DNA of 64,000 nucleotides from Rothia sp. HMSC078H08 (GTDB lineage: Bacteria; Actinomycetota; Actinomycetes; Actinomycetales; Micrococcaceae). Made by a program: the position numbers and the translations under genes. Each line of letters begins with the position of its first letter. Position 1 is the first letter of the stretch. Location: contig NZ_KV795254.1 in the NCBI RefSeq assembly GCF_001808955.1, forward strand, positions 279,559 through 343,558. Reading direction: 5' to 3'. Of this stretch, positions 1 to 64,000 are shown piece by piece. Below the pieces are notes generated by a model. That model did no database searches. It was not told where the DNA came from and was given only the letters and a program-made list of their open reading frames with translations.

Positions 1-1
1 C

Positions 2-355
2 GCGGACGGCGTGTACGCCGGCTGGCTCGTGGATGAGGCGGGTACCCGCCACCCCTCCGCCATTTCGGTGGGTACGAACCCGACCTTTGACGGCATCGAG
101 CACCGCCAGGTGGAGGCGCATGTGATTGACCGCCCCGAGGAACGCGTGGAAGACTTCAACCTGTACGGTCAGCACGTGCTCATCGAGTTCGTGAAGCGAC
201 TTCGCCCCATGGTGGCCTACACCGGTGTGGAGGCGCTGATCGAGCAGATTAACGATGACGTGGCCAAGACCCGCGAGGTGCTGGCTGAGGACGCTAAAAG
301 TTACTGCCCGCCGGAGTGCCCGGTGCAGGCGGAAGTGAAGCATCCCCAGCTCTAA
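2..355 (+). CDS. ribF: Bifunctional riboflavin kinase/FAD synthetase, C-terminal part (5' end outside window)
   Basis: This is the last 117 residues of RibF, which phosphorylates riboflavin to FMN and adenylates FMN to FAD in the cytoplasm. Only the riboflavin kinase domain is present. It opens with DGVYAGW, followed by the GTNPTFDG motif that binds nucleotide and Mg, then EAHVID and the NLYGQHVLIEF/LRP segment typical of the C-terminal kinase. The reading frame is open to the left edge, so the gene is cut by the window and not truncated. In many actinobacteria ribF is directly followed by rpsO; here four genes lie between them. A strong stem-loop follows. Confidence 0.93.
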   Translation, partial: ADGVYAGWLVDEAGTRHPSAISVGTNPTFDGIEHRQVEAHVIDRPEERVEDFNLYGQHVLIEFVKRLRPMVAYTGVEALIEQINDDVAKTREVLAEDAKSYCPPECPVQAEVKHPQL

Positions 356-421
356 CCCCACCACGGGTAACCCAGCCACAGGGCGCCGCAGCCTGCGTTT
401 TCTGCGGTGATGACGTGTGAT

Positions 422-457
422 GCCCCGGCGGTAGATTTTCGGATCTGCCGCCGGGGC
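422..457 (+). terminator. Stem-loop after ribF
   Basis: A 14-base arm (422-435) pairs with 444-457, with one G-T type mismatch, around an 8-base loop. No T-run follows, so it is either a U-tract-less terminator of ribF or an RNA-stabilising hairpin ahead of luxS. Confidence 0.6.
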
Positions 458-534
458 TTCGCGTACCCGTCCGGATGTGCCACCCGCGAGGCATCCCTGT
501 TTTAGTCGCCCCCGTTTTAAGAGAAGATAGAGTC

Positions 535-993
535 ATGGAAAAAATGAACGTCGAATCCTTCAACCTCGACCACCGCGCCGTAGCAGCACCCTACGTGCGT
601 ATCGCAGACCGCAAGGTCCTGCCCGGTGGCGACACCCTCATCAAGTACGATATCCGCTTCACCCAGCCGAACACCGCGCACCTGGAAATGCCGACTGTGC
701 ACTCCATCGAGCACCTGAGCGCCGAGCACATGCGCAACCACACCGACCGTCTGATTGACTTCTCCCCGATGGGCTGCCAGACCGGTTTCTACGCGCTGAC
801 CCTGGGCCTGGAGCCCGAGGAGTTCTTCCCCATCCTGGAAGCAACCCTCAACGATATCCTCAACGCGACCGAGGTTCCGGCAGCGAACGAGGTGCAGTGC
901 GGTTGGGGTGCCAACCACACCCTCGAAGGCGCGCAGGCTGCGGCTCGCGAGTTCCTCGCGGCACGCGATGAGTGGGCGCAGGTGATGGCGTAA
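535..993 (+). CDS. luxS: S-ribosylhomocysteine lyase LuxS
   Basis: LuxS cleaves S-ribosylhomocysteine to homocysteine and DPD, the precursor of autoinducer-2. The 152-residue product has the usual family length. The metal site is intact: the HSIEHL motif gives His56 and His60, with Glu59 as catalytic base, and Cys122 in the QCGWG segment is the third ligand. Cys81 in GCQTG is the catalytic cysteine. The ATG at 535 follows a GAGAAG-like ribosome site; the frame is open further upstream, but that stretch does not look like LuxS. The stop codon overlaps the start of mtnN by one base (TAATG), so the two enzymes of SAH detoxification are translationally coupled. The position between ribF and rpsO is unusual. 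Confidence 0.96.
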
Positions 994-1886
994 TGAGCGC
1001 ACAGATCCCTGACGCTTTCGCATCCGCCTTCAACCCGGTGGACTTTGACCCGAACGCTTTCGACCCGGCTGAGGCGTTCAACAGCATGTTTGAGCTGATG
1101 GACGGCATGTCCAACGCCATCATTATTCAGGTGGCGATGGATGAGGAGCTCGCACCCTTCCTGAAGGTGACCGAGGAGCTGCAGCCGTCCTTCACCGAGG
1201 GCGCGGCAGTATTCCACCCGCGCTACCTGCAGGTGGGCGAGGACCAGGTTCCGCTACTGTTGGTTCGCTCCAAGATTGGTCTGGTGAACGCGGCGAGCGC
1301 CGTCACCGAGGCAATCAGCTACTCCTCGAACTGCCTGGGCGTCATTAGCGCAGGTACCGCCGGCGGTTTGGCGCGCGGCATCAACGTGGGCGACGTGCTG
1401 ATTGGCGAGAACTACACCTACACTGACGCCGACGCGACCGCGTTCGGTTACGCGCGCGGCCAGGTTCCCGGCATGCCCGAAAGCTACGACGGTCAGGCGG
1501 ATGAGTGGCAGGACGCTCTGGAGCATGCGCTCGCCGCACTGGAGCCGGTGCGTGAGCAGGCTGAGAGCGCGTGGGAGGTGCGCCGCGGCCAGATGCTGGC
1601 GGGTAACTCCTTCGTGACCGCCCACAACGTGAAGGACACCCGCGAGGCATTCGAGGGCGCCATCAGCACCGACATGGAGACCACCGCTATTGCGCAGGTC
1701 TGCCACAACTACGAGATTCCGTTTATCGGTGTGCGTTGCGTGTCTGATCTGTGCGGCCCGGAGGCTGACCAGGACTTCCACCTCTCCATGGACGTAGTGG
1801 CTCCTCGTTCGGCTCGTTACGCTCTGCAGCTGGCTGCTGAGCTGTGGACCGAAGCGCAGCTGGAGGCGCTGGATCTGGCTCTCTAA
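993..1886 (+). CDS. mtnN: 5'-methylthioadenosine/S-adenosylhomocysteine nucleosidase
   Basis: This enzyme (Pfs/MTAN) removes adenine from SAH and MTA; its product S-ribosylhomocysteine is the LuxS substrate, so the pair forms a complete route from SAH to homocysteine and AI-2. The 297-residue protein carries a nucleoside phosphorylase fold beginning near residue 41 (IIIQVAMDEELAPFL, with the acidic catalytic residue), the TDMETTAIA segment with the substrate-binding Glu, and RCVSDL with the catalytic Asp. The first 40 residues are an Asn/Phe/Asp-rich extension not usual in MTAN. METT replaces the common MEGA/MEAA. The chosen ATG overlaps the luxS stop. A terminator follows about 70 bases after the stop. 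Confidence 0.92.
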   Translation: MSAQIPDAFASAFNPVDFDPNAFDPAEAFNSMFELMDGMSNAIIIQVAMDEELAPFLKVTEELQPSFTEGAAVFHPRYLQVGEDQVPLLLVRSKIGLVNAASAVTEAISYSSNCLGVISAGTAGGLARGINVGDVLIGENYTYTDADATAFGYARGQVPGMPESYDGQADEWQDALEHALAALEPVREQAESAWEVRRGQMLAGNSFVTAHNVKDTREAFEGAISTDMETTAIAQVCHNYEIPFIGVRCVSDLCGPEADQDFHLSMDVVAPRSARYALQLAAELWTEAQLEALDLAL

Positions 1887-1959
1887 ACCTCTAGAACACG
1901 CGGTAAGACTGCGGCGGGATACGAATCTGAGCCCGCTGTTTGAAATGCCGGAGGAAGTG

Positions 1960-1998
1960 CCGGGGCGTGAACCGATGGGTTCACGCCCCGGTCTTTTT
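1960..1998 (+). terminator. Rho-independent terminator of luxS-mtnN
   Basis: A perfect 14-bp GC-rich stem (1960-1973 with 1978-1991) with a 4-base loop is followed by TCTTTTT. It closes the luxS-mtnN operon. Confidence 0.93.
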
Positions 1999-2132
1999 GT
2001 ACCGGTCTCTGCGCCCGGTTTTACGCCTGAACCGCGAGAAACGCAGAAATATTAACCGCGGTGAATATACATTCTGTGTGTCGTGGAGTACTATGAATGT
2101 GGAAACTGTCCGATCTCACAGAGGAGTACGTC

Positions 2133-2435
2133 GTGAAGTTCTGCCCGACTCTCGCCTCCGTCACCGGTCTGCTCGGTGGCTACAAGGTTGCATCTAGCAC
2201 CGGCATCCGCCCGCTCGGCGGCGCTGTCCTGGCACTGTGCGGTGCCGTGGCTTACAAGAATTGGAAGCGTAAGGCTGGCGCAGGCCGTGCCACCTTCCTC
2301 ACCGCTCTCTACCTCGGCGCGTTCGGCGCCGCTCATCCGCTCGCCAAGAAGCTTGGCGCGTGGCCTGCAGTCTACACTGTGACTGCTGCAACCGCTCTGT
2401 GCTCTATCGTCATTGGACGTAAGCGACAGAAGTAA
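2133..2435 (+). CDS. Small hypothetical membrane protein
   Basis: I do not recognise a named family. The 100-residue product is rich in Gly/Ala/Leu with about three possible membrane-spanning stretches (SVTGLLGGYKVAS, LGGAVLALCGAVAY and WPAVYTVTAATALCSIVI), basic loops (KNWKRKAG) and a basic C-terminus (GRKRQK), consistent with a small inner-membrane protein with its ends in the cytoplasm. I chose the GTG at 2133 because an AGAGGAG ribosome site lies 7 bases before it; an in-frame ATG at 2097 would add 12 residues but has no such site. It is a single-gene unit, bracketed by terminators at 1960-1998 and 2445-2486. Confidence 0.7.
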   Translation: MKFCPTLASVTGLLGGYKVASSTGIRPLGGAVLALCGAVAYKNWKRKAGAGRATFLTALYLGAFGAAHPLAKKLGAWPAVYTVTAATALCSIVIGRKRQK

Positions 2436-2444
2436 TCTTTGACG

Positions 2445-2486
2445 AAAAGACGGCGGAAAGGCAACGTTGCCTTCCCGCCGTCTTTT
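2445..2486 (+). terminator. Terminator after the small membrane protein
   Basis: The arm AAAAGACGGCGG (2445-2456) pairs with CCGCCGTCTTTT (2475-2486), with GCAAC/GTTGC pairing inside it. The A-run and T-run on either side make it potentially active in both directions. Confidence 0.9.
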
Positions 2487-2500
2487 GCGTTCCCTCCCAC

Positions 2501-2598
2501 CGTACCGGTTGGGAGCGGATGCGCCGGGGCGACGCGCGAAGGCAACACCTTCCGCGCAACGCCCCATCACTCGATGGGGAGTGAATCAACCGGTACCG
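2501..2598 (+). promoter_or_regulatory. Folded, riboswitch-like region before the amino-acid permease
   Basis: CGTACCGGTTG (2501-2511) can pair with CAACCGGTAC (2587-2596) to close a domain. Inside, GGGGCG/CGCCCC (2526-2531 with 2560-2565), GCGCG/CGCGC and AAGG/CCTT form one long hairpin with a CAACA loop. CATC/GATG forms a second hairpin, and its extension CCCC/GGGG (2562-2565 with 2576-2579) competes with the first. The layout resembles a three-way junction with mutually exclusive pairing. Whether it is transcribed is unknown, because no clear promoter lies between the terminator at 2445-2486 and this region. Confidence 0.45.
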
Positions 2599-2687
2599 CT
2601 CTCAGTCACCTGCTGAGCTGCGGCACCGCCCGATACGTTTCCCCGCCACCGGCGGGTACACCCCACGAGGTAAAGGAAAAGAAGAAG

Positions 2688-4094
2688 ATGAATACCACTC
2701 CGGACTCATCCCCGGTACAGCAGGGCGTAGCTGAGGCTACCTCCGAGAGCCCGCAGCTAGCGCGTGGACTCTCCCTGCGTCACATCATGTTCATCGCCCT
2801 CGGCTCCGCCATCGGCACCGGCCTGTTCTACGGCTCGGCATCCGCCATTCAGCTGGCGGGCCCCTCCGTGCTGCTTGCCTACGTTATTGGCGGCGCGGCA
2901 GTGTTCATGGTGATGCGCGCAATGGGCGAACTCGCCCTGGCGCACCCGGTCTCCGGAGCGTTCTCCGAATACGCTACCCGCTACCTCGGACGCTGGGCTG
3001 GTTTTGTGACCGGCTGGACCTACGCCCTGGAAATGGCGCTGGTTGCCATTGCGGACGTCACCGCCTTTGCCGTGTACATGAAGTTCTGGTTCCTGAACAG
3101 CCCCTCCTGGATCTGGATCGTCTCGGTTCTGCTGATTCTGCTCGCCATTAATCTGGCGAAGGTCAAGGCGTTCGGCGAAACCGAATTCTGGTTCACTCTC
3201 GTGAAGGTCAGCGCCATTATCGCCATGATTGTTGGCGGCGTGGTTCTGCTCTTCGTGGGTGTGCAGGCGCACGACTCCGTGGCGCCCTCCGTTACGAACC
3301 TCTGGGCTCTTGAAGGCGGCTTCTTCGCGAACGGATTTACCGGCTTCCTCGCCTGCTTTACCGTGGTGATGTTTGCCTTCGGTGGTATCGAGAACATCGG
3401 TATTGCCGCCGGTGAGGCGAAGGATCCGCGCACCTCGATTCCCAAGGCGATTCGCACGGTGCCGTTCCGCATCCTTATCTTCTACATTCTGACCCTGTCG
3501 GTCATCATGTCCCTGTACCCCTGGTACTCGGTGACGAAGGCGAACTCGCCGTTCGTGCAAATCTTTGAGGGCCTGGGCATTCCGGCTGCCGCTTCGATTC
3601 TGAACGTGGTCATCATTACCGCCGCCATCTCTGCGCTGAACGCGGACGTGTACGGTGCCGGCCGCATGATGTACGGCCTGGCGAAGCAGAACCTGGCGCC
3701 GGCTTCCTTTGCGAAGGTTACGAAGAACGGTGCGCCCTGGATGACCACCCTCATCATGGTGCTGGTTATGGCAGTCGGCGTGATTGTGAACGTGCTCTTT
3801 GAGAACGCGTTCGAGGTGGTCGCCTCCCTGGCGACCTTCGCGACGGTGTTCGTGTGGGTCATGATTCTGCTGGCGCACATTGCGTTCAAGCGTAGCGGCG
3901 CCGATACTGACCCGCAGCCGGTGCGCCAGCCCCTGTGGCTGAGCTACCTGGCGTTGGCGTTCATGATCTTTATCGTGGTGCTCTTCGGTTGCTTCGCCGA
4001 TACCCAGCTGGCGCTGGTGATGGGCGCAATCTGGTGCCTGTTCCTGCTGGGCTACTACCGCCTCGTGGTGGTCCGCGCTCGCGTTGAAGTATAG
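2688..4094 (+). CDS. Amino-acid permease, APC superfamily (AAT family)
   Basis: This is a secondary amino-acid importer of the cytoplasmic membrane. The 468-residue product has about 12 hydrophobic segments and opens after a 25-residue cytoplasmic tail with LSLRHIMFIALGSAIGTGLF, the signature of AAT-type permeases (ProY, AroP, GabP, AnsP relatives). The GMGELALAHP-like segment (AMGELALAHPVSGAFSEY) and the FGGIENIGIAAGEAKDP motif confirm the family. The substrate cannot be read from sequence. I chose the ATG at 2688 because AAGGAAAAG lies just upstream; the frame stays open back to 2439, but that stretch reads through a terminator hairpin. It stands alone with its own terminator, and a 15-base tandem repeat begins in its stop codon. 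Confidence 0.9.
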   Translation: MNTTPDSSPVQQGVAEATSESPQLARGLSLRHIMFIALGSAIGTGLFYGSASAIQLAGPSVLLAYVIGGAAVFMVMRAMGELALAHPVSGAFSEYATRYLGRWAGFVTGWTYALEMALVAIADVTAFAVYMKFWFLNSPSWIWIVSVLLILLAINLAKVKAFGETEFWFTLVKVSAIIAMIVGGVVLLFVGVQAHDSVAPSVTNLWALEGGFFANGFTGFLACFTVVMFAFGGIENIGIAAGEAKDPRTSIPKAIRTVPFRILIFYILTLSVIMSLYPWYSVTKANSPFVQIFEGLGIPAAASILNVVIITAAISALNADVYGAGRMMYGLAKQNLAPASFAKVTKNGAPWMTTLIMVLVMAVGVIVNVLFENAFEVVASLATFATVFVWVMILLAHIAFKRSGADTDPQPVRQPLWLSYLALAFMIFIVVLFGCFADTQLALVMGAIWCLFLLGYYRLVVVRARVEV

Positions 4095-4137
4095 AGAACA
4101 GAAGCGTAGAGAACAGAATCACAGAGAGCAGAAGCAT
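4093..4137 (+). repeat. Three tandem 15-bp repeats starting in the permease stop codon
   Basis: The units agagaacagaagcgt, agagaacagaatcac and agagagcagaagcat lie head to tail. The first begins inside the TAG stop codon. They lie 60 bases before the terminator hairpin. Confidence 0.9.
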
Positions 4138-4196
4138 AAACGCTGAATCCTCAACGTAAAGCCCGGTGCGAGAGCCCTGCGTGAGAGCCCGGCTGT

Positions 4197-4243
4197 GAAG
4201 CCCGGCGACCGGTAGTGTGATGAGCTACCTGTCGCCGGGCTTC
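4197..4243 (+). terminator. Terminator after the amino-acid permease
   Basis: The arm at 4197-4215 (GAAGCCCGGCGAC..GGTAG) pairs with 4225-4243 (CTACC..GTCGCCGGGCTTC) around a 9-base loop. No long T-run follows. Confidence 0.75.
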
Positions 4244-4397
4244 TGCTCACCCTTCCACGAAAGCGCCTCGGTAGCGTAGAATGGGAAGAACGCGTCTGCA
4301 GTCCGCAGTAGACGACGTGTATTACAGGGCGTAAGCCCACCACCCGGCGGCAACCGTCCGTACGGGACGTATGCGGTACTAACTCTAGGAGTTAAAA

Positions 4398-4667
4398 GTG
4401 GCACTGGATCCCGCTGTCAAGCAGGCAATCATCAAGGAATACGCAACCCACGAGGGCGACACCGGTTCGCCCGAGGTTCAGATTGCAGTTCTGTCTCGTC
4501 GTATCGCCGACCTGACCGAGCACCTGAAGTTCCACAAGCACGATCACCACTCCCGTCGTGGCCTGATGATCCTCGTTGGTCGTCGCCGCAACATGCTCGG
4601 CTACCTGAAGAGCGTCGACATCGAGCGTTACCGTTCGCTGATCGAGCGCCTGGGTCTGCGCCGATAA
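4398..4667 (+). CDS. rpsO: 30S ribosomal protein S15
   Basis: S15 binds 16S rRNA early in small-subunit assembly. The 89-residue product has the normal length and the conserved features: [17 protein letters not shown] N-terminus ([18 protein letters not shown]), [18 protein letters not shown] and the C-terminal [13 protein letters not shown]. The GTG start at 4398 is preceded by AGGAGTT. A 120-base leader runs from a TAGAAT-type -10 box near 4275 and contains short inverted repeats; S15 autoregulates through its leader in other bacteria, so this may be regulatory. The gene sits just upstream of pnp, as in most bacteria. Confidence 0.97.
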
Positions 4668-4673
4668 AACAGG

Positions 4674-4690
4674 AGCGTCTTGACGCTTTT
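4674..4690 (+). terminator. Short weak terminator-like hairpin after rpsO
   Basis: AGCGT pairs with ACGCT around CTTG and is followed by TTTT. The stem has only 5 bp, so partial read-through into pnp is likely. Confidence 0.45.
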
Positions 4691-4718
4691 GTGGTGATTA
4701 ATCGCCTTTAGGCGGTGT

Positions 4719-4785
4719 GTGCGGACGTGCTGTCAGCACTACCAGCCCTCCATTTCGGAGGCGGGTAGCGCCAGCGCGTCCGTAC
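4719..4785 (+). ncRNA. Long hairpin in the rpsO-pnp spacer (pnp leader element)
   Basis: GTGCGGACGTGCT (4719-4731) pairs with AGCGCGTCCGTAC (4773-4785) over 13 bp with two wobble pairs. TACC/GGTA and CCTCC/GGAGG continue the stem inward. A structured leader upstream of pnp (the Actino-pnp motif) is known in Actinobacteria, and rpsO-pnp spacer hairpins are RNase III processing sites in other bacteria. I infer that this is the local equivalent; it was not checked against the Rfam model. Confidence 0.65.
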
Positions 4786-5068
4786 TGCCGCGTTGAGGGG
4801 CGCATCTTCCGCTAGCTAGATTCCTGCGCTAGGTTTTTGGGCTAGATTCCAAAGCTGCGCGAGAAGATGCCGCCTCACCTGAAAGAAAGAACACGGGCCG
4901 TACCGGCACACACGCCGCGGTCCTCGGTAGCGAATTACGGAACAACACCACCCCCACAACCGTGCCGACACACGTCGAGCACACGAAAAGGCGGGGGAGA
5001 GGTGCCGTGGTTTCCTATCGAAGGCCGACTCGTGCGCCGTACGGCCTGCCAAGAAGAAAGAAGGAACC

Positions 5069-7288
5069 GTGGAAGGTCCCGAAATCAAGTTTGCTGAAGT
5101 CGAAATCGACAACGGCATTCACGGTAAGCGCCACGTGCGCTTTGAAACCGGCCGTCTCGCCAAGCAGGCTAACGGCTCGGTGCTCGTCACTATCGATGAC
5201 GAGACCACCCTGCTCTCCGCAACCGTGGTCGGCAAGTCTCCCCGCGATGGCTTCGACTTCTTCCCGCTGACCGTGGACGTGGAAGAGCGCATGTACGCAG
5301 CCGGCAAGATCCCGGCATCCTACTTCCGCCGCGAAGGCCGCCCCAGCACCGAGGCCATTCTGGCAGCCCGCCTGATTGACCGCCCGCTGCGCCCCGCCTT
5401 CACCAAGGGCATCCGCAACGAGGTGCAGGTCGTCGTGACCGTCCTGACCTACAACCCGGACGAAATCTACAACACCTTCGCGATCAACGCGGCTTCGGCA
5501 TCGACCACGCTCTCCGGCGCGCCCTTCAGCGGCCCCATCGGTGGCGTGCGCATGGCACTGATTGACGGCCAGTGGGTCTGCTTCCCCAAGTACTCCCAGC
5601 TGGAAAACGCCGTGTTCGACATGGCTGTTGCCGGTCGTATCGTCACCAAGGCTGACGGTACCGAAGACGTCGCGATCATGATGGTCGAGGCTGAGGCCAC
5701 CGACAACTCCTGGAAGCTCATCAAGGAAGACGGCCAGACCGCCCCCACCGAAGAGGTCGTCGCCCAGGGTCTGGAAGCCGCTAAGCCCTTCATCGCCGCC
5801 CTGTGCAAGGCCCAGGCTGACCTGGCCTCCCGCGCCGGCAAGCCCGCTCTTGAGTTGCCCTTCTTCGGCGGCCACGGCGAGGACGTGGACGCAGCCGTGA
5901 AGGAATTCGCCGCAGACCGCCTGGTCGAGGTGTACTCCATCGCTGGTAAGCAGGAGCGCGAAGCAGCAGCAGCTGAGCTGAAGGAAGACCTCAAGGAGGC
6001 CCTGACCGGCGAGGGTAAGGAATTCGAAGAGCGCGCCGACGAGGTTGACGTGGCATTCGCCGCCCTGACCAAGCACATCGTGCGCCAGCGCATCCTCACC
6101 GAGCAGGTCCGTATTGACGGCCGCGGCCTGACCGACATCCGCCAGCTCACCGCTGAGGTTGAAATCCTGCCCCGCGTGCACGGCTCCTCCCTCTTCGAGC
6201 GTGGCGAGACCCAGATCATGGGTATCACCACCCTGAACATGCTCAAGATGGAGCAGCAGCTGGACTCCCTGCACCCGCTCAAGTCCAAGCGCTACATCCA
6301 CCACTACAACTTCCCGCCGTACTCCACCGGTGAGACCGGCCGCGTGGGTTCGCCCAAGCGCCGCGAAATCGGCCACGGTGCACTCGCAGAGCGCGCAATC
6401 ACCCCGGTGCTGCCCTCCCGCGAAGAGTTCCCCTACGCAATCCGTCAGGTCTCTGAGGCTCTGGGCTCCAACGGCTCGACCTCCATGGGCTCGGTCTGTG
6501 CATCGACCCTGTCCCTGCTGAACGCCGGTGTGCCGCTGCGCGCACCCGTTGCAGGTATCGCAATGGGCCTGGTCTCTGACGAGGTTGACGGCGAGACCCG
6601 CTACGCAGCCCTGACCGACATCCTTGGCGCGGAAGACGCACTGGGCGATATGGACTTCAAGGTTGCAGGTACCTCCGAGTTCGTGACCGCTATCCAGCTG
6701 GACACCAAGCTCGACGGTATCCCCGCATCCGTGCTCGCTGGCGCACTGACCCAGGCACGTGAGGCTCGCCTGCACATCCTCGAGGTGCTCGTCAGCGCGA
6801 TTGACGCACCGGATGAGATGAGCGAGTTCGCACCGCGCATTATTTCCGTGAAGATCCCGGTTGCCAAGATCGGTGAGGTCATCGGCCCCAAGGGTAAGAT
6901 GATCAACCAGATCCAGGAAGACACCGGCGCAGACATCTCCATTGAGGACGACGGCACCGTGTACATCGGCGCAGCTGACGGCCCCTCCGCAGAGGCAGCA
7001 CGTTCGGCAGTGAACGCTATCGCTAACCCGCAGGTTCCCGAGGTTGGCGAACGCTACCTGGGTACCGTGGTGAAGGTGACCGACTTCGGTGCGTTCATCT
7101 CCCTGACCCCCGGTAAGGACGGCCTGCTGCACATCTCCGAGATGCGTAAGCTCAACGGCGGCAAGCGCGTTGTTGACGCTGAGGACGTTGTCTCCGTGGG
7201 CCAGAAGGTCCAGGTGGAAATCACCAAGATTGATGACCGCGGCAAGCTCTCGCTGGCACCGGTCGTTGAGGGTGGCGACGACGAGTAG
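5069..7288 (+). CDS. pnp: Polyribonucleotide nucleotidyltransferase (PNPase)
   Basis: PNPase is a trimeric phosphorolytic 3'-5' exoribonuclease of mRNA decay that can also add tails. The 739-residue protein has all expected domains: a first RNase PH domain (about residues 10-150), a helical linker (about 250-330), a second catalytic RNase PH domain (about 340-550, with [14 protein letters not shown]), a KH domain near 590-650 with the GxxG loop in [11 protein letters not shown], and an S1 domain from about 660 ([13 protein letters not shown]). The GTG start at 5069 is preceded by GAAGGAA. Codon use is strongly C-ending, as expected for a highly expressed gene. A 400-base spacer from rpsO carries a large hairpin. 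Confidence 0.97.
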
Positions 7289-7310
7289 TCGTAACCCCCG
7301 CTAAGTGATG

Positions 7311-7369
7311 AGGGGCGCCCGGCGCACCCGGTGCGGTTCATTCCCCGCCGGATGCACCGGGCGCCCCTT
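7311..7369 (+). terminator. Terminator after pnp
   Basis: AGGGGCGCCCGG (7311-7322) pairs with CCGGGCGCCCCT (7357-7368), with further pairing inside. It separates pnp from the acyltransferase gene, so the two are not one operon. Confidence 0.85.
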
Positions 7370-7430
7370 GTTCGCGAGTAAGAGAGATAAGATTAATATA
7401 TTTCTCTTGCACTGGAAAGAAAGTGAGCGA

Positions 7431-8477
7431 ATGCAGACACGACGTGACAGCACAATTGATATTGCTAAAGGCATCGCAATCATTGCAATTGTGTTTGGGC
7501 ACATTCATCGAGGGATGTGGGCATCTGGACTGGGGACGGAAGCCTTCCGCCCCTACAAATATGTGTTTGACTACGGTGTCTATTTTTGGCACCTGGTAGT
7601 TTTCGCTTTTCTGAGCGGCCTTTTTGTCGCACGAGGAGCCACGAAGACTACCCCCTCCTCATACCTGACAAAGCGTCTGATCCTCTTCGGATACCTCTAC
7701 GTTATTTGGCAGGTTCTGCAGGTGGGCATGAAGCTTGTGCTCCCGTCTAATTCTTCCGATAAGACGACTGTTATGAGCCTGCTCGAGCTGTGGAAGCCCG
7801 AGGGTCAGCTCTGGTTCTTCCCTTGGCTCATGATTGTCACCATTATTGCTGTGGTGACGCGAGTATGGCAGAAGAACGCTATTGCTGCCCTAACGATTGC
7901 TGGTTCAGCGATTCTTGCGCTTGCCTCGTGGGGCTACATCGGCGAATATGTCGGCACGCAGGGTCTTTCGCTGCTCTTCTTCTTCCTCGTTGGTGTAGCC
8001 CTTGGCTATGAGAGATTCCAGCGCATTATGAGCTCCATTCCTTTGGCTGCTCACGCGGGTATCGTTGCTGTTGCCCTGTTCGACTACATCTATCTTCTGA
8101 TGAACTTTCAGGCTACTCCGCCTACCGTCATTCCTTACTTCACGAATAATGTCGGTGCGGTAGCTATGGGTATTCTTGCAACGGCGATGTCCTCGCTGGC
8201 GGTGCTTTCGCTCTCCTACCTGCTGGCGCGGGTTCCGTGGAGCGGATGGCTCGCCTACCTGGGCCGTCACTCCCTGGAAATCTTCATCGCGCATATTGTG
8301 TGCGGTGCAGCTTTCCGTTTCGTACTGATTAAGTCCGGTTTCTTCTCGGTGCCCCTGTTCTTGGTGGGAGGAACGATCTTCGCGATCCTCGCCTCGCTCC
8401 TGATGGGGTACTGCGCTCAGAAGCTGCGGGTTCCGCTGTTTGCGTTGCCTCGCCCTCTTGAACGAAAAATTAGCTAA
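7431..8477 (+). CDS. Acyltransferase family 3 membrane protein
   Basis: The 348-residue product belongs to the acyltransferase-3 family (OafA/WecH-like), integral membrane enzymes that O-acylate cell-surface sugars or peptidoglycan. It begins RRDSTIDIAKGIAIIAIVFGH, where D, the glycine-rich turn and the His of FGH are the family's N-terminal signature; GMWASG and about ten membrane segments follow, ending with a basic tail. There is no extracellular SGNH domain, so it probably acts alone on a lipid-linked or surface substrate. The ATG at 7431 is used because the longer frame runs back through the pnp terminator. The coding style is visibly more A/T-rich than in pnp and the M16 gene on either side, which suggests acquisition by transfer. 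Confidence 0.85.
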   Translation: MQTRRDSTIDIAKGIAIIAIVFGHIHRGMWASGLGTEAFRPYKYVFDYGVYFWHLVVFAFLSGLFVARGATKTTPSSYLTKRLILFGYLYVIWQVLQVGMKLVLPSNSSDKTTVMSLLELWKPEGQLWFFPWLMIVTIIAVVTRVWQKNAIAALTIAGSAILALASWGYIGEYVGTQGLSLLFFFLVGVALGYERFQRIMSSIPLAAHAGIVAVALFDYIYLLMNFQATPPTVIPYFTNNVGAVAMGILATAMSSLAVLSLSYLLARVPWSGWLAYLGRHSLEIFIAHIVCGAAFRFVLIKSGFFSVPLFLVGGTIFAILASLLMGYCAQKLRVPLFALPRPLERKIS

Positions 8478-8499
8478 TCGAAATATCGAAGGACGCTGA

Positions 8500-9831
8500 A
8501 TGTCTATTTCCCTGCCCGTCGAGCTTGAGGCCATCGCCGAAGAGCTCAACTATGAGCACGGCCGCCTCATCTACGAGGGTGTAGGCGGTAACGAGGTGCG
8601 CCGCTCCATCCTGCCCGGTGGTGTACGCGTGATTACCGAAAAAATGCCCGGTACCCGCGGCGTATCCATCGGGTTCTGGGTGGGAGTCGGCTCCCGCGAC
8701 GAAGCCCCCGGCATGCTCGGCTCCACCCACTTCCTGGAGCACCTGCTGTTCAAGGGCACCGGAACCCGCACCGCCCTGGACATCGCATCCTCCTTCGACG
8801 CGGTAGGCGGCGAATCCAACGCCCTGACCGCTAAGGAGCACACCTGCTACTACGCGCGTGTGCTCGACGATGACGCACCCATGGCGGTGGACGTCATCAC
8901 CGATATGGTCACCAACGCCCTGCTGGACCCGGCTCATCTGGAACAGGAACGCGGCGTGATCCTCGAAGAGATCGCCATGGACCAGGACGACCCGACCGAC
9001 GTTGCTTTCGAGAACTTCGTGGAGCAGCTCATGGGCGAGAACCCGCTGGGCCGCCCCATTGGCGGTACCCCGCAGGAGATTACCGAGGTGCCGCGTGACG
9101 CCGTGTGGGAGCACTACAAGCGCTACTACACCCCGGACCGCCTGGTCATTTCTGCCGCCGGTTCGCTGGAGCACAGCACCATGGTCCGCCTCGTGCTGGA
9201 GGCGCTGACCCGCTACGGCTGGAACCTGCAGGAGGGCGTGGCACCGGCACCGCGTCGCGTACGCACCGACAGCGGCATCGTTCCGCTGAGCGAGCTGCGT
9301 GAGGTGGAGAAGGGCTTCGAACAGACCAACATTGTGATGGGCTGCCCGAGCATTATCGCCGGTGACGACCGCCGCTACGCAATGAGCGTGCTGACCAGCG
9401 CGTTCGGTGCGGGCATGTCCTCGCGTCTGTTCCAGGAGATTCGTGAGAAGCGCGGTCTGGCGTACAGCACGTTTGCGTTCTCCGGTGCGTACTCGGACGC
9501 CGGCTACTTCGGCATGTACGCGGGCTGCCTGCCCGCTAAGACCGAGCAGGTGCGCGAGGTCATGGGCTACGAGTTCGATAAGCTCGCCACCGCCGGTATT
9601 ACCGAGGAAGAGCTGACGAAGGTCCGCGGCCAGCTGGCTGGCTCCACCGTGCTCGGTAGCGAGGATTCGGGTTCGCGCATGTCCCGCCTGGGCCGTGCCG
9701 AGCTGGATTCGGGACTGTTCACCAGCACCGATGAGCTGCTGGAGAAGATCCGCGCGGTCTCCCTGGAGGAGGTTCGCGACCTTGCGGCGTACCTGGGGCA
9801 GCAGCAGATGATTACCACCATCGTGCGCTAA
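8500..9831 (+). CDS. M16 family zinc metallopeptidase
   Basis: This cytoplasmic insulinase/PqqL-type peptidase gene follows pnp in most actinobacteria. The 443-residue product contains the inverted zinc motif HFLEH (His77, Glu80, His81) and the distal metal-binding glutamates in RGVILEEIAMDQDDP, followed by the inactive second half with SRLFQEIREKRGLAYS, the substrate-binding Arg/Tyr segment typical of M16B enzymes. The ATG at 8500 has GAAGGA 7 bases upstream and lies 22 bases after the acyltransferase stop, so it may be co-transcribed with that gene here. The physiological substrate in this group is unknown. Confidence 0.93.
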   Translation: MSISLPVELEAIAEELNYEHGRLIYEGVGGNEVRRSILPGGVRVITEKMPGTRGVSIGFWVGVGSRDEAPGMLGSTHFLEHLLFKGTGTRTALDIASSFDAVGGESNALTAKEHTCYYARVLDDDAPMAVDVITDMVTNALLDPAHLEQERGVILEEIAMDQDDPTDVAFENFVEQLMGENPLGRPIGGTPQEITEVPRDAVWEHYKRYYTPDRLVISAAGSLEHSTMVRLVLEALTRYGWNLQEGVAPAPRRVRTDSGIVPLSELREVEKGFEQTNIVMGCPSIIAGDDRRYAMSVLTSAFGAGMSSRLFQEIREKRGLAYSTFAFSGAYSDAGYFGMYAGCLPAKTEQVREVMGYEFDKLATAGITEEELTKVRGQLAGSTVLGSEDSGSRMSRLGRAELDSGLFTSTDELLEKIRAVSLEEVRDLAAYLGQQQMITTIVR

Positions 9832-9876
9832 CCCCTGAACATCCCTAACGCACAACGCTGATAAGGCATAAAAACG

Positions 9877-9921
9877 CCCGTTCCCACACCCCACCAAATC
9901 GGGGGAGGGAACGGGTATTTT
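9877..9921 (+). terminator. Terminator after the M16 peptidase
   Basis: CCCGTTCCC (9877-9885) pairs with GGGAACGGG (9907-9915), with a possible CCCC/GGGG inner pairing. TATTTTG follows. Confidence 0.85.
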
Positions 9922-9938
9922 GTATGTATCGGCACCTA

Positions 9939-9976
9939 TCAAAGAGATGCCTCCAAGTCAAAGAGATGCCTCCAAG
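9939..9976 (+). repeat. Perfect 19-bp tandem duplication
   Basis: The unit tcaaagagatgcctccaag occurs at 9939-9957 and again at 9958-9976 without a mismatch. It lies between the converging M16 and OatA-like genes. Confidence 0.95.
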
Positions 9977-9996
9977 AAGTGCTTCCGGGCGCTCTG

Positions 9997-10031
9997 CTGC
10001 CCATGCTCTTGACGCTCAGCATGAGCGGCAG
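9997..10031 (-). terminator. Possible terminator of the OatA-like gene
   Basis: CTGCC CATGC pairs with GCATG (3-base bulge) GGCAG. It is imperfect and lacks a T-run in the minus-strand sense, so it is a weak candidate. Confidence 0.35.
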
Positions 10032-10058
10032 AACCCGAAAAGCTACTGCTGAGAGCTA

Positions 10059-12005
10059 CTATTTCTGCGCCTTGGCAATAGCCTCCATCAGCACCTGGGC
10101 GTAGAGCTCCTGACCAGCAACCTCAGGGTGAACACCGTCAGAGGCCAGCAGACCACTCTGAGTCTGCAGAGCCTGGCGGATCGTAGAGTTCCAATCCGCA
10201 ATAATCACACGATCAGAATGCTGAGCCGCAAACTCACGAATCTTACCGTTCGAGTAGTCAATCCAGGTCAGGTTGCGCGGGCCGTAACCGGTGACCAGCA
10301 CCAGCTTAGAATCGGCGGGCATAGCCGCCAGAACCTCGTCGAGCTGACCATCCAGAATGGTCGAGTTCGCGGTCACCGACAGCACGAAGGTTTTACGAAT
10401 CTGGCCGTTGGCACCCATGGACTTAATAATCGGCAGGGCCTTAGCAATGGTTCGTCCCTCAGCCGCATCGATAGATGCCTCGGGCATCTTGTCGTACAGC
10501 TCGGGGGATACCGCCACCACAATGGAGTCACCCACAATGGTCACCTGCGAAGAATCCACCGAACCGGTCGCGGCCTTCGACTCCGAGGGACTTGCCGAAG
10601 GCTTCGCGTCCTTACCCGCAGCGCTCGGGCTTGCCGATGCGCTCGCAGCCTGTGCCTCCTGACGAGCCTTCAGGCGTTCAGCGGCGGCACGCTTGCCGTC
10701 CTCAACGGACTGCTGGGCGGTAGTCATTGCCGGAGCGGTGTGCACCGCCAGGCCGGTCGAAGCAGCAGCCACAACAACGGCAAGAGCCACCGAAACCGGC
10801 AGGAACTTAGTGCGCGAGGACTGGAAAGCCGCCACCACACGGTTAGCGCTACCGCGGAAACCGTAGCGGCGAATCGGGGTCTCAACCCAGCGGTACGACA
10901 TCTCCGCAATCGCGAAGGTCGCCACCAAAACGCCCACATTTACCAGCGGGGAACGGTCCGCACCCATCAGGTAGTGCATGACCACGGCGAGCGGCCAGTG
11001 CCACAGGTACAGGCCGTAGGAGCGCTCACCCACCCAGCGTAGGGGAGCGAAGTTCAGCAGGCGGCGCAGCACCTCGGAAGCGCCAGCAAGCATGTCCGGA
11101 AGCATGCCCTGAATCACGCCCAGCGCCAGCAGGGAGGCGCCGAACAGACCCCAGGGAATCGCACCGGGAGCCGACTCGGGAACCAGAATTGCGTAGGGAA
11201 TCAGAGCGAACAGGGACAGCCAGCTGATCATGACGCGGGCGAAGGCAACCAGGCCGAAGGGCTGAGCCACGCGGTACAGCACGGACTGCTGCAACGGCGG
11301 GTACAGCGACCAGGGGCGCGCAAACGCCAGCAGGGCGCCGAGCAGCAGGCCGTACAGGTGAGTGTCGGTGCCGTAGTAGACGCGGCTAATGGGGGAGCCG
11401 GACATCAGCAGTGCGGTGGCGGTGCTCAGCGACGCAATAATACCCAGCACCATGACCACGCTAAAACGACGCCAGCGGCGGCGCAGCAGCACGCCGGCGC
11501 CAACAATCAGCAGCGGCCATACCACGTAGAACTGTTCTTCCACCGCCAGGGACCAGAAGTTCGTGAAGAGCTCCGGGGAGGTCTGCGCGAAGTAGTCGTT
11601 ACCGGCAAAAATGGAAATCCAGTTGGACGAGAAGGTCGCCGCACCGGCGAGCTGACGGCCCAGGTTCACCTGAATATCGCCGCCAATGAGCAGACTGACC
11701 GGTCCCATGACCAGAATCAGCAGGGTAATGGCGGGAAGCAGACGGCGGGCACGTCGGATCCAGAAATTGCCCAGGGCAATTTTGCCGGTGAGAGCACCTT
11801 CACGCAGAAGCAGGGAGGTAATCAGGAAACCGGAGATGACGAAGAAAATATCCACGCCAATCATGCCGCCGGGTAGTACGGTGGGCCAGAAATGGTACAC
11901 CATCACGAGGAGCACGGCGATTGCTCGCAGACCGTCCAGACCCGGCAGAATATAACGCCGGTTAGCCTCATCTGGACGCACGGAGGAGGTAAAGAGGGAC
12001 TTCAT
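10059..12005 (-). CDS. OatA-like acyltransferase with C-terminal SGNH-type domain
   Basis: The 648-residue protein joins an N-terminal acyltransferase-3 domain to an extracytoplasmic SGNH-like domain, the architecture of OatA, which O-acetylates peptidoglycan and can protect against lysozyme. The N-terminus reads LPGLDGLRAIAVLLVMVYHF, and FFVISGFLI and NFWSLAVEEQFYVVWP are family signatures. About 10 membrane segments reach to residue 360, another spans about 400-425, then an Ala/Ser/Lys-rich linker leads to TIVGDSI (nucleophilic Ser) and SDGVHPEVAG (catalytic Asp-His pair). It opposes its neighbours, between M16 and dapB. A minus-strand TATAAT lies at 12033-12038 in an A/T-rich spacer. The acyl acceptor is inferred. 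Confidence 0.9.
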   Translation of the reverse strand: MKSLFTSSVRPDEANRRYILPGLDGLRAIAVLLVMVYHFWPTVLPGGMIGVDIFFVISGFLITSLLLREGALTGKIALGNFWIRRARRLLPAITLLILVMGPVSLLIGGDIQVNLGRQLAGAATFSSNWISIFAGNDYFAQTSPELFTNFWSLAVEEQFYVVWPLLIVGAGVLLRRRWRRFSVVMVLGIIASLSTATALLMSGSPISRVYYGTDTHLYGLLLGALLAFARPWSLYPPLQQSVLYRVAQPFGLVAFARVMISWLSLFALIPYAILVPESAPGAIPWGLFGASLLALGVIQGMLPDMLAGASEVLRRLLNFAPLRWVGERSYGLYLWHWPLAVVMHYLMGADRSPLVNVGVLVATFAIAEMSYRWVETPIRRYGFRGSANRVVAAFQSSRTKFLPVSVALAVVVAAASTGLAVHTAPAMTTAQQSVEDGKRAAAERLKARQEAQAASASASPSAAGKDAKPSASPSESKAATGSVDSSQVTIVGDSIVVAVSPELYDKMPEASIDAAEGRTIAKALPIIKSMGANGQIRKTFVLSVTANSTILDGQLDEVLAAMPADSKLVLVTGYGPRNLTWIDYSNGKIREFAAQHSDRVIIADWNSTIRQALQTQSGLLASDGVHPEVAGQELYAQVLMEAIAKAQK

Positions 12006-12032
12006 ACTGTCAAAGCACTCCGTAGGATGGAA

Positions 12033-12038
12033 ATTATA
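12033..12038 (-). promoter_or_regulatory. -10 box (TATAAT) for the OatA-like gene
   Basis: The minus strand reads TATAAT 28 bases upstream of the ATG, inside an A/T-rich stretch. No convincing -35 box was seen. Confidence 0.5.
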
Positions 12039-12188
12039 GAAATACTTCCTAATTATATGGTTGCTAACTTTAGATAGCGTATTAAACGGCTTGTATGACG
12101 GTTAGATTACTTCGCTTTTTAGACCGCTGAGGTTCCGCGGGGTATCTCACCCAGCGTGTGCGATGGCGTGCACCGCGCCCACACGGGG

Positions 12189-12194
12189 GATAAT
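12189..12194 (+). promoter_or_regulatory. -10 box (GATAAT) for dapB
   Basis: GATAAT lies about 65 bases upstream of the dapB start and fits the TANNNT-like -10 boxes seen throughout the window. Confidence 0.45.
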
Positions 12195-12258
12195 AGAGGC
12201 TGTACGTCACAGCGTCTGCCCCATAGTCGGGGTGCACAAAAGCTACGGAGGAGAGAAG

Positions 12259-13029
12259 ATGGCCCACGAGGGCGACGAAAAAATCTGGAAGGTAGCGGTA
12301 CTCGGTGCCGCAGGCCGCATGGGCTCTGAGGCGGTGCGCGCCGTCAACACCTCCGCAGACATGGACCTGGTGGCGGCACTGGGCCGTGGCGATGACCTGC
12401 AGGAGCTGGTCGATGCCGGCGCAGAGATTGTTATTGACCTGACAGTTCCCGAATCCAGCGAGGCGAATGTGCGTTTCGCGGTGGAGCACGGTATGCACGC
12501 GGTGGTTGGTACGACCGGTTGGACCCCCGAGCGCCTGGACTCCCTGCGCGAACTGCTGACCGAGCACCCCGAGGTGGGTGTGCTCATCGCCCCGAACTTC
12601 GCGATTGGTTCGATTCTCGCCACCGAGTTCGCGGCGAAGGCGGCACGCTACTTCGAATCGGTAGAAATCATTGAGATTCACCACCCGAACAAGGTGGACG
12701 CCCCCTCCGGTACCGCTGTGCACACCGCCCGCAAGGTGGCTGCCGCCCGCGCGGAGGCTGGCGTGGGGGCAAGCCCGGATGCCACCACCTCCGATCCTTT
12801 GGGCTCGCGCGGTGCCGTGGTCGACGATATTCACGTACATGCAGTACGTCTGCGTGGTATGGTGGCGCATCAGGAGATTCTGCTGGGTGACCCCGGTCAG
12901 CAGCTGGTGATTCGTCATGATTCTTTTGACCGTACCTCCTTTATGCCCGGTGTTCTGCTGGGTGTGCGTGAGGTGGCGGCGCATCCCGGTTTGAGCGTGG
13001 GCTTGGACGCCTACATGGATTTGTCGTAG
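12259..13029 (+). CDS. dapB: 4-hydroxy-tetrahydrodipicolinate reductase
   Basis: DapB reduces the DapA product with NAD(P)H in the pathway to meso-diaminopimelate and lysine. The 256-residue product has the Rossmann start VAVLGAAGRMG, GTTGWTPERLD, APNFAIGS and the catalytic segment EIHHPNKVDAPSGTA with the active His pair and Lys. Actinobacterial DapB is often shorter at the N-terminus, and MAHEGDEKIW is a modest extension. The ATG at 12259 follows GGAGGAGAG; the frame is open further upstream without similarity. It begins a unit that continues into the membrane/TPR-like gene 9 bases downstream. dapA is 0.9 kb away and dapF 18 kb away. Confidence 0.96.
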   Translation: MAHEGDEKIWKVAVLGAAGRMGSEAVRAVNTSADMDLVAALGRGDDLQELVDAGAEIVIDLTVPESSEANVRFAVEHGMHAVVGTTGWTPERLDSLRELLTEHPEVGVLIAPNFAIGSILATEFAAKAARYFESVEIIEIHHPNKVDAPSGTAVHTARKVAAARAEAGVGASPDATTSDPLGSRGAVVDDIHVHAVRLRGMVAHQEILLGDPGQQLVIRHDSFDRTSFMPGVLLGVREVAAHPGLSVGLDAYMDLS

Positions 13030-13038
13030 GGGAGCGTT

Positions 13039-13701
13039 ATGTCTGAACAAACTTCACCCGACGCCTCGCAGGTATCTTCCGAGGCTCCTAGCCCCTGGTG
13101 GACGTCGCTGCGCCTGTGGACCGTCTGTGCCTGCGTGCTGATGGTTCTGACCGTGCTGATTCTGCCGCTGCCGCTGGCGGCGCGTGCATCTATTCTGGGC
13201 GTGCTGATTTTTAGCGCCGTCTTCGTGACGGTGGATGCAGGCGGCTGGGGTAAGACCTTCGCGGCACTGACTTGCGCACTGCTGACCCTGTACCTGGTAC
13301 ACATTGCGCAGCAGGGGTTCGTGATGCTCACCTCCGGTTCGGTGGCTGGCATTGTGCTTGGCGCGGGTATGATTCTGCTGCCGATTCTGGGTGCGTGGGC
13401 GCTGGTGCGTGAGGTGCTTTTCGGTGCTCGTATTCAGCGTATGGCTCAGGAGTTGGCTGCTTCGGGTGAGCTGGCGGAGGATACCCTGCCGCGCACCCCG
13501 GCGGGTCGTGTGGACCGTGAGGCGGCGGCGGTGGAGTTTGAAGGCTTTGCGGCGGCGGTTGAGCAGGAGCCGAATAGCTGGAAGGCGTGGTTCAACCTGG
13601 CGTGCATGTACGATGCGGGCGGCGAGCGTAAGCGTGCCCGTGCGGCGATGCGCAACGCGTGGGCGTTGCGTTCGGGCGGTCAGGCGAAGGGTATGCGTTA
13701 G
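13039..13701 (+). CDS. Membrane protein with TPR-like C-terminus
   Basis: The 220-residue product has a short polar N-terminus, about four membrane segments (roughly residues 28-48, 50-67, 70-90 and 100-125), and a cytoplasmic tail. The tail segment SWKAWFNLACMYDAGGERKR is one TPR-like helix pair (W..FNLA..Y...G...A). Genes of this kind follow dapB in other Micrococcaceae; the function is not known. The ATG at 13039 has GGGGAG upstream and lies 9 bases after dapB, so the two are probably one operon. In related genomes thyX is often found here before dapA; no thyX is present. Confidence 0.75.
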   Translation: MSEQTSPDASQVSSEAPSPWWTSLRLWTVCACVLMVLTVLILPLPLAARASILGVLIFSAVFVTVDAGGWGKTFAALTCALLTLYLVHIAQQGFVMLTSGSVAGIVLGAGMILLPILGAWALVREVLFGARIQRMAQELAASGELAEDTLPRTPAGRVDREAAAVEFEGFAAAVEQEPNSWKAWFNLACMYDAGGERKRARAAMRNAWALRSGGQAKGMR

Positions 13702-13839
13702 GCGCAAGCGCTGCGCTCCATCCTCAGTCCCGCATTTATTTTCGGTGTGGGGTTGATGGATAGTACCGAGGATATGTGCCCGGTTTCATAGGCTCTCGCG
13801 GAAGTACCGCGGGTTTGAAAGAGTCCGAATAGTAGAACA

Positions 13840-13857
13840 CGCATGAAAACTTATGCG
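13840..13857 (+). promoter_or_regulatory. Small inverted repeat upstream of dapA
   Basis: CGCAT and ATGCG face each other around GAAAACTT about 40 bases before the dapA promoter. It could be an operator; the binding protein is unknown. Confidence 0.3.
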
Positions 13858-13886
13858 TCCTGTAGCAAAAATCTGCATTTCGGGCG

Positions 13887-13892
13887 TACTCT
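13887..13892 (+). promoter_or_regulatory. -10 box of a leaderless dapA promoter
   Basis: TACTCT ends 6 bases before the dapA ATG, and there is no Shine-Dalgarno sequence. Transcription would begin at or next to the start codon. Confidence 0.6.
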
Positions 13893-13898
13893 GGACAT

Positions 13899-14834
13899 AT
13901 GTCTGAGAACCTTTCGAACCCCGGTACTTTTGTTGAACCTGTCTTCGGTCGCCTCCTGACCGCAATGGTGACCCCCTTCGCGAAGGACGGCTCCGTTGAT
14001 GAAAAGCAGGTTGCAGACCTGGCGAACTACCTTGTGGAGAACGGCCACGATGGTCTGGTGGTCTGCGGTACCACCGGTGAATACTCCACCATGACCGATG
14101 ACGAGAACGAGCGCGTCTTCCAGATTGTGAAGGATACCGTCGGTTCTCGCGCGAAGATTATTGCCGGTGTTGGTTCGAACGATACGGCGCATACTATTGA
14201 GCTGGCGCACCGTGCCGAAAAGATTGGTGTGGACGGCCTGCTGGTTGTGACCCCCTATTACAACAAGCCGACTCAGCCGGGTGTCTACGCCCATTTTGCG
14301 ACCGTTGCGCAGGCAACTGAGACCCCCGTCATGCTTTACGATATTCCGGGTCGTGCGGGCATCCCCATCGCACCCGAAACCTACCGTCGCCTTGCAGAAA
14401 TTGATAGTATTGTAGCGGTGAAAGACGCCAAGGCAGACTTCGGTGCCGCAACCGAGGTCATGGCAACCACCGACCTGCACTACTACAGCGGCGACGACGG
14501 ACTGACCCTTCCCTGGATGGCAATGGGCGCCGTCGGCCTCGTTTCGGTGACCGCACATGTGGCACCCGCACTCTTCCGTGCCCTGATTGATGCTGTCGTT
14601 GCACAGGACCTGGTGGAGGCTCAGCGTCTTCACCTGGAACTGACTCCGATTGTCCGAGCAACCATGGGCCGTGCCCCCGGTTGCGTTGCCGCCAAGGAAA
14701 TTCTCTCCTGGCAGGGTGTGCTGGATGAGCCTGTCGTTCGCCTGCCGCACGTACTCTCCGAACCGGAGGTTGCCCAGGCTATGCGAGCTGACCTGCTCTC
14801 CTCGAGCATCGCTCACACCCTAAAGAACGCCTAA
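13899..14834 (+). CDS. dapA: 4-hydroxy-tetrahydrodipicolinate synthase
   Basis: DapA condenses pyruvate with aspartate semialdehyde, the first committed step to diaminopimelate and lysine. The 311-residue TIM-barrel has GTTGEYSTM (pyruvate-binding threonines), TPYYNKPTQPG with the catalytic Tyr, YDIPGRAG, and IVAVKDAKAD, in which Lys175 forms the Schiff base. The ATG at 13899 has no Shine-Dalgarno site; a TACTCT -10 box 6 bases upstream points to a leaderless mRNA. The gene is separated from the dapB unit by about 200 bases, so it has its own promoter. A strong hairpin at 14941-14976 lies downstream. Confidence 0.96.
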   Translation: MSENLSNPGTFVEPVFGRLLTAMVTPFAKDGSVDEKQVADLANYLVENGHDGLVVCGTTGEYSTMTDDENERVFQIVKDTVGSRAKIIAGVGSNDTAHTIELAHRAEKIGVDGLLVVTPYYNKPTQPGVYAHFATVAQATETPVMLYDIPGRAGIPIAPETYRRLAEIDSIVAVKDAKADFGAATEVMATTDLHYYSGDDGLTLPWMAMGAVGLVSVTAHVAPALFRALIDAVVAQDLVEAQRLHLELTPIVRATMGRAPGCVAAKEILSWQGVLDEPVVRLPHVLSEPEVAQAMRADLLSSSIAHTLKNA

Positions 14835-14940
14835 ACTTTAACGCAGAACCTGCACAACTTATCGTACAGAGCGCGTATATATAGAGGACTTCGGCTACCG
14901 TCACACCCCGACTTCGGGGCGCATGATGTAGCCAACGGAC

Positions 14941-14976
14941 GCGGACTCCACACCTAACACTAGGTGAGGGGTCCGC
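14941..14976 (+). terminator. Strong hairpin between dapA and the RNase J gene
   Basis: Sixteen positions pair (14941-14956 with 14961-14976), with one mismatch and one wobble, around ACAC. There is no T-run. It probably ends dapA transcripts or shapes the 390-base leader of RNase J. The rest of that spacer holds a CCCCGA/CGGGG hairpin near 14906 and a 10-base tandem repeat at 15071-15090, but no gene. Confidence 0.6.
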
Positions 14977-15070
14977 TCTGGCGTATTGCCGCGGTTTACC
15001 GTCGATGATTCGGCCCACCCACTCAGACAGGGGCCCAGCTTAGGTAGAAGCACCCGCGCACTACGCCCCC

Positions 15071-15090
15071 GAATACTTTTGAATACTTTC
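15071..15090 (+). repeat. Two 10-bp tandem repeats in the RNase J leader
   Basis: gaatactttt and gaatactttc are adjacent. One base differs. Confidence 0.7.
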
Positions 15091-15226
15091 GGTGATTTGG
15101 ACGCACCGGCAGCACCCCACCTCCTCGGCATGTGAGAGCCGAACCGGCGGGAGCGCTTGCGGTACGAAGCGTCACCTACGAATCACAGACATCACAAGAA
15201 AACATAGAAGAAAGAGGAGACACACG

Positions 15227-16942
<1,716 letters not shown>

Positions 16943-16977
16943 TACTCTGCGCGAGGCTAACTGCCTGGCATAGCGAA

Positions 16978-17010
16978 AGGCGGGGTCGATACTTGGTGTC
17001 GGCCCCGCCT
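16978..17010 (+). terminator. Terminator-like hairpin after the RNase J gene
   Basis: AGGCGGGGTCGA pairs with TCGGCCCCGCCT around a 9-base loop. No T-run follows. Confidence 0.65.
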
Positions 17011-17032
17011 GCCGTGTATCTGCGCAACGTAC

Positions 17033-17076
17033 GCGTGAAAGCTGCGCGAAAGCTGCGTGAAAGCTCGGCGAAAGCG
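17033..17076 (+). repeat. Four degenerate 11-bp tandem repeats
   Basis: The units gcgtgaaagct, gcgcgaaagct, gcgtgaaagct and cggcgaaagcg follow each other in the RNase J-ftsK spacer. The core GCGAAAGC/GTGAAAGC could form a series of small hairpins. Confidence 0.85.
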
Positions 17077-17195
17077 AACGCAGTAGGGGAGAAGCGCCTC
17101 ATCAGCGCCCTATCAACACCTCTATAGGCACCGGGCGGGGCGCACTTTTTAGCTCACTGATAACGAAAGAATCGGTACATTAACGGGAAGGTTGA

Positions 17196-17201
17196 TACCC
17201 T
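17196..17201 (+). promoter_or_regulatory. -10 box of a leaderless ftsK promoter
   Basis: TACCCT is followed by 7 bases and the ATG. There is no properly spaced Shine-Dalgarno sequence. Confidence 0.6.
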
Positions 17202-17208
17202 AAAAGGT

Positions 17209-20200
17209 ATGGCTCCACGGACCACGAAGGGTCGTAACACGACCTCTACTAAAGCAAACACTAAGAAGACCACCCGCAAGCGCACCACCTCCCGAGGCGG
17301 TGCCCAGCGCGGTGCCAACGCGGCGAACCCTGTAGCGGGCGCTATCTCCTCCGTCTGGCTGAGCATCGCTCACGCTATCGGTGGGCTCTTCCGCTCCATT
17401 GGCGCGGTGCGCACCGACCTTGCGCCCGAAGACCGCCGTGACGGTGGCGCGCTCACCATCCTGCTGTTCGGCATGATTAGCGCCGGAGTGGAGTGGTACA
17501 ACTGGCGTGCCCACACCTCCCTCGGTTTGTTGCGCGCGCCCCTGGACGCCTGGCACACCATGCTGGGTGGTATTTTCGGTCAGGGCGCCCTGTTGATTCC
17601 GGTGTTCTGCCTCATCATGGCGTGGTGTGTTTTCCGTGGGCCCGACCTGATTAAACGTAATAACCGCGTGGCGGTGGGGTCCTTCATCATGCTGATGGCG
17701 GCATCCCTGTTCTTTGCACGCCATGCGGGTCACCCGACGTTCGCGGATGGTTTTGACGCCGTCTGGGCTGGTGGTGGTGTGGCTGGCGTGCTGCTGGGCA
17801 CCCCCATTGTGCGTGTGAGCGGCGGTATTGCGTTCGTTGAGATTCTGATCCACCTGCTACTGGGTATTGCCGGTCTGATGGTTCTGACGAACACTCCGAT
17901 TCGTCAGGTGGTGCCGCGTACTTTGCACCTGGTCGGTTTGGCTCTGGGGGAGAAGCCGAACGGCACGACTCGAACCTCCGCGAAGGATAGCCCTTCGGAT
18001 GCGACTCAGACCGTGGACCTGAACGCTGAGGAGCACGACCGCAGCTACCTGTACGGTGACGATGAGAAGCCGGCGCGCTCGGCTCAGAAGTCTGGTGGCC
18101 TGTTCGCTCGTCTGCGCGGCTGGTTGGGCATTGCTCCCGCTGCGTCGACCGATTCTTCCCTGGACGAGTACGCCGGTGATGAAGCATTCGTGAGCGCCGT
18201 GGTGGATGAGACTCACCCGGAAACCACGCAGATGCCGGTACAGCCGGAGGACTCTGCACAGGATTCTGCGCAGGGATTCGCTCAGCAGACGCGCTCGGCG
18301 GCTAAACCGAACCGCCTGTCCCGTCTGCCCGGTCGCCTCAATCAGGCACCGGCTGCGCAGGGTGTGTCCGCCCAGGGTGCTTCTGCGCAGAACGGCGCTT
18401 ATTCGAGCAGCCCTGACCTCTTCGACGTTGAGGCGTCGGATGCACCCGCAGCCCGCCTGGATCAGGTGCAGCGTGCCGCCGTGGCGAACGGCCGCGTGAA
18501 CCGTATTCCTGGCGAGGAGCCTCTCTTTGACGTTGAGGCATATGACGGATTCGGCGCTTCTGAGGAAGCTTCACCGCAGACGAAACCGCACCAGGTGGTG
18601 AACCCTGCACAGTCTGCGGCACAGCCCGCCGCCTCGGCTTCTGCATCCCAGGCTCCTGCCGCACCCGCGGCGCAGCCGCCGATTCCGACCCGCATGCACT
18701 CGCCGGGTGCGCACCCGAAGAACGCGGCTCCCGCGGCTTCGCGAGCGCCCGAGGCTGGCGCATCCCGCCCGCTGCAGAACAACACTCAGGTGGCGACCAC
18801 CGAGCAGGCGCGCGGCGAGCAGGTTGTGCAGTCCTCCCGCGGCACCTATGTGCTGCCCTCGGAGGAGATACTGGTTGCTGGTCCTCCCGCCAAGGAATCT
18901 TCCGAGGTCAACGAGCACGTGGTTGAGGCTCTGACGAATGTGCTGGAGCAGTTCAAGGTGGATGCGCAGGTCACCGGCTTCTCGCGCGGCCCGACCGTGA
19001 CCCGCTATGAGATTGAGCTGGGTCCCGCCACGAAGGTTGAGCGTGTGACGGCGTTGAGCAAGAACATTGCGTACGCTGTGGCGAGCCCGGATGTTCGTAT
19101 TCTGTCCCCGATTCCGGGTAAGTCCGCGATTGGTATTGAGATTCCGAATACGGACCGTGAGACCGTTGCCCTGGGTGATGTGCTGCGTTCCCCGCAGGCT
19201 CACGCGAACCACCACCCGATGGTCATGGGTGTGGGTAAGGACGTTGAGGGCGGTTTCGTGCTGGCGAACCTCGCGAAGATGCCGCATATGCTGGTCGCTG
19301 GTGCGACCGGTGCGGGTAAGTCTTCGTTTGTGAACTCGATGATTACCTCGATTCTGATGCGTTCGACTCCGGACCAGGTGCGCCTGGTGATGGTTGACCC
19401 GAAGCGTGTGGAGCTAACCGCCTATGAGGGTATTCCGCACCTGATTACGCCCATCATTACGAACCCGAAGAAGGCCGCTGAGGCCCTGCAGTGGGTAGTT
19501 CGTGAGATGGACGCCCGCTACGATGACCTCGCCCACTACGGCTACAAGCACGTGGACGACTTCAACAAGGCGGTGCGTGAGGGTAAGATTCAGCCCGATC
19601 CCGGTAGCAAGCGCACGGTGCATGAGTACCCGTACCTGCTGGTGATTGTTGACGAGCTCGCCGACCTGATGATGGTCGCTCCGCGCGATGTGGAAGAGGC
19701 GATTGTTCGTATTACCCAGCTGGCGCGTGCGGCGGGTATTCACCTGGTGCTGGCGACCCAGCGTCCTTCGGTGGATGTGGTGACCGGTCTGATTAAGGCG
19801 AACGTTCCGTCCCGTATGGCGTTTGCGACCTCCTCGGTTACTGACTCTCGCGTGGTGCTGGATCAGCCCGGCGCGGAGAAGCTGATCGGTCAGGGCGATG
19901 CGCTCTTCCTGCCGATGGGTGCCTCGAAGCCGATGCGTGTTCAGGGCGCGTGGGTGTCTGAGTCTGAGATTCACGCCGTGGTTGAGCACGTGAAGAAGCA
20001 GGCGCCGACCATCTACCGTGAGGACGTGATGGTCTCTGCCGCGAAGAAGCAGATTGATGAGGAAATCGGTGATGACCTCGATGATCTGCTGCAGGCGGCG
20101 GAGATTGTGATTACGACCCAGTTCGGTTCGACCTCGATGCTGCAGCGTAAGTTGCGCATGGGCTTCGCGAAGGCTGGCCGCATCATGGACCTGCTGGAGT

Positions 20201-20418
20201 CGCAGGGCGTGGTGGGCCCCTCGGAGGGTTCGAAGGCACGTGAGGTGCTCATCCGCCCGGATGACCTGCAGGCGACCCTGGCGCGTATTCGCGGTGAGGA
20301 GCCTCCGGCTGCCGACCCGTACGCGAATGCGGTGGACCCGGGCGAGGCGGTCACCGACTACTTCGATGAGCCTGATGATGAGGGCTCGGAGGACGCCTGG
20401 CAGCTGACCGGCCGCTAG
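17209..20418 (+). CDS. ftsK: DNA translocase FtsK/SpoIIIE
   Basis: FtsK pumps DNA at the division septum and helps resolve chromosome dimers. The 1069-residue protein has a basic Thr/Lys-rich N-terminus, four to five membrane segments between about residues 80 and 230, and a long Ala/Gln/Ser-rich linker (about 240-560) in which an LFDVEA motif occurs twice. The cytoplasmic motor contains Walker A GATGAGKS (698-705) and Walker [11 protein letters not shown] (around Asp815). A C-terminal winged-helix gamma domain ([19 protein letters not shown]) reads KOPS-like sites. A final acidic tail is present. The start is set by the leaderless-type -10 box 7 bases upstream. Confidence 0.96.
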
Positions 20419-20514
20419 TGCCTCAGCGCCCTGCCCGCTCGGCTGACCCACTCAGTTGAGTGAGCGCGCGACATGCACCCCGCATCGTCCCTGTGATGTC
20501 TGCTACGGCACACG

Positions 20515-20520
20515 TATAAT
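20515..20520 (+). promoter_or_regulatory. -10 box (TATAAT) for pgsA
   Basis: A perfect TATAAT lies about 98 bases before pgsA. The upstream region lacks a good -35 hexamer. Confidence 0.55.
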
Positions 20521-20617
20521 GGACGGTACGGGGTGTTTGCGTACCCCCGATACGTTTAGGTGTCGGTGCGTACGCGGTCTCTCACCGTCGAAAGCCATCT
20601 ACCCGTAAGGAGCCGTT

Positions 20618-21265
20618 ATGAGTGAAGCTCGCAATTCCGCACCCGCAGGTGCGGTCAGCACAGCGAAACCTTCGAACTGGAATGTGCCGAATGTGTTGAC
20701 GGTTCTGCGTATTATTGCGGTTCCTTTCTTTATCGTTGCCCTGGTTGCGGGCGGTACTTTTGGTGCCGCTGATCCAACGCACCGCTGGCTCGCATGGATT
20801 ATTTTCATTCTTGCCATGCTCACGGACTGGGCGGACGGCTACTTGGCGCGCTCGCGTAATCTGATTACGAGCTTCGGTAAGATTGCTGACCCGATTGCCG
20901 ATAAGTTCCTCACCGGCGCGGCGTTTATTGTGCTGTCGGCGCTGGGCGAGCTGTGGTGGTGGGTCACGATTGTGATTCTGCTACGTGAGTGGGGCATTAC
21001 GATCATGCGCCTGTTCGTCATTAAGTACGGTGTGATGGCCGCTAGTAAGGGCGGCAAGATTAAGACCGTGCTGCAGACGGTGGCGCTGGTGCTGATGCTT
21101 CTGCCGCTGGGTCAGCTGGGTCTTGGCTGGCTGATTCCTGGTTGGGTTCTGATGGGCGCGGTCACCGCGATTACCGTGTGGACCGGCCTGGTGTATGTGC
21201 GTGATGCGTATATTTTGCGTCGTAACTGGTTGCAGGCTCAGGCCTCCCAGGGCGGCGGTAACTAG
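20618..21265 (+). CDS. pgsA: CDP-diacylglycerol-glycerol-3-phosphate 3-phosphatidyltransferase
   Basis: PgsA makes phosphatidylglycerol phosphate in the cytoplasmic membrane. The 215-residue protein carries the CDP-alcohol phosphotransferase signature in full: DWADGYLARS, eight residues, then FGKIADPIAD (D-G-x2-A-R-x8-G-x3-D-x3-D). Several membrane segments follow (about 95-115, 130-150 and 155-180). The ATG at 20618 is preceded by AAGGAG. The order ftsK-pgsA-cinA-clgR is conserved in actinobacteria. A hairpin directly after the stop separates it from cinA. Confidence 0.96.
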   Translation: MSEARNSAPAGAVSTAKPSNWNVPNVLTVLRIIAVPFFIVALVAGGTFGAADPTHRWLAWIIFILAMLTDWADGYLARSRNLITSFGKIADPIADKFLTGAAFIVLSALGELWWWVTIVILLREWGITIMRLFVIKYGVMAASKGGKIKTVLQTVALVLMLLPLGQLGLGWLIPGWVLMGAVTAITVWTGLVYVRDAYILRRNWLQAQASQGGGN

Positions 21266-21267
21266 AG

Positions 21268-21300
21268 GCGAGGGGAGTGGCGTGTGCTGCTCCCCTTCGC
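21268..21300 (+). terminator. Hairpin after pgsA
   Basis: GCGA-GGGGAG pairs with CTCCCC-TTCGC around a 12-base loop. No T-run follows, so it could act as an attenuator before cinA. Confidence 0.5.
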
Positions 21301-21365
21301 TGTACCTGCGGTGCGTTGTACGCCGCGTGAGGTTTTGGGCGGCGGTGCGCCGCTGAAAGGAGAGA

Positions 21366-21956
21366 ATGATGGTTCCCCTCGTACTTGAAGATGCTCTGTC
21401 CCTTGAGCTTTCTTCCGCTGAGGTTTTCTCCGGCACCCCGGAGGCAGCGGCGCTGTTACTGCGTGATGCGGTGCAGTTGCGCGCCGCCCAGGAGGGCCCG
21501 GTGCAGGTGGCGACGGCTGAGTCGCTGACCGGCGGGGACGTGGGCGGCGCGATTTGTACGGTGCCGGGTGCATCCGCGTATTACCGCGGCGGCGTGATTT
21601 CCTATGCCTACGAGGTGAAGGCGCAGGTGCTGGGAGTGGATGCTCAGCTGCTGGCGCGTGAGGGTGCGGTGCATCCTGCGGTGGCGGTGCAGATGGCTGT
21701 TGGTGCGGCGCGTGTGTGCGGTGCCGATTATGCGGTGTCGACTACGGGTGTTGCCGGTCCTGATCCTGCGGATGGCCAGCCGGTGGGCACGGTCTATATT
21801 GGCGTGTGTTCCCCGTCCGGTTCTGAGGTGTTTGAGCGGCACTATTCGGGGGACCGGGCGCAGATTCGTGCGGCGGCGAGTGCGGATGCGATTGCTCTGC
21901 TGGCGCGTGCGGTACGCGGCGGTGCCGGTGGGGTTCTGGAGAACGAGCAGGCGTAG
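21366..21956 (+). CDS. cinA: CinA C-terminal family protein (nicotinamide-nucleotide amidase type)
   Basis: The 196-residue product corresponds to the stand-alone C-terminal CinA domain (PncC), which deamidates NMN to NaMN in pyridine nucleotide salvage. It has VATAESLTGGDVGGAI with the catalytic Ser, VPGASAYYRGGVISYA, and STTGVAGPDPADGQPVGTVY, all standard. A roughly 40-residue N-terminal segment before the domain is less conserved. Two adjacent ATG codons (21366 and 21369) follow AAAGGAGAG, so the exact start is uncertain by one residue. It sits in the conserved pgsA-cinA-clgR block. Confidence 0.92.
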   Translation: MMVPLVLEDALSLELSSAEVFSGTPEAAALLLRDAVQLRAAQEGPVQVATAESLTGGDVGGAICTVPGASAYYRGGVISYAYEVKAQVLGVDAQLLAREGAVHPAVAVQMAVGAARVCGADYAVSTTGVAGPDPADGQPVGTVYIGVCSPSGSEVFERHYSGDRAQIRAAASADAIALLARAVRGGAGGVLENEQA

Positions 21957-22241
21957 CGTGCTGGGCTAGACTGTGCTGTGCTGTGCGGCGCCTGGAACGG
22001 CTGTGTAGTCGTCTGTGCAGCGCCTACCTGAGAAAAAATTTTACGGTTCAAATATATTCACAGGGTTCTTTCAGCTCCGAGGGAATAAAGGCATAGGTTC
22101 GTCTGTTTGAATAGATACAAGCCGTAAGAAGAAGACAAAAATGGCGGGGCTCCTAGCTCACGCTCCAAAAATCAGTTAGGCTTAACTATGTACAGTCCCG
22201 CGCGTCGGGAATACCTACTCAGGAAAGTGATATAGAAGCTC

Positions 22242-22649
22242 ATGGCTAAGCAGCGCGTATCGATTAATGGCATTACTAAGTGGAAGGAAATCGAGGAGAC
22301 CCCCCGACAGGCCGCCCCGGTCGTTGAGGAAGCTAAGGTTGTTCCCCTGCGACAGGCAATCGGTGAGGTCCTTCGCGACGTTCGCCAGCGTCAGGGCCGC
22401 ACCCTGCGTGAGGTTTCCCAGCGTGCCCGTGTTTCCCTCGGTTACCTGAGCGAAGTTGAGCGCGGTCAGAAGGAAGCTTCCTCCGAACTGCTGGCGTGGA
22501 TTTGCCAGGCTCTGGACATTCCGATGTCCCAGATGCTGCGTGAGGTTGCCGACCGTATGGCGGTTCTCGAGGGCGTTCAGATCCCGGATACTGTTCCGGC
22601 TGAGATGTCTGAGCAGTACAAGAGCGATTACTACATTCTCTCGAAGTAA
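22242..22649 (+). CDS. clgR: ClgR-type XRE transcriptional regulator
   Basis: ClgR activates clpP/clpC and other protein-quality-control genes in actinobacteria. The 135-residue product has a helix-turn-helix of the Xre type ([22 protein letters not shown]..) at about residues 50-85, preceded by [17 protein letters not shown], which matches the family. The position between cinA and the DUF3046-recA genes is the expected one. The C-terminus ends in YYILSK, not the hydrophobic LAA-like degron through which Clp degrades ClgR in other species, so its turnover may differ. The ATG at 22242 has AGAAG close by. The 285-base upstream spacer is partly A/T-rich and holds no other gene. Confidence 0.9.
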
Positions 22650-22679
22650 CGCGAGGCGGCACATGCCGCGCTAAACGTG

Positions 22680-22724
22680 AAGCGATGCCGTGCATCCCCG
22701 TAAGGTGGGTGTGCGGCATCGCTT
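22680..22724 (+). terminator. Terminator after clgR
   Basis: AAGCGATGCCG.GCATCC pairs with GGTGTGCGGCATCGCTT (22680-22697 with about 22708-22724), and ATTCTC follows. The long stem probably ends the cinA-clgR unit. Confidence 0.8.
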
Positions 22725-22794
22725 ATTCTCGGTTTATTACCGAGCGATGTGACGAATTATGAAGCAAACTAGCGGTGAAGCGGAAGGAGCGCTT

Positions 22795-23016
22795 GTGAAG
22801 CTGAGCGAATTTTGGGCGTGCATGGAGTATGAGTTCGGTGCCGGGTATGCTCCGGTACTTGCGCGGGACCTGGTGCTGGGCTCGCTGGGTCATGTGACCG
22901 CTGCGGAGGCGCTGGACCAGGGCGTTAACCCGAGGGATGTGTGGCTGGCGATCTGTGATGAGCAGGAGATTCCGCAGGAGCGCCGCCTGGGTCCGGATAA
23001 GGAACCGCTGCGCTAG
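22795..23016 (+). CDS. DUF3046 family protein
   Basis: The 73-residue product is a clear DUF3046 member (KLSEFW.CMEYEFGAGYAPVLARDLVLGSLG, then AAEAL..GV.PRDVWLAICDE), a small actinobacterial family of unknown function that regularly lies next to recA. I chose the GTG at 22795 because GGAAGGAG stands 5 bases upstream and the family begins with M-[KR]-L-S-E-F-W; an ATG at 22759 would add 12 unrelated residues. The 400-base spacer to recA follows. Confidence 0.9.
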   Translation: MKLSEFWACMEYEFGAGYAPVLARDLVLGSLGHVTAAEALDQGVNPRDVWLAICDEQEIPQERRLGPDKEPLR

Positions 23017-23184
23017 GTAGTGAGCCTGGCGTGTTCTAGCGTATGGGCGGTGCCCACCGTCTGTTCCCTAGCGTTTGTTCGAGTGCTGGCGCCTGTGCGG
23101 GAGGTATTTTCGAATAATTAGCCGAGAATCCGGGGTTTTTCGAAAATATATGCCGAAACCCTATCCGATTTATTCGAAACCGGG

Positions 23185-23200
23185 TCGTAATTTTGTTCGA
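23185..23200 (+). promoter_or_regulatory. Candidate LexA (SOS) box of recA
   Basis: TCGTAATTTTGTTCGA matches the actinobacterial pattern TCGAAC-N4-GTTCGA with two mismatches in the left half. It lies directly upstream of TGCTAGACT, whose TAGACT (23208-23213) is a plausible -10 box. The same 11 bases, tgctagacttt, occur next to the LexA-box candidate in the lexA-LysM spacer. Confidence 0.6.
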
Positions 23201-23419
23201 CTCATGCTAGACTTTCCACATCAGGAATTTTTCGGAAAAATCTTCAAAGTTTTCCACAGATTTTAAAAAATGGCCTTATCCTGTCAGGCTGTGACCCTAG
23301 AGTAGTCTCAGAAGGAACCGGTAGGCCAAAACCTTCAAGGTCTCGATTACGAGTCCCACCGATTCCGAAGAAACATTACTCCCGTCAACCACTGACAACA
23401 CAAAGAACGAGGTACTACC

Positions 23420-24523
23420 GTGGCTAAGAACACCAAGTCTCAGAGCGTAGCTCGCGTTCCCGAAGAGGGTCGCGCCAAGGCACTTGAAGCCGTGATGGCA
23501 CAGATCGACAAGAACTACGGCAAGGGTGCAGTCATGCGCCTGGGTGATAAGGAAATCACCAAGACCGAGGTTATCTCCACCGGCGCTATCGCCCTGGATG
23601 CCGCTCTGGGTATTGGCGGTCTGCCCCGCGGCCGCGTCATCGAGATTTACGGTCCCGAGTCCTCCGGTAAGACCACCGTTGCGCTGCACGCTGTAGCGAA
23701 CGTTCAGAAGGCAGGCGGCGTGGCGGCGTTTATCGATGCCGAGCACGCACTGGACCCAATCTACGCGGCTAAGCTGGGCGTGGACATCGACCAGCTGCTG
23801 GTCTCTCAGCCCGACACCGGTGAGCAGGCGCTGGAAATCATGGACATGCTGGTTGGTTCCGGCGCTGTTGATATCGTGGTCGTCGACTCCGTCGCCGCGC
23901 TGGTACCCCGCGCCGAAATTGAAGGCGACATGGGTGACTCCCACGTGGGTCTGCAGGCTCGCCTCATGAGCCAGGCGCTGCGTAAGATTACCGGCCGCCT
24001 CTCTGCAACCGGCACCACCGCAATCTTCATCAACCAGCTGCGTGAGAAGATTGGTGTCTTCTTCGGCTCTCCCGAAACCACCACCGGTGGTAAGGCGCTG
24101 AAGTTCTACGCTTCGGTCCGTATCGACATCCGCCGCATTGAGACCCTCAAGGACGGCGCTAACCCGATCGGTAACCGCACCCGCGCCAAGATCGTGAAGA
24201 ACAAGATGGCTCCGCCCTTCAAGCAGGCTGAGTTCGACATCCTCTACGGTGAGGGCATCTCCGTTGAGGGCGGCATCCTGGACCTGGCGGTGGAGAACGA
24301 CATCGTCAAGAAGTCCGGCGCATGGTTCACCTACGACGGTGAGCAGCTGGGCCAGGGCCGCGAGAACGTTCGTAAGCTGCTCAAGGACAACCCCGAGCTC
24401 ACCGAGGAACTGCAGTACAAGGTTCTGGTGAAGCTGGGCATCATTGAGGAAGAAGTTGAGGAGCAGGCAGTTGCTGAGTCCGAGGGCAACGACCCGCTGG
24501 ACGAGCTGGCTGAGGAGTTCTAA
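23420..24523 (+). CDS. recA: Recombinase RecA
   Basis: RecA forms filaments on single-stranded DNA, drives strand exchange and stimulates LexA self-cleavage. The 367-residue protein has Walker [10 protein letters not shown] (from residue 78), the catalytic Glu in DAEHALDP, Walker [12 protein letters not shown], loop L1/L2 segments and the [14 protein letters not shown] signature, ending in an acidic tail as usual. No intein is present. The GTG start at 23420 follows a GAGG element. A 400-base A/T-rich spacer upstream contains the LexA-box candidate and several TTCGAA-like half sites but no gene. recX follows after two hairpins. Confidence 0.98.
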
Positions 24524-24552
24524 ACCCGCCCGCGTAGCTTCTTGCTAACGCC

Positions 24553-24623
24553 ACGACTGATTGCCGTGTGCTGTGCATTCCGCACGGTGCACGGCAATCT
24601 GTCGTTAACGGGAGCCCGTTAAC
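24553..24623 (+). terminator. Two consecutive hairpins between recA and recX
   Basis: The first pairs ACGAC.GATTGCCGTG with CACGGCAATC.GTCGT (24553-24605). The second is GTTAACGGG-AG-CCCGTTAAC (24604-24623), a perfect 9-bp stem that shares two bases with the first, so the two may compete. They could end most recA transcripts and lower recX expression. Confidence 0.65.
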
Positions 24624-24732
24624 GGGCGTATCGGGGGTGCCGAGACAACGCCTCGTTACAATGGGGGAGCGCCGTATAGCCGGGCGCACGGGTCATCAAG
24701 CGAGCCAACACAGGGGAGAGGAGGAACTGAAC

Positions 24733-26697
24733 ATGACGGAACAGAACGGTCATGAAGAGCGTGAGCAAAACAGCGCGCGTGACGGCGACGCCGGTTTTGC
24801 GGCGCTGGATGCGACCGAACCACACTTCGGTCCCTCAACTATGCAGGGGTCAGCCTTCCATGACCCTGCATTCCATGACTCGACTTTCTCTGCGTCTGTT
24901 TCCTTTGAAGCTACTGGTTCGTTTGAATCTACCGCCCCGCCGGTTGAGGTAGGCGGCTTCGAGGCGCTCAATTTTGAGGCGCCTGCCGCCCTGGCGGAGC
25001 CCATCCTCAGCTGGGAGGCGCCTCCTTCTGTTGAAGAGCCCCCGTATGAGGATGAGCCCCCATACCCTGATGAACCCCCATACCCTGATGAGCCTCCCTA
25101 CGAGGACGAACCTGCGTATCCGGTAGAGCCTTTGTACCCTGAAACAGAGTACCCTAAAGCAGAGTACGCGGGGGAATATTGGGTACCCTCGGACGAAGCG
25201 GCACCCCCAGAAACGATAGCGGAGCAGCGTGGGGGCCAAGAAACCGCATCCCAGAAACCTAAGCCGAAAGCACGGCAGGCTGAAAAGCTCGCGCATAAGA
25301 AGAAGCCAGCGCCTCAGAAGAAGTCAGCGGCCACAGAAAACGCATCCAAAAAATGGGTGCGGAACAGGACCGCGGATTCGGTAGCCGCTGAGGAGTTCCC
25401 GGACTGGCACCCCGCCTCGCACGGCTTTGTTGAAGAAAGCATCGCCCGCGATAACGGCGGTGACTACGCCGGGGAGTTCCGCGTACCCGAGCTGCCCCTG
25501 CAGGCTGTGCCCGCCAGTTCTGAAGGTGGCAGTTCTGAGGAAGACGGCGAATCCCCGCGCCGTAGCCTGCTCGTTGACCCGAACCTGCCCGCCGTCTCCA
25601 TTGACGAAGCGCCCGCTCGTGCCTTCACCCCCGGCGGTGCCGAGCCGCGCCCTATGGCGGCGGGGCGCATGAGTCGAGCGGGTGCCGCCTCCATCGGCTC
25701 GGGGCTCACTGCCGAAGAGAAGGAAGAGATCGAGAGGCAAGCCGCTCAGCGGGATAAGCAGAAGAAACGCAAGTCTTCGCGTGCCTCCAAGAACACCGAC
25801 TATAAGCGTGGGTTCCGCCGTATGAGCGCGGCGCAGCAAGAGAAAATGCGGAGCCGCTCGCCCTACGCGCCCGCCTTCGGGGCTCGAAGCGACGACGAGG
25901 AAATCCGCAAGAGCCCCACGCGCCGCGGCTCGGGGAGCAACCTATTTAGGGAGGGAAGCGCCTTGAACGAAGAACTCACCCCCGCCGAAGAAGCACTCAT
26001 TCGCGGTATCGCTGAGGAAGAGGCGCAGGGCGTCGGTACCGGAAAGCGCCGTGCCGCTTCGGTCGGTTCCCCAAAGGGTGGTTCTCGAGCTCGGGTCTCC
26101 CAACCAGGCGGCTCTCAGATGGGACATGCTTCCTCACCGCCGGAAAGCAACGTGCCTTCCTGGAAACAGAAGGTGCGTGCCGCCCGCGCTGCGAAAGAAA
26201 CAGACCCCTACACGCGCGCTAAAACCATCGTGTACAACCAGCTGGCGTACTCGGCAAAAACCCGAGGTCAGCTGCGTAAGAAGCTGCAAACAGAAGGATT
26301 CGACGCGGAGCTCATTGAGCCGCTACTCGATAAGTTCGAGGCAGCAAAACTCATTGACGACGCCGAATACGCCCAAAGCTTTGTGGCGCAGAAGAGCCGC
26401 ACCAAGAAGCTCTCCCGCGCCGCGCTGCGCCGTGAGCTCGCCGAACGCGGGGTGCGCGGTGAAGAGGCGGAGAACGCACTGGCTCAGCGCACCGACGAGC
26501 AGGAACGTGAGGATGCCGCCGAGCTGGTGCGTAAGAAGCTGCGCCCCGGCATGGATCTGAGTGACCGCGCCGAAAAGGATAAGGTGACCCGCCGACTGCT
26601 GGGGATGCTGGCTCGCCGCGGGTACTCCTCCTCGGTGTCGATGTCGGTGATTCGTGAGGAACTCGCCGCCTACGGTGCAGAGGACGAGCTCTGGTAG
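24733..26697 (+). CDS. recX: RecX with a very long N-terminal extension
   Basis: RecX binds and modulates RecA filaments. Only residues about 491-654 form the RecX domain (DPYTRAKTIVYNQLA.., LRKKLQTEGFD, LIDDAEYAQSFV, RRELAERGV, VTRRLLGMLARRGYS), which matches the family's usual 150-200 residues. The first 490 residues are low-complexity: an acidic part with PPYPDEP-type 6-residue repeats (about 100-140), a Lys/Ala/Pro-rich part (about 175-215) and a basic Arg/Ser-rich part before the domain. The frame is uninterrupted, and the ATG at 24733 follows GAGGAGGAAC-like sequence. The position after recA is normal. The extension may be a disordered tether; its function is unknown. Confidence 0.88.
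   Translation: MTEQNGHEEREQNSARDGDAGFAALDATEPHFGPSTMQGSAFHDPAFHDSTFSASVSFEATGSFESTAPPVEVGGFEALNFEAPAALAEPILSWEAPPSVEEPPYEDEPPYPDEPPYPDEPPYEDEPAYPVEPLYPETEYPKAEYAGEYWVPSDEAAPPETIAEQRGGQETASQKPKPKARQAEKLAHKKKPAPQKKSAATENASKKWVRNRTADSVAAEEFPDWHPASHGFVEESIARDNGGDYAGEFRVPELPLQAVPASSEGGSSEEDGESPRRSLLVDPNLPAVSIDEAPARAFTPGGAEPRPMAAGRMSRAGAASIGSGLTAEEKEEIERQAAQRDKQKKRKSSRASKNTDYKRGFRRMSAAQQEKMRSRSPYAPAFGARSDDEEIRKSPTRRGSGSNLFREGSALNEELTPAEEALIRGIAEEEAQGVGTGKRRAASVGSPKGGSRARVSQPGGSQMGHASSPPESNVPSWKQKVRAARAAKETDPYTRAKTIVYNQLAYSAKTRGQLRKKLQTEGFDAELIEPLLDKFEAAKLIDDAEYAQSFVAQKSRTKKLSRAALRRELAERGVRGEEAENALAQRTDEQEREDAAELVRKKLRPGMDLSDRAEKDKVTRRLLGMLARRGYSSSVSMSVIREELAAYGAEDELW
25036..25137 (+). repeat. 18-bp tandem repeats inside recX
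   Basis: About six degenerate copies of an 18-base unit such as cctgatgaacccccatac encode the hexapeptide-type repeats PPYEDE, PPYPDE, PAYPVE and PLYPET. Length variation between strains would be expected. Confidence 0.8.
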
Positions 26698-26766
26698 AGG
26701 GCGAATAAAGACGGTCCGCACGCACAGATAGACCCATGCTGGGGTGACCATAAAATAGGCACAACA

Positions 26767-26818
26767 AAGGGTGAGCCCGCTACAGACATACTCTGTGGCG
26801 GGCTCACCCTTACGTTTT
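26767..26818. terminator. Bidirectional terminator between recX and the phosphotransferase
   Basis: AAGGGTGAGCCCGC.ACAGA (from 26767) pairs with TCTGTGGCGGGCTCACCCTT (to 26811), and GTTTTT follows. It lies between converging genes and can serve both. Confidence 0.9.
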
Positions 26819-26859
26819 TGAGATTTATAAAATACCTTGTCGAAGGCCATATCCGCTGG

Positions 26860-28242
26860 TTACTCGACCGCTCCCAGACGGTCCGCGAAATCGGCGAGGG
26901 TTGCATCCTGAGAACCAGCGATTTCCAGCAGCAGGCGCATCAGTTGCGCACTCTCACGGCGAATACGAGGCAACAAGCCGGCACGCGCCGAAGAAGAGTA
27001 CAGCTCCAACAGGGCGCACACGGTCACCGCCGTGCACACCGCCAAATCCTCCGCCAGGTGCTCATCCAGCGGGGCGTCCTCGAACAGTGCAGAGTACAGC
27101 GCCGGCAGCGCCTTCTTACGGTCCACCCGGTAGCGCGGGTACTCCGGCGAGGAGGGGAAGCCCAACATCGCCTCAACGAAGGGGAAGCCGCGGTGGTGCA
27201 GGCAGGTGCCCTCCGCATCGACCATGCGCACCTGCGCCCCGTCCGCCGAACCAATCAACACGTTCTGCGGCGAAAAATCGCCCGAAGAGAGCATATACAC
27301 CTTGCCGCGGTTGAGCTTGAACTGCTCGGGTACCGGCGGGCGCTTGGTGAAGAAGGGCTGCAGAACGCGGCGGAAACGGAAGGACAGCTCCTCAACAGCG
27401 GCGGGAAGAACGGGGGCGTCCTCATGCGCGGCAGAGCTGGAAGCCGGGCTGTCAGCACCGTGCTCGGGGGCGCGCGCCTCGTCAGCCACACCGTACAGCT
27501 TCTTCAAACCGCGCTCAGCCAGCCCCGGCGAGGCGATAGCACCCGGGAACTGCGCCTTGCGGTCGGCGCGCGCCAGGTTCAGGCGGTAATCCTCCACCGC
27601 CTCGCCCATGATGCCGCTGGCGGCAAGGGAACGGTACGCCTCAATGTAGTAGTTCAGCGCATCCAGCGCCTGCTGTTCGGTGCCCTCCAGTAGGGCGTGG
27701 GCGACCGAATACTGCTCGCCCTCAACGGTTCCGGCGCTCACATCTTCCAGCGCCAGCACGCGCAGCTCAGCGTCCGCGCCATAGAGCTGCGGGAACAGAC
27801 CCGGAACCTGCCGGTTCAGCGCCTCCAAACCGTAGCGCTCACGCAGGTACCCGAAACCGCCCGCGTTCACCGTCGAATCCTTACGGCGGTAACGCTTCAC
27901 AATAATCGAGGTCGGCAAAGACTGTGTAGACTCGAAAGACTGTGCAGACTCGGCGGCAGGCTCATACACGACACGCACCACAACGGAACGCATGCCGGTG
28001 CCCAGAATCTGCACGCGCTCAACCGCACGGGCAGCTACCTGATCCAAAGAATGCGCCCAGCTGAGCAGCTGCATCAGGGTCTGACGCATCGAGGCAGAAT
28101 CAGCGCTCGCCTGAGGCGGCACGGGAGAGTAGGCGGCAATCGCCTCCTCGATGAGGGTGTTTAGAAGCTCCCCGTCAGGGGCGGGGGCGGAAGAATCGTT
28201 CGGTGACAGAGCCGGAAAGTTACTACTAAGGGAAACCTGCAT
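26860..28242 (-). CDS. Phosphotransferase of the APH/protein-kinase-like fold
   Basis: The 460-residue product looks like an aminoglycoside-phosphotransferase-fold kinase of unknown substrate. The recognisable parts are an ATP-lobe Lys in SIIVKRYRR (about residue 115), LALEDVSAGTV as a hinge-like segment, the catalytic loop LSSGDFSPQNVL (Brenner-type H-x-D-x4-N with the His replaced), and MVDAEG in place of the metal-binding D-F-E/D. The C-terminal third is helical. It converges on recX and diverges from miaB with only 35 bases between the two start codons. A minus-strand GATAAT box lies 6 bases before the ATG, indicating a leaderless mRNA. A role in drug resistance cannot be claimed. Confidence 0.72.
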   Translation of the reverse strand: MQVSLSSNFPALSPNDSSAPAPDGELLNTLIEEAIAAYSPVPPQASADSASMRQTLMQLLSWAHSLDQVAARAVERVQILGTGMRSVVVRVVYEPAAESAQSFESTQSLPTSIIVKRYRRKDSTVNAGGFGYLRERYGLEALNRQVPGLFPQLYGADAELRVLALEDVSAGTVEGEQYSVAHALLEGTEQQALDALNYYIEAYRSLAASGIMGEAVEDYRLNLARADRKAQFPGAIASPGLAERGLKKLYGVADEARAPEHGADSPASSSAAHEDAPVLPAAVEELSFRFRRVLQPFFTKRPPVPEQFKLNRGKVYMLSSGDFSPQNVLIGSADGAQVRMVDAEGTCLHHRGFPFVEAMLGFPSSPEYPRYRVDRKKALPALYSALFEDAPLDEHLAEDLAVCTAVTVCALLELYSSSARAGLLPRIRRESAQLMRLLLEIAGSQDATLADFADRLGAVE

Positions 28243-28248
28243 AGAGCC

Positions 28249-28270
28249 ATTATCCCCTATCGGATACCCT
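28249..28270. promoter_or_regulatory. Face-to-face leaderless promoters of the phosphotransferase and miaB
   Basis: The minus strand has GATAAT (28249-28254), 6 bases before the phosphotransferase ATG. The plus strand has TACCCT (28265-28270), 7 bases before the miaB ATG. The palindrome CCCTATAGGG (28267-28276) overlaps the miaB -10 box. All of this fits in a 35-base intergenic region, so the two -35 regions would lie inside the opposite gene. Confidence 0.6.
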
Positions 28271-28277
28271 ATAGGGC

Positions 28278-29792
28278 ATGACTTCGACCCTCAGCGATTC
28301 CGCCCAGACCCCCGAAACCAGCCCCCGCACCTACGAAGTGCGCACTTTCGGCTGCCAGATGAACGTGCACGACTCCGAACGAATGTCCGGCCTGCTGGAG
28401 GCTAACGGCTACGTTCGCGCTGAGGAAGGCACCCAGCCCGACCTGGTGGTTTTCAACACCTGCGCGGTCCGCGAAAACGCTTCCAACCGCCTGTACGGCA
28501 ACCTCGGTCAGCTGGCACCGGTCAAGCGCGCCCACAAGGGCATGCAGATCGCTGTGGGCGGCTGCCTGGCGCAGAAGGACCAGGATGCCATCATTGAGAA
28601 GGCACCCTGGGTGGACGTCGTGTTCGGTACCCACAACATTGGTGCCCTCCCCACCCTGCTGGAGCGTGCCCGCCACAACCACGAGGCGCAGGCAGAACTG
28701 CTCGAATCCCTCGAAGTTTTCCCCTCCACCCTGCCGACTAAGCGCGACCACGTGTACTCCGGCTGGGTGTCCATCTCGGTTGGCTGTAACAACACCTGCA
28801 CCTTCTGCATCGTGCCGTCTCTGCGCGGTAAGGAGAAGGACCGCCGCCCCGGCGACATTCTCGCTGAGGTTCAGGCGCTGGTCGATGATGGCGCTATTGA
28901 GGTGACCCTGCTCGGCCAGAACGTGAACTCCTACGGTGTGGAGTTCGGCGACCGCCAGGCGTTCTCCAAGCTGCTGCGTGCCTGCGGTGAGATTGAGGGC
29001 CTGGAGCGTGTACGCTTCACCTCCCCGCACCCGGCAATGTTCACCGACGACGTGATTGACGCGATGGCGGAGACCCCGAACGTCATGCCCGTGCTGCACA
29101 TGCCGCTGCAGTCCGGCTCCGACAAGGTGCTCAAGGACATGCGCCGCTCCTACCGTTCCAAGAAGTTCCTGAACATTCTGGACAAGGTGCGCGAGCGCAT
29201 CCCGAACGCCGTGATTACCACCGACATCATTGTGGGCTTCCCCGGCGAGACTGAAGAGGACTTCCAGGACACTCTGAAGGTTGTGGAGCAGGCTCGTTTC
29301 TCCTCCGCGTTCACCTTCCAGTACTCGATCCGCCCCGGCACCCCGGCGGCGACCATGGAGAACCAGATTCCGAAGGAGGTCGTGCAGGAACGCTACGAGC
29401 GTCTGATTGCCCTACAGGACCGTATCGCCGGTGAGGAGAACCGCAAGCAGCTCGGTAAGACCGTTGAACTGATGGTCGTTGCGGAGGCCGGTCGTAAGGC
29501 TGAGCAGACTCACCGCCTCTCCGGTCGTGGCCCGGACCAGCGCCTCGTGCACTTCTCCGTGCCCGAGGGCTGCGAGACTCCCCGCCCCGGCGACATGGTC
29601 ACCGTGCCGATTACCGAGGCTGGTTCCTTCCACCTGATTTCTGACCCGACCGCCGAGCAGTACCACCTGCGCCGCACCCGCGCCGGCGACGCGTGGGACC
29701 GCTCCCAGGCTGATTCCTGCGGTACCGGCACCACCCAGGTGCCCGGTGCGCCGGTGGGTCTGGGCATGCCGACCATCGGTCTGCGCCCCTAA
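28278..29792 (+). CDS. miaB: tRNA-2-methylthio-N6-dimethylallyladenosine synthase
   Basis: MiaB adds the 2-methylthio group to i6A37 of tRNAs read by MiaA. The 504-residue protein shows the N-terminal MTTase cluster cysteines ([23 protein letters not shown]), the radical-SAM cysteines in [26 protein letters not shown], and a C-terminal TRAM domain ([16 protein letters not shown]..). The C-terminal tail beyond TRAM is Gly/Pro-rich. The ATG at 28278 has no ribosome site; a TACCCT box 7 bases upstream indicates a leaderless transcript. miaA follows, so the two steps of the ms2i6A37 pathway are adjacent. Confidence 0.96.
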
Positions 29793-29828
29793 AACCTAGA
29801 TTCGAATCATGCGCCCTGTTCTTCGGGC

Positions 29829-29858
29829 CCTCATCCTCACCGCGAGTGGGGGTGAGGG
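29829..29858 (+). terminator. Hairpin between miaB and miaA
   Basis: CCCTCA.CCTCAC pairs imperfectly with GTGGGGGTGAGGG around CGCGA. It overlaps the upstream part of the miaA promoter and may end miaB transcripts. Confidence 0.4.
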
Positions 29859-29864
29859 AACCGG

Positions 29865-29870
29865 TAGAAT
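29865..29870 (+). promoter_or_regulatory. -10 box of a leaderless miaA promoter
   Basis: TAGAAT stands 7 bases before the ATG, and no Shine-Dalgarno site is present. Confidence 0.6.
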
Positions 29871-29877
29871 GGGGCGC

Positions 29878-30798
29878 ATGACTATCTCCGAAACTCTGCC
29901 CGTTATCGCTATTGTGGGCCCGACCGGCACCGGTAAGAGCGCGCTCGCCATTGAGCTGGCTCTGCGCCTGAACGGTGAGTGCATTAACGCTGACTCTATG
30001 CAGTTCTACCGGGGCATGGATATTGGTACCGCGAAGGTCACCGCGGAGGAGATGCGCGGCGTTCCGCACCACCTGCTCGACATTATGGACGTGCGGGATG
30101 AGGCGTCCGTGGCGGAGTTTCAGGAGCGTAGCCGTGAGCTGATTGAGCAGATTCGTGCCCGTGGACGCTACCCGATTCTGGTGGGTGGTTCCGGTCTGTA
30201 TGTGCGTGCCGCCCTGGATAAGTTGGAGTTTCCCGGCACGGATGCGCGGGTGCGTGAGCGGCTGGAGGAGCAGGCACGTACCGAGGGTATTGGTGTTCTG
30301 CACGCCCGCCTGGCGGAGGTCGACCCGGAGTCGGCGGCGCGCGTGAAGGATGAGCGCCGCATTATTCGAGCCCTGGAGGTGTTCGAGGTGACGGGCCGCC
30401 CGTTCTCGGCGTTCATGCCGGTGCGCGAGTACGTGACGGAGAGTATTCAGATTGGTCTGGATATGGATCGTGCCCTGCTGCACGAGCGTCTGCACCGCCG
30501 TGTGGAGCTGATGCACGAGCAGGGTCTGCTCGATGAGATTCGTACCCTGAACGAGCAGGGACTGCAGGAGGGTAAGACTGCCTCCCGCGCGATTGGTTAC
30601 GCGCAGTTCGCTCGCGCCCTTGAGGATGCAGACTACAGCGTGGAGCAGGCGATTGAGGATACGACCATTGCGACCCGCCAGTTTGCGCGCCGCCAGCTGA
30701 CCTGGTTCCGTGCGGACCCGCGCGTGCACTGGCTAGATGCGCTCTCACCCACCCTTGCCGATGAGGCGGAAGCCATCATCTGCGAAAGCACCCGATAA
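29878..30798 (+). CDS. miaA: tRNA dimethylallyltransferase
   Basis: MiaA transfers a dimethylallyl group to A37 of tRNAs reading UNN codons. The 306-residue product has the P-loop [38 protein letters not shown], the glycine-rich [11 protein letters not shown], and the tRNA-contacting [12 protein letters not shown] and [13 protein letters not shown] chose the ATG at 29878 because [12 protein letters not shown] then begins at the usual distance from the N-terminus and a TAGAAT box lies 7 bases upstream; the frame is open back to 29809 through a hairpin. It works directly before MiaB. Confidence 0.95.
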
Positions 30799-30894
30799 GC
30801 CACAATAACGAGCCGTCGCCGAACCGATACCTCGTCGAGTCGGTCGGCGCGGTAAAATCATAAACGGACAGGTCACCAACCTTAAGGACAGCAT

Positions 30895-31830
30895 ATGAGC
30901 GAGAACCCTTCCACCTGGGGCGAGCTGGCAGGCCTGACCCTCACCAAGGGTCACGGCACCGGTAACGACTTCATCTTTCTGACGGACGAGAACGCAGAAA
31001 TTGCCCTCACCCCCGAGCTGGTAGCCCGTGCCTGCGACCGACACTTCGGCATTGGCGCGGACGGCTTCATTCGCGCTGCCCGCAGCACCGCCTCCCGCGC
31101 GGGTCAGAAGCTGCTCGAGGAGCACCCGGACGCTGTCTGGTTCATGGACTACCGCAACGGTGATGGCTCTATCGCTGAAATGTGCGGCAACGGTGTGCGC
31201 GCGTTCGTGGAGTACCTGCGCACTGAGGGCCTGATTGAGCTTGAGGTGGGCGAGACCGTCAAGATTGGTACCCGTGCCGGCGTGAAGACTGTGGCGCGTA
31301 CCGAAGAGGGCTACGCGATTGATATGGGTCCGTGGAGCTTCATTCACGGTGAGGCTGCCCGCGAGGGTGGCGAGGACTGCCTGGTGTCTGCTCGCGGCCT
31401 GAAGACTCCGCGTGCTGGCCTGTCCATTTCGATGGGTAACCCGCACACCGTGGTGATGCTCGGCTCTGACGGTAAGCTGGACGGCCTGGACCTGCACAGC
31501 CTGCCTCAGGTGAGCCCCGCCCCGGTCAACGGTACGAACGTTGAGTTTGTGGTGCCGGTCGACCTGGACGTTGAGAGCGGCGCGCATGTGGGCGCTATCC
31601 GTATGCGCGTGCACGAACGCGGTGTGGGCGAGACTCTGTCGTGCGGTACCGGTGCGTGTGCGGCGGCTGCGGCGACCCGTTTCTGGGGCGGCGAGGAAGC
31701 ACCGGATGAGTGGCTGGTGCATGTGCCCGGCGGTACCCTCGCGGTGACTTTCGTGCTGGGCCCGGACGACCTGGAGCATGTTGTTCTTGCCGGTCCGGCG
31801 CAGATGGTTGCGACCGTCGTACTGCGATAG
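30895..31830 (+). CDS. dapF: Diaminopimelate epimerase
   Basis: DapF converts L,L- to meso-diaminopimelate for peptidoglycan and lysine. The 311-residue protein has both catalytic cysteines, in MCGNGVRAF and LSCGTGACA, plus KGHGTGNDFI at the N-terminus and NPHTVVM and VEFV substrate segments. The ATG at 30895 follows AAGGAC, and a TAAAAT -10 box lies near 30853. It is part of the conserved miaB-miaA-dapF-hflX string, although a convergent methyltransferase gene separates it from hflX here. A 13-base duplication spans its stop codon. Confidence 0.96.
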   Translation: MSENPSTWGELAGLTLTKGHGTGNDFIFLTDENAEIALTPELVARACDRHFGIGADGFIRAARSTASRAGQKLLEEHPDAVWFMDYRNGDGSIAEMCGNGVRAFVEYLRTEGLIELEVGETVKIGTRAGVKTVARTEEGYAIDMGPWSFIHGEAAREGGEDCLVSARGLKTPRAGLSISMGNPHTVVMLGSDGKLDGLDLHSLPQVSPAPVNGTNVEFVVPVDLDVESGAHVGAIRMRVHERGVGETLSCGTGACAAAAATRFWGGEEAPDEWLVHVPGGTLAVTFVLGPDDLEHVVLAGPAQMVATVVLR

Positions 31831-31847
31831 CCTGCTGCGATAGCGAG
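31822..31847 (+). repeat. 13-bp tandem duplication spanning the dapF stop codon
   Basis: ctgcgatagcctg and ctgcgatagcgag are adjacent. The first copy contains the TAG stop of dapF. Confidence 0.85.
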
Positions 31848-31874
31848 CAGTCCTAGACCAGAGATTTTATAGAC

Positions 31875-31926
31875 AAAAGCGGCGGGTGTTTTCTGACAAC
31901 ACATTCAGAAAACACCCGCCGCTTTT
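31875..31926. terminator. Bidirectional terminator between dapF and the methyltransferase
   Basis: A perfect 22-bp stem with A/T-rich ends (31875-31896 with 31905-31926) and an 8-base loop lies between converging genes. A-run and T-run flanks allow action in both directions. Confidence 0.95.
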
Positions 31927-31942
31927 ATATTTTTAAGCAATG

Positions 31943-31972
31943 AGCGCCAGAGGATTTAGCGCCAGAGGTTTT
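31943..31972 (-). repeat. Two 15-bp tandem repeats reaching into the methyltransferase stop codon
   Basis: agcgccagaggattt and agcgccagaggtttt lie head to tail. The second copy ends inside the stop codon of the minus-strand gene. Confidence 0.9.
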
Positions 31973-32594
31973 AGTCCTCGTAGCGGTGCACCTGCAGAAT
32001 ACGGAAGCCCTTCGAGGTCGCATAGCGCGACACCTCAAACTCGCCGGGGTGCAGCTCCTCAAGCTGCGCGTCCATCCACTTCTGCAAAGAATCGGAGCCC
32101 AGGTTCTTCTGAACCACCAGGTAGGCGTCACCACCGGGCGCCAGGCGCGGCAGCCAAGTCAGCAGAATCTCGTGCAGAACCTCCTTGCCCACGCGAATCG
32201 GCGGGTTCGACCAGATGGTGTCAAAACGCAGTTCGGGGTCAACCGACTCGGGGGTTCCCACGGTGACGTTCGACAGGCCGAGAGCGGCGGCGTTGCGTTC
32301 GGTCAGGCTGATGGAGCGGGAGTTCACATCCACCGCGTGCACCTGCGCCTGCGGGGCGAGCATCGCCAAAGTCAGGGTGATAGGGCCCCAACCACAGCCG
32401 ATGTCGAGCATGCGTTCGCCTTGCGGGTCGGGTGCTTCCTGCAGCAAAATAGCGGTGCCCTTATCAATACCGGAGGGACTGAAAATGCCGTTAGCTGTGA
32501 TGACGGTGACCTTGCGGCCGGCAAGCTCCACCTGCACCGGGCGGGGCTTGAATTCGGTCTCGGGGGTTTCAGAGAAATAATGCTGCTCGCTCAT
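31971..32594 (-). CDS. Class I SAM-dependent methyltransferase (RsmC-like)
   Basis: The 207-residue product resembles the catalytic half of 16S rRNA guanine-N2 methyltransferases of the RsmC/MTS family. Visible motifs are ANGIFSPSGIDKGTAILL, motif I MLDIGCGWGPIT, HAVDVN with the acidic SAM-binding residue, and the amino-methylase signature SNPPIRVG. The N-terminal half found in E. coli RsmC is absent, so the target (rRNA or a smaller substrate) is uncertain. On the minus strand TACACT stands 7 bases before the ATG without a ribosome site, so the mRNA is probably leaderless. The gene interrupts the usual dapF-hflX adjacency. Confidence 0.85.
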   Translation of the reverse strand: MSEQHYFSETPETEFKPRPVQVELAGRKVTVITANGIFSPSGIDKGTAILLQEAPDPQGERMLDIGCGWGPITLTLAMLAPQAQVHAVDVNSRSISLTERNAAALGLSNVTVGTPESVDPELRFDTIWSNPPIRVGKEVLHEILLTWLPRLAPGGDAYLVVQKNLGSDSLQKWMDAQLEELHPGEFEVSRYATSKGFRILQVHRYED

Positions 32595-32601
32595 GCTATC
32601 C

Positions 32602-32607
32602 AGTGTA
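32602..32607 (-). promoter_or_regulatory. -10 box of a leaderless methyltransferase promoter
   Basis: The minus strand reads TACACT, 7 bases and then the ATG. No Shine-Dalgarno sequence is present. Confidence 0.55.
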
Positions 32608-32722
32608 CCGGTAGGGCAAGAACCCGCCGCACACGGGCAGAGAATGCACGGGGCGGGTCAGCAGCTTACACGCCCTGAGCGCACAGGTGACCAAACCCCC
32701 TACCCGAGCGGGGCAACGGCGG

Positions 32723-32728
32723 TAGAAT
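32723..32728 (+). promoter_or_regulatory. -10 box of a near-leaderless hflX promoter
   Basis: TAGAAT occurs 9 bases before the ATG and is immediately repeated as TAGAAT. A start site 6-7 bases downstream would leave 0-3 untranslated bases. Confidence 0.5.
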
Positions 32729-32737
32729 TAGAATCGT

Positions 32738-34450
32738 ATGAATTCTAAGAACACCCCCGTATCTGATACCGAAAAGCTGCCCAGCGATGAGCAGCTGCGC
32801 CGCACCGTAGACCGCGTTCTGGGGCGCTCCCAGGCGGCCGCCTCCGTCACTACTTATGACGCCGCCGGTACTGGGCACCACAGCGACAACTCTTCCAGCA
32901 CTCACGGCAACAATAGCCGCCGTGTGCTGGATACTCGCGCGCGTGAAATTTCTGACGTTCAGCGTGAGCACTCCGAATATGACGGTGATCAGGAAGATCT
33001 CGCTGAGCGCCGCGCCCTGCGCCGTATCGCGAACCTCTCAACCGAACTTGAAGACGTCACCGAGGTCGAGTACCGCCAGCTGCGCTTGGAGCGCGTGGTG
33101 CTGGCTGGTCTGTGGACTGAAGGCACCGTAGAGGACGCAGAGAACTCCCTGCGTGAGCTCGCGGCACTGGCTGAAACCGCAGGTTCCGAGGTTCTGGACG
33201 GCCTGGTTCAGCGCCGCCTCAAGCCGGACCCCGGCACCTTCCTCGGCTCCGGTAAGGCGCTGGAACTCAAGGACATTGTGGAGGCGACCGGCGCCGACAC
33301 CGTCATCGTCGACTCCGAATTGGCTCCCTCGCAGCGTCGTGCCCTCGAAGACATCGTGAAGGTCAAGGTCATTGACCGCACCGCCCTGATTCTCGACATT
33401 TTCGCTCAGCACGCTAAATCCCGCGAGGGTAAGGCGCAGGTTGAGCTGGCTCAGCTGGAGTACATGCTGCCGCGTCTGCGTGGTTGGGGTGCGTCCCTGT
33501 CCCGTCAGGCGGGTGGCCGTGCCGCAGCCGGTGAGGGTATCGGTTCGCGTGGTCCCGGTGAAACCAAGATTGAGATGGACCGCCGCCGCCTGCGCGCTCG
33601 CATGGCGAAGCTTAAGCGTGAGATCGCTGCGATGGCGCCGGCGCGTGAGACGAAGCGTCTGAACCGTCGCCGTAACCGCGTGCCTTCGGTGGCTATCGCC
33701 GGGTACACGAACGCGGGTAAGTCCTCCCTGCTGAACCGTCTGACCGACGCCGGCGTGCTCGTGGAGAACGCCCTGTTTGCGACCCTGGACCCGACCGTCC
33801 GTAAGGCGCAGACCCCGGACGGTATCGGCTACACCCTTTCTGACACGGTGGGGTTCGTGCGTTCGCTGCCGACCCAGCTGGTCGAGGCGTTCCGCTCCAC
33901 CCTGGAAGAGGTCGCTGACGCTGACGTCATCCTGCACGTGGTGGATGCTTCGCACCCGGACCCGGAGGGTCAGATTCGTGCTGTCCGCGAGGTCATCGCG
34001 GAGGTTGACGCCCGCCATATCCCCGAGATCATTGTGCTGAATAAGGCGGATGCCGCCGACCCGTTCGTGCTGGAGCGTATGCGCCAGCGCGAGCCGGAGC
34101 ACGTGATTGTTTCGGCGCGCACCGGTGAGGGTATTGAGGAGCTGAAGCAGAAGATTGCGGACACCATTCCGCGCCCCTCCATTGAGGTGAAGCTGCTGAT
34201 TCCGTACTCGCACGGTGAGATTATTTCGCGCCTGCACGAGTGGGACGCCGAAATTAAGAGCACCGATTTCGTATCGGACGGCACCTTCGTGGTGGCTCTG
34301 GTGCGTGAGGATGTCGCCTCCGAACTGTCCGAGTATGTGCTGGAGGGCGACCTGCTGGAGGTTCTGGAAGAGGAACTTGCGGAGGCACGCGCCCTCACCG
34401 AGGTGACCGCATCTGAACCCGAGCAGCCCTCTACCTCTGAGGCTCGCTAG
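32738..34450 (+). CDS. hflX: GTPase HflX
   Basis: HflX is a ribosome-binding GTPase that splits stalled ribosomes under stress. The 570-residue protein has a long polar N-terminus (about 90 residues), the N-terminal HflX domain with RLKPDPGTFLGSGKALEL and DRTALILDIFAQHA, the glycine-rich loop GGRAAAGEGIGSRGPGETKI, and the G domain: G1 GYTNAGKSS (from residue 322), G3 DTVGFV, G4 NKAD. A C-terminal domain of about 70 residues ends in an acidic tail. The ATG has no ribosome site but a close -10 box. It is followed after 6 bases by the DinG-like helicase, so the two are co-transcribed. Confidence 0.95.
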   Translation: MNSKNTPVSDTEKLPSDEQLRRTVDRVLGRSQAAASVTTYDAAGTGHHSDNSSSTHGNNSRRVLDTRAREISDVQREHSEYDGDQEDLAERRALRRIANLSTELEDVTEVEYRQLRLERVVLAGLWTEGTVEDAENSLRELAALAETAGSEVLDGLVQRRLKPDPGTFLGSGKALELKDIVEATGADTVIVDSELAPSQRRALEDIVKVKVIDRTALILDIFAQHAKSREGKAQVELAQLEYMLPRLRGWGASLSRQAGGRAAAGEGIGSRGPGETKIEMDRRRLRARMAKLKREIAAMAPARETKRLNRRRNRVPSVAIAGYTNAGKSSLLNRLTDAGVLVENALFATLDPTVRKAQTPDGIGYTLSDTVGFVRSLPTQLVEAFRSTLEEVADADVILHVVDASHPDPEGQIRAVREVIAEVDARHIPEIIVLNKADAADPFVLERMRQREPEHVIVSARTGEGIEELKQKIADTIPRPSIEVKLLIPYSHGEIISRLHEWDAEIKSTDFVSDGTFVVALVREDVASELSEYVLEGDLLEVLEEELAEARALTEVTASEPEQPSTSEAR

Positions 34451-34456
34451 GAGCGT

Positions 34457-36529
34457 ATGAGCGTGACCGAGAGCATCAACGCGCCCAAAAACACCCCGGG
34501 AACTGTACCCGGACCGGCAACCGACGGCACCCGATTCACCGGGCAGGAGCTTGAGACCCTGCCCGGTGCGAAGGATGCCCTGACCCTGCTGGACGAGGCG
34601 GTTGCCGCCACCGGCGGTCAGAACCGTGCCGGTCAGCGCATCATGGCGGCGCATGTGGCGCAGGCTCTTGAACTGCAGCGTCACCTGTTGGTCCAGGCGG
34701 GTACCGGTACCGGTAAGTCCCTGGGCTACCTGGTTCCTGCCCTGGCGCGGGTGGGGGAGTCGGACCAGCCGATTGTGGTTGCGACGGCGACTCTTGCCCT
34801 GCAGGCGCAGATCGTGAACCGCGATATTCCGCGTCTTCTACAAGCGCTGGAGCCGCGCCCGGAGTCGCAGGCGCAGGTGGCTCTGCTCAAGGGCCGCAAT
34901 AACTACCTCTGCCTGCACAAGCTGGAGGGCGGCTACCCGGAAGACGAGCCGGATGCTCTCTTCGACATGCCTTCTTCGACCTCGCGCGTGGGTGAGGAAG
35001 TGGTGCGCCTGCGCGAGTGGGCTGACCGCACGGAGACCGGAGACCGTGACGAGCTGAAGCCCGGCGTCTCTGACCGCGCCTGGGCTCAGGTATCGGTCAG
35101 CGCCGCCGAGTGTTTGGGTCGCCGTTGCCCGCTGGTGGAAGAGTGCTTTAGCGAGATGGCGCGTAGCCGTGCCGCTGAGGCTGACATTGTCATCACGAAC
35201 CACGCCCTGCTGGCGATTAATGCTTTTGAAGGCATGAAGGTTCTGCCCGAACATGAGACGGTCATTATTGATGAGGCTCATGAGCTGGTGGACCGCGTGA
35301 CCGGTGCCGTGTCTGGTTCTTTGACGGTTGCGATGGTTCGCCGTGCGGCACGTAGCGTGAAGAAGCATTCGAAGGCTGATTCCGGCGCACTGGAAATGGC
35401 AGCCGGCACCCTGGAGACCGCGTTCGAGGGTCTTGCCGAGGGCCTGCTGAAAGGCCTGGACGGTCGCCTTTTGACCGCTATTTCTGCGGTCAACGATGCC
35501 GCCCGCACCGCCCTGTCCGATACCAAACCGGACGGTCAGGACGTTGACGCCGGCCTGCAGATGGCGCGCTCGCGTGTCTCTGAGGTGCACGATATGAGCA
35601 GCCGCATTCTGGAGGCTTCGGGCGAGCAGGACGTTCTGTGGATTTCTCGTCAGGGCGGTTGGGAGAACGGCCGCTACGTGGCTGCTTCCGATACCGACCC
35701 GGCGACCCTGAATATCGCTCCGTTGAGCGTTGGCCTGCAGTTGCGTGACGGCCTGTTCGCTGACCGCACCGTGATTTTGACGAGTGCGACCCTGACGGTG
35801 GGTGACTCTTTTGATGTTGCAGCCGCTGCCCTGGGACTGCAAGGGGAGGGTGCGCCGCGCTGGACGAGTATCGATGTGGGTTCACCTTTCGACTACCGCA
35901 AGCAGGGCATCATGTACGTTGCCGGAGATTTGAAGCCTCCGGGATTTGGTGTGCACGAGGGTCAGCTGGAGCGTCTGCGTGAGCTGTGCGAGGCGTCGGA
36001 GGGCGGCGCCCTGGGCCTGTTCTCCTCGAAGCGTGCCGCTGAGCGTGCCGCCGAGTACATGCGTGAGCATAGCGACCTGAACATTCTTCTGCAGGGTGAG
36101 TCTTCGCTCAAGGCTCTGGTGGAGGAGTTCAGCGAGGACGTTGACTCATGCCTGTTCGGAACGATGAGCCTATGGCAGGGCGTGGATGTTCCGGGTGACT
36201 CTTGCCGCCTGGTGGTGATGGACCGCATTCCGTTCCCCCGCCCGGACGACCCGATTGCGCAGGCTCGTACGGAGGCGGTGAACCGTCACCGCGGTAACGG
36301 CTTTATGGCGGTTTCTGCTCACCATGCGGCGATTCGTATGGCGCAGGGCGCGGGCCGCCTGATTCGTTCGGTGTCTGACCGCGGCGTGGTGGCTGTACTG
36401 GATTCTCGTGTGGCGACTAAACGTTACGGCGGTTTCTTGATGAAGGCGATGCCGCCGATGTGGTCGACGCAGAATAAGGCAGCCGTGATTGGTGCGCTGG
36501 CTCGTCTTTCGGCGAGTATTGAGCGTTAG
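34457..36529 (+). CDS. dinG: DinG/YoaA-type iron-sulfur DNA helicase
   Basis: This is a superfamily 2 XPD-like ATP-dependent 5'-3' DNA helicase. The 690-residue product shows Walker A QAGTGTGKS (near residue 82), TATLALQAQI, a four-cysteine iron-sulfur region (NYLCL, then ECLGRRCPLVEECF), ITNHALL, the DEAH box IIDEAHELVD (near 272), SATLTVGDSF, the MSLWQGVDVPGD segment and QGAGRLIRS (motif VI). It has no exonuclease domain. The ATG at 34457 follows AGGAGCG. DinG is SOS-induced in some bacteria; here the lexA gene converges on it, but I saw no LexA box before hflX-dinG. Confidence 0.93.
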   Translation: MSVTESINAPKNTPGTVPGPATDGTRFTGQELETLPGAKDALTLLDEAVAATGGQNRAGQRIMAAHVAQALELQRHLLVQAGTGTGKSLGYLVPALARVGESDQPIVVATATLALQAQIVNRDIPRLLQALEPRPESQAQVALLKGRNNYLCLHKLEGGYPEDEPDALFDMPSSTSRVGEEVVRLREWADRTETGDRDELKPGVSDRAWAQVSVSAAECLGRRCPLVEECFSEMARSRAAEADIVITNHALLAINAFEGMKVLPEHETVIIDEAHELVDRVTGAVSGSLTVAMVRRAARSVKKHSKADSGALEMAAGTLETAFEGLAEGLLKGLDGRLLTAISAVNDAARTALSDTKPDGQDVDAGLQMARSRVSEVHDMSSRILEASGEQDVLWISRQGGWENGRYVAASDTDPATLNIAPLSVGLQLRDGLFADRTVILTSATLTVGDSFDVAAAALGLQGEGAPRWTSIDVGSPFDYRKQGIMYVAGDLKPPGFGVHEGQLERLRELCEASEGGALGLFSSKRAAERAAEYMREHSDLNILLQGESSLKALVEEFSEDVDSCLFGTMSLWQGVDVPGDSCRLVVMDRIPFPRPDDPIAQARTEAVNRHRGNGFMAVSAHHAAIRMAQGAGRLIRSVSDRGVVAVLDSRVATKRYGGFLMKAMPPMWSTQNKAAVIGALARLSASIER

Positions 36530-36590
36530 CTCGGGCGAGATCCATTCCTTGCCGCGCCGCCGCCCCGTTTTGGGCATATAAATTTAGACA

Positions 36591-36648
36591 TATAGAAATC
36601 ACCCCGGTGATACGTGAACGTTTACGTATCACCGGGGTGATTTCTATA
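36591..36648. terminator. 58-base perfect hairpin between dinG and lexA
   Basis: Twenty-five bases pair without a mismatch (36591-36615 with 36624-36648) around an 8-base loop. The loop GAACGTTT can pair further with wobble. It serves converging genes. Confidence 0.92.
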
Positions 36649-36672
36649 GAGAGCTAAAAGCCTCGTAGCTAT

Positions 36673-36786
36673 GTCTTTTAGAGGCTGTGTTGTTTAAAAC
36701 AGCTTCTTTGAGATGCTGTGGCTGTTTAGAGCCCGCGTCTTTCAGAGACTGCATCTTCTAGAGGCTGTGGTTTTCTAGAGACTACG
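36673..36786 (-). repeat. Degenerate 16-18 bp repeats running into the end of lexA
   Basis: Six related units (for example gtcttttagaggctgtg, tcttctagaggctgtg, gttttctagagactacg) occur. The last five are tandem (36703-36786), and the final one contains the lexA stop codon and its last codons. The shared core is TAGAG-GCTGTG or variants. Confidence 0.8.
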
Positions 36787-37449
36787 CAGCACGGAGACGA
36801 CCTTACCCATGACGGTTGCGCGGTCACCCATAATCGGCTCGTAGTTGGAGTTGCGCGGCATGAGCCAGGTGTGGCCGTCAACCTGACGGAACACCTTTAC
36901 GGTTGCTTCATCGTCGAGCAGAGCAGCAACGATATCGCCGTTGTCTGCGGTGTGCTGCTCGCGGACAACCACCCAGTCGCCGTCGCAGATTGCGGCGTCA
37001 ATCATGGAATCGCCCTTGACCTTGAGCATGAAAAGCTTGCCGTTACCGACCAGCTGGCGGGGCAGGGCAAGCACATCCTCCACGGACTGCTCGGCGGTAA
37101 TGGGGCCGCCCGCTGCAATTCGTCCAACCAGGGGAACGGGTACGAGGTCCTCATCGCCGACTTCGAAGTTCGGCAGCTCGGGCAGGGAAGAGGAAGCGCT
37201 ACCGTGGATGCCGACGCCGTTCTCATCCAGCACCTCAATGGCGCGGGGGAGCTTGGGGTCGCGGCGAATGTAGCCCATGGTCTCGAGACGGCCGAGCTGG
37301 TGAGTGACCGAAGACAGGGACGCAAGACCCACCATGTCACCAATCTGGCGCATGGACGGCGGGTAACCCTTTTGTTCAATCTCGGTGCGGATCGCGTCAA
37401 GAATCTTCTGCTGGCGCGCGGTCAGCGCCGGACGGGGTGCTGTTGCCAT
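36775..37449 (-). CDS. lexA: SOS repressor LexA
   Basis: LexA represses DNA-damage genes and cleaves itself when RecA filaments form. The 224-residue protein has the winged helix-turn-helix ([25 protein letters not shown]) and a peptidase domain with the Ala113-Gly114 cleavage site (GRIAAGG), Ser148 in [10 protein letters not shown] and Lys185 in ATVKVF. I placed the start at 37449, where AAGGAAA precedes the ATG and the protein begins like other LexA; the frame is open 21 codons further. The divergent gene is a LysM protein, the standard actinobacterial arrangement, but the spacer of over 800 bases is long. Candidate LexA boxes are at 37785-37800 (weak) and 37873-37888. Confidence 0.96.
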
Positions 37450-37784
37450 TTCTTTTCCTTCGGTCTGTGCCCCGATTTCTGTATTCCGGTCTCTGCAGTC
37501 TGTTTGAGACACAGTCCGGTCGGGGCACGGATGGGTGCTTCACACGTTTTCCGATGGTGTCCTAAAAATTTTTTGGTTCTGCTGAAATTGGTCTTATCTC
37601 GTCAGGGGGTGGAGGAATTCTATCCGTGCCGGAGCGATACGCGGGCAACGAGTATGCGCCTCCGCCCTATAAAACTCAGTCAGCAGCACCTGCATTTAGA
37701 TACAGAACCAAGCTGTAACGGGTACAGAAACCTGCTGTGAGTAGGACTCATCAGGAGCGTGTGGAACGTCTCTTGACACCAGTG

Positions 37785-37800
37785 TAGAACACTACACCGA
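37785..37800. promoter_or_regulatory. Weak LexA-box-like site upstream of lexA
   Basis: TAGAACACTACACCGA has the left half of the box but a poor right half. It overlaps the palindrome GTGTAG-AACA-CTACAC. Confidence 0.35.
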
Positions 37801-37872
37801 AAAACTCAAACAAATATTCTAGATTTTTTCTTCGAAACTCGAAGAAATTTTTAGTACATCTCTGCTAGACTT

Positions 37873-37888
37873 TAGAACAAGAGTTCGT
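37873..37888. promoter_or_regulatory. Candidate LexA box in the lexA-LysM spacer
   Basis: TAGAACAAGAGTTCGT fits TCGAAC-N4-GTTCGA with two mismatches and the correct 12-base spacing of half sites. It lies next to tgctagacttt, which is also found beside the recA box. TAGACT there could be a plus-strand -10 box. Confidence 0.6.
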
Positions 37889-37934
37889 ATATACTCTTGA
37901 ATCTCTCCTGAAATTCAGGATTTACGGGTGAATG

Positions 37935-38009
37935 TTCGAAAAATATTCGAAGATTCGACCCGGAGTCTTCCAGGAGGGGCGAGTGAAGGAGTGTTCGAAT
38001 GTATTCGAA
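37935..38009. promoter_or_regulatory. Two TTCGAA-TTCGAA dyads
   Basis: TTCGAA-AAATA-TTCGAA (37935-37951) and TTCGAA-TGTA-TTCGAA (37994-38009) resemble LexA sites but with shorter spacing than the boxes at 23185 and 37873. They may be operators for LexA or for another regulator. Confidence 0.45.
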
Positions 38010-38017
38010 TCCTCTGC

Positions 38018-38074
38018 CTCTCTCTTCGCACGATCTACCCCGGATGCTCTAGGGAGCATCCGGCGAAGAGAGAG
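38018..38074 (+). ncRNA. Composite hairpin in the lexA-LysM spacer
   Basis: CTCTCTCTTCGC (38018-38029) pairs perfectly with GCGAAGAGAGAG (38063-38074). Stacked directly on it is CGGATGCTC/GAGCATCCG (38041-38049 with 38054-38062) with loop TAGG. The only asymmetry is an 11-base bulge on the 5' side. No T-run follows, so it does not look like a terminator. It could be part of a long 5' leader of the LysM gene or of a small RNA. No gene is seen between 37450 and 38278. Confidence 0.5.
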
Positions 38075-38278
38075 CGCAGGGGATGGGGTGTTGGGGCGAC
38101 CCAGCGCAACCCGGTGCATCCGGCGCTCTGACCTAACTAGAGAATAGCTACCCAATAGTTATCGCCTAACAATCACCACTCCATAGTTATCACTCAACTA
38201 GGACCTCCGAGCGGGTATCGCTCGGCATTGCTAGACCCGCGAGGTAACCCCGGGGCGAGCTAAGAGAAAGGAACCACA

Positions 38279-38935
38279 ATGACTACTGCAACACCTCTTG
38301 CTTCTCGTGACACTTCTGCACACCTTCCGGCAGGTTTGGTGGTACTTCACCCCGCCCGCACTGCGTCCGCCAGCACCGTGCAGGGGCGTTCTCGTGTGCC
38401 TGCGTCTTCGCAGTCTGTTCGCTCTTCTCGTGCGGCTCATGCGCCTCGCCCCGCTCAGGTGGGTCAGCCTACTCGTGTTCCCGCCGCTTCTGCCCCTGCT
38501 GGCTCTATTCAGGCACCGGTTCGCTCTGTAGCTTCTGGCGCGCAGACTGCTTCTGATGCGCAGACCCCTAGCGTGAAGAGTGTTCTTCTGGCTAAGGGCG
38601 GCGAGTTTCTGCGCGCGGTTCCCGCTTCTATTCGTCGTCTTGGTACTGTGCGCGGTTTCCTGAAGGGGCTGCCTCTGCTGACTTTGGCGGCGCTGATTGT
38701 GCTCGGTGCTATTAGCTTCTTTGGCCCGGCGGCTTCTGCTTCTGTGGAGAACGCTTCGGTGACTCGAACCGTCGTTGTGGTCAAGCATGGCGAGACCCTG
38801 TGGGATATTGCTCAGGCGGTGGATCCGCAGGGTGACACCCGTGATACTGTGGTTCGTATTATGGAGTTGAACTCGTTGACCAGCACCTCTGTTGATGCCG
38901 GTCAGCGTCTGGAAATTCCTCAGACTCAGCGCTAA
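38279..38935 (+). CDS. LysM-domain membrane protein divergent from lexA (SOS division-inhibitor type)
   Basis: The 218-residue product has a disordered Ala/Ser/Pro-rich N-terminus (about residues 1-125), one membrane segment (LPLLTLAALIVLGAISFFG, about 138-157), and an extracytoplasmic LysM domain (VKHGETLWDIAQAV ... ELNSLTSTSVDAGQRLEIP) at the C-terminus. In mycobacteria and corynebacteria the gene divergent from lexA encodes a similar protein (Rv2719c/ChiZ, DivS) that is SOS-induced and slows cell division. By position and architecture this is probably the equivalent. The ATG at 38279 follows AAAGGAA. Its long upstream region contains the LexA-box candidates. Confidence 0.85.
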   Translation: MTTATPLASRDTSAHLPAGLVVLHPARTASASTVQGRSRVPASSQSVRSSRAAHAPRPAQVGQPTRVPAASAPAGSIQAPVRSVASGAQTASDAQTPSVKSVLLAKGGEFLRAVPASIRRLGTVRGFLKGLPLLTLAALIVLGAISFFGPAASASVENASVTRTVVVVKHGETLWDIAQAVDPQGDTRDTVVRIMELNSLTSTSVDAGQRLEIPQTQR

Positions 38936-39053
38936 GCATGGACACGTACGTGGTTGGCTTCTGCATGAGGTTGATGTCTTGACTCCGAACCCGCTATCTC
39001 TCAAGCTGAGCGCTTGAGTCGAATTCTTGAGCCTATGAAATAGGAGCGCACCG

Positions 39054-39821
39054 ATGCCTGTTCCCGCTGAACCCACACCCGCTGCAACCACACCCGTCGA
39101 AACTGAATCTGTACAGACCACTCAGCCCGCTCGTCCCGTGGTTGCCGTTTTGGGGGATCCCGGAACTCGTGGTCCTCTGGTGAAGCTTCTTCAGGATGCG
39201 GGGGCGGACGTTATCGTGACCGCTGTGCCCGACCAGTTGCGTGAAGCTGACGGCATGGTGGTGACCGGCGGTGTGAGCTCTCTCGAGGCGTACGAAGACC
39301 TGAAAGCTAAGGACGCTGAGCGCGTGATTGGTCGCCGTGTTGCTGGCGGTCGTCCGGTGCTGGTTGCCGGTGCGGCGTTGAGCTGCCTCTTCGACTCGGT
39401 GACGGTGGAGCATCCGCAGATGGGGCAGGTTCAGGTGCAGTGCATGGGGGAGTGGCCCGGTGAGAGCGTGGAGCTTTCTGCCCGAGACCTGGCGCCCGGT
39501 GCTTCTGCCCTGCGTTCTTCCTCCGATAGTACGTTGCTCAAGGATCTTGAGGGTGAGGCTCACTTCAAATCTGAGCACGGCGTTTTTGAGTGGGCTTTTG
39601 ATCAGAGCATTGAATATATTGCCCCTCCGGCGGTGACTTGGACTGTCACCGAGCCCGCCTATATCGCGGCGGTTGAGAACGGTCCACTGACGGCGGTGCA
39701 GTTCTGCCCGGTAGGTTCTGGCGAGCTGGGGGCGGAGTTTATGCGCCGCTGGGTTGCGTCCCTGGCGGCGACCGGTCGCCTGTCTCCTGGCGACTCCGCT
39801 ACTGCTGCGGGAGGTAACTAA
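39054..39821 (+). CDS. HisH-like class I glutamine amidotransferase lacking catalytic residues
   Basis: The 255-residue product aligns by eye with HisH, the glutaminase subunit of imidazole glycerol phosphate synthase: DPGTRG for the DYGSGN-like start, EADGMVVTGG for the ADGLVVPG-like loop, GGRPVLVAGAALSCLF for the nucleophile elbow, and IAAVENGPLTAVQFCPVGSG for the C-terminal His-Glu region. The Cys of the usual G-I-C-V-G-M-Q is Gly (near residue 106), and the QFHPEKS catalytic His and Glu are Cys and Val. All three triad residues are therefore missing. A Thr/Pro-rich tail of about 25 residues precedes the domain. It overlaps priA by one base (TAATG). No hisF, hisB or hisC is adjacent. Confidence 0.78.
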   Translation: MPVPAEPTPAATTPVETESVQTTQPARPVVAVLGDPGTRGPLVKLLQDAGADVIVTAVPDQLREADGMVVTGGVSSLEAYEDLKAKDAERVIGRRVAGGRPVLVAGAALSCLFDSVTVEHPQMGQVQVQCMGEWPGESVELSARDLAPGASALRSSSDSTLLKDLEGEAHFKSEHGVFEWAFDQSIEYIAPPAVTWTVTEPAYIAAVENGPLTAVQFCPVGSGELGAEFMRRWVASLAATGRLSPGDSATAAGGN

Positions 39822-40606
39822 TGTCTGTGCCCGTTCTTGAACTTCTGCCCGCCGTTGATATTTCTGAAGGCTACGCGGTGCGCCCGGTGGGCGGCACCCT
39901 GTCCGGTGGTGAGCAACGCCTCGACCCTGTTGAGGCGGCTCTGACCTGGGTGAAGGCGGGTGCCCGCTGGATTCACCTGGTTGACCTTGACCTGGCGTTT
40001 GGTCGCGGCACGAATACCGAGGTTCTGGCTGAGGTGGTTGCCGCAGTCCGTGCCGAGAACACCCGAACCGGCTCCGCTCCGGTTCGTGTTCAGGTCAGTG
40101 GCGGTGTGCGTAATGCTGAGAGTCTGGAGCGCGCCCTGAGCCTGAATCCGGACCGCGTGAACGTGACTAGTGCGGCTCTGGCGGATTCTTCCTGGCTTGA
40201 AGGTGTTCTGGCTCATTATGCCGATTCTGATCTTCTGGCTCTTGGCCTCGATGCCCGTTATAACCCCGAGCGGGGCTGGGTGACGGTGGCTCGCGGTACC
40301 GATTGGTCGGGGCCTGATTTGGCGGAGGCGCTGGCGTGGCTGGAGAGCGCGGGTGTGCGCCGCTATATCGTCACGGATGTGAGTAAGGACGGTTCTCTGG
40401 CGGGCCCGGGTGCGGAGCTGCTGGATGAGGTGCTGGCTCAGACTGCCTGTCGGGTGGTGGCGTCCGGTGGTGTGGCGTCGCTGGCTGATCTTGTGAAGCT
40501 GCGTTCTATGGTGCCTTATGGTTTGGAGGGCGTGGTGCTTGGCAAGGCGCTGTATGTGGGTAACTTTAGTTTTGAACAGGCTCTTGAGGTCGCTGGCTCC
40601 CGCTAA
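39821..40606 (+). CDS. priA: Phosphoribosyl isomerase A (HisA/PriA type)
   Basis: PriA is the actinobacterial TIM-barrel isomerase that acts on ProFAR (histidine) and PRA (tryptophan, replacing TrpF). The 261-residue protein keeps the two catalytic aspartates, in LLPAVDISEG and VTDVSKDGSLAGP, the Arg of AVRPVGGT, the phosphate-binding VQVSGGVRN and VASGGVASL loops, and WIHLVDLDLAFGRG. It shares a TAATG junction with the HisH-like gene. Because that neighbour lacks glutaminase residues and no other his genes are seen, PriA may be retained mainly for tryptophan synthesis; that is inference. A bidirectional terminator follows. Confidence 0.9.
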   Translation: MSVPVLELLPAVDISEGYAVRPVGGTLSGGEQRLDPVEAALTWVKAGARWIHLVDLDLAFGRGTNTEVLAEVVAAVRAENTRTGSAPVRVQVSGGVRNAESLERALSLNPDRVNVTSAALADSSWLEGVLAHYADSDLLALGLDARYNPERGWVTVARGTDWSGPDLAEALAWLESAGVRRYIVTDVSKDGSLAGPGAELLDEVLAQTACRVVASGGVASLADLVKLRSMVPYGLEGVVLGKALYVGNFSFEQALEVAGSR

Positions 40607-40663
40607 AGCTACCGCTCTGCTTTAGCCCGCGTAGATTTCTTATCCGCATAGGTTTTATATATG

Positions 40664-40706
40664 ACGAAGCCCCGTCTTCCTCAATACGAGGGATGCGGGG
40701 CTTCGT
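40664..40706. terminator. Bidirectional terminator between priA and the DUF1844 gene
   Basis: ACGAAGCCCCG.CTTCCTC pairs with GAGGGATGCGGGGCTTCGT around AATAC, between converging genes. Confidence 0.88.
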
Positions 40707-40772
40707 GATGGCATACACCAGATAGTAGGCCTGCTGGTTTAGCGCACGTCCTGGCTTAGTACACCAGTTGGT

Positions 40773-41195
40773 TTAGTACACCGGGCCGGTGAGCTTTTCA
40801 CCGGGGCCCTTGCCGGGTTCGTCCGGGAAGGGAGATGCTTCGCGGAATGCGAGCTGCAGGGTGCGCAGGCCGTCGCGCAGGGGTGCTGCGTGCTGGGAGC
40901 CGATTTCGGGCGCTGCGGCGGTGACGAGGCCTGCCAGTGCGGTGATAAGCTTGCGTGCTTCGTCGAGGTCCTTGAGGTCGTCGGCGTTTTCGTCTGCTGC
41001 CAGGCCGCACTTGACGGCTGCGGCGCTCATCATGTGGATGGCTGCGGAGCTGATGATTTCGATGGCGGGTACGTCTGCGATGTCGCGCAGCTGTTCGTTG
41101 ACGGCTTCGACCTGCTCTTCGGTGAGTTCGGTGTGGCCGTGTACGGGGGTTTCTTCTTCCGCGGTGAAGCGGAAGTTCGTGTTTTCAGTGCTCAT
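40773..41195 (-). CDS. DUF1844 family protein
   Basis: The 140-residue product is a DUF1844 member, a small helical family of unknown function. The core ADVPAIEIISSAAIHMMSAAAVKCGL-type segment, written here in parts (DVPAIEIISSAAIHMMSAAA and VKCGL), is followed by LDEARKLITALAGLVTAAAP. The gene regularly lies beside infC in actinobacteria, where it may relate to translation initiation. It is transcribed away from infC, leaving a 347-base divergent spacer with the infC leader. Acidic N-terminus and Pro/Gly-rich C-terminus are variable parts. Confidence 0.85.
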   Translation of the reverse strand: MSTENTNFRFTAEEETPVHGHTELTEEQVEAVNEQLRDIADVPAIEIISSAAIHMMSAAAVKCGLAADENADDLKDLDEARKLITALAGLVTAAAPEIGSQHAAPLRDGLRTLQLAFREASPFPDEPGKGPGEKLTGPVY

Positions 41196-41455
41196 AGTCT
41201 TAGAATCTCATATTTCGTTTGTTTCGGTAAATGCGTCCTTAAGAGTGGGTGCTTCTGTGGACTTTCTGGGGGAGTCCCCGCAATTTTTATGGTGTTTTGC
41301 GTCTAATTCCTTGCGTCTGTCGGGGATTCTGCGGTATGGTTGTAGGCAGTTTGCAAGTGGAGCATGTCTCCCACCCGGTTGACCGCCGTAGACGTTTGTT
41401 TGCGAGTTTTGAGGTGAACGGGTTCGTCCGCCGCTTTCGGCGTACGCTGGTTTGT

Positions 41456-41487
41456 GCCTCCGCTTGTGTAACTGCGGGGGCTTTTTT
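41456..41487 (+). terminator. Terminator (attenuator candidate) in the infC leader
   Basis: GCCTCCGC (41456-41463) pairs with GCGGGGGC (41474-41481), with one wobble, and six T residues follow. It stands 55 bases before the infC start and after a TATGGT-like -10 box (about 41334), with no plus-strand gene to terminate. Conditional termination of the infC-rpmI-rplT operon is therefore the simplest reading. Confidence 0.75.
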
Positions 41488-41542
41488 AGTGCCCGCAACG
41501 GATAGTATTCACGGGGAAACCCACAGAGCACAGGAGCTAGTC

Positions 41543-42190
41543 ATTAGCGAACCACGCATTAACGATCGTATCCGCGTTCCCGAGGTCCGTCTTGTCGGTC
41601 CCGGTGGCGAGCAGGTAGGCGTTGTCCCTCTGAAGGACGCTCTGCGTCTGGCTGAGGACGCCGAACTCGACCTGGTCGAGGTTGCCCCGAACGCGAAGCC
41701 GCCCGTGTGCAAGCTCATGGATTACGGTAAGTACAAGTACGAAGCCGCGATCAAGGCTCGTGAATCCCGCAAGAAGCAGGCTAATGCCGTTCTGAAGGAG
41801 ATCCGTTTCCGCCTGAAGATTGATACCCACGACTACGAAACCAAGGTTGGACACGCTCGTCGTTTCCTTTCCGGTGGTGACAAGGTCAAGGCAATGATTC
41901 AGTTCCGTGGTCGTGAGCAGCAGCGCCCCGAGATGGGTGTGCGTCTGCTGGAGCGTCTGGCGGCTGAGCTGGCTGAGGTGAGCACCGTTGAGTCTCGCCC
42001 CCGTCAGGATGGCCGCAACATGGTGATGGTTCTGGCTCCGCTTCGCGGTAAGGCAGAGGCTCGCCGTGAGCAGGGCGCCGGCGGTCGCAAGGGTCGCGAG
42101 CGTATTGACACGACCAAGGCGAAGCCCGTAACTAATTCTCTGGCAGACGCTATGCCTGCCGAGCTGAAGGCACAGGCTTCCGCCGAGTAG
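41543..42190 (+). CDS. infC: Translation initiation factor IF-3 with AUU start
   Basis: IF-3 binds the 30S subunit and enforces start-codon choice. The 215-residue product begins [20 protein letters not shown] and has [44 protein letters not shown] and [10 protein letters not shown], all standard. The only start that fits the family N-terminus and the AGGAG ribosome site (41531-41536) is ATT at 41543, the rare codon through which IF-3 represses its own mRNA in E. coli. Longer in-frame readings run through the terminator hairpin. The C-terminus has an extra 30-residue basic/Ala-rich tail. rpmI and rplT follow in the classic operon. Confidence 0.93.
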
Positions 42191-42269
42191 GGAACCGGGT
42201 CGTCACTTTAGGATGGGCACGCGCCTCCACCGTTGGGTGGGTGTTGCGGGTTCACCCGGTGCCGGTTCC

Positions 42270-42364
42270 GAGGCACCTCGTCAGGGGTGCCTCACCTTTG
42301 GTCCTTGGGGCTGATGCGTGTATCGCTCAACCCCACTAAGCTCCCCCGCCGTTGTGGCGGGGGA
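42270..42364 (+). promoter_or_regulatory. Two hairpins between infC and rpmI
   Basis: GAGGCACC/GGTGCCTC (42270-42293) and TCCCCCGCC-GTTGT-GGCGGGGGA (42342-42364) lie in the 197-base spacer. The second ends 7 bases before the rpmI ribosome site, a layout suited to translational control by L20 or L35. Confidence 0.45.
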
Positions 42365-42387
42365 TGAATGTAAGGAGAACGGCAGCT

Positions 42388-42582
42388 ATGCCGAAGCAGA
42401 AGACCCACTCTGGTGCTAAGAAGCGCTTCAAGCTCACCGGTAGCGGCAAGGTTAAGCGCCAGCAGGCGAACCGTCGCCACTACCTGGAGCACAAGTCCTC
42501 TCGTCTGACCCGTCGTCTGGCTTCTGACCAGATCGTTACCGGCGGCCAGGCAAAGGTTGTCAAGAAGATGCTGGGTAAGTAA
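42388..42582 (+). CDS. rpmI: 50S ribosomal protein L35
   Basis: L35 is a small basic large-subunit protein. The 64-residue product has the conserved [20 protein letters not shown] start, [14 protein letters not shown] and KKMLGK end. The ATG at 42388 follows TAAGGAG. The frame extends upstream to 42352, but that part is the hairpin region. It is the middle gene of infC-rpmI-rplT. Confidence 0.97.
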
Positions 42583-42696
42583 GCAACGCTTACTCTCTGC
42601 ACCTGGCGCACCGATAGTGGTGCGCACTGATTAAAGACTCGCTCCTGTTCAGCGTGATATGTGAGCTGTTCAGGACATAAGACGAAGGAGACACAC

Positions 42697-43077
42697 GTGG
42701 CACGTGTGAAGCGCGCGGTTAACGCGCACAAGAAGCGCCGTACTATTCTCGATCGTGCATCCGGCTACCGCGGTCAGCGTTCTCGCCTGTACCGTAAGGC
42801 TAAGGAGCAGGTCACTCACTCGCTGGTTTACAGCTACGACCACCGTCGTAAGAAGAAGGGTGACTTCCGTCGCCTGTGGATTCAGCGTATCAACGCTGCT
42901 TCCCGCGCACAGGGCCTGACCTACAACCGCTTCATCCAGGGCCTGAAGGCTGCTGGTGTTGAGGTCGACCGCCGTATGCTGGCTGAGCTGGCTGTTAACG
43001 AGCCCGCTGCCTTCAACGCACTGGTTGAGATTGCTAAGAACAACCTGCCCGAGGACACCTCGGCTCCCAAGGCTTAA
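42697..43077 (+). CDS. rplT: 50S ribosomal protein L20
   Basis: L20 binds 23S rRNA early in assembly and in some bacteria represses its own operon by binding the leader mRNA. The 126-residue product starts [17 protein letters not shown] and has [38 protein letters not shown] and [19 protein letters not shown]. The GTG at 42697 follows AAGGAG. A terminator begins about 65 bases after the stop. Confidence 0.97.
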
Positions 43078-43140
43078 TTAGCCTAGGTTGTGTTCTTACC
43101 TCGAAAATCTAGGTTCGGGGTAGGATGCTTAAGCGTCGTG

Positions 43141-43178
43141 AGCGGCCGTCTGCACTTTGAGTGTGGGCGGCCGCTTTC
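43141..43178 (+). terminator. Terminator of infC-rpmI-rplT
   Basis: AGCGGCCG pairs with CGGCCGCT (43141-43148 with 43168-43175), with GCACT/AGTGT inside, and TTCT follows. Confidence 0.88.
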
Positions 43179-43229
43179 TGCGTATCTGGGGTTGTGACTG
43201 TTCTGCGTTTTTGGGTGCGTCTTTGCCTG

Positions 43230-43235
43230 TACCCT
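43230..43235 (+). promoter_or_regulatory. -10 box of a leaderless methyltransferase (SpoU) promoter
   Basis: TACCCT stands 6 bases before the GTG at 43242, and no ribosome site is present. Confidence 0.5.
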
Positions 43236-43241
43236 TTAAGA

Positions 43242-44189
43242 GTGAACTTTTTTGAACGTATTAGTACCCCCGTTGTGATGTCCAACCCGCAGGCTGACCG
43301 TGTGCGCGATATTGCGAAGCTGCGTACCCGTGCTGCTCGCACGAAGAAGGGCCAGTTCCTGGTGGAAGGCCCGCAGGCTGTGCGTGAGGCGTTGAAGGCG
43401 CATCTGAAGAAGCCGATTCTGGATGCTGTCTACGTTACGGAGGCGGCTTTTGACCGTCATGAGGATATTGCCGAGCTGCTGGAGCAGGTGTACGGCACCC
43501 CCACCCCCGAGGAGGGGCGCCGCGTCTTTATGCGTGTGGTGACCGAAGAGGTGTTGGCGGCCATGGCTGATTCTGTGTCGCCGCAGGGTATTATTGCGGT
43601 TTCTTTCATGGTGGATGCTTCCTTCTCGCTGCTGTGGGGTGAGGGCGCGTTGAACCCGAAGTTGATTGCTGTGCTGTCTCGTGTGCAGGATCCGGGTAAT
43701 GCGGGCACTATTCTTCGTGTGGCTGATGCGGCCGGTGCTGACTTGGTGATTACGACTAAGGGTTCGGTGGATTTGTATAACCCGAAGACGGTGCGTTCTA
43801 CGGCGGGTTCGCTGTTCCACGTGCCGATTATTCAGGGCGTGCAGCTGGAGGATTTCGCGGAGGATGTGAAGTCTCAGGGTACTGCTGTGCTGGCTGCTGA
43901 CGGCTATGGTGCGGTGAATCTGCAGGAGCTGAGTGAGTACACTGCGGCTCGTCGTGCCGGTGTAGAGGCGAGTGCCCCGTCCGGCGTGAAGGGTAATTTT
44001 GATCTTTCTAAGCCGACCATGTGGCTTTTCGGTAATGAGGCGCAGGGCTTGAACGCTGAAGAGAAGGCAGCGGCGACGATGCGTGTGGCTGTTCCTGTCT
44101 ATGGTTCGGCTGAGTCTTTGAATGTGGGTACGGCTGCTGCTGTGTGCCTGTATGCTTCGGCGATGGCTCAGCGCGGCGTTTCTCGCTAG
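43242..44189 (+). CDS. SpoU/TrmH family RNA 2'-O-methyltransferase
   Basis: The 315-residue product is a SPOUT-class rRNA/tRNA ribose methyltransferase of the kind found after rplT in actinobacteria. The N-terminal substrate-binding domain has RTKKGQFLVEGPQAVREAL. The knotted SAM domain shows VLSRVQDPGNAGTILRVADAAGAD, the YNPKTVRSTAGSLFHVP segment, WLFGNEAQGL and VPVYGSAESLNVGTAAAV, which are the three SpoU motifs. I take the GTG at 43242 because of the close -10 box; ATG 43278 is an alternative that shortens it by 12 residues. The exact RNA target is unknown. Confidence 0.9.
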   Translation: MNFFERISTPVVMSNPQADRVRDIAKLRTRAARTKKGQFLVEGPQAVREALKAHLKKPILDAVYVTEAAFDRHEDIAELLEQVYGTPTPEEGRRVFMRVVTEEVLAAMADSVSPQGIIAVSFMVDASFSLLWGEGALNPKLIAVLSRVQDPGNAGTILRVADAAGADLVITTKGSVDLYNPKTVRSTAGSLFHVPIIQGVQLEDFAEDVKSQGTAVLAADGYGAVNLQELSEYTAARRAGVEASAPSGVKGNFDLSKPTMWLFGNEAQGLNAEEKAAATMRVAVPVYGSAESLNVGTAAAVCLYASAMAQRGVSR

Positions 44190-44281
44190 GTTTTGGGCGG
44201 TTCACGGCTTGTGGTACAGCGGTGGGCCGCTTTAGCATCATGGGTTTTAGAGTTTTAGTTTAGGGCTGAGAAAGGGAAATT

Positions 44282-45202
44282 ATGTCTGCTCCTTCTGGTC
44301 ATTCGGGTTCGGGCGCGATTATTGCTGCGCTGGGTGCGAACCTGGGTATTGCGGTGCTGAAGTTTTTGGCTTTTGCGCTGACTCGTTCTTCGTCGATGTT
44401 GGCGGAGGCTATTCACTCGGTGGCTGACTCGGGTAATCAGCTTCTGCTTCTTTTGGGCGGTCGCGCTTCGCAGAAGCAGGCTGATGAGGAGCACCCGTTT
44501 GGTTATGGCCGTAACCGCTATATTTACGCGTTTATTGTTTCGATTATTATCTTTGCCCTGGGTGGCTTGTTCGCTCTGTATGAGGGTTATGAGAAGCTGC
44601 ATGACCCGCACGGTATTACTGAGTGGCAGTGGGTTCCGGTGGCTGTTCTGGTGGGTTCGATTCTGCTGGAGGGTAATTCGTTCCGCGTGGCGGTGAAGGA
44701 GTCGCGTGATCTGAAGGGCAAGCAGAGCTGGATGCGTTTCTTGCGTACTTCGAAGAACCCGGAGCTTCCGGTGCTTCTGCTGGAGGATGCGGGTGCGCTG
44801 CTGGGTCTGATTTTCGCGCTCTTTGGCGTGGGTCTGACTCTGTTGACCGGTAATGGTCTGTGGGATGCATTCGGCACCCTGGCTATTGGCGTGCTGCTGG
44901 TCTTTATTGCCGTGTTCCTTGCGGTGGAGATGAAGTCTCTGATTTTGGGTGAGGCGGCTTCTCCGGAGGATTTGGCGAAGATTCGTGCGGCGATTGAGGA
45001 TGGCGATAGCGAGCGCATTATCCACATTAAGACCGTGCACTTGGGTCCCGAGGAGATTCTGGTGGCGGCGAAGATTCGTATTCACGATGCCGACACCGGC
45101 CGCGCTGTGGCTGATGAGATTGACGCGGCTGAGGTTCGTATTCGCGAGGCTGTTCCTGCGGCACGCATCATTTATCTGGAACCGGATATTTTCCGGGCCT
45201 AG
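44282..45202 (+). CDS. Cation diffusion facilitator (CDF) family transporter
   Basis: CDF proteins export divalent metals such as Zn, Mn, Fe or Co in exchange for protons. The 306-residue protein has six membrane segments, the first metal-site motif HSVADSGNQ in segment 2, EEHPFGYGRNRYIYA in the loop, a second acidic site LLLEDAGALLGL in segment 5, and a C-terminal cytoplasmic domain (about residues 220-306) with HIKTVHLGPEEILVA. The Glu-Asp pair in segment 5 differs from the His/Asp pair of zinc exporters, so the metal cannot be assigned. The ATG at 44282 follows GAAAGGGA. The DUF421 gene starts 19 bases downstream. Confidence 0.92.
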   Translation: MSAPSGHSGSGAIIAALGANLGIAVLKFLAFALTRSSSMLAEAIHSVADSGNQLLLLLGGRASQKQADEEHPFGYGRNRYIYAFIVSIIIFALGGLFALYEGYEKLHDPHGITEWQWVPVAVLVGSILLEGNSFRVAVKESRDLKGKQSWMRFLRTSKNPELPVLLLEDAGALLGLIFALFGVGLTLLTGNGLWDAFGTLAIGVLLVFIAVFLAVEMKSLILGEAASPEDLAKIRAAIEDGDSERIIHIKTVHLGPEEILVAAKIRIHDADTGRAVADEIDAAEVRIREAVPAARIIYLEPDIFRA

Positions 45203-45220
45203 CTCTAGGAGATTTTTGTT

Positions 45221-46036
45221 ATGACCGTTGAGATGATCGTTGATGGTTTGCTAAAGATTTTCGTTGGCCTGATCATTCTTTTGGTGTACCTGCGTCTGAC
45301 TCACCGTTCTCAGGCGGGGCACCAGACCCCGATTGATACCATCGGTAACTTTGTCATCGGTGGTGTGTTCGGTGGCGTGTTGTACAGCAAGCAGATTAGC
45401 CTGTTCTACTTTGTCATCTACATGGTGTTTACGCTGTGCATGATTCAGCTGCTGAACGTGGCGACCACGAAGATTCGTTTTCTGCATATGGCGGTGCGTG
45501 AGCAGCGCGTGCCGGTCATTACGGATGGTGATATCGATATTAAGAGCTTCCAGCAGGCAGATGTGGTTCTTGATCCGATGCGCCTGATTGCTGACCTTCG
45601 TGCGCAGGGTATTTACGACCTGGAAGACATTGAGTTCGCTCAGATTGAGCCGAATGGTGTGCTGAGTGTGATTCGTAAGGGCGACGGTGTGCCGAACTTT
45701 GCTCTGATTGTGAAGGGTAGCTTGGTTACTCGCGATATCGCGGATGCGCACAAGACCGAGGATTGGGTGTACCTGCAGTTGCGTGCGGCTGAGGTCGAAC
45801 TTGAGGATGTCTTCCTCATGGAGTTCAAGAACGGTAACCGCCTGCTCATTCTGCTCAATGACGGCACTACTATTCGCCGTGAGGTGGCAGAAGCCTCGAA
45901 TATGAATGATAAGGAAGAAGAGTGGCAGGAAGGCGTGGAGGACGCTCCTGAGCCGGAGGATACTGAGGATGCTAAGAAGGAAGTAGCGGAGCACGCTGCT
46001 GAGGATGCGCATCCGACGAAGGATTCTAAAGCGTAG
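45221..46036 (+). CDS. DUF421 (YetF-type) membrane protein
   Basis: The 271-residue product has three membrane segments in its first 85 residues and the DUF421 signature LRLTHRSQAGHQTPIDTIGN, followed by a soluble alpha/beta domain with MRLIADLRAQGIYDLEDIEF, DLEDIEFAQIEPNGVLSV and a Glu/Asp/Lys-rich tail of about 45 residues. The family is widespread and of uncertain function; YetF-like proteins are linked to the cell envelope in Bacillus. The ATG at 45221 follows AGGAG. It lies between the CDF and Nudix genes with very short spacers, so the three probably form one transcript. Confidence 0.88.
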   Translation: MTVEMIVDGLLKIFVGLIILLVYLRLTHRSQAGHQTPIDTIGNFVIGGVFGGVLYSKQISLFYFVIYMVFTLCMIQLLNVATTKIRFLHMAVREQRVPVITDGDIDIKSFQQADVVLDPMRLIADLRAQGIYDLEDIEFAQIEPNGVLSVIRKGDGVPNFALIVKGSLVTRDIADAHKTEDWVYLQLRAAEVELEDVFLMEFKNGNRLLILLNDGTTIRREVAEASNMNDKEEEWQEGVEDAPEPEDTEDAKKEVAEHAAEDAHPTKDSKA

Positions 46037-46052
46037 AAGAAGGTAGAGAAAG

Positions 46053-46535
46053 ATGAGTGATATGTTGCTCTCGTTTGAGGTTCAGGTGGTTGGCGCCGCC
46101 GTGGTTGATTCTTTGGAGGCTCCGACCCGCATGCTGGTGGCTCAGCGTTCTGAGCCGCAGACAGTTGCTGGCATGTGGGAGTTCCCGGGCGGTAAGGTCG
46201 AGCCGGGGGAGAGCTGCGAGCAGGCGCTGGTGCGTGAGCTGAAGGAGGAGCTGGGCGTGCAGGCCCGTCTGGGTGCTGAGGTGCCCGGTGCGTACCCGCA
46301 GGGCTGGCGTCTGAGTGAGCGTCTGGCGATGCGCGTGTTCTTCGCGGAGATTCTTTCGGGTACTCCGGATACTCTGGAGGATCACAGCGCTCTGCAGTGG
46401 ATGCCGCTGCCGAAGTCTAAAGATGACGCGCAGGCGTATGATGACCTGCTGGGTTTGCCGTGGATTCCGGCGGATTTGCCGATTGTTGTGGCTCTTCTTC
46501 AGCAGCTGCAGGATGCAGGTGTTGGCGAGGCATAA
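46053..46535 (+). CDS. mutT: MutT-like Nudix hydrolase
   Basis: The 160-residue product resembles 8-oxo-dGTP diphosphatases that cleanse the nucleotide pool. The Nudix box is complete: [18 protein letters not shown] then KEELGV (G-x5-E-x7-R-E-U-x-E-E-x-G-U), preceded by GMWEFPGG, which is typical of MutT and not of other Nudix groups. The ATG at 46053 follows AGAGAAAG, 16 bases after the DUF421 gene. It is the last gene of the CDF-DUF421-mutT string, and a terminator follows. Substrate is inferred from the MWEFPGG segment only. Confidence 0.88.
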
Positions 46536-46666
46536 TCCTAATGCTGTAGCGCTAAGACCCTGTATTAGTTCTCTGCGTTAGTTCGTTGCGAGGCTAAGTC
46601 ACCGTTATGTGACACGTTCGCGGCGGTAACAGGATAAATTTTCTCTATCTTTTTCGACACTGTTTG

Positions 46667-46702
46667 AAGGCGGGATTTCCTGTGGGGAGTCCCGCCTTTA
46701 TT
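46667..46702 (+). terminator. Terminator after mutT
   Basis: AAGGCGGGA (46667-46675) pairs with TCCCGCCTT (46690-46698) with inner TTCC/GGGA pairing. TATTC follows. Confidence 0.88.
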
Positions 46703-46820
46703 CATATTTTGAGGGTGAGTTATGCGCCAGGTGATCCTGACTTGCGTGTTTGTTGGGGTGTTTATTCACAGTGCGTAAAGTTATGGCGACAGGTCGTGTC
46801 CAAGAGCCTGCACCGTAAAG

Positions 46821-46850
46821 ATATAGGCGATTTTAGGCATGTTTTAGGCG
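46821..46850 (+). repeat. Three 10-bp near-repeats upstream of efeU
   Basis: atataggcga, ttttaggcat and gttttaggcg follow each other at helical-turn spacing, 90 bases before efeU. A protein-binding array is possible. Confidence 0.5.
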
Positions 46851-46859
46851 TGCGCAGCC
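46846..46859 (+). repeat. Left copy of a 14-bp direct repeat flanking efeUOB
   Basis: AGGCGTGCGCAGCC occurs here and again at 50749-50762, on the two sides of the efeUOB genes. Confidence 0.6.
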
Positions 46860-46902
46860 CCATAACCCGGGATGAAATCCGGCGCCAATCACCGTATGTT
46901 TA

Positions 46903-46911
46903 TTAGGTAAG
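46903..46911 (+). promoter_or_regulatory. Half-site resembling a DtxR/IdeR iron box before efeU
   Basis: TTAGGTAAG matches the left half of the DtxR consensus; the right half is poor. It lies 29 bases before the efeU start, where an iron repressor would be expected. Confidence 0.3.
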
Positions 46912-46939
46912 GAAAAACTGTCTAATTGGTGATACTGAA

Positions 46940-47809
46940 ATGAACTTTTGGGGAGCCTTCCTCGGAAACTTTTTGATTGGCCTGCGCGAGGGCCTCGAAG
47001 CGGCACTGGTCGTAGGTATCCTCCTCGCCTACATCCGCAAAACGCAGCGTACCCACCTGCTGGCACCCATGTGGGCCGGCGTCGGTGTGGCGGTCCTACT
47101 GTCCCTCGGCTTTGGCGCTCTGCTGACCTTCGGTCCCCAAACCCTCACCTTCGAAGCGCAGGAAGCCATTGGCGGTTCCCTGTCTATCATTTCGGTTGGC
47201 TTCGTCACCTGGATGATTTTCTGGATGGCTGAAAACGCCCGCATGCTTTCTGCCGAACTCAAGGGCAAGCTGGACGCTGCACAGACCAGCGCCTGGGCTG
47301 TGGTTCTGCTGGCGGCGCTTTCCGTGGGCCGCGAAGGCCTGGAAACCACCCTGTTTATCTGGTCGGCTACCCGCACCGCCGGTCAGGAGGCGAACGCAAC
47401 CCCCATGCTCGGTGCGCTGGTCGGTATCGCCATCGCCATCGTGATGGCGTGGGGCATGATGCGCGGCATGATGCGCATTAACCTTTCGCGCTTCTTCACC
47501 ATTACCGGCGCGTTCCTGGTCATCGTTGCCGCCGGCGTGCTCTCCTACGGTATTCACGACCTGCAGGAGGCGGGTATCCTGCCGGGTCTGAACAGCACCG
47601 CGTTCGAGTCCTACCGTTACATCGACCCGAGCGGTTTCCTCGGCACCCTGCTCAAGGCTGTGTTCAACCTGTCCTCGACCACTACCTGGCTTGAGGCGGG
47701 CGCCTGGATTCTGTATGTGGGCATTGTGATGCCGCTGTTCATCCGTGCCCAGCGCCCGGGTCTGAAGGCGGCGGCTAAGAAGCCGGAAACCGAAAAGGCT
47801 ACCGCCTAA
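46940..47809 (+). CDS. efeU: Iron permease EfeU (FTR1 family)
   Basis: EfeU is the membrane channel of the EfeUOB ferrous/ferric iron uptake system. The 289-residue protein has seven hydrophobic segments and both REGLE motifs, LREGLEAALVVG (near residue 17) and GREGLETTLFIW (near 133), which bind iron during transport. The ATG at 46940 lies 22 bases after a TAAGGAAAAA element. efeO and efeB follow in order. The upstream 400-base spacer holds the mutT terminator, small repeats and an iron-box half-site but no gene. Confidence 0.95.
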   Translation: MNFWGAFLGNFLIGLREGLEAALVVGILLAYIRKTQRTHLLAPMWAGVGVAVLLSLGFGALLTFGPQTLTFEAQEAIGGSLSIISVGFVTWMIFWMAENARMLSAELKGKLDAAQTSAWAVVLLAALSVGREGLETTLFIWSATRTAGQEANATPMLGALVGIAIAIVMAWGMMRGMMRINLSRFFTITGAFLVIVAAGVLSYGIHDLQEAGILPGLNSTAFESYRYIDPSGFLGTLLKAVFNLSSTTTWLEAGAWILYVGIVMPLFIRAQRPGLKAAAKKPETEKATA

Positions 47810-47945
47810 ACCAGGTTGCGTTCTGCCTCCACGGGAGAACCAGCACGGGAGAACCAGCCCCCTAGATTTTTGCGGCAACGATTGTCCGCGAACCCTAACT
47901 ATTCATACATTCACCCTTCACGGGACCTCTACATAAGGAGAACCT

Positions 47946-49163
47946 ATGCGTAAGACTCTCGCCTCCGCCGGTGCACTGCTTTCGGTTGGCGCACTCGCCC
48001 TGACCGGCTGCACTCCCAACAACCAGAACGTGGCGTCCTCCGCTTCGGGCGCGGCATCCTCCGACGGCGTTATTAACGTCAGCGCTAGCGACGATGCCTG
48101 CAAGCTGTCGGCGACCACCGTGAAGGCTGGCAAGGTCACCTTCAAGGTCAAGAACGAAGGCACCAAGGTCAACGAGTTCTACGTGCTCGGCTCCGACGGC
48201 CTGCGTATCGTTTCTGAGGTGGAGAACATTGGCCCGAACCTCAGCCGTGACCTGACCGTGGAACTGGCAGAGGGTAGCTACAAGACCGCGTGCAAGCCCG
48301 GCATGGTTGGCGACGGTATCCGCGGCGATTTCACCGTGACCAAGAACGAGAACGCGGCAACTATCTCCGCCGATGAGCAGGCACTGCGCGACACCGCAGT
48401 CACCCAGTACACCGCTTACGTCAAGGATCAGGTGGAGGCGCTGAAGACCAAGACCGAGCAGTTCGCTGAGCTCTACACCGCCGGCAAGGTAGAAGAAGCG
48501 AAGGCGCTGTACTCCTCCGCGCGCCTGCACTACGAACGCATTGAGCCGGTCGCTGAGTCCTTCGGTGACCTGGACCCCGCACTGGATGCACGTGAAGCAG
48601 ACGTGGAAGAGGGCAAGGAATGGACCGGCTGGCACAAGATTGAGAAGGACCTGTGGCAGCCTACCGCTGAGAAGAACGGCGGCAAGGAGTACACTCCGCT
48701 GACCGCTCAGGAACGTGCAGAGCTGGCGAAGAAGCTCGTTGAGGACACCCAGAAGCTCTACGACGAGGTTCACTCCTCCGAGTTCAAGCTTGAGGCATTC
48801 CAGATTTCTAACGGCGCTAAGGAACTGCTCGACGAGGTGGTAAACACCAAGATCAGCGGTGAGGAAGAGATTTGGTCGCACACTGACCTCTCGGACTTCC
48901 AGGGCAACATTGATGGTGCTCGCGTGGCGTATGAGGACGTTCTGCCGATTCTGAAGCAGAAGGACCCGAAGCTGGCTGAGGACATCGCGAAGAAGCTCGA
49001 CGTCGTTCAGAAGCTGCTCGACAAGTACAAGAAGGGCGATAGCTTCGCTGCGTACGATGAGCTGACCAAGGAGCAGGTGCGCGAGCTGTCCGATGCTGTT
49101 GAAGCTCTGTCTGAGCCGGTTTCGAAGATGACTGAGGTTGTGACCGGCGCGGGCACTAAGTAG
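47946..49163 (+). CDS. efeO: Iron uptake lipoprotein EfeO
   Basis: EfeO is the extracytoplasmic iron- or ferrous-oxidising partner of EfeU. The 405-residue product has a lipoprotein signal (MRKTLASAGALL.. with lipobox LTGC), a cupredoxin-like N-terminal domain (INVSASDDACKLSATTVKAG.. KVTFKVKNEG, about 40-135), and an M75 imelysin-like domain with the HxxE motif in GWHKIEKDLW (near residue 228). The ATG at 47946 follows AAGGAG. It lies 136 bases after efeU and 166 before efeB. The same three genes occur together in many bacteria. Confidence 0.95.
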   Translation: MRKTLASAGALLSVGALALTGCTPNNQNVASSASGAASSDGVINVSASDDACKLSATTVKAGKVTFKVKNEGTKVNEFYVLGSDGLRIVSEVENIGPNLSRDLTVELAEGSYKTACKPGMVGDGIRGDFTVTKNENAATISADEQALRDTAVTQYTAYVKDQVEALKTKTEQFAELYTAGKVEEAKALYSSARLHYERIEPVAESFGDLDPALDAREADVEEGKEWTGWHKIEKDLWQPTAEKNGGKEYTPLTAQERAELAKKLVEDTQKLYDEVHSSEFKLEAFQISNGAKELLDEVVNTKISGEEEIWSHTDLSDFQGNIDGARVAYEDVLPILKQKDPKLAEDIAKKLDVVQKLLDKYKKGDSFAAYDELTKEQVRELSDAVEALSEPVSKMTEVVTGAGTK

Positions 49164-49329
49164 CATCCCGCCGACGCTCACCTGCCGCGGTATGTGATAT
49201 CCGCGGGGCTTGCCGGGTGGGGACTACGGTTGATTCGTGTCTCCACCCGGCACAGGTGCATTCTTCATGCAGGGCGCATATAGCCGCTGCATTCTTCAAT
49301 CATTCACACATCACACGAAAGGCCTTCCC

Positions 49330-50652
49330 ATGCCTACCGAATCCAACCACCACACTCCGGAAGTAGCCCCCGACGCTAAGCCTGCTGGCACCTCCCGCCG
49401 CGGTGCGCTCGGCGCCGCACTGGCGGGTGCCGGTGCTCTGGGCGCCCTCGGCGCGCTCGTCGGATGCTCCTCTAACTCCAGTGCGCAGGCTTCTGCGAGC
49501 GCTTCCTCGACTGCCGCGAAGGATTCCCACTCGTTCTACGGTGAGCATCAGAGCGGCATTTCGACTGCGGTTCAGGACCGCATGTATTTTGCGGCGCTGA
49601 ACCTGAAGACTACCGACCGTGACGAAATCCAGTCCCTGTTCAAGGAATGGAGCGCCGCTGCTGCGAAGCTGCAGGCGGGCGAGCTGGTGGGGGAGGACCG
49701 CTCCTATGAGGCGCCTCCTAAGGACACCGGCGAGGCGATGGACCTGTCCGCCGCGAACCTGACCCTCACCTTTGGTCTGGGCCGTAGCTTCTTCGTTGAC
49801 GATGAGGGCAAGGACCGCTTCGGCTTTGCTTCTAAGCTCCCGGAGGCACTGGTCCGCATCCCTCATATGACCGGTGATGCGCTGGAAGAAAAGCGAAGCA
49901 ACGGCGATATCTGCATTCAGGCGTGTGCGGATGACCCACAGGTGGCGTTCCACGCGATTCGTAACCTGATTCGTATTGCTGGCGGTCGTGCCGTGGTGGC
50001 GTGGAACCAGCAGGGTTTCGGCCGTACCTCTTCGACCTCGACGAGCCAGGTGACGGCGCGTAACCTGTTCGGTTTCAAGGACGGCACGAATAATCTGAAG
50101 GTGGAGAGCCCGAACCTGCTGAAGAAGCACGTGTGGACTTCCTCTGAGAATTCGGCGAATAGCCCGGCGTGGATGGAGGGCGGCAGCTACCTGGCTGCTC
50201 GCCGTATCCGCATGAATATTGAGACGTGGGACCGCACCCGTCTGCGCGAGCAGGAGGAGATTGTAGGTCGTACGAAGGTGACTGGTGCGCCGCTGTCCGG
50301 TGGTGACGAGTTCACGGCTCCTAATTTTTCGGAGAAGGGTCGCTCGGGTCCTCTGATTCCGGCAGACTCTCATATGCGTCTGATGCATCCTGATCAGAAT
50401 CAGGGTGTGCAGATGTTGCGCCGCGGCTTCAACTACACGGATGGTACTGATGAGCTGGGCCGCCTGGACGCTGGTTTGTTCTTCATTGCGTATGTGTGCG
50501 ATCCGCGCACGCATTTTATTCCGATGCTGAGCACGATGACTTCTTCGGACGCTTTGAGTGAGTATCTGCGTCATACCGGTAGTGCGCTGTTTGCGGTGCC
50601 GCCGGGTGTGAAGGATGAGAACGACTACATCTGCTCGGGTCTTTTCAGCTAG
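49330..50652 (+). CDS. efeB: DyP-type peroxidase EfeB (deferrochelatase)
   Basis: EfeB is a heme-dependent peroxidase exported with heme by the Tat system; it supports EfeUOB iron uptake. The 440-residue product has a Tat signal (TSRRGALGAALAGAG, twin Arg near residue 22) that ends in LVGC, a possible lipobox, and the DyP features: the GFKDGTNN motif with catalytic Asp (near residue 256), Arg and hydrophobic residues, and the proximal heme His in MRLMHPDQN. A second SRYFDGL-like segment is DELGRLDAGLFFIAYV. The ATG at 49330 follows GAAAGG. A perfect terminator follows the gene. Confidence 0.95.
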   Translation: MPTESNHHTPEVAPDAKPAGTSRRGALGAALAGAGALGALGALVGCSSNSSAQASASASSTAAKDSHSFYGEHQSGISTAVQDRMYFAALNLKTTDRDEIQSLFKEWSAAAAKLQAGELVGEDRSYEAPPKDTGEAMDLSAANLTLTFGLGRSFFVDDEGKDRFGFASKLPEALVRIPHMTGDALEEKRSNGDICIQACADDPQVAFHAIRNLIRIAGGRAVVAWNQQGFGRTSSTSTSQVTARNLFGFKDGTNNLKVESPNLLKKHVWTSSENSANSPAWMEGGSYLAARRIRMNIETWDRTRLREQEEIVGRTKVTGAPLSGGDEFTAPNFSEKGRSGPLIPADSHMRLMHPDQNQGVQMLRRGFNYTDGTDELGRLDAGLFFIAYVCDPRTHFIPMLSTMTSSDALSEYLRHTGSALFAVPPGVKDENDYICSGLFS

Positions 50653-50708
50653 TGGATGTGTGGGACTAGCGCCTGCTTAGGCTTGCTAAGCGGCGTGTTT
50701 GTGTTGTT

Positions 50709-50740
50709 GAAAGCAGGAGGTGTTGTCACCTCCTGCTTTC
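50709..50740 (+). terminator. Terminator of efeUOB
   Basis: GAAAGCAGGAGGTG pairs perfectly with CACCTCCTGCTTTC around TTGT. Confidence 0.92.
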
Positions 50741-50748
50741 TCCTGTTA

Positions 50749-50762
50749 AGGCGTGCGCAGCC
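50749..50762 (+). repeat. Right copy of the 14-bp direct repeat flanking efeUOB
   Basis: AGGCGTGCGCAGCC lies 8 bases after the efeUOB terminator and matches 46846-46859 exactly. Confidence 0.6.
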
Positions 50763-50921
50763 GCTATTTTGCGGGTGTTGGGGGCGCTTAGGCTGTCTCT
50801 TTGTGGGTTTTTGTGGGGGAGGGGAATTTGTCACATATGGGTTCGACACGGGTGCATGCTTTGGAAACCAATCGGTAGGCGGGTAGTATTGAGGGAGAAA
50901 TCACATACGTATTGGGAGACA

Positions 50922-51446
50922 ATGATGACTGCTCAACCCCCGTTTGATCCGGGTGCCTACCGCTCCGACGCGGTTCCCTCGGACACTCAAGCTATTTATA
51001 TTCAGGAAGGCGGCGCTGAGCCGCGCGGAATTCTGTTCCACTCGCCGACCAAGCACCCGAAGATTCTGCGTCTGCAGGAGATTATGATTGTCTCCGCGCT
51101 GCTCTGCTTGATTCACGGTGTTATTTCCTCGTTCGCACCGGATAACCTGTCCCCGCTGAAGGGTCTGCCGGAGGTCGGCGTTGCAGGCGGTATCGGCCTG
51201 CTGGTTGTTTCTGCGGTTGTGTACATCTGGGTCTACTTCACGATTCAGAAGGGCAGGCGTCTGGGCCTGACTGTTGGTCTGATTTTTGCGATTCTGGGTG
51301 CGTTCGTGGCGATTCTGTCTCTGATTGGTAATGTCATTGACGCTCAGCGCTACGGCTTCGTGCCCCTGTACGCGGCATGGTTCATTGCGAACGTGCTGTG
51401 GATTCGTGCTTCTTTCGACCCGGCTGTGAAGCAGGCTCTGAAGTAG
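50922..51446 (+). CDS. Hypothetical four-helix membrane protein
   Basis: I recognise no named family. The 174-residue product has a polar N-terminus of about 50 residues (PPFDPGAYRSDAVPSD), then four membrane segments at roughly 60-78, 88-108, 115-135 and 145-162, and a short tail. The form resembles small actinobacterial integral membrane proteins of unknown function. Two ATG codons (50922 and 50925) follow GGGAG at proper spacing. TAGTAT near 50884 is a plausible -10 box. It is a single-gene unit with a terminator at 51487. Confidence 0.7.
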   Translation: MMTAQPPFDPGAYRSDAVPSDTQAIYIQEGGAEPRGILFHSPTKHPKILRLQEIMIVSALLCLIHGVISSFAPDNLSPLKGLPEVGVAGGIGLLVVSAVVYIWVYFTIQKGRRLGLTVGLIFAILGAFVAILSLIGNVIDAQRYGFVPLYAAWFIANVLWIRASFDPAVKQALK

Positions 51447-51486
51447 AAGTACCCTCTTCAACGTTGTTGTTGAGGCTATATACCTA

Positions 51487-51517
51487 AGAACGCCCGGATG
51501 GACTATCCGGGCGTTCT
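51487..51517 (+). terminator. Terminator after the four-helix membrane protein
   Basis: AGAACGCCCGGAT pairs perfectly with ATCCGGGCGTTCT around GGACT. It precedes the pheST promoter region. Confidence 0.9.
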
Positions 51518-51681
51518 GCTGTTTGCGCTTCGTTCTCTGGTCTAAAATGGATAGGATATGCGCCCGTCGCCAACCCTGCTCCGCACCCTGTGCGGGTAGC
51601 CGGGGGAGAGCAGATGGTGCTGCCTAAGGTGTATAACGAGCCAGCCGGTATAGTGCCGGTGGTATGCAGAGAAGAGTGACA

Positions 51682-52809
51682 ATGACCGATTCCGTGCAGG
51701 AACACGAGGGTCTTAACGGCCCGGCTCAGGTTCTCGCCCGCATTGCGCAGGTTCTGGAGGAGAACCCCGAGAACGGTTTGGACGCTATCCGTGAGGCTTT
51801 TGAGGCTGAGCGTGAGCGTGCCAAGCAGGAGATTCGCGAGAAGGCTAAGGACTTTGACAGCCTCAAGGAGGTGCGCCTGAGCTTCTTCGGTGAGAAGGGC
51901 ATCATGAGCATCGCGAACCGTCAGATGCGTGATCTTCAGAACCAGCACAAGGGCCCGGTGGGTAAGCTGATGGGTCAGGCTCGTGCAGCCCTGACTGAGG
52001 CTATTGAGGCTCGTACCGCCGAGCTGGAGGCTGAGCGTGAGGCTCGCATCCTGGCTGAGGAAGCTGTGGACGTTTCTGCTGCTTCGCCTCGCCGTTCCCT
52101 GGGCGGCCGCCACCCGATTGCTCTGATGCAGGAGCGCCTGACCGACATTTTCGTCGGTATGGGTTGGGAAGTTGCTGACGGCCCGGAGCTGGAGTCTGAG
52201 TGGTACAACTTTGACGCTCTGAACATTAAGCCGGATCACCCGGCACGCGAAATGCAGGACACTTTCTACGTTGAGCCGAAGAACGCTCACCTGCTGCTGC
52301 GCACCCACACGTCGCCGGTGCAGATGCGCTCGCTGCTTTCTCGCGAGCTGCCGCTGTACATTGTGTGCCCGGGTCAGGTGTACCGTACCGATGAGCTGGA
52401 TGCGACCCACACCCCGGTCTTCCACCAGATCGAGGGTCTTGCCGTGGATAAGGGCCTGACTATGGCTGATCTGAAGGGCACCCTGGAGTACATGGCACGC
52501 GCCATGTTCGGTGAGGACGCTAAGATTCGCCTGCGCCCGAACTTCTTCCCGTTCACTGAGCCTTCCGCTGAGCTGGATTTGTGGCACCCGAACGCTAAGG
52601 GCGGCCCGCAGTGGATTGAGTGGGGTGGCTGCGGCATGGTGAACCCCAACGTTTTGCGTGCTGCGGGTATTGATCCTGAGGAGTACTCGGGCTTCGCTTT
52701 CGGTATGGGTATTGAACGTACCCTCATGTTCCGTAACAACGTCGCTGACATGCATGACATGGTTGAAGGCGACATCCGTTTCTCTGAGCAGTTCGGGATG
52801 GAGATCTAA
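51682..52809 (+). CDS. pheS: Phenylalanine-tRNA ligase alpha subunit
   Basis: PheS is the catalytic subunit of the (alpha-beta)2 PheRS. The 375-residue protein has an N-terminal coiled-coil that binds tRNA (about residues 10-100), GGRHPIALMQ, motif 2 SPVQMRSL..ICPGQVYR-like (YIVCPGQVYR), FHQIEGLAVDK, and motif 3 GFAFGMGIERTLM. I chose the ATG at 51682 because AGAGAAGAG stands before it; ATG 51664 is possible and lies 9 bases after a TATAGT box, which would be nearly leaderless. pheT starts 3 bases after the stop. Confidence 0.96.
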   Translation: MTDSVQEHEGLNGPAQVLARIAQVLEENPENGLDAIREAFEAERERAKQEIREKAKDFDSLKEVRLSFFGEKGIMSIANRQMRDLQNQHKGPVGKLMGQARAALTEAIEARTAELEAEREARILAEEAVDVSAASPRRSLGGRHPIALMQERLTDIFVGMGWEVADGPELESEWYNFDALNIKPDHPAREMQDTFYVEPKNAHLLLRTHTSPVQMRSLLSRELPLYIVCPGQVYRTDELDATHTPVFHQIEGLAVDKGLTMADLKGTLEYMARAMFGEDAKIRLRPNFFPFTEPSAELDLWHPNAKGGPQWIEWGGCGMVNPNVLRAAGIDPEEYSGFAFGMGIERTLMFRNNVADMHDMVEGDIRFSEQFGMEI

Positions 52810-52812
52810 ATT

Positions 52813-55383
52813 ATGCGTGTACCCCTGTCATGGCTGCGCGAGTTCGTGCCTGTAGCTGAGGATGCTTCGGCTGAAGATTTGATGGCAACCCTGGTGAAGG
52901 TTGGCCTGGAAGAAGAAGACGTTCACCGCCCCTCTGATGAGCTGTCCGGACCAATTGTGGTTGGCCAGGTGCTCTCCATGGAGCCGGAGACCCACTCTAA
53001 CGGCAAGACCGTGAACTGGTGCCAGGTGCGTGTGGTTCCGGAGGGCCAGGAGCAGACTCTGACCGGTAAGGGCATTGAGCCTTCCGGCGTGCAGGGCATT
53101 ATTTGTGGTGCCCACAATTTCAAGCCCGGTGACAAGGTTGTTGTGACCCTGCCCGGCGCTGTTCTGCCCGGTGGTTTCGCGATTACTGCCCGTAAGACTT
53201 ACGGTCACAAGTCGGCTGGCATGATTGCTTCGACTCGTGAGCTGGGTATTGGCGATGATCACGGCGGCATCCTGGTGCTTTCGACCCTGGGCCTGGACCC
53301 GGAGCTTGGCACCGATGCGATGGAGCTGCTGGGCCTGTACGATCAGGCTGCCGAGGTGAACGTGACCCCGGACCGCGGTTACGCGTTCTCTCTGCGCGGT
53401 ATTGCTCGCGAGTGGTGCCACGCTACCGGTTCTTCCTTCGAGGATTTTGTGCTGGCGTACGGCGAGCGCGCCCCGGAGGCTAACGAGTCCGGTCACCCGG
53501 TTGCTCTGCGTGATGACGCCCCGATTCACGGTAACCCGGGCTGCACTCGTTTTGTGATGCGTGAGGTTTCGGGCGTGAAGGCGGATGCGCCGGTTCCGAC
53601 CTGGATGTCTTCGCGTCTGCGTCTGGCGGGTGTGCGCTCGCTGTCGCTGCCGGTGGATATTTCGAACTACGTGATGCTGGAGACCGGTCAGCCGCTGCAC
53701 TTCTACGACGCTGACAAGGTTCAGGGTGAGATTGTGGTGCGTCGCGCCGCAGCTGGTGAGAAGCTGGTGACCCTGGATGGCGTTGAGCGTACTCTGCACC
53801 CCGAGGATATTGTCATTGCTGATGATTCCGGTGTGATTGGTCTTGCCGGTGTGATGGGCGGCGCCTCCACTGAGGTGACCGATTCGACCACCCGCATTCT
53901 GGTTGAGGCTGCTCGTTTTGATGAGGTGTCGGTGGCTCGTACTGCTCGCCGTCACAAGCTGATTTCTGAGTCCTCGAAGCGTTTTGAGCGTGGCGTTGAT
54001 CCGCTGATTCAGGCAGCGGCTGCTCAGCGTGCGGTTGAGCTGCTGGTTGAGCTGGCTGGTGCTCAGGTTGAGCCGGGCGTTACTGACGTATCCCTCGGCT
54101 ATGAGCCGGTCGTGATTGACCTGCCTGCTGATTACACTGCTGGTCGTATCGGCGTGGATTACTCGCCGGAGCAGATTGAGTCGTGCCTGCGTGAGATTGG
54201 TTGCTCGGTGGAGCGTACCGAGTCCGGTTACGCTGTGACTGTCCCGTCGTGGCGTACTGACCTGCGCGCGAAGGAGGACCTGACTGAGGAAATCGCACGT
54301 ATTGACGGTTACGAGAACATCCCCTCGACTCTGCCGGTGGCTCCTGCGGGTCACGGTTACACTCCGGAGCAGGCGGGTAAGCGTCGTGCGCTGAATGCGC
54401 TGGCTGCTTCCGGTCTGACTGAGGTGTTTGCGTACCCCTTCGTGTCGGCTGATGCGAATAACCTGTGGTCGGCTCCGTGGGCGAGCACCCCCGAGAACCC
54501 GGTGACTGAGGTTCCTTCGATTCGCCTGGAGAACCCGATTTCTTCGGCTGAGGGCTGGATGTGCCGCTCGCTGCTGCCGGGTCTGGTTGAGGTTCTGAAG
54601 CGTAACCTGTCTCGTGGTTTCAAGAACTTGGCTATTTTTGAGTCGGGTCATGTGTTCATTCCGGGTGAGCAGCTGGGCTCCGAGTCTATTCCGCCGCTGG
54701 GAGCTCGCCCCTCGGATGAGGTTCTGGCTGATCTGAATGCCGGTATTCCGCAGCAGCCCACTTTCATTGCTGGTCTGTTTGCAGGTACTGAGCACGAGGC
54801 GATGCCGGGTGCTGCTCCGCGCGCTTACGACTGGCGTGACGCTCTGGACGCTGTGCGTCTGGTGGCTGCTGCTGTGTCGGCTGAGATTCAGGTGCGTAAT
54901 GGTGTGCACACTGCGTTCCACCCGGGCCGTGTGGCTGAGGTTCTGAACGCTGCCGGTGAGCGCGTTGGTTTCGCTGGCGAGCTACACCCGAAGCTTCTGC
55001 AGGAGCTGAACCTGCCGGAGCGTACTTGCGCGTTTGAGCTGGATTTCTCGGCTCTGTTTGCTGGTCGTGTTGAGGCGCATCAGGCTACTCCGGTGCTGAC
55101 TTTCCCGGCTGCTACCCAGGATGTGGCGCTTCTGGTGGACCGCGATCTGCCTGCTTCTGAGGTGGAGCGTGTTCTGCGTGAGGGCGCTGGCGAGCTGCTG
55201 GAGGACATCCGCGTCTTTGATGATTACCGCGGTGTCGGTATTGATGAGTCGAAGAAGTCTTTGGCGTTTGCTCTGCGTTTCCGCGCGCCGGATCGTACGC
55301 TGACTGCTGATGAGGCATCGGCTGCTCGTGAGGCTGCTGTGGCTGCGACTGTTGAGCAGCTGGGTGCGGAACCGCGTGTCTAA
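52813..55383 (+). CDS. pheT: Phenylalanine-tRNA ligase beta subunit
   Basis: PheT carries the editing and tRNA-anticodon-binding functions of PheRS. The 856-residue protein has MRVPLSWLREFVP, an OB-fold tRNA-binding domain (about 45-155, with ICGAHNFKPGDKV), the B3/B4 editing domain (about 215-400), B5, the catalytic-like core (about 490-690) and a C-terminal ferredoxin-like anticodon domain (from about 760, VTFPAATQDVALLVDRD-like). The ATG at 52813 has no ribosome site of its own and follows pheS by 3 bases, so translation is probably coupled. A strong terminator follows. Confidence 0.97.
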   Translation: MRVPLSWLREFVPVAEDASAEDLMATLVKVGLEEEDVHRPSDELSGPIVVGQVLSMEPETHSNGKTVNWCQVRVVPEGQEQTLTGKGIEPSGVQGIICGAHNFKPGDKVVVTLPGAVLPGGFAITARKTYGHKSAGMIASTRELGIGDDHGGILVLSTLGLDPELGTDAMELLGLYDQAAEVNVTPDRGYAFSLRGIAREWCHATGSSFEDFVLAYGERAPEANESGHPVALRDDAPIHGNPGCTRFVMREVSGVKADAPVPTWMSSRLRLAGVRSLSLPVDISNYVMLETGQPLHFYDADKVQGEIVVRRAAAGEKLVTLDGVERTLHPEDIVIADDSGVIGLAGVMGGASTEVTDSTTRILVEAARFDEVSVARTARRHKLISESSKRFERGVDPLIQAAAAQRAVELLVELAGAQVEPGVTDVSLGYEPVVIDLPADYTAGRIGVDYSPEQIESCLREIGCSVERTESGYAVTVPSWRTDLRAKEDLTEEIARIDGYENIPSTLPVAPAGHGYTPEQAGKRRALNALAASGLTEVFAYPFVSADANNLWSAPWASTPENPVTEVPSIRLENPISSAEGWMCRSLLPGLVEVLKRNLSRGFKNLAIFESGHVFIPGEQLGSESIPPLGARPSDEVLADLNAGIPQQPTFIAGLFAGTEHEAMPGAAPRAYDWRDALDAVRLVAAAVSAEIQVRNGVHTAFHPGRVAEVLNAAGERVGFAGELHPKLLQELNLPERTCAFELDFSALFAGRVEAHQATPVLTFPAATQDVALLVDRDLPASEVERVLREGAGELLEDIRVFDDYRGVGIDESKKSLAFALRFRAPDRTLTADEASAAREAAVAATVEQLGAEPRV

Positions 55384-55418
55384 CCGGGTCTAACCCTAAG
55401 GCGTAATGCCTAGTGCTG

Positions 55419-55449
55419 ACGGGGTGGGAGTTGTTGGCTCCCACCCCGT
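55419..55449 (+). terminator. Terminator of pheST
   Basis: ACGGGGTGGGAG pairs perfectly with CTCCCACCCCGT around a 7-base loop. AGCTTTT follows. Confidence 0.92.
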
Positions 55450-55575
55450 AGCTTTTGGCGTTGCGTGGTGGGTTTACCTGTTGGGTTGGTTTATGAAGCG
55501 TTGATAAGCGCTTTCAGTGGTGAACTCATGTGGTTATGGGTACCCTAGAAGATAGATGAAGTGAGGGAGAGAGTA

Positions 55576-56343
55576 ATGGCTAATCGAGAGAACTCGCGCG
55601 AACAGGATGAGCTGTCGCAGTCTACTGAGGTCGAAGAAACCTACTTTGAGGATTCTGAGTACGAGGATTCTGAATATGAGGAGTACGACGAGTACGAGGA
55701 TTACGACGATGAGGAAGAGAACTCCTCCCTTTTCGCGATGAGTGAGGAAGAGCTGGATGACCGCCCGGGCGTAAACTGGCTGTCGGTTCTTTCTGCTGCT
55801 GTCGCGGTTATTCTTTCCATTGTTTTGGCTATTGCGGGTGTCCGTGCTTTTGCGTCGGTGAATAATAACGCCGAGTATGCCGGTAAGAGCTGGGTCATTC
55901 AGGGCACCTACCAGGATTTGACTCCTGACCTGATTACGAAGGGCAATGTTGCTCGTTATAAGGGCAACTTGCCGGCTGATGACGCGCTGAACGGTAAGAC
56001 GTATGTGTCGAACCTGAAGGATAAGTATCAAGTGACTTCGGGTGCTCCGATTGAGTTCCGTGGTTCGCAGACTGGTGACGTTCCTTCGGAGTTCCCGCGT
56101 GAGGTAGACGGCCTGTTGGTGGAGAAGGGCGGCACTCTTGAGGTCGTCTACACCGCCGAGAAGGGCACGTTGAAGCCTGTGACTGAGGACAGCGTGAACG
56201 CCGAGCGTTTTGCCGGTATCGCAAGTATTGTTGGTGCGGTGCTGGTGCTTCTGCTGGGTCTGGGTTTTGCTGTGTGGCTGAACCGCCGTTCGCGCGATGT
56301 CGAGTATGAGGACCTGGATGGTCTGGTGGAGGATGAGCGCTAG
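55576..56343 (+). CDS. Hypothetical membrane protein with acidic, tyrosine-rich N-terminus
   Basis: I recognise no family. The 255-residue product starts with a strongly acidic stretch (residues about 20-50) made of EDSEYEDSEYEEYDEYEDYD-like repeats, followed by one membrane segment (about 72-95), an extracytoplasmic domain of about 110 residues, and a second membrane segment (about 218-240) with a short acidic cytoplasmic tail. Both tails would be cytoplasmic. The N-terminus could bind metal or positively charged partners, which is speculation. The ATG at 55576 follows GAGGGAGAGAG, and TACCCT near 55540 is a likely -10 box. It lies between pheT and argR, where arg biosynthetic genes are found in relatives. 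Confidence 0.72.
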   Translation: MANRENSREQDELSQSTEVEETYFEDSEYEDSEYEEYDEYEDYDDEEENSSLFAMSEEELDDRPGVNWLSVLSAAVAVILSIVLAIAGVRAFASVNNNAEYAGKSWVIQGTYQDLTPDLITKGNVARYKGNLPADDALNGKTYVSNLKDKYQVTSGAPIEFRGSQTGDVPSEFPREVDGLLVEKGGTLEVVYTAEKGTLKPVTEDSVNAERFAGIASIVGAVLVLLLGLGFAVWLNRRSRDVEYEDLDGLVEDER

Positions 56344-56382
56344 GCGTTCTGAGTCCTGAGGATTCACCTCGAAGTTTTGTTG

Positions 56383-56432
56383 AAGGAGCCTGTTTCTGGC
56401 GCACATGATGTTGCTGGAGGCGGGCTCCTTTT
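56383..56432 (+). terminator. Terminator after the acidic membrane protein
   Basis: AAGGAGCC (56383-56390) pairs with GGCTCCTT (56423-56430) around a long structured loop. TT follows. The remaining 300 bases to argR are A/T-rich promoter-like DNA without a gene. Confidence 0.75.
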
Positions 56433-56645
56433 GCGCGCTCGCCTGAGGTAGGTCGCTTGCTCGATTCGGCGCGCCAGCCCAGAATGTTCTTGCACGCTAT
56501 GCATTCATTGCGAGGTTATGCGCTCGAATGTGTAGATACACGCTACACTCGCGGCGTTTTGTGTGACAGTTGGTGAGATAAACCCTGAAAATTCCCCCAT
56601 ATCTTGGAATAATCCATATTTGGTGCGCATATTTATGTGCATATG

Positions 56646-56651
56646 TATTAT
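56646..56651 (+). promoter_or_regulatory. -10 box (TATTAT) for argR
   Basis: TATTAT lies 88 bases before argR, just after a GCGCAT..ATGTGC dyad (about 56618-56641) in an A/T-rich tract that could be an operator, perhaps for ArgR itself. Confidence 0.4.
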
Positions 56652-56738
56652 CTTGGGTAGTAAAGAATGTTGCGCTGCGCCACCGTTGGGCAGCTCCGTT
56701 CTGAATTCGTGATTGGCACCGTAGGAAGAAGAGATATT

Positions 56739-57224
56739 ATGCCTTTCCCCTCGACCAAGATCGCGCGTCAGGCACGCATCGTTGAATTGCTGCAGACCCG
56801 ACGTGTCCGCTCCCAGGCTGAACTGGCGCAGTACCTGGCCGATGATGGTATGAAGGTTACTCAGGCGACCCTTTCCCGTGATCTTGTTGAAATTGGCGCT
56901 GAGCGCATCCGTGATGAAGGCGCTGGCTTGATTTATGCTGTGCCGAATTATCCTGCTCGTCGTGGCGGCGGTACTGCACCTGATGCCCGTATGATTTCCC
57001 TGTTTAAGGAACTGCTGATTACCGCTGAGGGTTCGGCAAATATTACGGTTCTGCGTACTCCTCCGGGTGCTGCGCAGTTCTTGGCGTCGTCTATTGATCA
57101 GGGCGGTCTTGAAGCGATTATGGGCACTATTGCCGGTGACGATACGGTAATAGTGATTACTCGTGACCCCAATGGTGGGGCTGCGCTTGCCGAGAGCTTC
57201 TTGGATTGGTCTGCTGCTCAGTAG
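56739..57224 (+). CDS. argR: Arginine repressor ArgR
   Basis: ArgR is a hexameric arginine-sensing regulator. The 161-residue protein has the winged helix DNA-binding domain (RQARIVELLQTRRVRSQAELAQYL, then VTQATLSRDLVEIGAERI) and the C-terminal arginine-binding domain with TPPGAAQFLASSID and IMGTIAGDDTVIVI, in which GDDT is the ligand-binding motif. The ATG at 56739 has GGAAGAAGAG upstream. In relatives argR sits inside argCJBDF-R-GH; none of those genes is present here, so ArgR must act elsewhere or control uptake and catabolism. Confidence 0.93.
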   Translation: MPFPSTKIARQARIVELLQTRRVRSQAELAQYLADDGMKVTQATLSRDLVEIGAERIRDEGAGLIYAVPNYPARRGGGTAPDARMISLFKELLITAEGSANITVLRTPPGAAQFLASSIDQGGLEAIMGTIAGDDTVIVITRDPNGGAALAESFLDWSAAQ

Positions 57225-57378
57225 TAGCTGGGGCGTATCTTGCGCTGTTCTTCTGATATTTCGGGGGGGAGCGGTTGAAGGTACGCCCTTCTGCTGTCTT
57301 CGGGTTCTTTGCCGGGCTTCTAGCTCGTCTTCTCCTTTTCTAGATATACCGATTTTTCTGTGGTGAGAGTTTTCTATC

Positions 57379-58983
57379 ATGTCTGAAATACACGATTCAG
57401 CGAACAATATTGCCTACCTTTTGGCTGAGGCTGCTTCTGGTTCGGGGACTAAGACAGCTTTGGCGATTCCGGCTTCTGAATCTGCTGATATGCGGGTGGT
57501 GAGCTACGCGCAGTTGGCGTCTGCGGCCGCGCAGGTTCAGCGTCATTTGGCGGCGCTCGGTGTTGAGCGTGGTGACCGTGTGGCGTTGTCTATGCCGAAT
57601 GTGGCGTTGATGCCTGCACTGTATTACGGCATTGTGGCTGCGGGTGCGATTTGTGTTCCGTTGAATCCGCTGTTGTCGGGTGCTGAGCTGGAGTATCATC
57701 TGCGCGATAGCGGGGCGAAGGTGCTTTTTGCGTTTGCGGGTACTCGTCTGGCGTCGGAGGCATCCTCGACGGTGCTGGTGAAGAACGGTTCGGTTCGTTG
57801 CGAGATTTTCACCGGGGGAGAGGGCTCGCCGGTGGCTCCTTTTGACGTGCCTGCCGATAGCGCGCTGTCGGCTACTGATTCGTCGGATGCTGTTCTGGAG
57901 CCTGTCCCGGTGGCGGCGAGCGACCCGGCGATTATTCTGTACACTTCGGGTACGACGGGCAAACCGAAGGGTGCGACGCTGACCCACGCGAATATCCTCT
58001 CGAATGCTCGTAGCTGCGTGAGCGTTTTTGGTTTTACCGCTGAGGACGTCATTTTTGGTGGCCTTCCGCTGTTCCACGCGTTTGGTCAGACGGTGTCGAT
58101 GAACGCGGCGTTTGCGGCGTCGGCTACGGTGGCTTTGCTGCCGCGTTTTACCCCTGATGGTGCGCTGAATCTGATTGAGAGTGCTGGGGTGTCGGTGTTG
58201 GCTGCGGTCCCGAGCATGTATGTGTCGTTAGCGGCGGCGCTGGAGGCTGAGCCTGAGCGTGCGCGCTCGCTGCGTGGTCGCATCCGTTTCGGCATTTCGG
58301 GTGGTTCGCCGTTGCCTGCGCCGGTGCATTCTGCGTTGAAAACGCTGATTGAGTGCCCGGTGTATGAGGGCTACGGTTTGAGTGAGACGTCGCCGGTGGT
58401 TTCGTTTAATCAGGCGGAGTTTGGCATGGTGCTCGGTTCGGTGGGTCGTGTGCTGCCGGGTGTGCAGGTGCAGGTCCGTTGCCCGCAAGGTTCCGAGTGC
58501 GCGCCGGGTGTGAGCGGTCAGCTGTGGGTGCGCGGTGAGAACGTAATGGCTGGCTACTGGAATAATCCGGCGGCTACTGCTGAGGTTTTTGACGGCGAAT
58601 GGTTTGCGACCGGCGATGTTGCTCGTGTTGATGAGCAGGGCAATATTTTTATTGTGGATCGTATTAAAGACATGGTTCTGCGTAACGGCTATTCGGTGTA
58701 TCCGCGTGAGATTGAGGATGTTCTCTATACCCATGAGCATGTGCAGTCGGTAGCGGTATTGGGTGTGCCGGATGAGCGCGTGGGCGAGGAGGTTGTCGCC
58801 GTGGTGATGCCGCGTCCGGGTGCTGATGAGGGTGTGTTGCATGCGGAGTTGAATGCGCTGGCGCGTACTCGTTTGGCGGCGTATAAGTATCCTCGCCGCT
58901 ACGTGATGGTGGAGAGCATGCCGCTGGGACCGACCGGCAAGATTCTTAAGCGTGACTTGCGGGTTTTGATTCAGCGGGGCTAA
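57379..58983 (+). CDS. AMP-forming acyl-CoA synthetase (FadD-like)
   Basis: The 534-residue product belongs to the ANL superfamily, probably a fatty acyl-CoA ligase. It has the P-loop-like ILYTSGTTGKPKGATLTH, YEGYGLSETSPV, the ATP-binding FATGDVARVDEQGN with its Asp, the hinge VDRIKDMVLRNGYSVYP, and the catalytic Lys in PLGPTGKILKRDL. This is the standard order for long-chain or medium-chain fatty acid activation. The ATG at 57379 follows GGTGAGAG. A 154-base spacer separates it from argR. The chain-length preference and pathway are not visible, and no other fatty-acid genes are adjacent. Confidence 0.88.
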   Translation: MSEIHDSANNIAYLLAEAASGSGTKTALAIPASESADMRVVSYAQLASAAAQVQRHLAALGVERGDRVALSMPNVALMPALYYGIVAAGAICVPLNPLLSGAELEYHLRDSGAKVLFAFAGTRLASEASSTVLVKNGSVRCEIFTGGEGSPVAPFDVPADSALSATDSSDAVLEPVPVAASDPAIILYTSGTTGKPKGATLTHANILSNARSCVSVFGFTAEDVIFGGLPLFHAFGQTVSMNAAFAASATVALLPRFTPDGALNLIESAGVSVLAAVPSMYVSLAAALEAEPERARSLRGRIRFGISGGSPLPAPVHSALKTLIECPVYEGYGLSETSPVVSFNQAEFGMVLGSVGRVLPGVQVQVRCPQGSECAPGVSGQLWVRGENVMAGYWNNPAATAEVFDGEWFATGDVARVDEQGNIFIVDRIKDMVLRNGYSVYPREIEDVLYTHEHVQSVAVLGVPDERVGEEVVAVVMPRPGADEGVLHAELNALARTRLAAYKYPRRYVMVESMPLGPTGKILKRDLRVLIQRG

Positions 58984-59036
58984 TTTTGGCAGACGGTTCT
59001 TAGCGCTAATCTGAGGACAACCGCGGGTGAAGGGGG

Positions 59037-59042
59037 TAGAAT
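59037..59042 (+). promoter_or_regulatory. -10 box (TAGAAT) for apt
   Basis: TAGAAT lies 75 bases before apt. The leader that follows has a CCCGG/CCGGGG hairpin (about 59084-59104). Confidence 0.5.
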
Positions 59043-59117
59043 CTTGTAGGCGGCTTCTACCGCGTTATTGTTCCCGGGTAATTTTTCCGGGGCTATCCCC
59101 TTCACGAAAGAGAGAGC

Positions 59118-59693
59118 ATGAGCGTTCCCGCTTCTGAGGCTTCGCGAACCCCTATTGAGCAGTTGATTCCGACTGCTTGCGCTACGATTCCGAATTACCC
59201 GCATGAGGGTATCCTCTTTTACGATGTGACCACTCTCTTCGCTGATGCTGAGGTGTTCAAGGCGTGCATTGATGAGCTGGCTGCTCGTTTTGATGGTCAG
59301 TTTGATGTGGTGGCTGGTGTTGAGGCTCGCGGTTTCTTGCTGGCTTCTGCGCTCGCGTACGCTACGGGCACCGGCATTATGACGGTTCGTAAGGCGGGTA
59401 AGCTTCCGCGTGAGACGTACCGTGAGGAGTATGCGCTGGAGTACGGTAGCGCCGCGATCGAGATTCACTGTAGTGATTTCGCGCCGGGCACCCGTGTTCT
59501 TCTGCTGGATGATCTGCTGGCGACTGGCGGTACTCTGGTGGCTGCCGCGAAGTTGGTGGAGCGCGCGAACCTGAAGGTTGCCGGCGTTGGTGCTCTTCTG
59601 GAGCTGGAGGGCCTGGGCGGTCGTGAGGCGCTGGACGGTTACCGTCTTGAGACGCTGAGCTTGGTCTCTGAGTACCCGCTGCCGTCGAAGTAG
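59118..59693 (+). CDS. apt: Adenine phosphoribosyltransferase
   Basis: Apt salvages adenine, such as that released by the MtnN nucleosidase at the left of the window, with PRPP to give AMP. The 191-residue protein has IPNYPHEGILFYDVTTLF, VAGVEARGFLLASALA, RKAGKLPRET and the PRPP-binding VLLLDDLLATGGTLVAA. The length is normal. The ATG at 59118 follows GAAAGAGAGAG. It is an independent unit with a promoter and terminator of its own; in many actinobacteria apt lies beside relA, which is not present here. Confidence 0.96.
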   Translation: MSVPASEASRTPIEQLIPTACATIPNYPHEGILFYDVTTLFADAEVFKACIDELAARFDGQFDVVAGVEARGFLLASALAYATGTGIMTVRKAGKLPRETYREEYALEYGSAAIEIHCSDFAPGTRVLLLDDLLATGGTLVAAAKLVERANLKVAGVGALLELEGLGGREALDGYRLETLSLVSEYPLPSK

Positions 59694-59751
59694 TTTTATA
59701 GAGTTTGAGGCGTACCGTCCTTTGGGCGTGTGCAGCTGATATTGATGAGGG

Positions 59752-59786
59752 GTGCCCCGCCGGTTGAGCCGGTGGGGCACTTTTCT
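59752..59786 (+). terminator. Terminator of apt
   Basis: GTGCCCCGCCGG (59752-59763) pairs with CCGGTGGGGCAC (59769-59780) with one wobble. TTTTCT follows. Confidence 0.92.
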
Positions 59787-59823
59787 GTGGGGGTAATATT
59801 TCGGCGCTACGGAGCCTGTCCTG

Positions 59824-59829
59824 TAAAAT
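59824..59829 (+). promoter_or_regulatory. -10 box (TAAAAT) for the HelD/HelR-type gene
   Basis: TAAAAT lies about 68 bases before the GTG start. I saw no palindrome like the rifamycin-associated element in the leader. Confidence 0.45.
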
Positions 59830-59896
59830 AGTGACCCGTATTTTTGGGTGCCTGTCGCACCCTGTCTTTGAGACACCATAGGTTTAAGGAGCTTAC

Positions 59897-62191
59897 GTGT
59901 CATCTGAATCTTTGCCCCAGCAGTCTGCTGATTCTTCGGCGGCTGAGAAGCTGTTTGCTGAGCAGATGGCTGCGGAGCGTGAGTATGTTGCTCGCGTATA
60001 TGCCCGTCTGGATGAGCTCCGTGAGGAGACGGCTGAGAAGCTGGCTGCTGTGCGTAAGAATCAGGCGGTGGGCGGTCATCAGAACCGTTCGGAGCGTGAC
60101 TCTTTTGCTACCCACTATGAGGATCGTTTGGCGCAGCTGAATGCTGTGGATTCTCGTCTGACCTTTGGACGCCTGGATATGGACCGTGAGGGTGCTGATG
60201 CGGTGCGCTATATCGGTCGTATCGGTATTACGGATAGTAATCAGCAGCGTCTGCTGATGGATTGGCGTGCCCCGGAGGCGGGTACGTTCTATCAGGCAAC
60301 TGCTTTCCACTCGATGGGTGTGCGCCGTCGCCGTCACCTGATGCTTGAGGGCCGTACTGTCGTCAATATTGAGGATGAGGTCTTCGATTCGGAGATGCTG
60401 CAGGATGAGGATTCCCTCCACGGCGAGGGCGCTCTGCTGGCGGCGTTGAATAAGAAGCGTACCGGCCGCATGGGCGATATTGTGGCGACGATTCAGGCTG
60501 AGCAGGATGCGATTATCCGCTCGGAGCTGCCGGGTGTGCGTGTGGTGCAGGGTGGTCCCGGTACCGGTAAGACAGCTGTGGCGCTGCATCGTGCGGCGTA
60601 TCTGCTGTACACGAACCGTGAGCGCCTGTCGAAGGCTGGCGTGCTGGTGGTTGGCCCCTCGAATTCGTTCATGTGGTACATCGAGCGTGTGCTTCCGTCG
60701 CTGGGTGAGACCGGCGTGGTGATGTCTTCGTTGGCGACCCTGTATCCGGGTCTGCGTGCTGTGCCTGAGAAGGACCGCGCGGTTGCCGCGTTGAAGGGCG
60801 ATTTGCGCATGGTGAAGGTTATTAAGTGTGCGGTGGCGGATCGTCAGAAGGTGCCGGCTCAGGTTCAGCGTCTGAATGTTGAGGGTACTGATGTTGAGCT
60901 GACTCCGGAGATGGTTCGTTCGGCTCGTTCTCGTGCTCGTTCGACGGGCAAGCCGCATAATGAGGCTCGTGAGACGTTCGTGAAGATTCTGTTGAAGGAG
61001 CTGACTGCGAAGCTGGATGATCAGCTGAACCGTGCGGCGGGTCGTGTGGTGGAGCGTCCGTATCTGCAGGATGATGTGCGTGCCTCGATGGATGTGCGCC
61101 GTGCCTTGAATCTGGCGTGGATGCCGCTGTCGCCTGAGACTCTGTTGCGCTCGCTGTTTTCGAAGCCGCACTATCTGGAGTCTGCGACTCGTGAGCTGTC
61201 GAAGGCTGAGCGTGAGCTGTTGGCTCGCCCGGCGGATGCCCCTTTCACGGAGGCTGATGTTCCTCTGTTGGATGAGGCTGCTGAGCTTTTGGGTGATTTT
61301 TCGAAGGTGACCGGTGCGGCTGCTGCGGCTCGTGCTGCGGCGGAGCATCGCGCGAACCTTGAGAACGCTGCGAAGGCGCTGGAGAATGTTCACCAGTCGC
61401 TGGAGGATATTGGCGCTGATGGCGTGATTACTCCTGAGCAGATTGCGATGATGAATGAGGTTCGTGGCGAGCGTATGACTGCTGCGGCTGCGGCGTCGGC
61501 TGATCGTACGTGGGCGTATGGCCATATTGTGGTGGATGAGGCTCAGGAGCTCTCGCCCATGCAGTGGCGTCTGCTGATGCGTCGTTGCCCGATGAAGTCG
61601 TTCACGATTGTGGGCGATATTGCTCAGGCTTCTTCTGCTGCGGCTGCTTCCTCGTGGTCGCAGGCGTTGGAGCCGTTTGTGGGTGAGCGCTTCACTCTGG
61701 AGGAGCTGACGATTAATTACCGTACTCCGGCGCAGATTGCTGAGGCGGCGGTGTCGGTTGCGCAGGCTGCTGGCTATGAGGTGTCTGCGCCTCGTGCGGT
61801 GCGTGAGGGCCAGTGGCCTCCGCAGGTGCATGAGGTTGCCGCCGAGTCTGTTGTGGAGCAGACCGTGTCCGTGGTCAGTGAGGAGGTCGCTCATTCGGGT
61901 GGTGCTCTGATTGGTGTGGTGTGCCCGCCGAGCCTGTATGTTCAGACGGCTCAGGCTGTGGCTCGTGCTCATGCTGATCGTACGGGTACCGCGCAGACTG
62001 CGTTGGAGAATCAGGTGCTGGTTCTGACTCCGTGGGAAGCGAAGGGCCTGGAGTTTGATGTTGTGGTGATTGTTGAGCCGCAGCAGCTGATCGATGATGC
62101 TGGTGGTGCTGTGGGCGACTTGTACGTGTCGATGACTCGTCCGACTCAGCGCCTGCACATGGTGGGTTCGCGGATGCCCGCGGGCCTGTAG
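59897..62191 (+). CDS. helR: HelD/HelR family RNA polymerase recycling ATPase
   Basis: HelD-type motors bind stalled or inactive RNA polymerase and release nucleic acid; the actinobacterial HelR subgroup can also displace rifamycins. The 764-residue product has an N-terminal coiled-coil arm (about residues 10-90, REYVARVYARLDELREETAE), FGRLDMDREGADAVRYIGRI, LLMDWRAPEAGTFYQAT, Walker A GGPGTGKTAVALHR (from residue 219), Walker B VVDEAQELSPMQW, DIAQASSAAA, INYRTPAQI and a C-terminal helicase motif around TPWEAKGLEFD. This pattern separates it from UvrD and PcrA. The GTG start follows AAGGA. Whether it is HelR or HelD sensu stricto needs alignment; the symbol is provisional. Confidence 0.85.
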   Translation: MSSESLPQQSADSSAAEKLFAEQMAAEREYVARVYARLDELREETAEKLAAVRKNQAVGGHQNRSERDSFATHYEDRLAQLNAVDSRLTFGRLDMDREGADAVRYIGRIGITDSNQQRLLMDWRAPEAGTFYQATAFHSMGVRRRRHLMLEGRTVVNIEDEVFDSEMLQDEDSLHGEGALLAALNKKRTGRMGDIVATIQAEQDAIIRSELPGVRVVQGGPGTGKTAVALHRAAYLLYTNRERLSKAGVLVVGPSNSFMWYIERVLPSLGETGVVMSSLATLYPGLRAVPEKDRAVAALKGDLRMVKVIKCAVADRQKVPAQVQRLNVEGTDVELTPEMVRSARSRARSTGKPHNEARETFVKILLKELTAKLDDQLNRAAGRVVERPYLQDDVRASMDVRRALNLAWMPLSPETLLRSLFSKPHYLESATRELSKAERELLARPADAPFTEADVPLLDEAAELLGDFSKVTGAAAAARAAAEHRANLENAAKALENVHQSLEDIGADGVITPEQIAMMNEVRGERMTAAAAASADRTWAYGHIVVDEAQELSPMQWRLLMRRCPMKSFTIVGDIAQASSAAAASSWSQALEPFVGERFTLEELTINYRTPAQIAEAAVSVAQAAGYEVSAPRAVREGQWPPQVHEVAAESVVEQTVSVVSEEVAHSGGALIGVVCPPSLYVQTAQAVARAHADRTGTAQTALENQVLVLTPWEAKGLEFDVVVIVEPQQLIDDAGGAVGDLYVSMTRPTQRLHMVGSRMPAGL

Positions 62192-62357
62192 CCTTCATAG
62201 CTCTGTAGCCTCTTTCTGTTATTTCTTTGGGCTGGTGCCGTAGCGGTTTGGGCGCTCGCTTGGGTTTTTCTGAGCGTTTGGGCTGGTGCGGTGCTAGGCT
62301 TGTTACATATTTTGTTCGAGCGCCTTCGGGCGTTGTTACCTTGTGAATGGGAGAAGC

Positions 62358-63662
62358 ATGTCTGCCGAGATCCTCAACGCGCAGCATAATGACGATACCT
62401 TCGAGAATATTTGGCAGGAACTGAAGTGGCGCGGCCTGGTGCACGTGAGCACTGATGAGGCTGCTCTGGAGAAGGCGCTGAGCGAGGAGAGCCTGACTTT
62501 CTATACGGGTTATGATCCGACTGCGGCTTCTTTGCACCTGGGTCACTTGGTGCAGCTGCTGGTGATGCGTCGTCTGCAGCTGGCTGGTCACAAGCCGCTG
62601 GGTCTGGTGGGTGGTTTCACCGGTTTGATTGGTGATCCGCGTCAGACGTCTGAGCGTGTGCTGAACTCTCCTGAGGTTGTTGCTGAGTGGGTTAAGTCTC
62701 TGCGTGCTCAGATCGAGCGTTTCCTCTCTTTCGAGGGTGAGAATGCTGCTCGTATGGTGAATAACTTGGACTGGAGCGGTCAGATGTCTGCTCTGCAGCT
62801 GCTGCGCGATGTTGGTAAGCATTTCCGCGTGGGCACCATGGTGAAGAAGGAGATTGTTGCGAAGCGCCTGAACTCTGATGAGGGCATTTCGTACACTGAG
62901 TTCTCGTACCAGATTCTGCAGGGCCTGGACTTCTTGGAGCTGAACCGTCGTTTCGGTTGTACTCTGCAGACCGGTGGTTCTGATCAGTGGGGTAACCTGA
63001 CGAGCGGTACTGAGCTGATTCGTAAGGTAGAGGGTAAGAGCGTTCACGCTATTGGTACTCCGCTGATTACTAACTCTGATGGCACTAAGTTCGGTAAGAG
63101 CGAGGGTAACGCTATTTGGCTGAACCCGCAGATGTGCTCGCCGTACGCTTTCTACCAGTTCTGGCTGAACACTGCGGATGCGGATGTGCTGGATCGTCTG
63201 AAGGTATTCACTTTCTTGACTCGTGCTGAGATTGCTGAGTTTGCGCAGAAGGTTGAGAAGGAACCGTTTAAGCGTGAGGCTCAGAAGACTCTGGCGTACC
63301 TGGTGACTTCGCTGGTTCACGGTACTGAGGCTACTGATCAGGCTGTGGCTGCTTCGGAGGCTTTGTTTGGTAAGGGCGATTTCGCTGCTCTGGATGAGGC
63401 TACCCTGGAGTCTGTGATTGCTGAGCTTCCTTCGGCGAAGCTGTCTGAGGACCGTCTGGACATGATTTCTGTTCTGACTGAGCTGGGCTTTGCGAAGTCT
63501 AACTCTGAAGCTCGTCGCATTCTGAAGGAGGGTGGCGCTTCGGTGAACGGCGTGAAGGTTCAGGGCGAGGACGCAGCTATTTCTAAGGATGATCTGCTGC
63601 ACGGTCGTTTTGCGATGGTTCGCCGTGGCAAGAAGAACCAGGGCGCTGTAGAGCTTGTTTAG
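62358..63662 (+). CDS. tyrS: Tyrosine-tRNA ligase
   Basis: TyrRS charges tRNA-Tyr. The 434-residue class I enzyme has the HIGH-type motif SLHLGHLVQLL, YDPTAASL, the tyrosine-binding SYQILQGLDFLEL and QTGGSDQWGN, the KMSKS-type motif KFGKSEGNAIWL, and a C-terminal S4 RNA-binding domain (ARRILKEGGASVNGVKV). The ATG at 62358 follows GGGAGAAG. The leader has a GCGCC-TTCG-GGCGT-type hairpin (about 62321-62336). In relatives an rRNA operon often lies downstream of tyrS; the window ends before one could be confirmed. Confidence 0.97.
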   Translation: MSAEILNAQHNDDTFENIWQELKWRGLVHVSTDEAALEKALSEESLTFYTGYDPTAASLHLGHLVQLLVMRRLQLAGHKPLGLVGGFTGLIGDPRQTSERVLNSPEVVAEWVKSLRAQIERFLSFEGENAARMVNNLDWSGQMSALQLLRDVGKHFRVGTMVKKEIVAKRLNSDEGISYTEFSYQILQGLDFLELNRRFGCTLQTGGSDQWGNLTSGTELIRKVEGKSVHAIGTPLITNSDGTKFGKSEGNAIWLNPQMCSPYAFYQFWLNTADADVLDRLKVFTFLTRAEIAEFAQKVEKEPFKREAQKTLAYLVTSLVHGTEATDQAVAASEALFGKGDFAALDEATLESVIAELPSAKLSEDRLDMISVLTELGFAKSNSEARRILKEGGASVNGVKVQGEDAAISKDDLLHGRFAMVRRGKKNQGAVELV

Positions 63663-63709
63663 TCTTTTCTGACTTTCTCTATACATATAGAGGGGAGGGG
63701 TTCTTCTCT

Positions 63710-63751
63710 GCTGAGTGTTTAGTGCTGAGTGTTCGGTACTGAATGTTCGGT
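63710..63751 (+). repeat. Three 14-bp tandem repeats after tyrS
   Basis: gctgagtgtttagt, gctgagtgttcggt and actgaatgttcggt lie head to tail, 47 bases after the tyrS stop and before its terminator. Confidence 0.85.
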
Positions 63752-63810
63752 GGGGGAGTGCCCCTCCTTTTCTATTCCACCTATATATCTCTATATACAG
63801 AGTCTGTTAG

Positions 63811-63840
63811 AGAGCCCCTCCGTCAGGAGGGGCTCTTCTT
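63811..63840 (+). terminator. Terminator after tyrS
   Basis: AGAGCCCCTCC pairs perfectly with GGAGGGGCTCT around GTCA, and TCTTGT follows. From here to the window end (160 bases) there is only T-rich, promoter-like DNA, with no gene seen. Confidence 0.9.
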
Positions 63841-64000
63841 GTATCGTTCTGCTACCCTCTGGCTCTGGGGTTTCTTGGTTTGTCTTTGTTGGCGAGGGCT
63901 TTGGGCGCCTTTCGACCCTGTTTTGGGGGTCCAGAGAGGGGAATTCGCAGATTTTTGAGGTTTCTAGAAGTTTTTTAAAGATTTTTTAGCACCCATAAAA

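Follow-up and report, generated by a model that had tools for sequence, protein, structure and literature searches.

The locus described here raises the question of why a HisH-like protein that has lost the residues of a glutaminase should still be encoded, in good order, next to priA. The locus lies within a stretch of 64,000 nucleotides from Rothia sp. HMSC078H08, and this whole stretch, as it was analyzed, is called the window in the following.

The hisH-like gene and its lost catalytic centre

The gene for the HisH-derived pseudo-glutaminase occupies positions 39054 to 39821 of the forward strand (an ORF of 255 amino acids) and is followed on the same strand by priA (39821 to 40606; PF00977, 161.7 bits), which encodes a phosphoribosyl isomerase that would serve as TrpF only, similar to SubTrpF. 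The first-pass annotation had described an intact frame with a one-base overlap, and this was confirmed: the stop codon of the hisH-like gene and the start codon of priA share one base (TAATG). As read from the sequence, the likely ribosome-binding site of the hisH-like gene (AGGAG, 39042 to 39046, forward strand) ends seven bases before its ATG, and that of priA (GGAGGT, 39810 to 39815, forward strand) is situated inside the end of the hisH-like gene, five bases before the ATG. We infer that the two genes are translationally coupled in the mucilaginosa group. A scan of positions 38900 to 40800 returned zero promoters and zero terminators and was uninformative, and a search of a plasmid collection gave no match.

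Upstream of the gene pair are a LysM protein gene and two genes that we take to be lexA and dinG; downstream are a DUF1844 gene and, presumably, infC, rplT and an rRNA methyltransferase gene. LysM and DUF1844 were assigned using Pfam, and the other neighbors were named by recognition of their translations. The his-plus locus L068 runs LysM, hisC, hisB, hisH, a small ORF, priA, an sseB-like gene and DUF1844, with hisC and sseB again being presumptive names given by recognition. In the window, the interval between LysM and DUF1844 retains hisH and priA and lacks hisC, hisB and the sseB-like gene, in agreement with the earlier remark that neither hisB nor hisC is adjacent. The small ORF encodes a hydrophobic protein of 55-59 amino acids and separates hisH and priA in all five his-plus loci that were read as well as in Rothia aeria (G002) and in genome G007 (positions 5458-5684 of L068; also in L069, L070, L071, L072, L062 and L063). 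The spacing between hisH and priA, small ORF included, is 190 bases in R. aeria and 222 bases in G007, and it is 32 bases in the metagenome-assembled genome G034. The small ORF is not found at the junction in the mucilaginosa group or in G034, nor was a copy detected anywhere in the window. A similar-looking ORF was seen, by eye, beside priA in the distant locus L101.

By its place, its profile match and its predicted fold, the ORF is an orthologue of HisH, and the HisH fold pattern that had been proposed was thus borne out. Its TIGR01855 score is 35.4 bits versus a family cut-off of 105.4 bits, and both profile and structure model give the HisH fold. The HisH profile search and the structure model search returned HisH, and a sequence search of the PDB with the single protein returned designed repeat proteins, weak PdxT matches and a few others near E = 1. 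A structure model built on the pseudo-HisH rows alone was weak, and residues 3-22 of the HisH-like protein have a pLDDT below 50. The HisH structures named for comparison are 1ka9_H, 4gud_A and 1gpw_B. Unlike HisH, the pseudo-HisH has no catalytic Cys, His or Glu, its oxyanion-strand and HisF-side motifs are gone, and it falls below the family cut-off.

In the alignment, Gly106 (codon at 39369 to 39371, forward strand) stands at the place of the nucleophilic Cys and QFCPVGS (residues 216-222; 39699 to 39719, forward strand) at the place of QFHPEKS, so that Gly106, Cys218 and Val220 are found instead of the triad; the claim that Cys, His and Glu of the glutaminase are all lost was therefore correct. 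Neither the catalytic Cys nor HPE was found in any of the 95 long clusters among the 120 clusters listed. A catalytic Cys elsewhere in the protein was also looked for in the alignment, and no conserved one was found: Cys112 varies among members of the clade, and the G034 type lacks Cys218. The replacements of the triad vary by lineage, with Gly combined with Cys and with Val, Ile or Leu in most, and Gln combined with Ala/Val or Asp/Thr in the G034 type. Because they differ between lineages, the triad may have been lost in two or more steps. Three new residues, Glu78, Gly124 and Phe229, are common to all eight pseudo lineages. NCBI records of several relatives name the protein imidazole glycerol phosphate synthase, and the record of the metagenome-assembled one says hypothetical protein. 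The residues of the pseudo-HisH rule out that activity, and the database name may therefore mislead metabolic models on histidine synthesis.

Next, the 109 columns conserved to 94% or more across 34 HisH rows were compared with 24 pseudo rows, near-copies included. Forty-eight of these columns are kept in at most 12.5% of the pseudo rows, 45 in at least 87%, and 16 lie between. Six motifs (DYGAGN, PGVGAF, GICVGLQ, PHMGWN, FYFVHSY and QFHPEKS), which between them contain the nucleophile, oxyanion strand, HisF-contacting Trp and His-Glu pair, were examined separately, a column being counted as kept when it is retained in at least half of the rows. Only 8 of the 37 catalytic or HisF-side motif columns are kept versus 45 of the 72 other conserved columns (Fisher p = 5e-5). 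The lysine of QFHPEKS, which we take to be a HisF contact, is gone, and the other motif roles and the residue equivalences are presumptive assignments, in part read from motif order. PHMGWN, with the equivalent of the HisF contact Trp123, is lost as well. Outside these motifs, residues 93-103 (GRRVAGGRPVL; 39330 to 39362, forward strand) are nearly unchanged between HisH and the pseudo-clade. Structure prediction covered single chains, and statements about faces of the protein rest on motif positions and on published or presumed residue roles. For C84, H178, V51/G52 and W123 of T. maritima HisH, the roles are those given in the accessible part of PMC12828452.

Pathway loss, common descent and purifying selection

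Gene content was read from 35 Rothia genomes, one per species, and absences accordingly refer to relatives of the window rather than to its own genome. Seven of these genomes are his-minus: G001, G002 (R. aeria), G007, G014 (R. mucilaginosa 141_RMUC), G015, G028 (Rothia sp. RSM386) and G034. Matches to HisG and to HisD were each obtained in 27 of the 35 genomes, with none in the his-minus seven or in G024; HisB is present in 26 and has no match in the seven, G024 and G032. Two full-length PF00977 proteins occur in 26 genomes and one in each of the seven his-minus genomes, and the incomplete genomes G032 (65% complete) and G024 (72% complete) have one and none, respectively. A hidden HisF was considered and rejected, as the single full-length PF00977 match in each his-minus genome is PriA; the PF00977 search thus yielded no HisF partner in the seven genomes sharing the trait. 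TrpF (PF00697) is absent from 34 of the 35 genomes, the only one being in G024, whereas TrpC is present in all 35, and TrpA and TrpD are present in all nine genomes tested, the his-minus seven included. The genome G024 has a true TrpF, a TrpC and a HisH-like match at 42%, and it gave no match to PF00977, HisG or HisD; it is possibly a mixed or misplaced bin.

As HisG, HisD, HisB, HisF and TrpF are all missing from them, the seven relatives lack the known pathway to histidine, and no candidate PRA isomerase other than PriA remains. Thus, the genome search that the first-pass annotation had proposed for hisF, hisG, hisD and trpF came back empty for the seven relatives sharing the trait, with hisB absent as well. 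Its suggestion that histidine synthesis was lost and PriA kept for tryptophan appears well supported by the gene content of these relatives together with the PriA residues described below.

In a tree of the flanking genes (16 rows), the window and the seven his-minus genomes form one clade with a support of 100/100. An intact HisH-like ORF is present beside priA in all seven, with identities to the window protein of 90, 88, 88, 75, 55, 50 and 41%, the last being that of G034, in which the reported stop is the terminal stop. The HisH tree has a poor root and very long internal branches. In it, the 11 pseudo-HisH rows group together (support 99/96) with a stem length of 2.27 changes per column, and beyond this stem the branches are long, 5.75 to the G034 type and 1.7 to the other pseudo rows. 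Taken together, the sequences suggest a burst of change followed by constraint.

The first-pass annotation had also asserted that the gene is being maintained, and dN/dS across Rothia agreed with this, pointing to purifying and not to relaxed or neutral evolution. Pairwise dN/dS values of the window copy versus G001, G015, G028 and G014 are 0.178, 0.28, 0.247 and 0.15. Codon models gave an omega of 0.165 for five copies of the mucilaginosa group, 0.123 for seven copies and 0.125 for eight copies; distant his-minus pairs are saturated at synonymous sites, and the five-copy set is the safe one. For this set, omega = 1 was rejected (2 x delta lnL = 175). The N-terminal tail, residues 1-27 (39054 to 39134, forward strand), is unconstrained at an omega of about 1.5 (1.47 with five copies and 1.68 with seven) and served as an internal control. 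The remaining segments gave, for five and seven copies, 0.21 and 0.16 (residues 28-86), 0.001 and 0.02 (87-103), 0.07 and 0.06 (104-131), 0.06 and 0.07 (132-145), 0.28 and 0.21 (146-179), 0.04 and 0.03 (180-217), and 0.06 and 0.03 (218-243). Residues 180-217 (39591 to 39704, forward strand) form the conserved block WxFDQSI..PPxVTW..IAAVENGPLxAxQF. For his-plus HisH, omega is 0.023 with largely saturated synonymous sites, so that the pseudo-HisH value is 5-7 times higher; PriA shows a similar rise, from 0.010 to 0.073-0.110.

That the gene is a decaying pseudogene on its way out is the least credible explanation: a few frameshifted clusters and an omega above that of true HisH would fit it, but the frame is intact in all seven genomes over identities of 90-50% and, for G034, 41%, and omega is 0.12-0.165 with omega = 1 rejected, which refutes decay at the level of the whole clade; individual strains may have suffered decay recently. 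Four of the 112 pseudo clusters listed (P0106, P0114, P0115 and P0118) look frameshifted at a G run just after the CMG that precedes EWPG; either sequencing errors or genuinely broken alleles may be the cause.

PriA of the his-minus clade

The window PriA scores 224.6 bits with TIGR01919 (bifunctional PriA, hisA-trpF; cut-off 306.45) and 151.1 bits with TIGR00007 (HisA; cut-off 228.95), and is thus below both. According to the alignment, in all eight his-minus PriA proteins NLGTAAL has become NVTSAAL and RGWTK/QxGG has become RGT(D/E)WxG, so that Thr103 is replaced by Ser and Trp139 by Thr (4x2r numbering). In the window, the replacing residues are Ser117 (codon at 40169 to 40171, forward strand), at the place of Thr103, which is Thr105 of M. 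tuberculosis PriA, and Thr160 (40298 to 40300, forward strand), at the place of Trp139, which is Trp145 of M. tuberculosis PriA. A third position, Arg83 (Arg83/85), is Lys in only three of the eight proteins (G002, G007 and G034), and the window keeps Arg. Residue loss on the ProFAR side of the SubTrpF type (Trp139/145, Thr103/105, Arg83/85) is therefore present, and the relatives also have the corresponding gene content, namely PriA and trp genes with neither a histidine pathway nor TrpF. On these sequence grounds, PriA of the his-minus clade is very probably a TrpF-only enzyme. The eight his-minus PriA proteins are 5-11 residues longer than the his-plus proteins between the second helix and the third strand (about residues 77-88 in the window). 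To judge from barrel topology, this extension would lie on the side that receives HisH in HisF.

Two comparable systems have been described. In the accessible part of one report (eLife 2017, PMC5404923), SubTrpF of the Actinomycetaceae is a PriA kept after the loss of histidine synthesis in actinobacteria of human cavities, with Trp139 changed; Rothia PriA shares the retention and the Trp139 change and belongs to a different lineage. SubTrpF2 of the Ornithinimicrobiaceae, as presented in the accessible part of a second report (Microb Genom 2026, PMC13055916), carries Thr105 to Ser and Trp145 to Ser and complements trpF, but not hisA. Rothia PriA likewise has Ser for Thr105 and has lost Trp145, which is Ser in SubTrpF2 and Thr in Rothia. 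However, HisA co-occurs with SubTrpF2, and its priA lies away from his genes, whereas Rothia has no HisA and a HisH-like neighbor. Also in comparison with SubTrpF2, the equivalents of Arg19 and Thr170 are kept in the his-minus PriA proteins, as is Arg85 in the mucilaginosa group. The main text of both papers, in its accessible part, mentions neither HisH nor Rothia. To our knowledge, and judged from the sequences, Rothia PriA appears to be a third, independent SubTrpF lineage.

HisG is also missing elsewhere: a profile search found it absent from 18 of 297 genomes of the order. Two of these are his-minus Rothia (G001 and G028), 11 have no full-length PF00977 match, and four (G191, G206, G275 and G294) keep one. 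The remaining genome, G259, matches PF00977 twice over the full length and also has HisH, and HisG is therefore probably missing from its assembly. In the four genomes with one match, no HisH-like ORF was found within about 1.5 kb of priA, which indicates that PriA as such needs no HisH-like neighbor. Of the genome-wide TIGR01855 hits in these four, the three that were read (L090, L092 and L093) look like PdxT and PurQ; this search also missed the G034 pseudo-HisH and may miss far-diverged copies elsewhere. The four priA loci (L097-L099 and L101, from G206, G294, G275 and G191) represent two further genera that are HisG-less with a single PriA, and they are possible further independent cases of SubTrpF.

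The role of the pseudo-HisH

A protein without a catalytic centre that is under purifying selection must act without glutaminase chemistry, and we are confident that the HisH-like protein is a maintained pseudoenzyme with a selected non-glutaminase role. The sequences themselves show that the relatives have lost the pathway, that the triad is gone, that the pseudo copies share an ancestor and are under purifying selection, that PriA carries the substitutions and that the two genes overlap. The explanation that, on balance, we favor is that HisH was kept as a pseudoenzyme after the loss of the histidine pathway, most likely as a non-catalytic partner of PriA. In the ancestor of the oral Rothia clade, histidine synthesis would have disappeared together with HisF, with which HisH had worked, and PriA, freed of its HisA duty, would have become the only candidate PRA isomerase (TrpF) for tryptophan. 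HisH would have been retained, a burst of change would have erased the triad, the oxyanion strand and the HisF-docking motifs in every lineage seen, and purifying selection would have held the protein since. It may bind PriA non-catalytically, being produced beside it, presumably through translational coupling in the mucilaginosa group, and may stabilize or tune PriA via surfaces other than the old glutaminase face.

A conserved non-catalytic protein that is made next to PriA suggests PriA as its partner, although we would put the chance that PriA is that partner at somewhat below even. The partner reading gains from the gene overlap at the place where the small ORF lies in his-plus loci, and from the homology of PriA to the old partner HisF, the HisF chains 1h5y, 4evz and 1ka9_F matching PriA at 3.5e-14 to 3.6e-11. 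However, hisH and priA are already neighbors in his-plus species, so that their linkage proves little, and because the HisF-docking motifs are lost, docking on PriA cannot simply copy the HisH-HisF dock. The four other HisG-less genomes in which priA has no HisH-like neighbor also speak against this reading. A more specific form, in which the pseudo-HisH is an obligate non-catalytic subunit of a TrpF-specialized PriA, and the pair a new heteromeric PRA isomerase in oral Rothia, is rather unlikely.

The main rival, which we regard as doubtful, is that HisH of the Micrococcaceae had a second, non-glutaminase job unrelated to PriA, which outlived histidine synthesis. It would account for the blocks GRRVAGGRPVL, GEWPG, WxFDQ..PPxVTW and AVENGPL being about equally strict in the 34 HisH and 24 pseudo rows, for the lowest omega values (0.001-0.04) at residues 87-103 and 180-217, for the loss of the HisF-side motifs, and for the other HisG-less PriA genomes that have no HisH beside priA. 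Yet many of the kept residues are Gly, Pro, Trp or buried-looking and may simply hold the fold, and the tight coupling to priA in the mucilaginosa group speaks against it. We know of no other partner of the pseudo-HisH.

That the old fold has acquired a new enzyme activity, for instance through Cys218, which replaces the catalytic His in most of the clade, is improbable. Gly106 and Cys218 are indeed fixed in all six lineages outside the metagenome-assembled (G034) type, but the two copies of that type have Ala or Asp at the place of Cys218, no new set of active-site residues was recognized, and the structure matches give only the HisH fold. It is slightly harder still to credit that the ORF is a cis-acting leader whose translation feeds priA by coupling while the protein itself is inert. 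The TAATG overlap and the internal ribosome-binding site of the mucilaginosa group would suit such a leader; nevertheless, the protein is kept in R. aeria, G007 and G034, where the genes do not overlap, and amino-acid selection is strong outside the tail.

Glutamine amidotransferase domains without chemistry have a precedent. In vertebrate carbamoyl phosphate synthetase I, for example, a class I glutamine amidotransferase fold has lost the nucleophile but stays joined to an active synthetase, which takes free ammonia; in Rothia, by contrast, the synthase partner is gone altogether. Literature searches found no paper joining hisH with Rothia, none on Rothia with PriA and histidine biosynthesis and, among the matches listed, no HisH pseudoenzyme by title; a search on glutamine amidotransferase pseudoenzymes and the catalytic cysteine returned one paper, which deals with vitamin B6 enzymes and not with HisH. 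In its accessible part, a paper on an R. mucilaginosa model (PMC11237427) names histidine once, as a tested substrate, and does not mention auxotrophy, and the accessible parts of PMC13004514 and PMC4732765 contain nothing on the hisH-like gene. Pseudoenzymes and SubTrpF are known; a HisH that is selected after losing both its chemistry and its partner is, to judge from these searches, new.

Orphaned subunits are usually lost after gene loss; the pseudo-HisH is kept in all seven species seen of the clade, so that a second or newly evolved function of HisH becomes testable in a simple two-gene system. Rothia PriA, for its part, differs at two sites where SubTrpF2 has changed as well. In the mouth-dwelling Rothia, selection seems to use a dead HisH for something else.
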